Shown: positions 1 through 37,188 of the stretch, in pieces
How positions within the stretch are numbered: the stretch's first letter is position 1
How the letters are laid out: the number at the start of each line of letters is the position of its first letter
Assembly: GCA_902798685.1 (NCBI GenBank)
Contig: CADBXO010000017.1
Coordinates: 1-37,188, forward strand
Direction: 5' to 3'
DNA from: an uncultured Bacteroidales bacterium
GTDB lineage: Bacteria; Bacteroidota; Bacteroidia; Bacteroidales; Bacteroidaceae
DNA: 37,188 nucleotides
Position numbers and translations under genes: made by a program
Notes under the pieces: model-generated
What the model was told of the DNA's origin: nothing
Seen by the model: the letters and a program-made list of their open reading frames with translations, nothing else
Database searches by the model: none

Positions 1-25
1 ACCTACCTCCCGCTTAGCAGTACCA

Positions 26-47
26 GGGATTTAAGACCTTAAATCCC
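26..47 (+). other. perfect 9-bp stem hairpin near window start
   Basis: GGGATTTAA and TTAAATCCC form a perfect 9-bp stem around a 4-base loop. No T-tract follows, so this is not itself a classical terminator. It probably belongs to the 3' end of an RNA or gene lying upstream of the window, just before two terminator-like hairpins. I cannot tell which transcript it ends. Confidence 0.4.
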
Positions 48-70
48 GCCTATACCTTTACACGTCTAGG

Positions 71-94
71 AAGAGGTAGCCGCCACCTCTTTTT
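71..94 (+). terminator. intrinsic terminator of an upstream plus-strand gene
   Basis: AAGAGGT pairs with ACCTCTT around a 7-base loop and runs into a short T-tract. It reads as a plus-strand terminator of a gene or RNA lying before the window. Confidence 0.6.
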
Positions 95-100
95 AGTTTA

Positions 101-147
101 CTCCCCAAACTATCCGTCCAGCGGAGGCTTGGGAGATTTTTTATTTT
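101..147 (+). terminator. second, tandem terminator-like hairpin
   Basis: CTCCCCAA and TTGGGAG form an imperfect stem with a long GC-rich loop, followed by a T-rich run. It lies just downstream of the terminator at 71-94, so it may act as a back-up that separates the upstream unit from the gene at 231. Confidence 0.45.
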
Positions 148-185
148 TGATGGTTGGGTAAGGTTCAAAGGAATAATCTTTTGTT

Positions 186-193
186 TATATTTG
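186..193 (+). promoter_or_regulatory. -7 promoter box (TATATTTG)
   Basis: This matches the Bacteroidota primary-sigma -7 consensus TAnnTTTG and sits 37 bases before the ATG at 231. No good -33 TTTG is present at the usual distance; the nearest candidate is a TTC about 19 bases upstream. Confidence 0.6.
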
Positions 194-230
194 AGGCTCA
201 GAATAGATTGGACTAATAAATAAATAGCTT

Positions 231-2411
231 ATGAGTGATTATGATTGGAAGTTTTCCACGATAGGTGGAAAGAACCGCGTCAATATCAAGAGCGGTGAGG
301 ATATTAAGCATCTGGGTGAGCTGGACCAGAAGTTGTGGACAGTTCTGAGTTCACCGGTTGTCGGACTGGAGTTCGATGCCAAGACTCTCAAGATGCTGGA
401 CAGCAACAATGACGGCCGTATTCATGTTCATGAGGTTGTCAAGGCTGCCGAGTGGATCACCTCTGTGATCAAGGATCCCGACATGCTTCTCAAGAAGGAG
501 GATACCCTGCCGCTTTCAGCTTTCAATACCGATAATCCCGACGGCGCAAGGCTGTTGGCATCGGCCAAACAGATTCTTAAGAACCTTGGACTCAAGAAGG
601 ACAGCATATCGGTTGCCGATGCCGATGACAGCGTGGCTATCTTTGCCAAGACTGGTCTGAACGGCGACGGTATCATTACCGTACAGTCAACCAAGGATGA
701 GGAACTGCAGAAGACCATCGAGGCTTGCGTGGCTTCAATGGGCGGCAAGGCTGACCGTAGCGGACTTATGGGTGCCGATGCAGACTCGCTGGAGGCATTC
801 TATAAGGCTCTGGCCGATTACTCAGCATGGCAGAAGAAGGCTGCTGATGACAAGTCAATCTTTGCTTTCGGTGACAACACCGCAGCCGTTTATGATATAG
901 TAAACCAGATCAAGGCCAAGGTTGCCGATTACTTTATGCGTTGCAAGCTGGCTGTGTTCCATGCAGGCAGCGTTACTGCTCTGGATGTATCGGTTGCACG
1001 TATCGAGACTATCAGCGACAAGGATCTGTCAGCATGTGCCGATGAGATTTCAACTTATCCGCTGGCACGTATATCGGCCAACAACACTCTTCCTATCGAT
1101 GAGCGCATCAATCCGGTTTGGCAGGCTACCATTGGCAAGTTGAGAGCTTTGGCTCTGGATAAGGAGTTTGAAGGTGCTTCCGAGATTACCGAGGAGCAGT
1201 GGAATGCTTTCGTTGCCAAGCTGGCTCCGTATGAGGCATGGCTGGGTGAGAAGGCAGGTGCCGAGGTTGAGGCTCTGGGTCTGGATCAGGTGAACGCAAT
1301 CCTGAAGGCTGACCGCAAGGCTGAGCTGCTCAAGCTTATCGATGATGACAAGGCTCTGGAGTCAGAGTCACTCTCTATCGATGAGGTGGCCAAGCTGTTG
1401 CATCTGTATCGTGACTTCTACACGTTCCTGTGCAACTTCGTTTCATTCCGTGACTTCTACGATCCCGAGGGCAAGGCCATCTTCCAGGCCGGTGAACTCT
1501 ATATCGATGAGCGCTGCTGCGAGCTGTGTATCAAGGTGCCCGATATGGGACCGCACGCTACCGCAACTTCACTGAGCGGAATGTACATTCTCTATTGCAA
1601 CTGCGTCGACAAGATCACCGGCAACACCATGATCATAGCAGCCGTTATGACCGATGGTGACGTGGCCGATCTGCGCGAAGGCAAGCACGGCCTCTTCTAT
1701 GACCGCAAGGGCGTGGAGTGGGATGCCACCGTATTCAAGATCATTGACAATCCTATCAGCATACGTCAGGCCTTCTGGGCTCCTTACCGTAAGATAGGAC
1801 GCTATATCGAGACTACAATTGAGAAGCGTGCCGCCGAGAAGGACAGCAAGGTTATGGCCGATATGACCGCAAAGGTTGACAATGCCGGAAAGGATGCCGG
1901 AGCAGAAAAGAAGAAACCGTTCGATATCGCAACATTCGCCGGTATCTTTGCTGCCATCGGTCTGGCTGTCGGAGCGATATTGGATGCCATTACTGATATG
2001 TCAAAGTCTGTATCAGACTGGTCATGGTGGAAGTGGCTGATTTTGGTTGCAGTCATTATGCTGGTTATTTCAGGACCTTCCATGATTCTGGCTTGGCTCA
2101 AGATCCGCAAGCGTAACCTGTCTCCGCTGCTCAACGCCAACGGATGGGCAATAAACGCTTCGGTCAAGGTCAATATGACATTCGGTGCTACGCTCACCGA
2201 GATTGGAAAGAGCCCGCTTAAGGCCGAGCCCGATCCGTTCGCCGACAAGGCACCCTGGTGGAAGAAACTGATCTACTGGCTCATAGGTCTAGGCCTAGTC
2301 TTCCTAATCTGCTGGAGAACCAACCTCATCTATTCACTGACAGGTTATCTCCACGTAGAGAAAGAGCAACCCGCCGCAGTGGTAGCTCCTCCGTCTGAGC
2401 CGGCTGAATAA
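231..2411 (+). CDS. EF-hand-containing multi-pass membrane protein, function unknown
   Basis: A 726-residue protein. Residues 57-68 form a canonical EF-hand calcium loop (DSNNDGRIHVHE: Asp/Asn at positions 1, 3 and 5, Gly at 6, Glu at 12). A second, degenerate loop (GLNGDGIITV) near residue 145 lacks the first Asp. The long central part is soluble and mainly helical, with no signal peptide at the N-terminus. Three hydrophobic segments lie near residues 565-586, 597-621 and 677-696, followed by a Pro/Ala/Glu-rich tail. Without a signal peptide, the large N-terminal region is probably cytoplasmic and tethered by the C-terminal helices. The gene is transcribed alone, between the tandem terminators upstream and a strong terminator at 2413-2445. 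I do not recognise a named family. Calcium binding is inferred from one loop only. Confidence 0.75.
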   Translation: MSDYDWKFSTIGGKNRVNIKSGEDIKHLGELDQKLWTVLSSPVVGLEFDAKTLKMLDSNNDGRIHVHEVVKAAEWITSVIKDPDMLLKKEDTLPLSAFNTDNPDGARLLASAKQILKNLGLKKDSISVADADDSVAIFAKTGLNGDGIITVQSTKDEELQKTIEACVASMGGKADRSGLMGADADSLEAFYKALADYSAWQKKAADDKSIFAFGDNTAAVYDIVNQIKAKVADYFMRCKLAVFHAGSVTALDVSVARIETISDKDLSACADEISTYPLARISANNTLPIDERINPVWQATIGKLRALALDKEFEGASEITEEQWNAFVAKLAPYEAWLGEKAGAEVEALGLDQVNAILKADRKAELLKLIDDDKALESESLSIDEVAKLLHLYRDFYTFLCNFVSFRDFYDPEGKAIFQAGELYIDERCCELCIKVPDMGPHATATSLSGMYILYCNCVDKITGNTMIIAAVMTDGDVADLREGKHGLFYDRKGVEWDATVFKIIDNPISIRQAFWAPYRKIGRYIETTIEKRAAEKDSKVMADMTAKVDNAGKDAGAEKKKPFDIATFAGIFAAIGLAVGAILDAITDMSKSVSDWSWWKWLILVAVIMLVISGPSMILAWLKIRKRNLSPLLNANGWAINASVKVNMTFGATLTEIGKSPLKAEPDPFADKAPWWKKLIYWLIGLGLVFLICWRTNLIYSLTGYLHVEKEQPAAVVAPPSEPAE

Positions 2412-2412
2412 T

Positions 2413-2445
2413 AAAAAAGAGGTCCCGATTTGGGACCTCTTTTTT
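2413..2445. terminator. strong intrinsic terminator, usable in both directions
   Basis: AAAAGAGGTCCC and GGGACCTCTTTT form a 12-bp stem with a 5-base loop, with an A-run before and a T-run after. It lies between the plus-strand membrane protein gene and the 3' end of the minus-strand tRNA, so it can end both transcripts. Confidence 0.9.
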
Positions 2446-2447
2446 AG

Positions 2448-2519
2448 TTGCGGAGGAAGGATTCGAACCCCCGACCTTTAGGTTATGAGCCTAACGAGCT
2501 ACCTCTGCTCCACTCCGCG
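2448..2519 (-). tRNA. tRNA-Met (CAT), initiator type
   Basis: The minus strand folds into a complete 72-nt cloverleaf with anticodon CAT (loop CTCATAA). Two features mark it as an initiator (fMet) rather than an elongator: a C1 x A72 mismatch at the top of the acceptor stem (CGCGGAG against CTCCGCA) and an A11:U24 pair in the D stem (GAGC/GCTC). The T arm is GGGGG-TTCGAAT-CCTTC with two G.U pairs. The discriminator is A, and CCA is not encoded. The anticodon stem (TTAGG/CCTAA) has only two of the three G:C pairs usual for bacterial initiators, because the 29:41 pair is A:U. Confidence 0.93.
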
Positions 2520-2536
2520 ATTTCGTTTTGCGAGTG

Positions 2537-2544
2537 CAAAGATA
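2537..2544 (-). promoter_or_regulatory. tRNA promoter -7 box (TATCTTTG, minus strand)
   Basis: This is a match to TAnnTTTG on the minus strand, 17 bases before the tRNA 5' end. A TTTG -33 element lies at 2565-2568, 20 bases further upstream. Confidence 0.7.
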
Positions 2545-2560
2545 CTCCTTTTGTGCAATC

Positions 2561-2592
2561 CAGGCAAATCTTTTAGTGTTATTCTTTGCCTG
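2561..2592. promoter_or_regulatory. inverted repeat spanning both -33 elements (candidate operator)
   Basis: CAGGCAAA (2561-2568) and TTTGCCTG (2585-2592) are perfect 8-bp inverted arms separated by 16 bases. Each arm contains the TTTG -33 element of one of the two divergent promoters, so tRNA and tetR share a symmetric control region. TetR-family proteins bind dyads and often repress themselves. That the neighbouring TetR protein binds here is inference. Confidence 0.5.
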
Positions 2593-2606
2593 ATACACAT
2601 TTTTTG

Positions 2607-2614
2607 TACTTTTG
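2607..2614 (+). promoter_or_regulatory. tetR promoter -7 box (TACTTTTG)
   Basis: TAnnTTTG lies 18 bases downstream of a TTTG -33 element at 2585-2588. The ATG at 2632 follows 17 bases later, which implies a very short leader. This position also argues against any translation start upstream of 2632. Confidence 0.7.
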
Positions 2615-2631
2615 TAACCCTATTTGAAGCT

Positions 2632-3234
2632 ATGGAGAATCCAAAAACACGACTTCAGTTCATCGCAGCCGCCAAGGACCTCTTTGTAAAGAAGGGTTAT
2701 GACGAGACCACGATGATAGACATAGCCGAGGAGGCTGGTCTTAGCCGTCGCACCCTCTATGCCTATTTTGAGAGCAAAGTAGAGGTGTTTCAGGCTGTAA
2801 TCAACAGTGAGGTTGAGAAGGTTCTCAACCAACTTACCGAGATTGCAAGGCAGAACATGCCGGTGCAGCAGAAAATAGTTGAGTTTGTGTTCGGCTATTT
2901 CCGTCTTATCAAGGAGACGGTTGACCGCAACGGTACACTCAGATCGGGGTTCTTCCGTAACAGCTGGGGCCTTGAGCATTTCCGTAAGGGATTTGACGTA
3001 AAGCAGAAACAGCTGCTTCAGGAGATTATCTCGGAGGGTAAGACATCGGGCGCATTTGATGTGGTCAGCGTAAAGCGTACGGCTGAGATCATGCACAACT
3101 GCATGCGCGGATTCGAGGCACCCTACATCCGCGGTAAACTCTGGCAGGGCAATACCAGGGAAGAGATTCGTTTCGAGGCACGCCGTCTTATCTACGGTGC
3201 GCTGGGTTATAATGGAGATACTAATAAGCAATAA
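2632..3234 (+). CDS. TetR/AcrR-family transcriptional regulator
   Basis: A 200-residue protein. The N-terminal helix-turn-helix (about residues 7-53) shows the TetR pattern: RLQFIAAAKDLFVKKGYDET, then DIAEEAGLSRRTLYAYFESK. The C-terminal ligand/dimerisation region (about 60-200) is helical and not specific enough to name a ligand. I chose the ATG at 2632 because the upstream in-frame extension would run through the promoter and the divergent tRNA. It is the first gene of an operon with fabG (4-base gap) and an RluA-type pseudouridine synthase. Linkage to fabG makes a lipid-related signal possible but not shown. Autoregulation through the inverted repeat at 2561-2592 is likely by family habit. 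Confidence 0.88.
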   Translation: MENPKTRLQFIAAAKDLFVKKGYDETTMIDIAEEAGLSRRTLYAYFESKVEVFQAVINSEVEKVLNQLTEIARQNMPVQQKIVEFVFGYFRLIKETVDRNGTLRSGFFRNSWGLEHFRKGFDVKQKQLLQEIISEGKTSGAFDVVSVKRTAEIMHNCMRGFEAPYIRGKLWQGNTREEIRFEARRLIYGALGYNGDTNKQ

Positions 3235-3238
3235 TATT

Positions 3239-3988
3239 ATGGGAAAACTTTCAGGAAAGACGGTGCTCATTACAGGAGCAACCCGTGGAATCGGTCTGGC
3301 AATGGCACAGTTGTTTGCAGCTGAGGGCGCCAACCTGGCATTCGTGTATATCAACAGTGTGGAGAAGGCTGAGGCCATGGAGAAGGAACTCAGTGCCAAC
3401 GGTATCAAGGCAAAGGGTTACCGCGTGGACGTAGCAAGCTATGAGGGTGCCGCCAAGATGGTAGAAGAGGTTGTCAAGGAATTTGGCAGTATAGATATAT
3501 TGGTCAACAACGCAGGTATCACACGTGACGGTCTGATGATGCGCATGAACGAGCAGCAGTGGGATGAGGTATTGAATACCAATCTGAAATCGGCCTTCAA
3601 CTTTATCAGGGCCTGCACTCCTCAGATGATGCGTCAGCGCAGCGGTAACATACTGTGTGTATCATCAGTCGTAGGCCTGCACGGAAACGCAGGTCAGACC
3701 AACTATTCAGCATCAAAGGCAGGTCTGATAGGCCTTACCAAGTCAGTTGCCAAGGAGTTTGCTTCACGCGGCATCCGTGCCAACGTGATTGCTCCGGGTT
3801 TTGTACTGACCGAGATGACCACAGGCAAGATTCCTGAGGAGAAGCTGGCCGAGTGGTGCAAGTCAATTCCCCTGCAGCGCGGTGCTCAGGTAGAGGAGAT
3901 TGCCAAGGCAGCGCTCTTCCTTGTGTCCGATGACAGTTCATACGTAACCGGCCAGGTTCTGCAGGTTGACGGCGGAATGAGCATGTAA
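3239..3988 (+). CDS. fabG: 3-oxoacyl-[acyl-carrier-protein] reductase
   Basis: A 249-residue classical short-chain dehydrogenase, the usual FabG length. It reduces beta-ketoacyl-ACP with NADPH in fatty-acid elongation in the cytoplasm. Visible motifs are the Rossmann glycine motif TGATRGIG (residues 12-19), NNAG (90-93), catalytic Ser143 with Tyr156 and Lys160 (YSASK), PG after the sixth strand, and the C-terminal GQVLQVDGG typical of FabG. The start MGKLSGKTVLITGA fits the family; an upstream in-frame ATG would overlap tetR and add a non-homologous tail. The stop overlaps the next start (TAATG), so translation is probably coupled. Confidence 0.93.
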   Translation: MGKLSGKTVLITGATRGIGLAMAQLFAAEGANLAFVYINSVEKAEAMEKELSANGIKAKGYRVDVASYEGAAKMVEEVVKEFGSIDILVNNAGITRDGLMMRMNEQQWDEVLNTNLKSAFNFIRACTPQMMRQRSGNILCVSSVVGLHGNAGQTNYSASKAGLIGLTKSVAKEFASRGIRANVIAPGFVLTEMTTGKIPEEKLAEWCKSIPLQRGAQVEEIAKAALFLVSDDSSYVTGQVLQVDGGMSM

Positions 3989-4671
3989 TGCAGGTACTTT
4001 ACGAGGATAATCACATTATTATCGTCTCTAAACTGTCGGGCGAGATAGTACAGGGCGACAAGACCGGCGATGTTCCGTTGTCGGACATTGTGGCTGCGTA
4101 CCTTAAGGAGAAATACTCCAAACCCGGCAATGTGTTTGTTGGTGTGCCGCACCGTCTGGACCGCCCTGTTAGCGGACTGGTGGTGCTGGCCAAAACCAGC
4201 AAGGCGCTGTCACGTCTGAACGAGATGTTCCGCGTAGGCAGTGTCGACAAGCGTTATCTGGCTATCGTCAAGAACAGGCCTAAACAGCCTGAAGGCAGGC
4301 TTGAGAACTGGCTGGTAAGGAACGAGAAACAGAACCGCTCATATGCATATGACAAGGAGGTGCCCGGCAGCAAGCAGGCAATCCTCAATTATAAAATGGT
4401 GGCAAGTTCAGTCAATTATCATCTTCTGGAGATTGAGTTGCTGACAGGACGCCATCATCAGATTCGCTGTCAGCTGGCCAAGATGGGTTGTCCCATCAAG
4501 GGTGACCTCAAGTACGGAGCCGAGCGTTCCAACCCTGACGGCAGCATATCACTACACGCATTCCATGTGACCTTTGAGCATCCCGTGTCACATGAGATGA
4601 TAGACGTCAAGGCACCCCTGCCTGAGGATTCGCTCTGGCAGAGTTTCAAGGATCAGGTACAGGACCTCTGA
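3988..4671 (+). CDS. RluA-family pseudouridine synthase
   Basis: A 227-residue protein that isomerises uridine to pseudouridine in rRNA or tRNA. The catalytic motif HRLDRPVSGL is at residues 55-64, with Asp58 as the catalytic aspartate. The later motif LLTGRHHQIRCQLA and the strand GDLKYGA are standard for the RluA/RluC/RluD group. There is no N-terminal S4 domain, so it resembles the short RluA/TruC-like members. The specific RNA target cannot be read from sequence. The start overlaps the fabG stop by one base. It meets the cyclophilin gene on the other strand with no spacer: its TGA ends at 4671 and the other stop begins at 4672. Confidence 0.9.
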   Translation: MQVLYEDNHIIIVSKLSGEIVQGDKTGDVPLSDIVAAYLKEKYSKPGNVFVGVPHRLDRPVSGLVVLAKTSKALSRLNEMFRVGSVDKRYLAIVKNRPKQPEGRLENWLVRNEKQNRSYAYDKEVPGSKQAILNYKMVASSVNYHLLEIELLTGRHHQIRCQLAKMGCPIKGDLKYGAERSNPDGSISLHAFHVTFEHPVSHEMIDVKAPLPEDSLWQSFKDQVQDL

Positions 4672-5553
4672 TTACTGTTGGGGGTTATCTTCAAGAACGT
4701 ATGCCCTGATGATCTTTACATCAGGATTGGGGCGTCCGTTCTTTCCGGTGGCGGGAAGCTTCTCTATTGCCTCGATCACATCCATTCCTTCTGATATCTC
4801 ACCGAACACGGTATAAAGACCGTCAAGGGTATGGGCACCGCCCACGGTGGTGTACTGCTTGATCTGTTCCTGTGAGTATGCGAACTGGGGACGGGTCTTC
4901 ATGATGGCATCAGCCTGGTCATTCAGCTGCTCGTTGAGTTTGCTTATCTTTTTCTTCTCACCGTATTTCTGCCATGTGAGGATATCCTTGGCATGCGGCT
5001 GGGTGATGGAGTCCTTCACAGCCTGGCGGTAACGCTTGTTGATGACCTTCTCCTGTGCGGGCAGGTTGGAGCTGTTCACCTTCTTGCCGGTTATGATATA
5101 GAACTGCTGGCTGGTGGAGTAGTTGAACTGCTTGGTGCTGGCCTGTCCTACGGCTCCGCGCTTGTGGTAGAACTTCCAGGGATTTACCTCTGAATCGATC
5201 CTGTACTCGTCCTCATCGGCATCAATTCCTATCTCCTGTCCGGGTTTGGCGTTCTTGGAATGGACGTCACCGCACTGGATCTTGTATCCTTTCTGAATTC
5301 CGAAGAAGAGCTGGTCATCATAGAAACCCTTGCGGGCCAGACGTACCATATTGTGGCGGTGAAGCGGTGTCTCGCGGTAGAGCTTTATGGTGAAGTTGCC
5401 CTTTGTAGTCTCAAAACGCACGTACTGATCGGCGTCGAGTATAATGGTATCGGCGTCAACCTCCTCGGCGGGAGCGGCAGCGCCGCTGTTCTTACAGTTT
5501 GTGGCAAAAAGCAATGCCATTACGAGCGGAATTCCGATAAGATATTTTTTCAT
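4672..5553 (-). CDS. cyclophilin-type peptidyl-prolyl cis-trans isomerase, lipoprotein
   Basis: A 293-residue envelope foldase. The N-terminus (MKKYLIGIPLVMALLFATNC) is a lipoprotein signal ending in Cys20. A short linker leads into the cyclophilin domain (from about residue 45: VRFETTKGNFTIKLYRETPLHRHNMVRLARKGFYDD). The family blocks are diverged: the usual GGD-type motif reads KIQCGDV. A charged helical insertion of about 70 residues (near 165-235, rich in Lys/Gln) splits the fold before the conserved end GLYTVFGEISEGMDVIEAIEKL. Similar long cyclophilins are common in Bacteroides. Isomerase activity is inferred from the fold. It has its own weak upstream promoter candidate and no terminator, because it abuts the convergent rluA-type gene. 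Confidence 0.85.
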   Translation of the reverse strand: MKKYLIGIPLVMALLFATNCKNSGAAAPAEEVDADTIILDADQYVRFETTKGNFTIKLYRETPLHRHNMVRLARKGFYDDQLFFGIQKGYKIQCGDVHSKNAKPGQEIGIDADEDEYRIDSEVNPWKFYHKRGAVGQASTKQFNYSTSQQFYIITGKKVNSSNLPAQEKVINKRYRQAVKDSITQPHAKDILTWQKYGEKKKISKLNEQLNDQADAIMKTRPQFAYSQEQIKQYTTVGGAHTLDGLYTVFGEISEGMDVIEAIEKLPATGKNGRPNPDVKIIRAYVLEDNPQQ

Positions 5554-5576
5554 AGTTCCATATGGTTTCTTGACCG

Positions 5577-5584
5577 CGAATATA
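5577..5584 (-). promoter_or_regulatory. possible -7 box (TATATTCG) for the cyclophilin gene
   Basis: This is a one-base variant of TAnnTTTG on the minus strand, 23 bases before the ATG at 5553. No clear -33 element is seen. Confidence 0.35.
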
Positions 5585-5608
5585 GCGAAATAATAGCTGG
5601 AAATGTGT

Positions 5609-5616
5609 TACCTTTG
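5609..5616 (+). promoter_or_regulatory. -7 box (TACCTTTG) of the 5654-14332 operon
   Basis: An exact TAnnTTTG match 37 bases before the ATG at 5654. It rules out an in-frame start at 5603, which lies inside the promoter. Confidence 0.65.
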
Positions 5617-5653
5617 CGCATTAAAACGGAATAATAATCAAAAAAGGATATTT

Positions 5654-6559
5654 ATGAAACCTGCACTCGTTGTTCTGGCAGCCGGAATGGGCAGCCGTTA
5701 CGGTGGACTCAAGCAGCTCGATGCTCTGGGCCCCAGTGGTGAAACCATTATGGATTACTCTGTGTTTGACGCTATCCGCGCCGGATTCGGCAAGGTGGTG
5801 TTCATAATCCGCAAGGACTTTGAGGACGATTTCCGCCGTCTGGTTCTCAAGAAGTATGAGGGTCATGTACAGACCGAGGTTGTTTTCCAGAGCATCAATG
5901 ACCTGCCCGAGGGTTTCAAATGCCCCGAGGACCGCACCAAGCCCTGGGGTACCAACCATGCAGTGCTCATGGCAAAGGATGTTATCAACGAGCCTTTCTG
6001 CGTAATCAACGCCGATGACTTCTACGGCCGCGACTGCTTTGCAGTTATGGGCAAGTTCCTGAGCAATCTGCCCGAGGGCTCCAAGAATGTCTATTCAATG
6101 GTAGGTTTCCGCGTAGCCAACACCCTGAGTGAGAACGGTAAGGTATCACGCGGCGTATGTGAGGTTAACGCACAGCGTCATCTGACCACCGTTGTAGAGC
6201 GTACCGAGATTATCCGTCGCGAGAACGGCGTATGCTACAAGGACGGTGAGGATTGGGTACGTATCGAGGACAACACTCCCGTATCAATGAACGTATGGGG
6301 ATTCACCCCTGACTATATGAAGTACTCCGATGACTTCTTCAAGGGCTGGCTCAAGGCCAACATCAACGTGCCCAAGTCAGAGTATTTCATCCCGCTCATG
6401 GTAAATGAGCTTATCAATAACGGAACCGCTACCGTTGAGGTACTTGACACAACCGCCAAGTGGTTCGGCGTAACTTACGCTGAGGACCGTCAGGGTGTTG
6501 TAGACAAGATTGCGGAACTTGTAAAGGAGGGTGTTTATCCCGCCAAGCTGTTTGCATAA
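5654..6559 (+). CDS. NDP-sugar nucleotidyltransferase family protein
   Basis: A 301-residue protein with the nucleotidyltransferase (sugar-phosphate pyrophosphorylase) signature LAAGMGSRYGGLKQ at residues 8-21, where the glycines and Arg contact the NTP. Further motifs are the metal-binding stretch CVINADDFYG and a typical SMNVWGF segment. Such enzymes join a sugar phosphate to an NTP to make activated sugars for surface glycans. The substrate is not evident, and the protein lacks a C-terminal left-handed helix or a second domain. It is the first gene of a packed operon; its TAA is followed directly by the GTG start of the ABC-F gene. The start at 5654 is preceded by an A-rich AAAAAGGA. A housekeeping role is suggested by the neighbours but is not shown. 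Confidence 0.82.
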   Translation: MKPALVVLAAGMGSRYGGLKQLDALGPSGETIMDYSVFDAIRAGFGKVVFIIRKDFEDDFRRLVLKKYEGHVQTEVVFQSINDLPEGFKCPEDRTKPWGTNHAVLMAKDVINEPFCVINADDFYGRDCFAVMGKFLSNLPEGSKNVYSMVGFRVANTLSENGKVSRGVCEVNAQRHLTTVVERTEIIRRENGVCYKDGEDWVRIEDNTPVSMNVWGFTPDYMKYSDDFFKGWLKANINVPKSEYFIPLMVNELINNGTATVEVLDTTAKWFGVTYAEDRQGVVDKIAELVKEGVYPAKLFA

Positions 6560-8485
6560 GTGTTTTCGGTAGAGAATCTTAAGGTTGAGTTCGGGGCCCG
6601 CCCCCTGTTCCATGATGTCAGCTACGTTGTAGGTGACAAGGACCGTATTGCCCTGGTGGGTAAGAACGGTGCGGGCAAATCGACCATGCTTAAGATCATC
6701 GCCGGACTGCAGCAGCCTACATCGGGCACCGTATCCATACCCAAGGAGATGACCATCGGTTATCTGCCGCAGGTAATGAAGCTGTCCGATACACGCACCG
6801 TAAGACAGGAGGCCGAGACCGCCTTTGAGGATATTCACAAACTCAAGGAGGAGGTGGAGCGCCTGAACAACCAGATGGTGGAGCGTACCGATTATGAGAG
6901 TGAGGAGTATCACGCCCTGATCGACAGGTTCACCCGTGAGAGCGAGCGCTACCAGATGATGGGTGGCGGCAACTACCAGGCGGAACTGGAGCAGGCCCTG
7001 CTGGGTCTGGGATTCCGCCGCGATGATTTTGACCGCCCCACAAGCGAGTTCAGCGGCGGCTGGCGTATGCGTGTGGAGCTGGCCAAACTGTTGCTCCGTC
7101 ATCCGGATGTGCTGCTGCTTGACGAGCCTACCAACCACCTGGACATTGAGAGTATACAGTGGCTCGAGGAGTTCCTGGCTAAGCGCTGCAACGCAGTGAT
7201 ACTGGTCAGCCACGACCGCGCCTTCATAAACAATGTCACCACCCGCACCATTGAGATATCATGCGGCGTGATCTATGACTACAAGGTCAAGTACAACGAG
7301 TTTGTGGAGCTGCGCAAGGAGCGCCGCGAACAGCAGTTGCGTGCCTATGAGAACCAGCAGAAGGAGATTGCCGATGCCAAGGATTTCATAGAGCGTTTCC
7401 GCTACAAACCCACCAAGGCCGTGCAGGTGCAGAGCCGTATCAAGGCCCTGGAGAAGATAGTTCCCATTGAGATAGATGAGGTGGACAACAAGACCATGCG
7501 TCTCAAGTTCCCGCCCGCCATCCGCAGCGGCAACTATCCCGTAATCTGCGAAGGCGTTGCCAAGAGCTACGGTGACCATACGGTATTCAGCGGTGTTGAC
7601 CTGACCATCAAACGCGGTGAGAAGGTTGCCTTTGTGGGCCGAAACGGTGAGGGTAAGACCACGCTCGTAAAGTGCATCATGGGTGAGATTCCGTTTGACG
7701 GAACGCTTACCATAGGCCACAACATACAGATAGGTTACTATGCCCAGAACCAGGCACAGCTGCTGGATGATGAGGTGACGGTTCACGATACCATAGACAA
7801 TGTGGCTACGGGGCCGATACGCACACGCATCAACGACATCCTGGGTGCCTTCATGTTCGGCGGTGAGGCCGGTCAGAAGAAGGTAAAGGTGCTGTCGGGC
7901 GGTGAGCGCAGCCGATTGGCTATGATACGTCTGCTGCTGACACCCAACAACCTGCTTATCCTTGATGAGCCTACCAACCACTTGGATATGGCATCCAAGG
8001 ATGTGCTCAAGGAGGCCATCCAGGCCTTTGACGGCACGGTGATTGTGGTAAGCCACGACCGTGAGTTCCTGGACGGACTGGTGAGCAAGGTCTATGAGTT
8101 CGCTGACGGTAAGGTCCGCGAGCATCTGGGCGGAATCTATGACTTCCTCCAGAAGAAGAACCTGGACAACCTGGCCGATATAGGCCGCATGAAGGGGGCA
8201 CCCGCGGTGCAGGCCACGCAGGATCGGGCATCGGCCGGAAAGGAGGATTATGAGGCCAAGAAGGAGCAGGAGCGCCGCAAGCGCAAGATTCAGAAGAAGA
8301 TTGAGGAGGCTGAGAAGGAGGTGGAGCGCATCACCAAGGAGATAAAGGACCTTGAGGAGTGGCTGGCTACACCGGGCGGAGCACAGAACCCCGCCATGTT
8401 CGAGGCTTACGGAAAGCTCAAGGATGACCTGGCCAAGGCCGAGGAACGCTGGGAGGAGGCCATGATGGAAGGAGAGAGTATTTAA
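6560..8485 (+). CDS. ABC-F family ATPase (ribosome-associated type)
   Basis: A 641-residue cytoplasmic protein with two ABC domains and no membrane segment. Walker A motifs are GKNGAGKST (from about residue 34) and GRNGEGKTT (from 360). Signature motifs are SGGWRMRVELAKLL and LSGGERSRLAMIRLLL. Walker B motifs are LLLDEPTNHLD (Asp188/Glu189) and LILDEPTNHLD (Asp469/Glu470). A basic inter-domain linker (about 235-310) and a C-terminal charged coiled coil (about 550-640) match the Uup/YdiF branch. ABC-F proteins act at the ribosome rather than in transport. Which sub-function (translation factor or antibiotic protection) cannot be assigned. The start is a GTG immediately after the preceding TAA, and no in-frame ATG fits the conserved N-terminus. 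Confidence 0.92.
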   Translation: MFSVENLKVEFGARPLFHDVSYVVGDKDRIALVGKNGAGKSTMLKIIAGLQQPTSGTVSIPKEMTIGYLPQVMKLSDTRTVRQEAETAFEDIHKLKEEVERLNNQMVERTDYESEEYHALIDRFTRESERYQMMGGGNYQAELEQALLGLGFRRDDFDRPTSEFSGGWRMRVELAKLLLRHPDVLLLDEPTNHLDIESIQWLEEFLAKRCNAVILVSHDRAFINNVTTRTIEISCGVIYDYKVKYNEFVELRKERREQQLRAYENQQKEIADAKDFIERFRYKPTKAVQVQSRIKALEKIVPIEIDEVDNKTMRLKFPPAIRSGNYPVICEGVAKSYGDHTVFSGVDLTIKRGEKVAFVGRNGEGKTTLVKCIMGEIPFDGTLTIGHNIQIGYYAQNQAQLLDDEVTVHDTIDNVATGPIRTRINDILGAFMFGGEAGQKKVKVLSGGERSRLAMIRLLLTPNNLLILDEPTNHLDMASKDVLKEAIQAFDGTVIVVSHDREFLDGLVSKVYEFADGKVREHLGGIYDFLQKKNLDNLADIGRMKGAPAVQATQDRASAGKEDYEAKKEQERRKRKIQKKIEEAEKEVERITKEIKDLEEWLATPGGAQNPAMFEAYGKLKDDLAKAEERWEEAMMEGESI

Positions 8486-8506
8486 AGACTAAATATTTTA
8501 CGAGTT

Positions 8507-10540
8507 ATGAAAAAACTTACATTAATCACAATTGCATTTGCAGGAATGGCTATGATTTCTTGTAACAATTCCAAGCAGGGTATAGGTATCAAGATGGAGA
8601 ATCTTGACAAGACCGCAGTACCCGGTGATGATTTTTTCCAGTTTGCTGACGGTGGTTGGAATGCTGCTCATCCGCTTACCGACGAGTATGCACGTTTTGG
8701 CAGCTTTGACCAGCTGGCCGAGGATAACCGCGAGCAGTTGAAGGGTCTTATCGATGAGATCGTGGCTGCAGACAACGAGCCCGGCTCAAACGCACAGAAG
8801 ATTGCTGATCTCTATAAGCTGGTGCTTGACACCGCACGCCGTGAGAAGGAGGGCCTTGCTCCCCTGAAGCCCTGGATTGAGAAGATCGAGGCTGTAAAGG
8901 ACCGCAAGGAGATATTCCCCCTCATGACAGAGCTTGACCTGAACGGTCTTGCAGGCAACTATTTCAGTCTGGGTATCGGCGCCGATATGATGGACAGCAA
9001 GTCTAACCTTGTAAGCATAGGTCAGGGCGGTCTTTCACTCGGTGAGAGAGAGTATTACCTGGATAAGGATGAGGCTACCACTGCTATCCGTGAGGCCTTC
9101 AAGAAGCACATCGTACGTATGTTCACACTGTGCGGTTTCGATGAGAAGACCGCTCAGAAGAAGATGGAGGATGTCATGCTGATTGAGACCCGCATCGCTG
9201 AGAAGTCATATACCAACGTTGAGATGCGTGATCCGGCTGCCAACTATCACAAGATGCCGTTCGAGCAGCTCAAGAAGGATTTCAAGGGTATTGACTGGCA
9301 GTATTATTTTGACCAGCTGGGTCTTTATGACTGCGACTTTGTAGACGTAGGTCAGCCCGAGCCCATCCACGAGGTTGAGGCTATCCTGGCCAATGTTCCC
9401 GTTGAGGCTCACAAGTCATATATGGAGTGGCAGCTCATTGATAACTGCGCATCCAGACTGACTAAGGCACTTGATGATGCCAACTTTGATTTCTACGGCA
9501 AGATCCTGAGCGGACGTCAGGAGCAGCAGCCCTGGTGGAAGCGCGCCACATCATCCGTAAGCGGTGCTCTGGGTGAGGCCATCGGTCAGCTCTATGTTGA
9601 GAAGTACTTCCCCGCAGAGGCCAAGGAGCGTATGGTTACTCTGGTTAAGAACCTGCAGATTGCCCTTGGCGAGCGTATTGATGCCCAGGATTGGATGAGT
9701 GATGAGACCAAGGCCCGCGCTCATGAGAAGCTGGATGCCTTCTATGTAAAGATCGGTTATCCCGACAAGTGGAAGGATTACTCAAAGCTCACTATCGATC
9801 CCGCCAAGAGCCTGTTCGATAATCAGATTGCCATGAGTCATTTCTTCTGGCAGGATAACGTAGAGCGCAAGTACAAGAAGCCGGTAGACAACACAGAGTG
9901 GTTCATGACCCCGCAGACTGTAAACGCTTACTACAATCCTACGACCAATGAGATCTGCTTCCCCGCAGGTATCCTTCAGTATCCGTTCTTTGACATGTCA
10001 GCAGATGATGCATTCAACTATGGTGCCATCGGCGTTGTTATCGGCCATGAGATGACTCACGGATTCGATGACCAGGGCCGTCAGTTCGACAAGGACGGTA
10101 ACTTTGCTGACTGGTGGGCCGAGGGTGACGCTGACAAGTTCAAGGAGCATGTTCAGGTTATCGTTGACCACTTTGACGGTATCAAGGTTCTGCCTGACCT
10201 GAATGCCAACGGTTCACTCACACTGGGTGAGAACATCGCTGACCACGGCGGTCTGATGGTTGCTTATCAGGCATTCAAGAACGCCACCAAGGACGCTCCT
10301 TTGAAGACTGTTAACGGTTTCACTCCCGAGCAGCGTTTCTTCATGGCTTATGCAGGTGTATGGGCCGGCAACATCCGTGACGAGCAGATCCGCAACCAGA
10401 CCAAGAGTGATCCTCATGCACTGGGCCGCTGGCGTGTAAACGGTACACTGCCTCACATTGACGCCTGGTACGAGGCATTCGGCGTAACTCCCGACAATGC
10501 ACTCTATCTGGCACCTGAAAAGAGAGCACGTATCTGGTAA
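8507..10540 (+). CDS. pepO: M13 (neprilysin/PepO) zinc metallopeptidase, lipoprotein
   Basis: A 677-residue endopeptidase of the M13 family, which cleaves oligopeptides. The N-terminus (MKKLTLITIAFAGMAMISC) is a lipoprotein signal with Cys19. It therefore acts in the periplasm or at the cell surface. The zinc site is HEMTH at residues 514-518 and the third ligand is Glu575 in ENIADHGG (Asp579 supports the His). The substrate-binding NAYYNPTTNEICFPAGILQYPFF block precedes them, and the C-terminus ends in the family-type basic-W. The length fits the family. The gene follows the ABC-F gene by 21 bases, without a terminator, and is directly followed by a paralogue. Confidence 0.93.
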   Translation: MKKLTLITIAFAGMAMISCNNSKQGIGIKMENLDKTAVPGDDFFQFADGGWNAAHPLTDEYARFGSFDQLAEDNREQLKGLIDEIVAADNEPGSNAQKIADLYKLVLDTARREKEGLAPLKPWIEKIEAVKDRKEIFPLMTELDLNGLAGNYFSLGIGADMMDSKSNLVSIGQGGLSLGEREYYLDKDEATTAIREAFKKHIVRMFTLCGFDEKTAQKKMEDVMLIETRIAEKSYTNVEMRDPAANYHKMPFEQLKKDFKGIDWQYYFDQLGLYDCDFVDVGQPEPIHEVEAILANVPVEAHKSYMEWQLIDNCASRLTKALDDANFDFYGKILSGRQEQQPWWKRATSSVSGALGEAIGQLYVEKYFPAEAKERMVTLVKNLQIALGERIDAQDWMSDETKARAHEKLDAFYVKIGYPDKWKDYSKLTIDPAKSLFDNQIAMSHFFWQDNVERKYKKPVDNTEWFMTPQTVNAYYNPTTNEICFPAGILQYPFFDMSADDAFNYGAIGVVIGHEMTHGFDDQGRQFDKDGNFADWWAEGDADKFKEHVQVIVDHFDGIKVLPDLNANGSLTLGENIADHGGLMVAYQAFKNATKDAPLKTVNGFTPEQRFFMAYAGVWAGNIRDEQIRNQTKSDPHALGRWRVNGTLPHIDAWYEAFGVTPDNALYLAPEKRARIW

Positions 10541-12499
10541 ATGATTAAAGGAGCAGGGATTAGAGAGGACTATCTGGACCGGAGCGTGAGCCCCGGCCAG
10601 GATTTTTACCGCTTCAGTTGCGGAGGCTGGCTTGACGCCAACCCTCTGCCTGATGACTTTCCCTGTTACGGTACATACGATGAGCTTGCTGAACTGAACC
10701 GTAAGCAGCTCAAGGAACTAATAGACGGCATCATTGCACAGGATAATCCTGCAGGCAGTGATGCCGCCCGTATTGCTGACCTCTATAATCTGGTCATGGA
10801 CACAGAACGCCGTGACCGTGAGGGTATGGGGCCGATGAAACCGTACGTGGAGCGTATCCGCGCCATCAGCAGCCGTGAGGAGCTGCTCAGTGCCATGCTG
10901 GAACTGGATCCCTATGGCGTGACGGGTTACTTTGACGTGGGCATCGGACCGGACCTTAAGGACAGCAAGACAAACATTGTGGGTCTGAGTCAGGGTGGTC
11001 TTACCCTTGGTGACAAGGAGTACTACACTGACCGTGACTTGCAGACCATCAACATCCGCAAGGCGTTCAAGAAGCACATGGTGCGTATGATGATGCTGGC
11101 CGGTTACAGCCGGTGGGAGGCATTCAAAAACATGCGTATCATCTGGCGTATTGAGAAACGTCTGGCACGTGCGTCACGCAACAACGTACAGCTGCGTGAT
11201 CCGGCTGCCAACTACCACAAGTGGTCAATAGACGAACTCTATACCCAGCTGCCCGGCCTGGACTGGAAACCTTTCTTCGGCAAACTGGGCCTGAATGGAG
11301 TGGAGTGGGTCGACGTAGGTCAGCCCGAAGCCATCCGGGAGGCCATCCGCGTCTTCAATGAGGAGTCTCTTGAGGACCAGAAGATCCTTATGGAGTGGCA
11401 GATGCTCGACTCCAACGGAACCCGTCTGGGCAAGAAGTTCGATGACGCAGATTTTGCATTCTACGGACGCACCCTGAGCGGCCAGAAGGAGCCCAAACCC
11501 ATGTGGAAGCGGGCTACATCGGCCGTAAACGGAACTCTGGGTGACGCCATGGGACGCCTGTATGTTGAGAAGTATTTCTCGGCCGGCGCCAAGGAGCGTA
11601 TGATTGATATGTTCCAGCGTCTTAAACGGGCGCTTGCCCGCCGAATTGAGGCGCAGGAGTGGATGAGTGATGAGAGCCGCCGTCTGGCACTTGAGAAACT
11701 GGATGCCTTCAAGTTCAAGATAGGCTACCCCGACAAGTGGCGTGACTACTCCAAGATGGAGATAGACTTTAAGAAATCCCTCTTTGAGAACTCCGCCTCA
11801 ATAAGCCATTTCTTCTGGAACGACATGGTGGAGCGCAAGTTCAAGAAGCCGGTTGACCAGACCGAGTGGTACATGAACCCGCAGGAGATCAACGCCTACT
11901 ATGACGTCTCCATCAACGAGATCTGTTTCCCCGCCGGAATACTCCAGTACCCCTTCTTCAGCATGGAGGCCGATGATGCCTTCAACTACGGAGCCATCGG
12001 CACAATCATGGGCCATGAGATGACCCATGGATTCGATGATGAGGGCCGTCAGTTTGACAAGGAGGGTAATATGCGTAACTGGTGGAGTACGTCCGATACC
12101 CGCCGTTTCAACCGCCGCGTCAAGGTGCTGGTTGACTGGTTCAGCGGTATGGAGGTGCTGCCTGGCATCAAGGCCAACGGCAAGCTCACCCTGGGTGAGA
12201 ATATTGCCGATCACGGAGGTCTGACAGTTGCCCTTGAGGCATTCAAGGAGGTCTGCGATCATGAGGTCAAGCTGGGCTTCACTCCGTTGCAGCGTTTCTT
12301 CATAGCATATGCCTGCACGTGGGCTGAGAACTGCCGCGACGAGATGATACTGCAGCAGACCAAGAGTGATGAGCACTCGCTCTCCCGCCTTCGCGTGAAC
12401 GGCGCACTGCCTCATATTGACGAATGGTACGACGCTTTTGGGGTAACTGAAAAAGATTCTATGTATATTGCACCCCAAAACAGGGTTCACATTTGGTAA
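10541..12499 (+). CDS. M13 zinc metallopeptidase paralogue without signal peptide
   Basis: A 652-residue protein closely similar to the preceding gene product over its whole length (same GQDFYRFSCGGW start region, DPAANYHKW block and NEICFPAGILQYPFF block). The zinc site is complete: HEMTH at 492-496, Glu553 and Asp557 in ENIADHGG. It differs by lacking any hydrophobic signal. The protein begins MIKGAGIREDYLDRSVSPG, so it should stay in the cytoplasm. The ATG follows the TAA of the first copy with no spacer. It looks like an old tandem duplication: codons and many residues have diverged but catalytic residues have not. An intracellular oligopeptidase role is inferred. Confidence 0.9.
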   Translation: MIKGAGIREDYLDRSVSPGQDFYRFSCGGWLDANPLPDDFPCYGTYDELAELNRKQLKELIDGIIAQDNPAGSDAARIADLYNLVMDTERRDREGMGPMKPYVERIRAISSREELLSAMLELDPYGVTGYFDVGIGPDLKDSKTNIVGLSQGGLTLGDKEYYTDRDLQTINIRKAFKKHMVRMMMLAGYSRWEAFKNMRIIWRIEKRLARASRNNVQLRDPAANYHKWSIDELYTQLPGLDWKPFFGKLGLNGVEWVDVGQPEAIREAIRVFNEESLEDQKILMEWQMLDSNGTRLGKKFDDADFAFYGRTLSGQKEPKPMWKRATSAVNGTLGDAMGRLYVEKYFSAGAKERMIDMFQRLKRALARRIEAQEWMSDESRRLALEKLDAFKFKIGYPDKWRDYSKMEIDFKKSLFENSASISHFFWNDMVERKFKKPVDQTEWYMNPQEINAYYDVSINEICFPAGILQYPFFSMEADDAFNYGAIGTIMGHEMTHGFDDEGRQFDKEGNMRNWWSTSDTRRFNRRVKVLVDWFSGMEVLPGIKANGKLTLGENIADHGGLTVALEAFKEVCDHEVKLGFTPLQRFFIAYACTWAENCRDEMILQQTKSDEHSLSRLRVNGALPHIDEWYDAFGVTEKDSMYIAPQNRVHIW

Positions 12500-14332
12500 A
12501 TGAAAGAGGGTAGGACCATAGAACTGCTGGCACCCGCCAAGAATCTGGAGTGCGGAATTGAAGCCATAAAGCACGGAGCCGATGCCATCTACATAGGTGC
12601 CGGCCGTTTCGGTGCCCGTCAGGCTGCCGGAAATCCGGTGGATGACATTGCGCAGCTTACCCGTTTTGCACATTTCTACGGTGCCAAGGTCTATGTGACC
12701 GTGAACACCATACTCAAGGACTCAGAACTGGCCGATGCAGAGAAGCTCATCTGGCAGCTCTATGAGGCCGGAGCCGACGCCCTGCTTGTGCAGGATATGG
12801 CGGTTCTCAAGATGAAACTGCCTCCCATTGCACTGCATGCCAGCACACAGTGCGATGTACGTTCGGCCGATAAGGTCCGTTTTCTGGCTGACTGCGGATT
12901 TACCCGCGTGGTGCTGGCCCGTGAGCTTTCGCTCGCTGAAATAACTGAAATCCATAAGGCATGCCCCGATGTTGAACTTGAGTGCTTTGTACACGGAGCG
13001 CTCTGCGTAAGCTACAGCGGACAGTGCTATGCCTCACAATACTGCTTTGGACGCAGCGCCAACCGCGGCGAGTGCGCCCAGTTCTGCCGTCTCAAGTTTG
13101 ACCTTGTTGACTCTGATGACAATACCCTGATATCAGGCAAACATCTGCTCTCACTCCGTGACATGAACCGAATGGCCTATCTGGATGAACTTATGGATGC
13201 AGGTGTATGCTCATTCAAGATAGAGGGCCGTCTCAAGGAGGTCTCATACGTCAAGAATGTGACCGCCGCATACAGCCAGGCTATAGAGAAGATTCTGAAC
13301 CGCAGGGACGATTTTGTAAGAGCCTCATCGGGCCGCAGCGTTCCTCACTTCAGCCCCGATGTGAACCGCAGCTTCAACCGCGGTTTCACTGACTATTTCC
13401 TGCATGGCCGCACCAATGATATCTGGTCATTCGGCACGCCCAAGTCAATCGGCGAGAAGATGGGTCCTGCCAAGGAGGTGGGCCGCGGCTGGATCAAGGT
13501 GTCCGGTTTCAAGGCATTCCATAACGGTGACGGACTCTGTTTCTTTAACCGCAGCGGTGAGCTTGAGGGCTATCGCGTCAACCGCGTTGAAGGCAACCGC
13601 GTATTCCTTTTCCTGGAGGGGGCCGATATGCCGTCAATTACTCCCGGAACCGAACTCTACCGTAACTATGACCAGGAGTTTGAGAAGCTGCTCTCAAAGG
13701 AATCGGCCACAAGGAAGATAGGGGTTGATATCCTGTTTGAGGAGATTCCTACAGGTTATCAGGTTACTATGACCGATGAAGACGGACTCTCTGCTACAGC
13801 ATCGGTTGAATGGCAGAAGGAGGATGCCCGCACTCCGCAGCAGGAGAACATACGCACCCAGTTGGGTAAGATGGGCAATACCGGCTTTGAGGTGCAGAAT
13901 GTGGAGCTCAAACTTGACGGGGAACGTTTCATCCCGTCGTCACTTCTGTCAGATTTGCGCCGTCAGGCCGCCGCTGAACTTGAGAAGGCCCGTCTGGAGG
14001 CTTATATCCGTCCGGGCGTGGGGGCATCGGCCAATCCAAAATATCCTGTAGATAAACTGACTTATCTGGGAAATGTCATGAACGCTCAGGCCAGGACCTT
14101 TTATCAGGATCACGGAGTGAATATCATCGATGACGCATTTGAAAAAAACACACCGGACAGCGGTGTGATAATGTTCTGCCGTCACTGCATCAAAAACGCT
14201 ATGGGACTTTGCACTAAGAATCCCAAACGTGATATGAAAGTGCAGGAACCGCTCTGGCTGGTCTCACAGGACGGCCGACGTTTCCGCCTGCGTTTTGACT
14301 GCTCAAAATGTCAGATGGAGATATTGTATTGA
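12500..14332 (+). CDS. U32-family protein (RlhA/TrhP-like RNA hydroxylation factor)
   Basis: A 610-residue protein. The N-terminal U32 domain starts ELLAPAKNLECGIEAIKHGADAIYIG and includes the family Cys block (FVHGALCVSYSGQCYASQYCFGRSANRGECAQFC, split over residues about 165-200), thought to bind an Fe-S cluster. The C-terminal extension resembles the long RlhA (YdcP) form rather than the short TrhP (YegQ). RlhA hydroxylates a 23S rRNA cytidine and TrhP acts on tRNA uridine-34, so RNA modification is likelier than proteolysis despite the family name. The last 60 residues carry five more cysteines (FCRHC, GLC, CSKC), suggesting a second metal site. The ATG follows the previous TAA directly. 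Confidence 0.85.
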   Translation: MKEGRTIELLAPAKNLECGIEAIKHGADAIYIGAGRFGARQAAGNPVDDIAQLTRFAHFYGAKVYVTVNTILKDSELADAEKLIWQLYEAGADALLVQDMAVLKMKLPPIALHASTQCDVRSADKVRFLADCGFTRVVLARELSLAEITEIHKACPDVELECFVHGALCVSYSGQCYASQYCFGRSANRGECAQFCRLKFDLVDSDDNTLISGKHLLSLRDMNRMAYLDELMDAGVCSFKIEGRLKEVSYVKNVTAAYSQAIEKILNRRDDFVRASSGRSVPHFSPDVNRSFNRGFTDYFLHGRTNDIWSFGTPKSIGEKMGPAKEVGRGWIKVSGFKAFHNGDGLCFFNRSGELEGYRVNRVEGNRVFLFLEGADMPSITPGTELYRNYDQEFEKLLSKESATRKIGVDILFEEIPTGYQVTMTDEDGLSATASVEWQKEDARTPQQENIRTQLGKMGNTGFEVQNVELKLDGERFIPSSLLSDLRRQAAAELEKARLEAYIRPGVGASANPKYPVDKLTYLGNVMNAQARTFYQDHGVNIIDDAFEKNTPDSGVIMFCRHCIKNAMGLCTKNPKRDMKVQEPLWLVSQDGRRFRLRFDCSKCQMEILY

Positions 14333-14341
14333 AAAAAGACT

Positions 14342-14349
14342 TACCTTTG
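14342..14349 (+). promoter_or_regulatory. -7 box (TACCTTTG) for the barrel protein
   Basis: An exact TAnnTTTG match 42 bases before the ATG at 14392. It lies inside a small inverted repeat (TTACCT and AGGTAA, 14341-14359), which could be an operator or chance. Confidence 0.6.
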
Positions 14350-14391
14350 TTTCAGGTAAACCGATTAACCTTATTATTAAACTGAATATTT

Positions 14392-14895
14392 ATGAAAAGA
14401 TTTGGAAAGTTTGTGATGATTGCCGCTATGGCAATGGTTTCTTACAGCGCATCAGCCGAGCTGGAGCCTCAGTGGTCCAAGGGTACCGCAATGATCAACG
14501 CTGGTATTGGTGTTCAGCCCTTCGGCGGCACAGTTTCTCTCGATTATGTCCTTGTTGACGAGTGGTGGAAAGGTCACTTCACCGTTGGTGGTGAGTTGGA
14601 TTTCAGTGTGCCTTACAAGCATGAAACAGCTATAGGTATCACTCCCCGTGCAACATACGGTCTGAATATTACTCCCGAGTTTGAAGTTCATGTAACAGCC
14701 GAGACCGGTTTCGGTTTCAGAACCTGGCAGTATTGGAATGGCGAGAAAGATGTAAAGACCTCTGACTCTTTCATCCTGTTTGGCGGATTTGCAGGTTGCC
14801 GTTACTTCTTTACGGATAATCTGGCTGTATTGGCAGAGATTGGCGGTGAGAACTGGTTCCCCGCTCTTCGTGCCGGCATCACCTATAAGTTCTGA
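14392..14895 (+). CDS. small outer-membrane beta-barrel protein
   Basis: A 167-residue secreted protein. The signal peptide MKRFGKFVMIAAMAMVSYSASA is followed by Glu. The mature part alternates hydrophobic and polar residues in strands (for example GHFTVGGELDFSV, IGITPRATYGLNI, EFEVHVTAETGFGF, NLAVLAEIGGENW) and ends in ITYKF, an aromatic C-terminus typical of barrels inserted by BamA. About eight strands fit an OmpA/OmpX-sized porin-like fold. No ligand can be named. It is a single-gene unit with its own promoter and a strong terminator at 14919. Confidence 0.8.
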   Translation: MKRFGKFVMIAAMAMVSYSASAELEPQWSKGTAMINAGIGVQPFGGTVSLDYVLVDEWWKGHFTVGGELDFSVPYKHETAIGITPRATYGLNITPEFEVHVTAETGFGFRTWQYWNGEKDVKTSDSFILFGGFAGCRYFFTDNLAVLAEIGGENWFPALRAGITYKF

Positions 14896-14918
14896 TAATA
14901 GTTTTTGATCAGATAGGA

Positions 14919-14945
14919 GGGGCGGTTTTTTCCGCCCCTTTTTTT
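14919..14945 (+). terminator. intrinsic terminator after the barrel gene
   Basis: GGGGCGG pairs with CCGCCCC around a 6-T loop and is followed by seven T. It cleanly ends the barrel protein transcript. The end of its T-tract touches the promoter of the next gene. Confidence 0.92.
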
Positions 14946-14952
14946 ATCTTCG
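14945..14952 (+). promoter_or_regulatory. candidate -7 box (TATCTTCG) for the GH30 gene
   Basis: A one-mismatch TAnnTTTG box directly after the terminator T-tract and only 7 bases before the ATG at 14960. If used, the mRNA would have almost no leader. No -33 element is visible because the terminator hairpin occupies that place. Confidence 0.4.
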
Positions 14953-14959
14953 CACTGTT

Positions 14960-16453
14960 ATGAGAAGAATCGCCTTTGTACTGTTGCTGGCAGCCTCTAT
15001 GGTATGCCAGGCCGAGACCGTCATCAAAGTGTCAATGGACAACGCCATCCAGACCAACGGGGGCCGATGGGAAGGATGGGGCACCAGTCTTTGCTGGTGG
15101 GCCAACCGCATAGGCTATAACGAGACTCTGACTGCTAAGAGTGCAGGCCTGTTCTTTGATGCCGACAAGGGTCTTGGCCTGAACATTATGCGCTACAACG
15201 TAGGCGGAGGCGATGACCCCACACACCATCACATAACCCGCACTGACAGTGATGTTCCCGGCTGGATGTACATAGACGACAACGGAGAGCGCAAGTATGA
15301 CTATACGGCCGATGCCCGCCAGCTGAATGTGGTAAAAGCCGCCATGAAAGCTGCCGGTCAGGATGCCTATCTGGAGATTTTCAGCAACTCACCGCCATAC
15401 TTCATGACCAACAGTGGCTGCTCCACCGGTAACTTCAAGGCCGAGGAGAACAACATCAAGGATGATGAGTATGATGACTTTGCCGAGTATATGGCGCATG
15501 TGGCAAACTATATGACCCGTGAGATGAAACTCAAGGTCCGCAGCGTATCGCCCATGAACGAGCCCAACACCAACTACTGGCCCGCCATGAACTACAAGCA
15601 GGAGGGTTGCCATATCGATGCCGGTGAGGCTCAGTCCAAGCTGCTGGTGCTGACCAAGGAGGCACTTGGACGTTACGGTTTGAATGACATCGTTCTGACC
15701 ACCAGCGATGAGACCAATCCGGGTAAGCAGATTGAGGAGATAAAGACCTTAACCCCCGATGCCCGCGCTGCCATAAACCGCATCAGCGTGCATACCTATG
15801 GTATCAACAGCATCCGCGAGATGGGACAGCTGGCCAAGGACGAGAAGATAAACCTCTGGATGAGTGAGGTGGACGGTAACGGAACCGCCGGTCAGAATGC
15901 CGGAGAGATGGCTGCCGGACTGTGGCTGGCCGACAAGATCATATCAGACATTGAAGCGTTGGAGCCGTCGGCCTGGGTTCTCTGGCAGGTAATAGACACT
16001 CACATCAGTAAGGAGGGTTACAAGGGCCGTCGTGACGGAGGCCCGCTGCGCACCGCCGGAGGCTATTGGGGAACCGCCTGCGCAAACCACGATACCGGCG
16101 AGATCCTGCTTACCCAGAAGTACTACGCACTGGGCCAGTTCAGCCGCTACATCCGTCCCGGCTCCACTCTGATCCTCTGTCCCACCGACCGCCGCTCCGG
16201 CACCAAAGCCCTTGCCGCCGTCAGCAAAAAGCAGCTCACCATAGTCTGCACCAACACCACCGCTCAGGATAAGCCCATGACCTTTGATTTGAGTGATTTC
16301 AAGGTGAAAGGCAAGGTGCGTCAAATAAGAACCGCCGGACAGTTTGCCGACGGTGAACATTGGGCCGAAACCGACCTGGGTAAGATCAAAGAGAAAAAGT
16401 TGGAAGCCGTATTAGCTCCCAACTCTGTCACAACTTTCGTTATAAGCCTTTAG
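14960..16453 (+). CDS. glycoside hydrolase family 30 enzyme, probably endo-beta-1,6-galactanase
   Basis: A 497-residue secreted enzyme. The signal peptide MRRIAFVLLLAASMVCQA is followed by Glu. The fold begins GGRWEGWGTSLCWWANRIG, a GH30 hallmark close to the galactanase subfamily (GH30_5). The acid/base is Glu201 in SPMNEPNTNYW and the nucleophile is Glu303 in LWMSEVDG. The last 100 residues form the beta-sandwich that GH30 enzymes pack against the barrel. GH30_5 enzymes cut beta-1,6-galactan side chains of type II arabinogalactan; the subfamily is my best guess. There are no SusC/SusD, sulfatase or other glycosidase genes nearby, so it is an orphan outside a polysaccharide utilisation locus. 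Its last 14 bases overlap the end of mazG. Confidence 0.85.
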   Translation: MRRIAFVLLLAASMVCQAETVIKVSMDNAIQTNGGRWEGWGTSLCWWANRIGYNETLTAKSAGLFFDADKGLGLNIMRYNVGGGDDPTHHHITRTDSDVPGWMYIDDNGERKYDYTADARQLNVVKAAMKAAGQDAYLEIFSNSPPYFMTNSGCSTGNFKAEENNIKDDEYDDFAEYMAHVANYMTREMKLKVRSVSPMNEPNTNYWPAMNYKQEGCHIDAGEAQSKLLVLTKEALGRYGLNDIVLTTSDETNPGKQIEEIKTLTPDARAAINRISVHTYGINSIREMGQLAKDEKINLWMSEVDGNGTAGQNAGEMAAGLWLADKIISDIEALEPSAWVLWQVIDTHISKEGYKGRRDGGPLRTAGGYWGTACANHDTGEILLTQKYYALGQFSRYIRPGSTLILCPTDRRSGTKALAAVSKKQLTIVCTNTTAQDKPMTFDLSDFKVKGKVRQIRTAGQFADGEHWAETDLGKIKEKKLEAVLAPNSVTTFVISL

Positions 16454-17225
16454 CTTTGGCTTCATTCCATAAGGTATCCATCTCCTCAAGGGTCATATCC
16501 TTGAGCTGTTTGCCTTGGTTTATTGCTGCTTCCTCTACGTAGTTGAAGCGGCGGATGAACTTCTTGTTGGTGCGCTCCAAAGCGTCATCCGGATGGATCT
16601 TGTACAGGCGTGCTACGTTGATGATTGAGAAGAGCAGATCGCCAAGTTCGCTCTCAGCCTTCTCCTTATCTGCGGCGGCAATCTCCTGCTTGAGTTCGGC
16701 ATACTCCTCTTTTACCTTGTCCAGTGCGCCATCGGGCGTATCCCAGTCAAAACCTACATGAGCGGCCTTCTCCTGGATGCGGAATGCCTTGATGGTTGAG
16801 GGCAGGGCATCGGGCACACCAGCAAGTACGCGTTTGTTGCCGCCCTTCTCCTTGAGCTTGAGCTGTTCCCAGTTCTGCAGAACCTGTTCCTCGCCGTTTA
16901 CGTTGGTGGTGCCGTAAATGTGCGGATGACGGTAGATAAGCTTGTCGCAAAGCTTGTCACAAACGTCCTTGATGTCGTAATCGCCGGTCTCGCTGCCTAT
17001 CTTTGCGTAGAACACAACATGCAGCAGAACATCACCCAGCTCCTTGCAGATATCGGCCTTATTGTCCTTCATGATGGCATCACAGAGTTCATAAACCTCC
17101 TCAATGGTATTCTGGCGGAGTGAGTCATTTGTCTGTACACTGTCCCAAGGGCATTTCTCCCTGAGCTCATCCATTATGTCAAGCAGGCGGCCGAAAGCCT
17201 GCATCTGTTCCTCGCGTGTATGCAT
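16440..17225 (-). CDS. mazG: nucleoside triphosphate pyrophosphohydrolase MazG
   Basis: A 261-residue all-alpha NTP pyrophosphohydrolase that hydrolyses (d)NTPs to NMP and PPi, a house-cleaning role. It has two MazG repeats. The first holds the metal-binding set EEVYE (Glu42, Glu43, Glu46) with KELGD (Glu62, Asp65). The second repeats KEEYAELKQE and ESELGDLLFSI. The family phrase REKCPWD is at residues 22-28 and YRHPHIYG follows the first repeat. I chose the ATG at 17225 (MHTREEQMQAFG) because an extension to 17288 would cross its own promoter and the valS promoter. It overlaps the convergent GH30 gene by 14 bp. Confidence 0.92.
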   Translation of the reverse strand: MHTREEQMQAFGRLLDIMDELREKCPWDSVQTNDSLRQNTIEEVYELCDAIMKDNKADICKELGDVLLHVVFYAKIGSETGDYDIKDVCDKLCDKLIYRHPHIYGTTNVNGEEQVLQNWEQLKLKEKGGNKRVLAGVPDALPSTIKAFRIQEKAAHVGFDWDTPDGALDKVKEEYAELKQEIAAADKEKAESELGDLLFSIINVARLYKIHPDDALERTNKKFIRRFNYVEEAAINQGKQLKDMTLEEMDTLWNEAKAKGL

Positions 17226-17242
17226 ATTATTATATTTTAGCG

Positions 17243-17250
17243 CAAAATTA
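17243..17250 (-). promoter_or_regulatory. mazG -7 box (TAATTTTG, minus strand)
   Basis: An exact TAnnTTTG match 17 bases before the mazG ATG at 17225. It lies back to back with the valS -7 box, 13 bases apart, so the two divergent promoters overlap. Confidence 0.6.
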
Positions 17251-17263
17251 CACATTAAATCAG

Positions 17264-17271
17264 TACCTTTG
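17264..17271 (+). promoter_or_regulatory. valS -7 box (TACCTTTG)
   Basis: An exact TAnnTTTG match 32 bases before the valS ATG. No -33 TTTG is seen; its place is taken by the divergent mazG promoter. Confidence 0.65.
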
Positions 17272-17303
17272 CAGGCAATTTTAGACACAGGTAATATTTC
17301 TTT

Positions 17304-19994
17304 ATGGAATTAGCAAGCAAATACAACCCCGCTGATGTTGAGGGAAAGTGGTACAAGTACTGGGAGGATGGTAAGTTTTTTCACTCAGAGCCCGATGGCC
17401 GTGAGCCTTATACAATAGTCATTCCGCCACCAAACGTGACCGGTGTGCTGCATATGGGACATATGCTGAACAACACCATTCAGGATATCCTGGTGCGCCG
17501 TGCCCGCATGATGGGCAAGAACGCTCTTTGGGTGCCCGGAACTGACCACGCTTCTATCGCTACCGAGGCCAAGGTTGTTGCCAAGCTTGCAGCCCAAGGA
17601 ATAAAGAAGACAGACCTTACCCGTGAGGAGTTCCTCAAGCACGCATGGGAGTGGAAAGAGGAGCACGGAGGCATTATCCTCAAGCAGTTGCGCCGTCTGG
17701 GTTGCAGCTGTGACTGGGACCGCACCGCATTCACAATGGATGACCTGCGCTCTGAGAGCGTAATCAAGGTGTTCGTTGATCTGTACAACAAGGGCCTGAT
17801 CTACCGCGGCGTACGTATGGTAAACTGGGATCCCAAGGCTCAGACCGCTCTGAGTGATGAGGAGGTTGTTTACAAGGAGGAGCACAGCAAGCTGTACTAT
17901 CTAAAGTACTATGTTGCCGATGCAGCCGAGAACCCCGTAAAGACCACCGGTGTTGAGGGTGAGATTGTACACAAGGATGCCAAGGGCTACTACGCAGTGG
18001 TTGCCACCACACGTCCCGAGACCATCATGGGTGATACCGCTATGTGCATCAACCCCGCCGATCCCAAGAACGGCTGGCTGAAGGGTCACAAGGTTATCGT
18101 TCCCCTGGTGAACCGCGTTATACCTGTAATCGAGGATGATTATGTTGACATTGAGTTCGGTACCGGTTGCTTGAAGGTTACCCCTGCTCATGATGTCAAT
18201 GACTATATGCTGGGTGAGAAGTACAACCTGGAGACCATCGATATCTTCAATGACAACGGTACACTGAGCGAGAAGGCCGGTCTTTACATCGGCATGGACC
18301 GCTTTGCAGTAAAGAAGCAGATTGCCGTTGACCTGGAGGCTGCAGGCCTGCTGGAGAAGATGGAGGACTACACCAACAAGGTTGGCTACAGCGAGCGTAA
18401 TCCGGACACCGTAATTGAGCCCAAGCTCTCAATGCAGTGGTTCCTCAAGATGCAGCACTTTGCCGATATGGCTCTGCCTCCTGTAATGAATGATGAGCTC
18501 AAGTTCTATCCGCCCAAGTACAAGAACACATACCGCAACTGGCTGGAGAACATCAAGGACTGGTGCATCAGCCGTCAGCTCTGGTGGGGTCACAGAATTC
18601 CCGCATACTTCATGCCCAAGGGCGGCTTTGTAGTTGCCGAGACAATTGAGAAGGCAGTTGAGCTGGCACGCGCCAAGAGCGGTGACAACTCACTCACAGC
18701 TGCTGACCTGCGTCAGGATGAGGATGTGCTGGATACATGGTTCAGCTCATGGCTCTGGCCTATCAGCCTCTTTGACGGCATCAACAATCCCGACAATAAG
18801 GAGATTAACTACTACTATCCCACAAACGATCTGGTAACCGGTCCGGATATCATCTTCTTCTGGGTAGCACGTATGATCATGTCAGGTTACGAGTACCGCA
18901 AGGATATGCCTTTCAAGAACGTTTACTTTACCGGTATCGTACGTGACAAGCTGGGCCGCAAGATGAGTAAGTCACTCGGCAACTCACCTGATCCCATCGG
19001 CCTTATCGAGAAGTACGGCGCCGACGGCGTACGTATGGGTCTTATGCTCTCTGCACCTGCAGGTAACGACATCCCGTTCGATGAGGCTATCTGCGAGCAG
19101 GGCCGTAACTTCAACAACAAGATCTGGAATGCGTTCCGTCTGACACAGACCTGGACCGTAGCCGATATAGAGCAGCCCGAGAGCTCAAAGCTTGCAGTTG
19201 ACTGGTTCCGCAGCAAACTGAACAGCACCGCTGCCGAGATGGATGACCTGATGTCAAAGTACCGTATCAGCGAGGCTCTGATGGCAGTTTACAAACTGTT
19301 CTGGGATGAGTTTGCAAGCTGGTACCTGGAGATCATCAAGCCCGTTTACGGACAGCCCATCGACTCCAAGACCTACAACGCAACTCTGCAGTTGTTTGAG
19401 GAACTGCTCATGCTTCTGCATCCGTTCATGCCGTTCATTACCGAGGAACTCTGGCAGGCCGTACGCGAGCGTAAGGCAGGCGAGAGCATAATGAACCAGA
19501 GCATCGTTGACCTGGTTAAGGGTAAGGCCGATGCCAAGCTCCTGGCCCAGTTTGAGGATGCCAAGCAGATCGTTACCGAGGTCCGCTCGGTACGCAAGGC
19601 CAAGAACATCGGCCCCCGTGAGCCGCTAACCGTCGAGGCTGTGGGCTCCAACCCGCTTTCAGCACTTGACAGCGTGGTTCTGAAGATGGCCGGACTTGAG
19701 GAGATTGTTGTAGTAGCTGCCAAGAGCGAGGGCACAGCAGCATTCATGGTCGGAACCCAAGAGTACGCTGTACGTCTGGGCGGTCTGATTGATGTTGAGG
19801 CCGAGGTTAAGAAGATGGAGGCTGAGCTGGAGCATCTGGAGGGATTCCTGAAGGGTGTCAACGCCAAGCTTTCAAATGAGAACTTTGTGGCGCACGCACC
19901 TGCCGCCGTCGTTGAGAACGAGCGCAAGAAGCAGGCCGATGCCACTCAGAAGATTGCAACATTAAAGGAGAGCATTGCAGCTCTTAAGAAGTAA
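17304..19994 (+). CDS. valS: valyl-tRNA synthetase
   Basis: An 896-residue class I synthetase that charges tRNA-Val. The HIGH motif is HMGH at residues 50-53 within [15 protein letters not shown], and the KMSKS motif is at 553-557 in [14 protein letters not shown]. The large insertion between them is the editing domain that clears Thr-tRNA-Val ([13 protein letters not shown] and the [12 protein letters not shown] block). The anticodon-binding helical domain follows, and the C-terminus (about 835-896) is the ValS-specific coiled coil. The length fits the family. The stop overlaps the next ATG (TAATG), which links it to the downstream coiled-coil gene. Confidence 0.97.
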
Positions 19995-20908
19995 TGGAAG
20001 AAAACCAGGTAAAGACCAATGGTAGGTCAATATCGACCGGTGGAATTGTCGGTATTGTAATAGCCTTCATAGTAGTGGCAGGTATTGCCGTCTTCTATAT
20101 GCTGTCATGGCAGAAGAGCCAGCAGAACATTGAGGAGATGACCCAGCTCTTTGAGATTGAGAAGGAGGAGATGGAGAATGAGTACTCCGGATTCGCCGTT
20201 CAGTATGATGAGATGAAGGTTCATATCTCAAACGACTCACTGATCCGTCAGCTTGACCGTGAGAAGCAGCGTACACAGCAGCTTCTGGAGGAGCTGCGTC
20301 AGACCAAGGCTACCAATGCAGCTGAGATTACACGTCTCAAGAAGGAGCTCACAACCGTTCGTGCCGTGATGCGTACTTACGTGATGCAGATAGACTCTCT
20401 GGACCAGATCAACAAGCAGCTGGCCAAGGAGAACACCCGCGTAAAGCAGCAGTATCAGGAGCAGACCAAGGTTGTACAGCAGCTTACCGTTGATAAGGAG
20501 AAGGCCGAGGAGAAGGTGGCTCTGGCATCACAGCTTGATGCAGCCGCCATCACCGTCACTCCCCATAACAAGCGCGGCAAGGAGGAGCACAAGGTCAAGA
20601 ACGTTACCCAGTTCGTGGTCAACTTCACTATCGTAAAGAACATTACCGTTCAGACCGGTGAAAAGACCGTCTATCTCCGTATAACCAAACCCGACGGTGA
20701 GCCGTTGGTAAAGGATGCCAGCAACACGTTCAAGTATGAGAACGTGAATCTTGAATACTCAGCAAAGAAGTACATTGAGTACACCGGCGAGCAGCAGGAG
20801 GTTACCATGTACTGGGATGTTGAGGAATACCTTAGCGCAGGCACCTATAACGCCTATCTCTTTGTGGACGGCGTGATGATAGGTGAGCAGAGCGTTACAC
20901 TTAACTGA
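19994..20908 (+). CDS. membrane-anchored coiled-coil protein, function unknown
   Basis: A 304-residue protein. A polar N-terminus of 15 residues precedes one transmembrane helix (about 16-38, GGIVGIVIAFIVVAGIAVFYML). A long charged heptad-type coiled coil follows (about 40-180). The C-terminal 110 residues are beta-rich and look like a compact domain (VYLRITKPDGEPLV through GTYNAYLFVDGVMIGEQSVTL). The arrangement suggests a cytoplasmic N-terminus with coil and domain in the periplasm. The ATG overlaps the valS stop, and a DEAD-box helicase starts 13 bases after its stop. I know of no function; similar proteins appear in Bacteroidales as hypothetical genes. Confidence 0.7.
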   Translation: MEENQVKTNGRSISTGGIVGIVIAFIVVAGIAVFYMLSWQKSQQNIEEMTQLFEIEKEEMENEYSGFAVQYDEMKVHISNDSLIRQLDREKQRTQQLLEELRQTKATNAAEITRLKKELTTVRAVMRTYVMQIDSLDQINKQLAKENTRVKQQYQEQTKVVQQLTVDKEKAEEKVALASQLDAAAITVTPHNKRGKEEHKVKNVTQFVVNFTIVKNITVQTGEKTVYLRITKPDGEPLVKDASNTFKYENVNLEYSAKKYIEYTGEQQEVTMYWDVEEYLSAGTYNAYLFVDGVMIGEQSVTLN

Positions 20909-20921
20909 TAAACCCATTTAA

Positions 20922-22859
20922 ATGAGTTCATTCCGCGAGCTTGGCGTATCCGAGAGGATACTCAAGGCAATTGAGGAACTTGGATTTGAGCAGCCCATGC
21001 CGGTCCAGGAGGCTGTCATTCCCTATCTTCTGGAGGAGGGCAGCGGTGATGTTGTGGCTTTGGCCCAGACCGGTACCGGCAAGACCGCCGCATACGGTAT
21101 ACCTGTAATCCAGCAGACTGATGTAGACAGCAAGGACGCCCAGTTCCTTATCCTGAGTCCTACACGCGAGCTTTGCGTGCAGATAGCCAGTGACCTGGCC
21201 GATTTCTCACATTATATTGAGGGCCTGCACGTAATCCCCATGTACGGCGGTTCATCAATCGAGAACCAGATACGCAATTTCAAGCGCGGAGCACACGTCA
21301 TTGTAGCAACTCCGGGCCGTCTGATTGACCTTATGGAGCGCGGTGTGGTAAGCCTTGACACCATACGCACCGTCATCCTTGATGAGGCCGATGAGATGCT
21401 CAACATGGGATTCAGCGAGGATCTGGAGAAGATCCTGTCATCGGTCCCCGTAGAGCGTAAGATGCTTATGTTCTCGGCTACCATGAGCAAGGAGATCCAG
21501 GCTATATCGCAAAAGTATCTGAATCATGCCCGCGAGATTGTCATCGGCACACGAAATGAGGGTGCCGAGAACGTGGAGCATGTATACTATATGGTTCACG
21601 CCAAGGACAAGTACCTGGCGCTCAAGCGCATTGTCGACTACTATCCGTCAATATACGCAATCATATTCTGCCGTACCCGTCTGGAGACACAGGAGATTGC
21701 CGACAAGTTGATGCAGGACGGCTATAATGCCGATTCACTGCACGGTGACCTGTCACAGGCTCAGCGTGACCTGACCATGAACAAGTTCCGCAAGCACCAG
21801 CTGCAGTTGCTGGTTGCAACCGATGTGGCAGCACGCGGACTGGATGTGGACAACCTGACCCACGTAATCAATTTCGGTCTGCCCGATGACATTGAGAACT
21901 ATACCCACCGCAGCGGCCGTACCGGTCGTGCCGGCAAGAAGGGTATATCGATTTCAATCGTGAACCTGCGTGAGAAGGGTAAGATACGTTTCATCGAGAA
22001 GGCCATCGGCAAGACTTTCGTTCAGGGTACAATGCCTACCGGCACCCAGATTTGCGAGAAGCAGCTCTACAAGGTTATTGATGACCTGGAGCGTATCGAG
22101 GTCAATGAGGAACAGATCGAGGGCTTCCTTCCCGAGATATTCCGCCGTCTGGACTGGATGGACAAGAACGATATCATCAAGCGCATAGTAACCCGTGAAT
22201 TCGGCCGTTTTGTACGCTACTATCAGGATGCTCCCGAACTTGAGGAGGTTACCCGCAAGGATGCCGATGATGAAAAGCGTAAGAAGAAGGACCGTCACCG
22301 CGCACAGAAGGGTTACACCCGCTTCTTTATCAATATAGGTAAGAAGGATCACGTACAGCCCGTCCATATCATTGAGATGCTCAACCGCAATGTGGCCGGA
22401 CGCGTGGATGTGGGCCGAATAGACCTGATGCAGAGTTTCTCATTCTTTGAGTGCCCCGAGGAGTATGCCGAGGAGATACTCACCGGAATGGACGGTGTCA
22501 ACTACAAGGGCCGCCAGGTTCACGTAGAGGTTGCCGAGACCCGCTCTGAGGACGGAGCCCCGCGTGAGAAGAAATCTGAACGCAAACCTGAACGCAAGCA
22601 GGAGAGAAAGCCTGAGCGTAAACCGGAACACAAGCCGGAACGTAAGCCCGAAAGAGCACCCGGGAAGAATTCAAAGAAAGTCCAGGATGATGATGACTTC
22701 TGGAACAATTTCGAGAACGAGGACTGGCACCAGTTCTTCCGCAACGGTAACGGCAAACCCTCCAAGAAACACAAGGAGAACAAACCCGCAAAAAAGGAGA
22801 AGGTGAACGGCCGTAAAGCAGCCCGCACAGCAACCAGACCTAAACGCTCCCGCAGATAA
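20922..22859 (+). CDS. deaD: DEAD-box ATP-dependent RNA helicase (DeaD/CsdA type)
   Basis: A 645-residue RNA helicase, probably acting in ribosome assembly or RNA decay. The Q-motif (GFEQPMPVQ, 21-29), motif I AQTGTGKT (48-55), PTREL (80-84), TPGR (120-123), DEAD (154-157), SAT (185-187) and HRSGRTGR (329-336) are all intact. Residues about 460-540 form a DbpA-type RNA-binding domain. From about 547 the tail is strongly basic and holds a Pro-Glu-Arg-Lys repeat (553-578), then acidic and Lys-rich stretches. It is the third gene after valS. The stop codon lies inside the stem of the terminator at 22852. Confidence 0.94.
   Translation: MSSFRELGVSERILKAIEELGFEQPMPVQEAVIPYLLEEGSGDVVALAQTGTGKTAAYGIPVIQQTDVDSKDAQFLILSPTRELCVQIASDLADFSHYIEGLHVIPMYGGSSIENQIRNFKRGAHVIVATPGRLIDLMERGVVSLDTIRTVILDEADEMLNMGFSEDLEKILSSVPVERKMLMFSATMSKEIQAISQKYLNHAREIVIGTRNEGAENVEHVYYMVHAKDKYLALKRIVDYYPSIYAIIFCRTRLETQEIADKLMQDGYNADSLHGDLSQAQRDLTMNKFRKHQLQLLVATDVAARGLDVDNLTHVINFGLPDDIENYTHRSGRTGRAGKKGISISIVNLREKGKIRFIEKAIGKTFVQGTMPTGTQICEKQLYKVIDDLERIEVNEEQIEGFLPEIFRRLDWMDKNDIIKRIVTREFGRFVRYYQDAPELEEVTRKDADDEKRKKKDRHRAQKGYTRFFINIGKKDHVQPVHIIEMLNRNVAGRVDVGRIDLMQSFSFFECPEEYAEEILTGMDGVNYKGRQVHVEVAETRSEDGAPREKKSERKPERKQERKPERKPEHKPERKPERAPGKNSKKVQDDDDFWNNFENEDWHQFFRNGNGKPSKKHKENKPAKKEKVNGRKAARTATRPKRSRR
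22578..22655 (+). repeat. PERK tetrapeptide repeat in the helicase tail
   Basis: Residues 553-578 of the helicase read as imperfect ERKP/ERKQ/EHKP units, about six copies of four residues. The codons differ between copies, so the peptide pattern, not the DNA repeat, seems to be kept. Basic tails of this kind bind RNA non-specifically in other DEAD-box proteins. Confidence 0.7.
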
Positions 22860-22874
22860 ATATCTGCAGTTTTT
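22852..22874 (+). terminator. terminator overlapping the helicase stop codon
   Basis: GCAGAT pairs with ATCTGC around a 4-base loop, followed by AG and six T. The TAA at 22857-22859 is within the stem and loop, so a ribosome at the stop codon could interfere with folding. Confidence 0.7.
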
Positions 22875-22888
22875 TCGGTTTCAGACAT

Positions 22889-22940
22889 AAGGTAAGCAGT
22901 ATTTTATGTATGTTTGCGATACATAATTACTGCTTGCCTT
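22889..22940. repeat. long near-perfect palindrome at the MBOAT promoter
   Basis: Arms at 22889-22911 and 22919-22940 are inverted copies of about 22 bases, with one T/C difference and a small mismatch/1-base length difference, around a 7-base centre (GTTTGCG). The -7 box TATGTTTG starts in the last bases of the first arm and ends in the loop. Transcripts reading through from the helicase would fold this hairpin right before the MBOAT start, but transcripts from the local promoter would carry only the second arm. Confidence 0.8.
22909..22916 (+). promoter_or_regulatory. -7 box (TATGTTTG) of the MBOAT gene, in the palindrome centre
   Basis: An exact TAnnTTTG match 26 bases before the ATG at 22943. 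Its position makes an in-frame ATG at 22910 an unlikely start. Confidence 0.6.
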
Positions 22941-22942
22941 TT

Positions 22943-24379
22943 ATGCTTTTCAACTCATTTGCCTTTGGCTTCTTTCTCTTGTTTTCAGGCTTGCTTTACT
23001 GGCTGGTCTTTAATAGGAAAAAACAGTTGAGAAATATCTTTCTGCTGGTTGCCAGTTACTTCTTTTACGGTAGCTGGGACTGGAGGTTCCTGTTTCTGAT
23101 AATTGCGGTTACAGCCACTGATTTCATATTCGGAAAGCTGATACATGACAATGAATCCGACCGCAAAAGGAAGATGCTTCTGACATGTGCCCTTGTCATC
23201 AATCTGGGCCTGTTGTTCTTCTTCAAGTATTTCAACTTCTTCATTACCAGCCTGAACGGTGTCATGGGTCTGGTGGGCGTATCGGACAAGTTCAATACGT
23301 TGAACATTATCCTGCCGGTGGGAATCAGTTTCTTTACTTTCCAGGGGTTGAGTTATGTGATAGATATATACCGCCGTCAATCGGAGCCTGTCAATGATAT
23401 TGTCGCTTTCTCGGCATTCATAGCATTCTTCCCGCAACTTGTTGCCGGACCTATAGAGCGAGCCAGGGATCTGCTTCCTCAGTTTATGGACGAAACCGAC
23501 CGCAAGCCGTTTGTCTATGACAATGCACGTCATGGGCTGTTCCTGATTGCCGTGGGCCTGTTCAAGAAGATAGTGATTGCTGACCGTCTGGCAGTATTTG
23601 TCGACGGTGTCTATGCCAGCCCCGTACGAGGACTGCCTGTACTTGTGGCAGTGATATTCTTCTGTTTCCAGCTCTATCTTGATTTCTCGGCATATTCGCA
23701 GATTGCCGTCGGAACGGCCGAGCTGTTCGGCTTCAGGCTGTCAACCAACTTCCGCCGTCCCTATATGGCGGTCACATTCAAGGACTTCTGGTCAAGGTGG
23801 CACATTACACTTACCAGTTGGTTCCGTGATTATGTATATATCCCTTTGGGCGGTAACAGATGCAGTGCGTCAAGAGTGGTTCTCAATACCATGATTGTTT
23901 TCGTAGTGAGCGGAATCTGGCACGGCGCTTCATGGAACTTTGTCATATGGGGAGCCATTAACGGTCTTTCGCTGATAGTTTTTGACCGATGGCTCAAGAT
24001 GAATCCCAAGACAGGTCCCGAGAAGGTGAGATGTGCATTGTTCGTAACCTCATACTGGGCACTGTCTCTGATATTCTTCCGTGCACAGACTTTCAGAGAT
24101 GCCATTACGATGTTCAGTTATCTGGGATTCGGTAATCTGGATTCACTTTATACATTCGGAATGAAAGAAACCGAGTTTCATTTCACCATATGGCTGCTTG
24201 TGGGACTGATGATCATCGAACTGATGGAGGAAAGGTGGAAAGAGAAGCTGGAATCATTCTTTTTCAACAGCTACTGGCTCATCAGATGGGTTCCCTATCT
24301 GGCTATTGTTCTGGGTACCATCTTTTTCGGTATCTACGGCAACGGCAGTGACAACAACTTCATTTACTTTCAGTTCTAA
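22943..24379 (+). CDS. MBOAT family O-acyltransferase (AlgI/DltB-like)
   Basis: A 478-residue multi-pass inner-membrane protein of the membrane-bound O-acyltransferase family, which passes acyl groups (often acetyl) across the membrane to a glycan-modifying partner. The catalytic His is His327 in SGIWHGASWNF, with the second conserved region FKDFWSRWHITLTSWFRDYVYIPLGG (His287). FFPQLVAGPIERA is the other family hallmark. About ten hydrophobic segments are visible. I start at 22943 (MLFNSFAFGFFLLFSGLLYW) because the next ATG upstream lies in the promoter palindrome. The SGNH-like partner follows after 5 bases, as in alginate and other polysaccharide acetylation systems. The acceptor glycan is unknown. 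Confidence 0.92.
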   Translation: MLFNSFAFGFFLLFSGLLYWLVFNRKKQLRNIFLLVASYFFYGSWDWRFLFLIIAVTATDFIFGKLIHDNESDRKRKMLLTCALVINLGLLFFFKYFNFFITSLNGVMGLVGVSDKFNTLNIILPVGISFFTFQGLSYVIDIYRRQSEPVNDIVAFSAFIAFFPQLVAGPIERARDLLPQFMDETDRKPFVYDNARHGLFLIAVGLFKKIVIADRLAVFVDGVYASPVRGLPVLVAVIFFCFQLYLDFSAYSQIAVGTAELFGFRLSTNFRRPYMAVTFKDFWSRWHITLTSWFRDYVYIPLGGNRCSASRVVLNTMIVFVVSGIWHGASWNFVIWGAINGLSLIVFDRWLKMNPKTGPEKVRCALFVTSYWALSLIFFRAQTFRDAITMFSYLGFGNLDSLYTFGMKETEFHFTIWLLVGLMIIELMEERWKEKLESFFFNSYWLIRWVPYLAIVLGTIFFGIYGNGSDNNFIYFQF

Positions 24380-24384
24380 GCACT

Positions 24385-25836
24385 ATGGGAAATAATACAA
24401 ACTCCAAGAAAGGGTTACCTGTCAGAAAGTATACAAAAGCCGGTCATTTACTGCTTCGTCTGGCGGCGCTGATGCTGGTCGCAGTTGCAGCTGTCGTATA
24501 TTGTGACAAAAAGAGATACTTCATTACAGACCAGAAGAACAGGCATCACGAGCAAAGGTGGGAATCATTATATGATCTTACTCCGGAGACCCCCATTGAT
24601 ATTGTGGTTCTGGGAAACTCACATGTCAATACGGGTATCGAGCCTTCCAATCTTTCATGTGCTCTTGGATGCACGGCGTTTGACATGGCTCCGAGCGGAA
24701 CGGATATTGCGGATTCTTACTATTGCCTCAAGGAACTGCTTACTTTAACTACGCCCAGTCTGGTCATAATTGAAACGTATCTGATGCGCGGCACCGACGG
24801 TCCGACAACCGAAGGAAGCGGTCTGGCCGATGAATTCCGCAGTTTCTATCCGCGCCGTAATCTGGGTATAAAACTTCAATCACTGCCCATCCTGTTCGGT
24901 GTAGAGTCCTACTTGCCGGCCTGGTCCTTCACATTGCGCAACCACGAACTGTTACTTCGCAACCGCGAGGAGATGGAAAAGAATATCCAACTCTACAAGG
25001 ATAGGATAGCCCAAAACGATGACCATTTGTATTTGGGCCGATTCGCGCGTTTCAAAACCGGAATCAGCGACACCATAATGTCATATTACGACACTAAAGG
25101 TCCGGCCGTTGACGGAAGGAATGAGAGGGTGAGCATGAGGGACTTCAAATACGCCCGCAAGATTGTTGACCTGTGCGACAAAAACGGAATAGAGGTTATG
25201 TTCATGACATTACCCATGTATTTCCGTCACATCGAAAACTATGAGGCATGGCGCGACGAGCAATCCAGAGTTATAATACCGACCGGGAAGGCTTGGCTAA
25301 ATATGCAGATTCCTTATGATACCGTTGCTTTTGATAAGGACTGCTTTGAGTCAACATATGAGAAGAACCAGCATATGACTATGATAGGCTCCCTCGTTGC
25401 CACGTACAAACTGGCTCATTTCATAAATGATGTACTCAAGATTGATCTTCCAGACCGGAGGGGAGACAGTGAATGGATTAAAATGTTCTATGGGAAAGAC
25501 GGTTATTTTGAGAATATGCCGATGAAGGACAATGATCCCAACTTCAATATTGTTGCCAAGGATATAATGCTGGAGGATGAGCATATCATTGAATGCTTCC
25601 AGAAGGATAGATACTTTACCCTGAAACTTGACAAAGATACCGAGAAGGGTCAAGACATAGTATTGTTGGTTGAAGCCTCAATTAACGATGAAATAGCTGT
25701 GGGTCGTTTGGACATGTCACTGTCACATACTTTTAATCCGATAGGGCATAATTATTACACCGCCCGTTTGACGAGCGGTGTAACAGTAAACCGTATACTC
25801 GGATGGATCGACCCTGAACTTATAGAGTCAGAGTAA
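24385..25836 (+). CDS. SGNH-like acyltransferase partner of the MBOAT protein
   Basis: A 483-residue protein. One membrane helix near residues 22-41 (LLLRLAALMLVAVAAVVYC) anchors a periplasmic SGNH-type domain. The first block reads VVLGNSHVNTG (Ser79 probable nucleophile), and a late block ends NQHMTMIGSL with His330, the probable catalytic His; the usual Asp two or three residues earlier is not obvious. It resembles AlgJ/AlgX-type partners that receive acyl groups from MBOAT proteins. The last about 130 residues are beta-rich and unassigned. It sits 5 bases after the MBOAT gene, so the pair is co-transcribed. Its end overlaps the convergent TonB receptor gene by 17 bp. Codon choice looks less biased than in the valS operon. 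Confidence 0.8.
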   Translation: MGNNTNSKKGLPVRKYTKAGHLLLRLAALMLVAVAAVVYCDKKRYFITDQKNRHHEQRWESLYDLTPETPIDIVVLGNSHVNTGIEPSNLSCALGCTAFDMAPSGTDIADSYYCLKELLTLTTPSLVIIETYLMRGTDGPTTEGSGLADEFRSFYPRRNLGIKLQSLPILFGVESYLPAWSFTLRNHELLLRNREEMEKNIQLYKDRIAQNDDHLYLGRFARFKTGISDTIMSYYDTKGPAVDGRNERVSMRDFKYARKIVDLCDKNGIEVMFMTLPMYFRHIENYEAWRDEQSRVIIPTGKAWLNMQIPYDTVAFDKDCFESTYEKNQHMTMIGSLVATYKLAHFINDVLKIDLPDRRGDSEWIKMFYGKDGYFENMPMKDNDPNFNIVAKDIMLEDEHIIECFQKDRYFTLKLDKDTEKGQDIVLLVEASINDEIAVGRLDMSLSHTFNPIGHNYYTARLTSGVTVNRILGWIDPELIESE

Positions 25837-27712
25837 GACCGGCCATAAATGCGATGCCCGGCATCGGGTATCCGTCATTTATCTGATATTTTGTATTCAG
25901 CAGGTTGTCACCGTTAACCCATACGCCGATCATGTCTGAAACCTGATATGATACGCGTGCGTTCCAGAGCAGGAAGTTCTCCTTCTTGTCGGGACCGACT
26001 GCGGAGTAGAGACCGTTTATGTACTGCAGGCCTGTGCTGGCGTGCCATCCATCCTTGTTGAATGTACCGCCCAGATATACCTTGTGCTCGGGTGCTCCGA
26101 TAACAGGCTTTTCCATGTGCAGGAAACTGTAGTTTCCGTTTACGGCAAATGACTTTGAAATAAGGTATGATGCCTCAAGTTCTACGCCCTTGTTCTTGAG
26201 CTCGTCGCTGTTCTGGTTGAGCATTGGAGGAGGAGCTGTGGGGTTGGGGGCAGTGATAATGATGTTCTCGGCATCAAGATAGAACAGGTTGACTCCGTAG
26301 TAGAGCTTGCCTGACAGAAGTGTCTGTGAGAATGAGAGTTCATAGTTCCAGAGTGACTCTGCCTTGAGGGCTGCGTTAGCCGGTTTATACATGAACATCT
26401 CCCTGATGATTGGGTAGCGGAATCCCTTGCCTGCAGAGAGCTTTACCTCGGCGTTTGCCGGCAGATGGAAAGCTGCGCCTGCCTGGGGAACAAGTTCTGT
26501 GCCTGCCTTTGAGTGATGGTCAACGCGGAGACCGGCATTGAGTGTGAGCCAGTCACCTATCATCTGACGCATCTCGGCATATCCTGCAATCTCATCCTCA
26601 CTTGCATCTACCTGAAGTTCATCGGTTCCGGCTTTAGTTCCGTTAACGTAGTGGTTGTTTGCCTTGCCTCCGTAACGGTAATAGTCAAAGCCAAGTGTCA
26701 GGCGGTTGCCTTCAAACAGGCTTGCACTCTGCCATGCCGATGCGCCCAGCATCACATCATGAGAGATGAATCGAAAAGCTTTAGGCTTATTTTTAGTTGT
26801 GTCAGGATCACTAGGATTATAACCATCATTGATCCAATGGTCGCCCCAACTGTAGAACAGACTTACTGCACCTGATGTTTTTTCGTAGTTATTCTCAATG
26901 AATAGTGCTGTGGTTCCACGGGTAATATCCTGGTCTGCATCAGTTAAAGGATAGGTTTCAGTGCCGGGCTGTGATGCCTTGAAACGTGTGACATCGATAT
27001 TGGCCGATGCGTTCCAATTGTCAGAGATGTCATATCCCAGTTTTGCATAACCTCCGAACTGCTCGAAGTTCATGTTGTCGCGGTGTCCGTCGGTGCGGTT
27101 GTATGAACCTGATGCTACGGCACTCATCTTACCCTGACGGGTATTGACCGAAAACTCGCTCTCGGCGGTATTGAATGAACCGTAACCTGCATGAACGTAT
27201 GCATGGGTGCCGTCCTTGGGCTTCTTGGTGACGATGTTGATTACACCTGCCATGGCATCGGATCCGTAAAGGAGTGATGCGGGACCGCGCAGTACTTCAA
27301 CCCTCTCGGTCATGAGTGACTGGTAGGAGTCTGCTATGGGGTGTCCGTAGATACCTGCGTAGTTGGGATGTCCGTCAATAAGGATGAGCATACGTGCTGC
27401 GCTTCCTGACATACCGCGCATGGTGATGTTACCGGCTGCACCGCCTGATACGCCGTAGCCGGCATATCCGCGCTGGGTGATGAAGAGTCCGGGAACCTGC
27501 TCTGTAAGCAGGGGCAGAAGTGATGTGCGGTGGGTCTCCTCGATAGCCGCACGGTCAATGACGTTGACGGTCTGTGACAGATGACGTACATCGGTGGCGC
27601 TGCGTGTACCTGTTATCACTACCTCCTGAAGTATTGAATCCGAAGGTTCGGTTGCATGTGCTGTACTGATTGATACTGCTGCCGCAGCAAGTATTAAAGC
27701 AATGTGTTTCAT
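25820..27712 (-). CDS. TonB-dependent outer-membrane receptor
   Basis: A 630-residue receptor. The signal peptide MKHIALILAAAAVSISTAHA is followed by a TonB-box-like EVVITGTR (about residues 30-37). The plug domain follows (VNVIDRAAIEE, NITMRGMSGSAARMLILIDGHP, VEVLRGPASLLYGSDAMAGVINIVTK), then a 22-strand-type barrel ending in AFMAGLTLTL. There is no N-terminal carboxypeptidase-like or SusC extension and no SusD neighbour, so it is of the BtuB/siderophore class rather than a glycan importer. The substrate is not readable; cobalamin, haem, iron or nickel complexes are possible. It has its own promoter at 27737 and a direct repeat further upstream. Confidence 0.9.
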   Translation of the reverse strand: MKHIALILAAAAVSISTAHATEPSDSILQEVVITGTRSATDVRHLSQTVNVIDRAAIEETHRTSLLPLLTEQVPGLFITQRGYAGYGVSGGAAGNITMRGMSGSAARMLILIDGHPNYAGIYGHPIADSYQSLMTERVEVLRGPASLLYGSDAMAGVINIVTKKPKDGTHAYVHAGYGSFNTAESEFSVNTRQGKMSAVASGSYNRTDGHRDNMNFEQFGGYAKLGYDISDNWNASANIDVTRFKASQPGTETYPLTDADQDITRGTTALFIENNYEKTSGAVSLFYSWGDHWINDGYNPSDPDTTKNKPKAFRFISHDVMLGASAWQSASLFEGNRLTLGFDYYRYGGKANNHYVNGTKAGTDELQVDASEDEIAGYAEMRQMIGDWLTLNAGLRVDHHSKAGTELVPQAGAAFHLPANAEVKLSAGKGFRYPIIREMFMYKPANAALKAESLWNYELSFSQTLLSGKLYYGVNLFYLDAENIIITAPNPTAPPPMLNQNSDELKNKGVELEASYLISKSFAVNGNYSFLHMEKPVIGAPEHKVYLGGTFNKDGWHASTGLQYINGLYSAVGPDKKENFLLWNARVSYQVSDMIGVWVNGDNLLNTKYQINDGYPMPGIAFMAGLTLTL

Positions 27713-27736
27713 AAAAGGGTTGGTTAGTTATGACGG

Positions 27737-27744
27737 CAAATATA
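27737..27744 (-). promoter_or_regulatory. TonB receptor -7 box (TATATTTG, minus strand)
   Basis: An exact TAnnTTTG match 24 bases before the ATG at 27712. No TTTG -33 is present at the right spacing; the direct repeat at 27750-27777 covers that area. Confidence 0.65.
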
Positions 27745-27749
27745 GAAAA

Positions 27750-27777
27750 GTAACACGAATCCTGAGAATCGTAACAC
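27750..27777. repeat. paired direct repeat upstream of the TonB receptor (candidate operator)
   Basis: GTAACAC occurs at 27750-27756 and 27771-27777, exactly 21 bases apart (two helical turns). Inside, GAATC also occurs twice, flanking CTGA. The element covers the -33 region of the receptor promoter, which suits a repressor or activator site. No protein can be assigned. Confidence 0.45.
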
Positions 27778-27811
27778 CATGATTTTGGTAGAACTGCATC
27801 TTTTTTTTGAC

Positions 27812-27819
27812 TATTTTTG
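27812..27819 (+). promoter_or_regulatory. -7 box (TATTTTTG) of the sigma-factor operon
   Basis: TAnnTTTG 34 bases before the ATG at 27854. A small hairpin (CGGAC and GTCCG, 27825-27839) lies at the predicted transcript start. Confidence 0.5.
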
Positions 27820-27853
27820 ACTTCCGGACCTGGAGTCCGTATAATAAAGTGAG

Positions 27854-28411
27854 ATGCAACAGATAGAAGCCGACATCATAAGAAAGTGCAAGGCGGGCGA
27901 CAAGACCGCTTTCCGCTACGTGGTGCAGAACTGCCAGGGCATGGTATATTCGCTTTCGCTTAAGATGCTGGCCGATATTGAGGAAGCCAAGGATGTGGTG
28001 CAGGACACTTTTATAAAGGTGTGGCAGAACATAGGCAGCTACGATGACCGTTACGGTTTCAACACCTGGGTTTACACGATTGCATCAAGGCTCTGCCTGG
28101 ACCGAATGCGCAAGGTAAGGCCCATCGGCCCTTCCGGGGAGGATGAAAGGATCTTTGAAACGGTGGCCGATGACAGTGACCCGGAGCGGCAACTTGAAAG
28201 CAGCGAGTGGGTATCGGTCGTAAAGGTGATGGCAAATGAATTGAGCGGAAAACAGAAACTGGTGTTTACGCTCAGCCAGCTGGAAGGACTGGAGACAGAG
28301 CAGATAATGGAGATTACAGGCCTGGATGCAGACCAGATAAAGAGCAATCTGTATGCGGCCAAGAAGAATATTCGTGAACGATTGATCAAGATGGGTTATG
28401 GAAAGGATTGA
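27854..28411 (+). CDS. ECF-type RNA polymerase sigma factor
   Basis: A 185-residue sigma-70 family protein with only regions 2 and 4. Region 2 includes SLSLKMLADIEEAKDVVQDTFIKVWQNIGSYDDRYGFNTWVYTIASRLCLDRMRK (-10 contact, about residues 30-86). Region 4 is the helix-turn-helix LSGKQKLVFTLSQLEGLETEQIMEITGLDADQIKSNLYAAKKNIRERL (about 130-178). The gene opens a three-gene operon in which each gene overlaps the next. The stimulus is unknown, but both partners downstream are membrane proteins. Confidence 0.92.
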   Translation: MQQIEADIIRKCKAGDKTAFRYVVQNCQGMVYSLSLKMLADIEEAKDVVQDTFIKVWQNIGSYDDRYGFNTWVYTIASRLCLDRMRKVRPIGPSGEDERIFETVADDSDPERQLESSEWVSVVKVMANELSGKQKLVFTLSQLEGLETEQIMEITGLDADQIKSNLYAAKKNIRERLIKMGYGKD

Positions 28412-28778
28412 TGACATGCTTGAACGCCTCAAGGGACAGAAGCCCCAGGTTCCCGGTGCCGATGCACTGACCGACAGCATCATGTCGGCCATAGAGGAGA
28501 CCGAAGAGAGGAAACCGGTTGCGGTTCCGATGTGGCTCTCTGTGCTCAGGACCGTTTCATCGGTGGCTGCAGTGGTGCTTATGTTGCTCTATGTGCAACT
28601 TGAAAGCGAGACCACATTCCAGGAAGAGAATACCGAGACAGCCTACCTTGAGATTGTCAGCGAAGAGTGTAAAGATTGTTCTCCGGCCGAGAGATATAAT
28701 ATGAGAATTGAGAAAATGAGATTAATGAACAGACGTAAAGTCCTTAAAGAAAAGTATTATGCGAACTCCGATTTTTAA
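28398..28778 (+). CDS. putative anti-sigma factor, single-pass membrane protein
   Basis: A 126-residue protein. The N-terminal 44 residues are cytoplasmic and helical (MERIDDMLERLKGQKP, DSIMSAIEET). One membrane helix spans about 45-67 (MWLSVLRTVSSVAAVVLMLLYV). The remaining 60 residues are periplasmic and include a Cys pair (EECKDCSPAER). It overlaps the sigma gene by 14 bp, an arrangement usual for sigma/anti-sigma pairs. It has no zinc-binding anti-sigma motif (no HxxxCxxC). The anti-sigma role is inferred from position and topology. Confidence 0.65.
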   Translation: MERIDDMLERLKGQKPQVPGADALTDSIMSAIEETEERKPVAVPMWLSVLRTVSSVAAVVLMLLYVQLESETTFQEENTETAYLEIVSEECKDCSPAERYNMRIEKMRLMNRRKVLKEKYYANSDF

Positions 28779-29781
28779 GATAATATTTGCTCTCACAGCG
28801 TTGGCTTTAGCCTCCTGTGACGAATGGGATGTCCAGATGGACACTCAGGTCATGCGCGACGGATCGTGTGTGCGTACGGTCACTACAGATGACGATGGTT
28901 GCCTTACTGAGGATGAGGGATGGGATGTGCTGGAAACCAAGGATTCTGTAGATGTACTTAGAAACAAGGTACAGGGTGTAACTGTCAGCAGAAAGTTTGA
29001 AAGGGTAGAGGATATGAACGGTTCTCCGGCTCTGCAGATATTTGGAAGACCCCTAAAGTCAGAGGCAACTCTTGACAGGAAATTCAAATGGTTCTATACC
29101 GACTATACTTTTACGGAGACATTCCGTGGATGGGAAGACTCATTCAATATTCCAATTACGGATTATCTGAGTCAGGACGAGGCCTCTTTCTGGTTTACCG
29201 GTTATCCTGAACTTCCAAAGGGAATTACAGGCAAGGAACTGGACTACCTGTCCGATATCTCATGTAATGCGGAACACTGGGCCTTTGACGTAATGTGGGA
29301 TATCTACTTCAGGTCAATTGCCGAATATTACGATCAGATTGGGAACCCGCCGGTGGATCGTGAAACATTCCTTTCAATGCGTGATACGGTCATGAAGTCT
29401 GCATATGAAAAAGAAATAAATGTCATGGACTTTGTTGGCGATAACGAGGCTCTTGAATACCTGGACAGATTCTTTAATACAAATGTCTTTACTGAAACCG
29501 ATATTCCGGATGCGGAGACTTATGGTGGAACATTATGGTACCAGAGTGTAGGACTAGGCTGCCTGAAGGTCTCATATACCTTAAAGATGCCCGGTAAGGT
29601 CATTGATGCCGGCCGTGGCCAGGTTGAGGATGGCGTGATACAGTATCGTTTTGGTGGAGATTACCTCATAACGGGTGACTATACCTTTACGGCATCATCC
29701 AGATGCGCGAACGTGTGGGCGTTCCTGCTCTCAGGTCTGATAGTGATAATTGCTGTAGGAAGTTTCTTTATCAAGCGCTAA
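28759..29781 (+). CDS. lipoprotein with extra C-terminal membrane helix, function unknown
   Basis: A 340-residue protein. The N-terminus MRTPIFKIIFALTALALASC is a lipoprotein signal with Cys20, followed by Asp-Glu. The mature domain (about 21-315) is a mixed alpha/beta region without a family I recognise. A second hydrophobic segment (about 317-337, VWAFLLSGLIVIIAVGSFF) ends in Lys-Arg. That C-terminal helix should hold the protein in the inner membrane despite its lipid anchor. The gene overlaps the putative anti-sigma gene by 20 bp, so it is probably a sensor or effector of that sigma system. Its stop overlaps the convergent nikR-like gene by 4 bp. Confidence 0.7.
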   Translation: MRTPIFKIIFALTALALASCDEWDVQMDTQVMRDGSCVRTVTTDDDGCLTEDEGWDVLETKDSVDVLRNKVQGVTVSRKFERVEDMNGSPALQIFGRPLKSEATLDRKFKWFYTDYTFTETFRGWEDSFNIPITDYLSQDEASFWFTGYPELPKGITGKELDYLSDISCNAEHWAFDVMWDIYFRSIAEYYDQIGNPPVDRETFLSMRDTVMKSAYEKEINVMDFVGDNEALEYLDRFFNTNVFTETDIPDAETYGGTLWYQSVGLGCLKVSYTLKMPGKVIDAGRGQVEDGVIQYRFGGDYLITGDYTFTASSRCANVWAFLLSGLIVIIAVGSFFIKR

Positions 29782-30179
29782 TCGGCGCGGCTCATAAGCA
29801 GTTTGCCGTGACGGATGCCCTTGATGGATGTCATCTCATCGGCCAGGGCGGTAAGCAGGCGGGCCTCACCCATGACGGTGCAAACGTGCAGACAGGTGCC
29901 CTCATTGATGTAGTGCTGCTGAGATGAAAGTACAAGATTCTGGTGGCGGATCTGTATATCCGATATGCGTGCGGATATATCGGTCCGCTGCTGGTCATAT
30001 ATAATGAATATGGTGCCGGCAACGATGTGGTTGCACTGCCATTTCTTTTCGGCCACGTTTTTCTCGATCAGAAAACGTATTGCCTGCGAACGGTTGGCGA
30101 AACCGTCCTCCTTTACAAGAGAGTCAAGCTGCTCCAGCAACTCGTCCTCAAGTGATACTCCGAACCTCTTCAAAGCCAT
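29778..30179 (-). CDS. NikR-like ribbon-helix-helix metalloregulator with altered metal site
   Basis: A 133-residue protein with the NikR layout. The ribbon-helix-helix DNA-binding domain (residues 1-45, KRFGVSLEDELLEQLDSLVKEDGFANRSQAIRFLIEK) is followed by an ACT-like metal-binding domain. Length and the final KGIRHGKL match NikR. When aligned with E. coli NikR by eye, ligands His76, His87 and His89 become Ile77, Gln88 and Tyr90; only Cys95 (here Cys96) remains. His79, His89, Cys49 and Cys100 could offer another site. It may sense another metal, bind nickel differently, or not sense metal at all. It is divergent from nrdDG. Confidence 0.82.
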   Translation of the reverse strand: MALKRFGVSLEDELLEQLDSLVKEDGFANRSQAIRFLIEKNVAEKKWQCNHIVAGTIFIIYDQQRTDISARISDIQIRHQNLVLSSQQHYINEGTCLHVCTVMGEARLLTALADEMTSIKGIRHGKLLMSRAD

Positions 30180-30183
30180 ACCG

Positions 30184-30191
30184 CAAACTTA
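30184..30191 (-). promoter_or_regulatory. -7 box (TAAGTTTG, minus strand) of the nikR-like gene
   Basis: An exact TAnnTTTG match that ends only 4 bases before the ATG at 30179. With the usual spacing to the transcript start, the mRNA would be leaderless or nearly so. Confidence 0.5.
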
Positions 30192-30236
30192 AGAAAAAAA
30201 CTCCAGAAAGTACCCCTGAAATATGTCCTGTTTAGG

Positions 30237-30281
30237 CTGTTGAAAACTTCTCTTTTAGAAAGCCTCGGAAGTTATTAACAG
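30237..30281. promoter_or_regulatory. inverted repeat between the nikR-like gene and nrdD (candidate operator)
   Basis: CTGTTGAAAACTTC (30237-30250) and GAAGTTATTAACAG (30268-30281) are inverted copies matching at 12 of 14 positions, 17 bases apart. The dyad lies between the two divergent promoters and has no T-tract, so it is not a terminator. A regulator such as the NikR-like protein or a redox regulator could bind here. This is inference. Confidence 0.4.
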
Positions 30282-30307
30282 GCCGTACCAACATATTGTT
30301 TTTATAA

Positions 30308-30315
30308 TATCTTTG
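30308..30315 (+). promoter_or_regulatory. nrdD -7 box (TATCTTTG)
   Basis: An exact TAnnTTTG match directly upstream of the riboswitch. It predicts a leader of about 310 bases before nrdD. Confidence 0.65.
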
Positions 30316-30324
30316 CCTACGTCA

Positions 30325-30545
30325 TTGGTTTCCGAATGGGAACAACCATAAGGAATAATTTGGAATCCGGTGAAAATCCGGGACAGTACCTGCTGCTGTA
30401 AGTTCTTGATAATGTGTCCGATGCACTCTCTGCCACTGGCCGTTGAGGGACCGGGAAGGCGCATCGGAAGGAACGAGTCAGAAGACCTGCCAATGGCAAT
30501 TGGGGCCCTTGGTTCTTGCAGGACTACAAGGCCGGGGATTTTGAG
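30325..30545 (+). ncRNA. cobalamin (B12) riboswitch in the nrdDG leader
   Basis: The conserved blocks of the adenosylcobalamin riboswitch occur in order. GGAATCCGGTGAAAATCC leads into ACAGTACCTGCTGCTGTAA (30362-30401). Then come GCCACTGG (30432-30439), GGGAAGGC (30453-30460) and the B12 box GAGTCAGAAGACCTGCC (30475-30491). Supporting stems are TCCGATGC/GCATCGGA (30417-30424 with 30461-30468) and a 3' hairpin GGCCCTTG/CAAGGCC near 30505-30534. No intrinsic terminator lies between it and nrdD, so control is probably at translation start. In known cases such riboswitches turn genes off when B12 is present. The rest of the 450-base gap holds only the dyad at 30237-30281 and two promoters. Confidence 0.92.
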
Positions 30546-30630
30546 GGAGTTATCCTGATTATACGGTGCAACTTTGTGGAGGGACTATGTCACTCTGCGA
30601 TGCTGAATTGATGAATACTTTTAGTTATTT

Positions 30631-32712
30631 ATGGAGACATATATTGTAAAAAGAGATGGCAAACACGAGGTGTTTACCATTGACAAGATTAAGGCCGCTA
30701 TCTCCAAGTCTTTCCTGGCTTCAGGCGCATTCGCTACTGAAGAGGTTATGACCGGAATCCTGAGCCATCTGAATATCCAAAGCGGTATCAGCGTGGAGGA
30801 GATCCAGAACCAGGTCGAGGTTGCTTTGATGGCCGAGGGCTACTATCAGGTTGCCAAAACGTACATGCTGTACCGCAACCGCCACGCTGAGGACCGTGAG
30901 ACTAAATCAAAACTCGAGTTCCTCATGGGCTATTGTCAAGCTGCGAACGCTGCCGAGGGAAGCAAGTTCGATGCAAACGCCAATGTAGAAAACAAGAACA
31001 TCGCAACTCTTATCGGTGAGTTGCCTAAAAAGGGCTTTATCCGTCTGAACCGCCGTCTGCTGTGCGACCGTATCCGTACCATGTTCGGTAAGGAGGTGGC
31101 CGATAAGTACATCAGCCTGCTGCACCAGCACTTCATCTACAAGAACGATGAGACTAACCTGGCCAACTACTGCGCAAGTATCACCATGTATCCGTGGCTG
31201 CTTGGCGGTACCAAGTCAATAGGCGGCAACGCTACACAGCCTACCAACCTCAAGGCTTTCTGCGGCGGTTTCATCAACATGGTATTCATGGTCTCTTCAA
31301 TGCTTTCAGGTGCATGCGCTACTCCTGAGTTCCTCATGTACATGAACTACTTCATTGAGAAGGAGTACGGTGAGGATTACTACAAGCGTGCCGATGAGAT
31401 TGTTGACCTGAGCATAAAGAAACGTTCAATCGATAAGGTTATCACTGACTACTTCCAGCAGGTAGTATACAGTATCAACCAGCCTACCGGTGCACGTAAC
31501 TTCCAGTCAGTGTTCTGGAACATCAGCTACTATGACCGCTACTACTTTGAGTCACTGTTCGGCGAGTTCCGCTTCCCGGACGGCGAGAAGCCCCATTGGG
31601 AGTCTCTCTCATGGCTGCAGAAGCGTTTCATGAAGTGGTTCAACGAGGAGCGTCTGCGCTGCGTGCTCACATTCCCGGTTGAGACCATGGCTCTTCTTAC
31701 CGAGAACGGTGACGTTAAGGATAAGGAGTACGGTGACTTCACAGCCGAGATGTATGCCGAGGGTCACTCATTCTTCACCTACATCAGCGACAACGCTGAC
31801 TCACTGTCAAGCTGCTGCCGTCTTAGAAACGCCATTACCGATAACGGATTCTCATATACACTTGGTGCCGGCGGCGTAAGTACCGGTTCAAAGAGCGTGC
31901 TCACCATCAACCTGAACCGTTGCGTTCAGTATGCACAGCGCATGGGTATTCCTTATCAGAACTATATCGAGGAGGTTGTTGACCTGATGCACAAGGTTCA
32001 GCTGGCTTACAACGAGAACCTCAAGGAGCTGCAGAGCAAGGGTATGCTTCCGCTGTTCGATTCAGGTTACATCAACATCGGCCGTCAGTATCTGACCATC
32101 GGTGTAAACGGTCTGGTTGAGAGTGCCGAGTTCCTGGGTATCGAGATCAGTGACAACCCGCGTTATACCGAGTATGTTCAGACAGTACTGGGTATCATCG
32201 AGAAACTGAACAAGCACTACCACTCAAAGGGTGTTATGTTCAACTGTGAGATGATTCCGGCTGAGAACGTTGGTGTAAAGAACGCCAAGTGGGATAAGGA
32301 GGACGGCTACGTTGTACCGCGTGACTGCTACAACAGCTACTTCTACAAGGTTGAGGATAGCACACTGAACGTAATTGACCGTTTCCGTCTGCACGGTGCC
32401 AAGTACATCGAGCATCTGACCGGTGGTTCAGCACTGCACTGCAACCTTGAGGAGCACCTGTCAAAGGCTCAGTACCGTCAGCTTCTCAGAGTGGCTGCTC
32501 AGGAGGGTTGCAACTACTTCACGTTCAACATTCCGAACACCATCTGCAATGAGTGCGGTAACATTGACAAGCGCTACCTGAAGGAGTGCCCGCACTGCCA
32601 CTCAACAAATGTTGACTACCTGACACGTATCATCGGATACATGAAGCGTGTAAGCAACTTCTCAGCTGCACGTCAGGTAGAGGCTGCCAAGCGTTATTAC
32701 GCTACTATGTAA
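30631..32712 (+). CDS. nrdD: anaerobic (class III) ribonucleoside-triphosphate reductase
   Basis: A 693-residue oxygen-sensitive enzyme that reduces ribonucleotides to deoxyribonucleotides using a glycyl radical. An N-terminal ATP-cone (about residues 3-92, VKRDGKHEVFTIDKIKAAI) gives allosteric control. The C-terminal zinc site has Cys639, Cys642, Cys653 and Cys656 (CNECG, CPHC). The glycyl radical is Gly669 in RIIGYMKRVSNF, 25 residues from the end. NrdG installs the radical and follows directly (TAATG overlap). The ATG at 30631 matches the start of the ATP-cone. The gene is preceded by a cobalamin riboswitch, which suggests the cell also has a B12-dependent class II reductase elsewhere. Confidence 0.96.
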   Translation: METYIVKRDGKHEVFTIDKIKAAISKSFLASGAFATEEVMTGILSHLNIQSGISVEEIQNQVEVALMAEGYYQVAKTYMLYRNRHAEDRETKSKLEFLMGYCQAANAAEGSKFDANANVENKNIATLIGELPKKGFIRLNRRLLCDRIRTMFGKEVADKYISLLHQHFIYKNDETNLANYCASITMYPWLLGGTKSIGGNATQPTNLKAFCGGFINMVFMVSSMLSGACATPEFLMYMNYFIEKEYGEDYYKRADEIVDLSIKKRSIDKVITDYFQQVVYSINQPTGARNFQSVFWNISYYDRYYFESLFGEFRFPDGEKPHWESLSWLQKRFMKWFNEERLRCVLTFPVETMALLTENGDVKDKEYGDFTAEMYAEGHSFFTYISDNADSLSSCCRLRNAITDNGFSYTLGAGGVSTGSKSVLTINLNRCVQYAQRMGIPYQNYIEEVVDLMHKVQLAYNENLKELQSKGMLPLFDSGYINIGRQYLTIGVNGLVESAEFLGIEISDNPRYTEYVQTVLGIIEKLNKHYHSKGVMFNCEMIPAENVGVKNAKWDKEDGYVVPRDCYNSYFYKVEDSTLNVIDRFRLHGAKYIEHLTGGSALHCNLEEHLSKAQYRQLLRVAAQEGCNYFTFNIPNTICNECGNIDKRYLKECPHCHSTNVDYLTRIIGYMKRVSNFSAARQVEAAKRYYATM

Positions 32713-33173
32713 TGAAAATTGCGTCATACGACATAGTTTTCCAGGATGTACCGGGAGAGGTTACGCTATCGCTTAACCTCTCCCAGTGTCCTAACCGCTG
32801 TCCAGGTTGTCACAGCCCGCTGTTGCAGGATGATATAGGTTTGTTATTGGATGACGACATGCTGGACGGATTGCTGGAACGCTATGGACGCGACGTGACG
32901 TGTGTATGTTTCATGGGAGGCGACCGTGAGCCAGGGGAGGTTATGCGGCTTGCCGACCGTGTACATGCCGCGGGTATAAAGACAGCCTGGTATTCAGGCC
33001 GTCAGGAACTGCCGGAGTGTTTCAGAAAGGAATCTCTGGATTATGTCAAGGTGGGACCCTACATAGAGAGCAGGGGACCGTTGCCAAACCCCAACACCAA
33101 TCAGCGAATGTACAGGATTGAGAACGGGGAGATGACAGACATTACGGCAAGTTTCAGAAAAAAAAAGGGGTAG
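32712..33173 (+). CDS. nrdG: anaerobic ribonucleotide reductase-activating protein (radical SAM)
   Basis: A 153-residue radical SAM enzyme that uses a 4Fe-4S cluster and S-adenosylmethionine to form the glycyl radical on NrdD. The cluster motif is Cys26-x3-Cys30-x2-Cys33 (CPNRCPGC), and the SAM-binding GGD-type segment is FMGGDREPG. The length is typical of NrdG. The start overlaps the nrdD stop by one base. The stop codon lies in the stem of the following terminator. Confidence 0.95.
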   Translation: MKIASYDIVFQDVPGEVTLSLNLSQCPNRCPGCHSPLLQDDIGLLLDDDMLDGLLERYGRDVTCVCFMGGDREPGEVMRLADRVHAAGIKTAWYSGRQELPECFRKESLDYVKVGPYIESRGPLPNPNTNQRMYRIENGEMTDITASFRKKKG

Positions 33174-33194
33174 GGTTGACCTACTCCTTTTTTT
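33161..33194. terminator. bidirectional terminator between nrdG and the Spy-like gene
   Basis: AAAAAAGGGGTAGG and CCTACTCCTTTTTT form an A/T-flanked stem with a 5-base loop (one bulged G). T-runs on either strand let it serve nrdDG (plus) and the sigma operon (minus). It includes the nrdG TAG. Confidence 0.85.
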
Positions 33195-33214
33195 CGCAAT
33201 TGATTCGTGATGTC

Positions 33215-33736
33215 TTAATTGCCGGACCGCTGCATTTGAGGTCTTGGCCTTTGCGGTTGCCCCGGCCTCTGCTGGCCCTGCTGGAACTGGTGTCCTCTGG
33301 ATTGTTGGATGTCTTTTAATATTTGGCTGTTAAATTGCTCTTCGGCATTCTGTACCTTGAGGATCTTGGAGGCGGGAAGAACCTCTTTGAACTTCTTAAG
33401 GTACTCTTTCTCAAGTTCAGCAATGCGGATGTTGGCATCGGCCTTGGCATCCAGGAGCTTGAGGCTCTGCTCATCGGATGTTCCTGATTCACCTGCCTGG
33501 CGCATGGCGATCCTTATCTCGCGGTTTATCTCGCGCTTTTTCTGCTGTAACTCGTTATAGATGGGGAAGAATGCATCGGCCTCCTCCTGGGTAAGATCGG
33601 CATTCTGGGTGAAGAATTCTCTCTGCTGTTTAGCGTACTCGGCCGGTGAGAACTGACCGCTGGGGTTGGGTCTCCTGTTCTGTGCGGAAACTGACAGTGT
33701 CAGCAGGATGCAGACAATTGTAATGAGCTGTTTCAT
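33215..33736 (-). CDS. Spy/CpxP-like periplasmic protein (ECF-sigma-associated)
   Basis: A 173-residue secreted protein. The signal peptide MKQLITIVCILLTLSVSA is followed by Gln. The middle is all-helical and charged (LTQEEADAFFPIYNELQQKKREINREIR; IAELEKEYLKKFKEVLPASKILKVQNAEEQF), like the LTxxQ-type Spy/CpxP helices that bind unfolded proteins or metals. The C-terminal 30 residues are rich in Gln, Pro, Arg and Gly and look disordered. It is the last gene of rnz-sigma-anti-sigma and is often labelled a sensor of ECF sigma factors in Bacteroides. I start at 33736 because longer starts lack the signal peptide and overlap the previous gene. Confidence 0.75.
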   Translation of the reverse strand: MKQLITIVCILLTLSVSAQNRRPNPSGQFSPAEYAKQQREFFTQNADLTQEEADAFFPIYNELQQKKREINREIRIAMRQAGESGTSDEQSLKLLDAKADANIRIAELEKEYLKKFKEVLPASKILKVQNAEEQFNSQILKDIQQSRGHQFQQGQQRPGQPQRPRPQMQRSGN

Positions 33737-33743
33737 ACTGTAA

Positions 33744-34112
33744 TCAGTTTGCGTCAACCAGAGTGTAATAAAGGGTATAGTCATCAATCATTGCTGTTTC
33801 CAGGAATGAATCGATGTATTCGTCAGAGTAGATGGTGGTCTCTTCTGTCTGAGCAATCTCAGCGTTATTGCGGGTGCTGATACCTACGGCAGCCTTGATG
33901 CAGAAGAATATGCCTGCAAAAGCTGCTGCTGCATACAGGTAAGGCCTGATGCGCATCCAAGGAGTAACGATAATCTTGGTGGAATAAAGTGACTCCTGCT
34001 CGGGCAGAGAGGCCATGATGTTCTGCGTCAGGTTATCGAAGTAACCTTCCGGAACAGTGAACGGTCTGCGTGCCTCGCGTTCATCGATCTTGTATAATCT
34101 TTCTTTTTCCAT
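33744..34112 (-). CDS. putative anti-sigma factor, single-pass membrane protein
   Basis: A 122-residue protein. The cytoplasmic N-terminus (about 1-52) contains FTVPEGYFDNLTQNIMASLPEQ, a phrase seen in Bacteroidales proteins next to ECF sigma genes. One membrane helix spans about 55-77 (RPYLYAAAAFAGIFFCIKAAVGI). The periplasmic tail is acidic (YSDEYIDSFLETAMIDDYTLYYTL). The gene lies 32 bases after the sigma gene and 7 bases before the Spy-like gene. The anti-sigma role is inferred from topology and position. Confidence 0.7.
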   Translation of the reverse strand: MEKERLYKIDEREARRPFTVPEGYFDNLTQNIMASLPEQESLYSTKIIVTPWMRIRPYLYAAAAFAGIFFCIKAAVGISTRNNAEIAQTEETTIYSDEYIDSFLETAMIDDYTLYYTLVDAN

Positions 34113-34144
34113 CCGTTGTTTTGACTGGTTAACAGATAAATGGT

Positions 34145-34708
34145 TTAATCTATTTTGTTGAAATACTCTTCGATTTTCTTGACTGCTATATGAAATGAGG
34201 CTTTGAGGGCTCCTACGCTGGTTCCCAGCACTTCAGAAATTTCTTCATATTTCATCTCATTGAAATACTTCATGTTAAAGACCATACGCTGTTTCTCGGG
34301 CAGGGTGGCGATGGCTTCCTGAAGCTGACGTTCAGTCTGGTCTCCGTCAAAGTAGGGGTCGCTTTCCAGCTGGTCGGCCAGACTCAGCTCTCCTTCGTCA
34401 TCGGTCTCCAGGGGAAGGTTTGACTTCTGCTTGTTGAGGAAGGTGAGGGTTTCGTTTACCGCTATGCGGTAGAGCCAGGTGGAGATCCTGGAATAACCCA
34501 TGAATGAATCCAGGTTGGTCCAGGCTTTTATAAAGGTGTTCTGAAGTATGTCATTGGCATCGTCATGGGAGAGGACCATATGACGTATTTGCCAGTAGAG
34601 CTGTTCGCTGAAATTGCGTACTATGGCTTCAAAGGCACGACGGCGGGAAAAGTCATCCTCGCGGAGCATTTCCAGTATCCTTTGTTCGTCGTATGCCATC
34701 ATTGCCAT
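34145..34708 (-). CDS. ECF-type RNA polymerase sigma factor
   Basis: A 187-residue sigma-70 family protein with regions 2 and 4 only. Region 2 contains LSHDDANDILQNTFIKAWTNLDSFMGYSRISTWLYRIAVNETLTFL (about residues 45-91). An acidic linker (ETDDEGELSLADQLESDPYFDGDQTE) follows. Region 4 is LPEKQRMVFNMKYFNEMKYEEISEVLGTSVGALKASFHIAVKKIEEYF. It starts 2 bases after the rnz stop, so it is co-transcribed with the tRNA-processing nuclease. The likely regulators, an anti-sigma factor and a Spy-like protein, follow. It is the second ECF system within 7 kb. Confidence 0.92.
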   Translation of the reverse strand: MAMMAYDEQRILEMLREDDFSRRRAFEAIVRNFSEQLYWQIRHMVLSHDDANDILQNTFIKAWTNLDSFMGYSRISTWLYRIAVNETLTFLNKQKSNLPLETDDEGELSLADQLESDPYFDGDQTERQLQEAIATLPEKQRMVFNMKYFNEMKYEEISEVLGTSVGALKASFHIAVKKIEEYFNKID

Positions 34709-34710
34709 AA

Positions 34711-35625
34711 TCAGATAGAGACAGTGAGGTTCTCCTTAGCCAGGATAGTGTTTTGGAATGTTTTCTGTGCCTCGTCAAGCAGGATGCTCTCATCGGTGTA
34801 GCGGGCCGAGAAATGACCCAGCATGAGTTTGCCGGCTCCGGCCTCAACTGCGGTACGGGCGGCGTCGGTAGCCGTGCTGTGGAAGTGCTTCTTGGCACGG
34901 TCTGCATCCTCACCCGCATAGGTGCAATCGTGATATATCATTGTTGCGCCCTTGATGACGGGTATCATTGATGGATTGTATGCCGTGTCACAGCAATAGG
35001 CGTAACTGCGTCCGGGATCGGCCGGCTTGGTGAGGCGGTCATGCGGGATTACCGTGCCGTCGGCAGTTGTAAAGTCTCCGCCCTCCTTGATGCGGTTGTA
35101 GTCCCACTGGGGAACTCCGTAGAAATCGGCAGCAGCACGGTCCAGATGGTCCGATGTGGCTTTCTCCTGGAACAGGAATCCTGCGCAGGGCACGCGGTGC
35201 TTGAGCGGGAATGCGGTTACCGTAAGAGAGCGGTCATCATATATGACGGCGGATTCTGAGGGGTCAAAACCTTGGAACTCCACCTGGAACTCCAGGTCAC
35301 GGCAGTAGAACGCCAGTTCCTGAGTGAGCATGGGCTCGAGTTCCTGAGGAGCATGTACGAACAGGGGTGCCGTGCGGCCCAGCAGTCCGAATGAGGATAT
35401 CATGCCCAGCAGTCCGAAGCAGTGGTCACCGTGAAGATGGGATATGAAAATATGGTTGATTCTGGCAAACGCCACACGTGAGCGGCGCAACTGAATCTGT
35501 GTTCCCTCACCGCAGTCCACCATAAAAAGCTTGCCGCGGATCTCAACAACCTGCGACGAAGTGTAGTGTTTGGGACTGGGTGTGGCGGAGCCGCATCCCA
35601 ATATGGTGATTTCAAACTTTTCCAT
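34711..35625 (-). CDS. rnz: ribonuclease Z
   Basis: A 304-residue metallo-beta-lactamase-fold endonuclease that trims the 3' trailers of precursor tRNAs. This suits an organism whose tRNA here lacks an encoded CCA. The metal motif is HLHGDH (His63, His65, Asp67, His68), preceded by VDCGEGTQ and followed by the later ligand segments KHRVP, CCDTAY and GHFSARY. The length is typical of the short bacterial form. The start at 35625 (MEKFEITILGCGSATPS) matches the family; an upstream ATG would add eight non-homologous residues. It leads a four-gene operon with the ECF sigma set. Confidence 0.93.
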   Translation of the reverse strand: MEKFEITILGCGSATPSPKHYTSSQVVEIRGKLFMVDCGEGTQIQLRRSRVAFARINHIFISHLHGDHCFGLLGMISSFGLLGRTAPLFVHAPQELEPMLTQELAFYCRDLEFQVEFQGFDPSESAVIYDDRSLTVTAFPLKHRVPCAGFLFQEKATSDHLDRAAADFYGVPQWDYNRIKEGGDFTTADGTVIPHDRLTKPADPGRSYAYCCDTAYNPSMIPVIKGATMIYHDCTYAGEDADRAKKHFHSTATDAARTAVEAGAGKLMLGHFSARYTDESILLDEAQKTFQNTILAKENLTVSI

Positions 35626-35653
35626 AACTGAACGTTGGCAAAAGTACAAAAAA

Positions 35654-35679
35654 AGGACCGCACGCGCGTGCGGTCCTTC
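35654..35679 (-). terminator. rpsA terminator, perfect 26-bp palindrome
   Basis: AAGGACCGCACGC followed by its exact inverse complement makes a stem of about 11 bp with a 4-base loop. On the minus strand it is followed by a T-run (A-run at 35649-35653 on plus). It ends the rpsA transcript just before the rnz promoter region, where a spaced variant TACTTTTTG lies at 35639-35647. Confidence 0.88.
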
Positions 35680-35705
35680 TATTAAATAATGTGATAATCT
35701 TTTGA

Positions 35706-37188
35706 TTACTTACCACCCTCGAGCTGCTCCTTGAGAGCTGCAAGAGCATCAATGTCACCGAGAGTTGTTGAAGCAGCCTGGTTCTGAATAACGGGCTCCT
35801 CCTTCTCCTTCTTGGCGCTGGTCTTGCGTGCAGCCTTCTTCTCAGCCTTAGCCTCAGCCTTGGCGATATCCTCGAAGATACGGCTGTGTGAGAGGATGAT
35901 TCTCTTTGAATCCTTGTTGAACTCGATTACCTTGAACTGGAGAGTCTCACCCTGCTGAGCCTGTGAGCCGTCCTCCTTAACAAGATGCTTGGGAGTAGCG
36001 AAGCCCTCAACACCCTCTGCGAGTGAGATAACTGCGCCCTTGTCCATCATCTCGGTGATCTTACCCTCGTGGATTGAATCAACTGTGTAGATTGACTCGT
36101 ATGCATCCCAAGGATTCTCCTCAAGCTGCTTGTGGCCGAGGCTGAGACGACGGTTCTCCTTATCTATTTCGAGAACTACAACATCGATAGGAGCACCGAT
36201 GGTTGTGAACTCTGACGGATGCTTAACCTTCTTGGTCCAGCTCAGGTCGCTGATGTGGATCAGACCGTCAACACCCTCCTCGATCTCAACGAAGATACCG
36301 AAGTTGGTGAAGTTGCGTACGGTAGCGGTGTGCTTTGAACCAACAGGATACTTCTCCTCGATGTTCTCCCACGGATCCTGCTTGAGCTGCTTGATACCCA
36401 GAGACATCTTGCGCTCTGCACGGTCAAGTGTCAGGATAACTGCCTCAACCTCGTCACCAACCTTGATGAAGTCCTGAGCTGAACGCAGGTGCTGGCTCCA
36501 TGACATCTCTGATACGTGGATCAGACCCTCTACGCCCGGAGCAATCTCGATGAATTCTACGCCCGGAGCAATCTCGATGAATGCACCGTAATCGGCCATA
36601 ACGACAACCTTGCCCTTGACAACGTCGCCAACCTTGAGGTTGGGATCGAGTGAATCCCATGGATGGGGAGTGAGCTGCTTGAGACCAAGAGCGATACGCT
36701 TCTTCTCGTCATCGAAGTCGAGAATAACGACGTTGATCTTCTGGTCGAGCTCAACGATCTCCTTAGGATCGCTTACGCGGCCCCAGCTGAGGTCTGTGAT
36801 ATGGATAAGACCGTCAACACCGCCCAGGTCGATGAATACACCGTAAGAGGTGATATTCTTAACGGTACCCTCGAGTACCTGACCCTTCTCGAGCTTGCTG
36901 ATGATCTCTTTCTTCTGCTGCTCAAGCTCCTCTTCGATAAGAGCCTTGTGTGAAACAACTACGTTGCGGTATTCCTGGTTGATCTTGATAACCTTGAACT
37001 CCATGGTCTTGCCAACGAATACATCGTAGTCGCGGATGGGCTTTACATCGATCTGTGAGCCGGGGAGGAAGGCCTCGATGCCGAATACGTCGACAATCAT
37101 ACCACCCTTTGTGCGGCACTTGATGTAACCCTTTACGATCTCCTGTGAATCCAGAGCCTCGTTCACGCGGTCCCATGAGCGTGACTCA
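35706..37188 (-). CDS. rpsA: 30S ribosomal protein S1 (5' part beyond the window)
   Basis: The reading frame runs off the window edge, so the N-terminus is missing; 493 codons are visible. S1 binds mRNA on the 30S subunit for initiation. Five S1 (OB-fold) domains can be seen. They start near KGYIKCRTKGGMIVDVFG, LEGTVKNITSYGVFIDLGGVDGLIH, VKGKVVVMADYGAFIEIAPGVE, HTATVRNFTNFGIFVEIEEGVDGLIH and HEGKITEMMDKGAVISLAEGVEG. A Lys/Ala-rich tail follows. The third visible domain carries a duplicated nonapeptide (FIEIAPGVE twice) from a perfect 27-bp tandem repeat, which would insert nine residues into one OB-fold. A terminator follows at 35654. The edge codons read ...SWDRVNEALDSQE, as in other S1 proteins. 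Confidence 0.95.
   Translation of the reverse strand, partial: ESRSWDRVNEALDSQEIVKGYIKCRTKGGMIVDVFGIEAFLPGSQIDVKPIRDYDVFVGKTMEFKVIKINQEYRNVVVSHKALIEEELEQQKKEIISKLEKGQVLEGTVKNITSYGVFIDLGGVDGLIHITDLSWGRVSDPKEIVELDQKINVVILDFDDEKKRIALGLKQLTPHPWDSLDPNLKVGDVVKGKVVVMADYGAFIEIAPGVEFIEIAPGVEGLIHVSEMSWSQHLRSAQDFIKVGDEVEAVILTLDRAERKMSLGIKQLKQDPWENIEEKYPVGSKHTATVRNFTNFGIFVEIEEGVDGLIHISDLSWTKKVKHPSEFTTIGAPIDVVVLEIDKENRRLSLGHKQLEENPWDAYESIYTVDSIHEGKITEMMDKGAVISLAEGVEGFATPKHLVKEDGSQAQQGETLQFKVIEFNKDSKRIILSHSRIFEDIAKAEAKAEKKAARKTSAKKEKEEPVIQNQAASTTLGDIDALAALKEQLEGGK
36529..36582. repeat. perfect 27-bp tandem duplication inside rpsA
   Basis: Two identical 27-base units (36529-36555 and 36556-36582) lie head to tail with no mismatch. 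The length is a multiple of three, so the frame is kept and the protein gains one copy of FIEIAPGVE. Complete identity suggests a very recent event, or an assembly error. Confidence 0.95.

Follow-up and report, generated by a model that had tools for sequence, protein, structure and literature searches.

A cobalamin riboswitch precedes the class III reductase genes nrdDG in a Bacteroidaceae bacterium that also encodes a predicted class II NrdJ

In Streptomyces, a cobalamin riboswitch controls nrdABS, which encodes a B12-independent class Ia ribonucleotide reductase beside a class II enzyme. The first-pass annotation of the locus described here had named this system as its precedent, and the strategy is the same, although the target here is a class III enzyme. 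A closer precedent was published in 2004: in Desulfovibrio vulgaris and Desulfuromonas, which belong to a different phylum, a B12-element precedes nrdDG in genomes that also carry nrdJ, as at our locus, and it was proposed that NrdDG is inhibited and NrdJ used when B12 is present (PMC545781). The comparison with riboswitch-less leaders made here has no counterpart for Desulfovibrio and Desulfuromonas in the available portion of that paper. Propionibacterium acnes carries cobalamin riboswitches in the 5′ UTRs of nrdAB and nrdDG and none before nrdRJ (PMC3848588, 2013); it shares the nrdDG riboswitch with our locus but differs in having a class I enzyme (nrdAB) and NrdR boxes. In the Antarctic Candidatus Chlorobium antarcticum, of another phylum again, a cobalamin riboswitch likewise precedes nrdD and translational control in Chlorobi is described, with nrdJ unmentioned in the available portion of the report (PMC8620254, 2021).

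Within the Bacteroidota, B12 represses riboswitch-linked genes in Bacteroides thetaiotaomicron (PMC6143338), and a survey of RNA regulons in 11 Bacteroidaceae genomes lists isozymes of B12-dependent enzymes as a target class (PMC3766115). The string 'nrd' is absent from the main text of that survey in its available form, and its supplements may list a Bacteroidaceae nrd case. How nrdD is regulated in Bacteroidales is not mentioned in the available portions of PMC6143338, PMC7733943, PMC9600662, PMC8123684 and PMC8941943. The strategy of combining a B12 riboswitch on nrdDG with nrdJ is thus already known, and the locus reported here adds a Bacteroidaceae instance.

The window, by which we mean the whole stretch of 37,188 nt that was analyzed, is contig C17 of a 2.26-Mb draft genome (84% complete) of an uncultured Bacteroidales bacterium. 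When the whole window was scanned with cmscan, the nrdD leader matched RF00174 along the entire model (positions 1–189 of 189) with E = 2.1e-20 and a score well above the gathering score of 31.5 (Table 1), which rules out a chance origin; the only other Rfam match at gathering score was one tRNA. The five conserved aptamer blocks that had been read from the leader in the first-pass annotation are all present in the order claimed, and the aptamer begins 16 nt ahead of the start quoted there. In an alignment of 17 leaders from the genus, two-sided changes occur in 10 of 48 predicted aptamer pairs, or in 12 of 57 pairs when the following hairpin is included, and all 17 riboswitch-bearing genus leaders are full-length RF00174 matches above the cut-off. 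The element is therefore confirmed as a genuine cobalamin riboswitch aptamer, with its core and its compensatory pairing conserved among relatives.

Table 1. Features of the nrdDG locus, in window coordinates.
Feature	Position	Strand	Sequence or motif	Basis
Likely promoter −7 element	30308..30315	+	TATCTTTG	TAnnTTTG-type; read from sequence
Cobalamin riboswitch aptamer (RF00174)	30309..30508	+		87.3 bits, full-length model match
Aptamer block 1	30369	+	GGTGAAAATCC	read from sequence
Loop L5, candidate kissing partner of L13	30371..30377	+	UGAAAAU	alignment position
Aptamer block 2	30393	+	CTGCTGTAA	read from sequence
Aptamer block 3	30432	+	GCCACTGG	read from sequence
Aptamer block 4	30453	+	GGGAAGGC	read from sequence
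Aptamer block 5	30475	+	GAGTCAGAAGACCTGCC	read from sequence
Candidate expression-platform hairpin P13	30504..30533	+	loop L13, UUGCA, 30516–30520	two-sided changes in 4 of 11 pairs; 86.6% of cells paired
nrdD, class III anaerobic ribonucleotide reductase, 693 aa (ATP cone + NRDD)	30631..32712	+		TIGR02827, PF13597, PF03477
nrdG, probable radical-SAM activase of NrdD, 153 aa	32712..33173	+	CPNRCPGC	TIGR02826

The assignment of the downstream enzyme to class III rests on a match to an NrdD equivalog model (TIGR02827, 963.8 bits against a cut-off of 568.3), an N-terminal ATP cone (PF03477) and an adjoining NrdG activase. Against the general NrdD model TIGR02487 the protein scores 123.8 bits, short of the 326.35 required. 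The start of nrdG shares one base with the stop of nrdD; its product scores 152.0 bits against TIGR02826, barely above the cut-off of 151.7, and has no Pfam match at E 0.001. The neighbor on the opposite strand (29778–30179) encodes NikR-type domains.

A B12-dependent class II reductase had been predicted to exist elsewhere in this genome, and one full-length nrdJ was found (TIGR02504, 585 bits, above cut-off) on contig C13, in the gene order dnaA–nrdJ–folB, where dnaA and folB are names that we ourselves give to the neighbors. RF00174 has three matches in the genome (contigs C17, C29 and C14) and none on the nrdJ contig; the C29 match lies upstream of a DUF4465 gene and a TonB receptor, the latter probably btuB. 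The class I small subunit (PF00268) was not found in the 84%-complete draft, unlike P. acnes, where class I is present; the same model matched 7 of 14 control genomes.

The RF00174 match, the nrdJ gene and the tracking of the two across genomes described below support the first-pass proposal that nrdDG is switched off with B12 and nrdJ used instead. On this sequence evidence, the nrdD-leader riboswitch very probably represses nrdDG at high B12 while NrdJ supplies the DNA precursors. High intracellular B12, probably as adenosylcobalamin, would be bound by the predicted riboswitch and nrdDG would be repressed, so that precursors would come from the class II enzyme, whose own locus gave no RF00174 match. 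When B12 is scarce, the aptamer would be empty, nrdDG would be expressed and the glycyl-radical class III enzyme would take over. The riboswitch would act through the stretch that follows the aptamer, either by blocking ribosome access or by Rho-dependent termination.

The relation between riboswitch and nrdJ was examined in a first sample of 101 genomes, comprising the window's own and 100 relatives. RF00174 was matched in 99/101 (genome-wide scan with stricter filters), NrdD (TIGR02487) in 57/101, TIGR02504 in 88/101 (86 above cut-off) and PF00268 in 3/101. The Rfam scan of DNA upstream of nrdD took in 57 stretches from 55 of the other 56 genomes that carry nrdD, and in four of these 55 the stretch was truncated at a contig end or start. 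It left out G056, in which the contig end interrupts nrdD, and a 108-aa NrdD fragment of G038 (contig C7). Riboswitch status was taken from these scans and that of the window only, the genome-wide scan not being used. Both traits could be scored in 51 of the 57 nrdD-bearing genomes, the window's included; G010, G055, G056 and G071 were dropped because the contig ends ahead of or within the leader or because nrdD is truncated, G090 because it offers no more than 829 nt, and G059 because its NrdJ match scores below cut-off and lacks an inner stretch. The comparison of nrdD leaders across Bacteroidales that had been suggested for this locus placed the riboswitch ahead of nrdD in 30 of the 55 further genomes and in 32 of 80 named loci (below), tracking nrdJ. 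Among genomes with a riboswitch before nrdD, 30/31 carry nrdJ, compared with 10/20 of those without (Fisher p = 1.2e-4, tip-level, n = 51).

Genomes with nrdJ and no nrdD riboswitch were G016, G023, G041, G043, G044, G045, G051, G057, G081 and G085; those with neither were G019, G020, G022, G026, G037, G046, G050, G052, G068 and G078. A looser search with the window NrdJ as query found no full-length NrdJ in the latter ten or in G094 (96% complete), the one genome with a riboswitch before nrdD and no nrdJ found; it returned fragments in five of them, namely G019, G037, G046, G050 and, as weak matches, G052. G038 and G045 carry all three reductase classes, and in both, judged by coordinates, an RF00174 match lies ~0.75 kb upstream of nrdAB, measured to the NrdA match.

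The second sample consisted of 80 named loci with NrdD relatives, the best 80 of a longer list ranked by likeness to the window NrdD, on all of which a covariance model built from 25 riboswitches was run. The 32 loci of these best 80 with a match before nrdD include Bacteroides timonensis, B. oleiciplenus, several Alistipes and one Parabacteroides. L005–L008 were excluded because they duplicate parts of G012, G018, G024 and G034, and the remaining 76 have no 100-mer in common with the first sample. In these 76 other species, whose completeness is not given, nrdJ was found in 27/28 with and 11/48 without the riboswitch (Fisher p = 1.9e-10, tip-level, n = 76), the exception being the genome of L043. 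The arrangement of riboswitch plus nrdJ occurs, among others, in the cultured relatives Alistipes muris (L078), B. oleiciplenus (L068) and Parabacteroides sp. (L080). The riboswitch of L067 sits after nrdD and was scored absent, the 5′-cut aptamer of L053 was scored present and three matches with E 0.08–0.27 were left uncounted; the DNA before nrdD is short in L019 (501 nt), L035 (451 nt) and L053 (264 nt). An assembly gap may account for the missing nrdJ in G033, G055, G094 and the L043 genome. Genomes with nrdJ and a riboswitch-less nrdD amount to 10/40 in the first sample and 11/38 in the second; a riboswitch on nrdD is not obligatory in nrdJ-bearing genomes.

Neither Fisher p value is readable as a count of independent events, and the association rests on few changes. 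A tree of dnaA DNA for the genus yielded 2 independent contrasts on supported branches and a tree of NrdD protein (81 rows, quick method) yielded 6. On the latter, 8 riboswitch changes and 6 nrdJ changes were reconstructed, with both traits strongly clustered. Random independent pairings placed nrdJ with the riboswitch in 1–3 pairs, against it in 0–1 and showed no difference in 3–5; the sign test on independent pairs was not significant, nrdJ being equal in about half of them. The co-occurrence could hence be a by-product of shared ancestry, some clades having both traits and others neither, as the clustering and the small number of pairs would allow; many of the rows lacking both form one largely Paludibacteraceae-labeled group. 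We nevertheless regard shared ancestry as a rather unlikely explanation, since the pairings lean toward nrdJ with the riboswitch and since, of the 22 genus genomes that combine window-type nrdD with a readable leader, 3/5 aptamer-less ones lack nrdJ versus 0/17 aptamer-bearing ones.

The genus itself, 37 genomes including the window's own, contains 17 with both genes and the riboswitch, 12 with nrdJ only, two with both genes and no riboswitch (G016 and G023) and three with a riboswitch-less nrdD only (G020, G022 and G026); of the others, G019 encodes a different type of NrdD and, of NrdJ, the C-terminal part alone, in G033 neither was found and the leader of G010 is cut by a contig end. By eye, the CTTTG element and about 8–12 nt after it are preserved, with some differences, in the five aptamer-less leaders (G016, G020, G022, G023 and G026), and the aptamer is gone as a block rather than slowly decayed. 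In G016 the retained start is followed almost immediately by ATG; G020 and G022 have a common leader that still contains GAGTCAGAA, resembling the aptamer 3′ block; the P13 region survives in G023, its loop altered; and the junction in G026 differs again. Parsimony on the genus dnaA tree gives three riboswitch-state changes, and a fourth event is suggested by the two different junctions within the G020/G022/G023 group.

In G020, G022 and G026, dnaA and folB adjoin: their tblastn matches end 11–25 nt apart, counting the stop codon, and the pair lies in the interior of contigs 85, 365 and 155 kb long, respectively. An assembly gap was thereby rejected as the cause and nrdJ is truly absent from the site, whereas G016 and G023 retain the order dnaA–nrdJ–folB. 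Each of the three nrdJ-less genomes has two RF00174 matches elsewhere (stricter filters, among the matches listed), so that B12 sensing as such was not lost. Loss of the switch alongside nrdJ is what would be expected if the switch shuts nrdD off, because it would be harmful without nrdJ; G016 and G023 look like the intermediate step, in which the switch is lost and nrdJ is kept.

The manner of these losses also bears on the possibility that the riboswitch is vestigial, or that it responds to another cobamide and does not repress nrdD physiologically. Such an explanation would accommodate the two genomes (G094 and that of L043) with a riboswitch and no detectable nrdJ, and the functional role of the leader is a prediction from sequence. 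It is very improbable, however, given that the lost aptamers are missing whole, with no sign of gradual decay, and that the retained ones are uniformly full length with compensatory changes in 10 pairs.

A paired GGAAAACTTT box, its copies 64–72 bp apart, lies ahead of both nrdD and nrdJ. The pattern GGRAAACTTT-N54-63-GRAAACTT has 48 matches in 34/101 genomes, compared with one match for a reversed control pattern. It stands upstream of nrdJ or nrdD in 36/48 cases (≤1.3 kb before the family match, two in opposite orientation); of the other 12, repeat arrays in G038 and G070 account for eight, and one more (G010, contig C134) resembles nrdD leaders by eye. The box is unlike what we take to be the NrdR box. 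In the window genome the nrdJ copy sits between dnaA and nrdJ, and a link to dnaA is therefore possible. Its distribution suggests a control layer common to both reductases in these bacteria. Taken as a whole, the scenario in which the switch was excised several times, nrdJ was deleted only afterwards in such lineages, freeing DNA synthesis that had depended on B12, and the box is the common control layer has, in our estimate, equal chances of being right or wrong.

How the predicted repression of nrdDG would be exerted was considered from the leader. The element overlapping the aptamer 5′ end fits TAnnTTTG, which we take to be the Bacteroidota −7 promoter pattern, and a CTTTG-containing stretch is kept at this place in the aptamer-less leaders (by eye); no −33 element was recognized near it and a sigma-70 scan returned nothing. 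From such a promoter, the transcript start would fall inside the riboswitch 5′ end.

Downstream of the aptamer, candidate hairpin P13 has 86.6% of cells paired and two-sided changes in 4 of 11 pairs (17 sequences). The candidate L5–L13 kissing pairs hold in 92.9% of cells with no two-sided changes in the 17 leaders; L5 (UGNAA) could kiss L13, the central position being compatible in 11/17 leaders and mismatched in 6/17, including the window. For the whole structure counted, 0/500 shuffles come up to it in paired cells and 0/500 in covariation score, but 25/500 do so in pairs with two-sided changes and 394/500 in the number of pair types, which does not rise above shuffles. Sliding by +1 likewise gives four pairs with two-sided changes, but only 55.3% of cells paired. 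RNAalifold favors a different, partly exclusive hairpin overlapping the P13 stretch, and the folding of 30500–30660 shows no gain in stability over shuffled sequence (z = −0.37).

Other candidate elements in the leader were rejected. A kissing loop via GGGGATTTTGAG (30534 on) in place of UUGCA falls in a stretch that is variable among relatives. The ATG of an upstream ORF (30588–30650) overlapping the nrdD start is missing in other long leaders; G002, G006, G011 and G012 have GACAAGG at the place of the window's GACTATG. A shorter frame from ATGAATACT recurs in the long leaders but is disrupted in G013, and since this stretch is in any case conserved at the DNA level, no leader peptide is claimed. 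The sole site listed as an intrinsic terminator is on the − strand, inside nrdD.

The first-pass annotation had argued from the lack of a terminator to translational control. Its premise stands, as there is no intrinsic terminator on the + strand of 30180–30700, and its further step is less secure, Rho-dependent control being possible. Judged from sequence features, block of translation is given an even chance, a weighting lowered by the B12 riboswitch of B. thetaiotaomicron, with which downstream mRNA falls ~70-fold by qRT–PCR (PMC6143338). A genuine riboswitch acting at the transcript level, by Rho-dependent termination, an unrecognized terminator or decay, and not just by a translation block, would explain such an mRNA effect and would suit the window, where 122 nt separate the aptamer from the start codon and P13 ends 97 nt before the ATG. 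Against transcript-level action stand the lack of an intrinsic terminator on the + strand, the five short genus leaders (G004, G005, G008, G009 and G024), whose P13 ends 17–20 nt before the ATG as would suit ribosome blocking, and the consideration that mRNA left untranslated may decay too; we put its probability a little short of one-half.

The predicted repression of nrdDG by B12 gains meaning from the ecology of the phylum, as Bacteroidota are mostly unable to make B12, with de novo synthesis in 0.6% of genomes (quoted in PMC8123684). Because most depend on supplied B12, an nrdD riboswitch would tie the choice of reductase to the B12 output of neighbors. The genus amounts to a natural experiment, containing nrdJ-only species, species with both genes and the switch, species with both and no switch and nrdD-only species, and these four states make the order of events, switch loss and then nrdJ loss, testable. 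If this order is true, removal of the riboswitch would set the B12 dependence of the cell for DNA synthesis.

A paired box, GGRAAACTTT...GRAAACTT, with a spacing of 64-66 or 71-72 bp, lies upstream of nrdJ and nrdD in Bacteroidales. In a genome-wide pattern search of 101 genomes (our own and 100 relatives), nrdJ or nrdD was found downstream of 36 of the 48 matches, compared to a single match for the reversed control pattern. The box is a candidate operator of some reductase regulator. In the nrdD leader of the window, the pair pattern was not matched and a single box is retained; just before this leader, a NikR-like nickel regulator gene is divergently encoded.

The C-terminal part of NrdJ (approximately residues 671-831, 70-81% identity) is retained in four genomes that lack full-length NrdJ, in open frames of 174-445 aa located at most ~1.2 kb from dnaA. 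Because this part survives in open frames near dnaA in all four, the C-terminal domain may serve some independent function. Beside the G037 remnant sits a piece of the NrdJ N-terminus (residues 5-66). In a further relative, G059, NrdJ reads as a single open frame of 764 aa (C27:36023-38275) that matches only NrdJ residues 6-491 and 584-857, giving the impression that an internal segment of the catalytic region is absent.

Coordinates of regulatory elements and NrdJ remnants
Feature	Location	Strand	Remark
Paired box	own genome (G000) C13:32827-32900		before nrdJ
Single box	window 30242-30249		one copy only, nrdD leader
NikR-like nickel regulator	window 29778-30179	-	RHH_1 + NikR_C domain matches
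NrdJ C-terminal remnant	L178:6257-6748	-
NrdJ C-terminal remnant	G037 C17:90860-91324
NrdJ C-terminal remnant	G046 C3:249632-250084
NrdJ C-terminal remnant	G050 C34:20947-21390
Paired cobalamin riboswitches	L061:4340-4541 and 4636-4854	- and +	NrdD locus
Paired cobalamin riboswitches	L068:4346-4547 and 4642-4860	- and +	NrdD locus
Third cobalamin riboswitch of own genome	L173:7413-7624, C14	-	85.9 bits

In Bacteroides timonensis (L061) and B. oleiciplenus (L068), nrdD is preceded by two back-to-back cobalamin riboswitches, one in the opposite direction. The third riboswitch of our own genome is followed closely by only a 10-codon frame, and a PEGA-domain gene ~275 nt downstream apparently carries a TAACTTTG element of its own; this riboswitch may be an orphan, or its target may have gone unrecognised.

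The NrdD tree, which includes the product of the window's nrdD (30631-32712), puts the genus of the window amid sequences bearing Paludibacteraceae or uncultured Bacteroidales labels, with support of 86-99 at the nearest forks. Most of these neighbors have neither the riboswitch nor nrdJ; among the deep members of the genus, many carry nrdJ only. Given this placement and the nrdJ-only deep members, transfer may have brought nrdDG into the genus at its crown.
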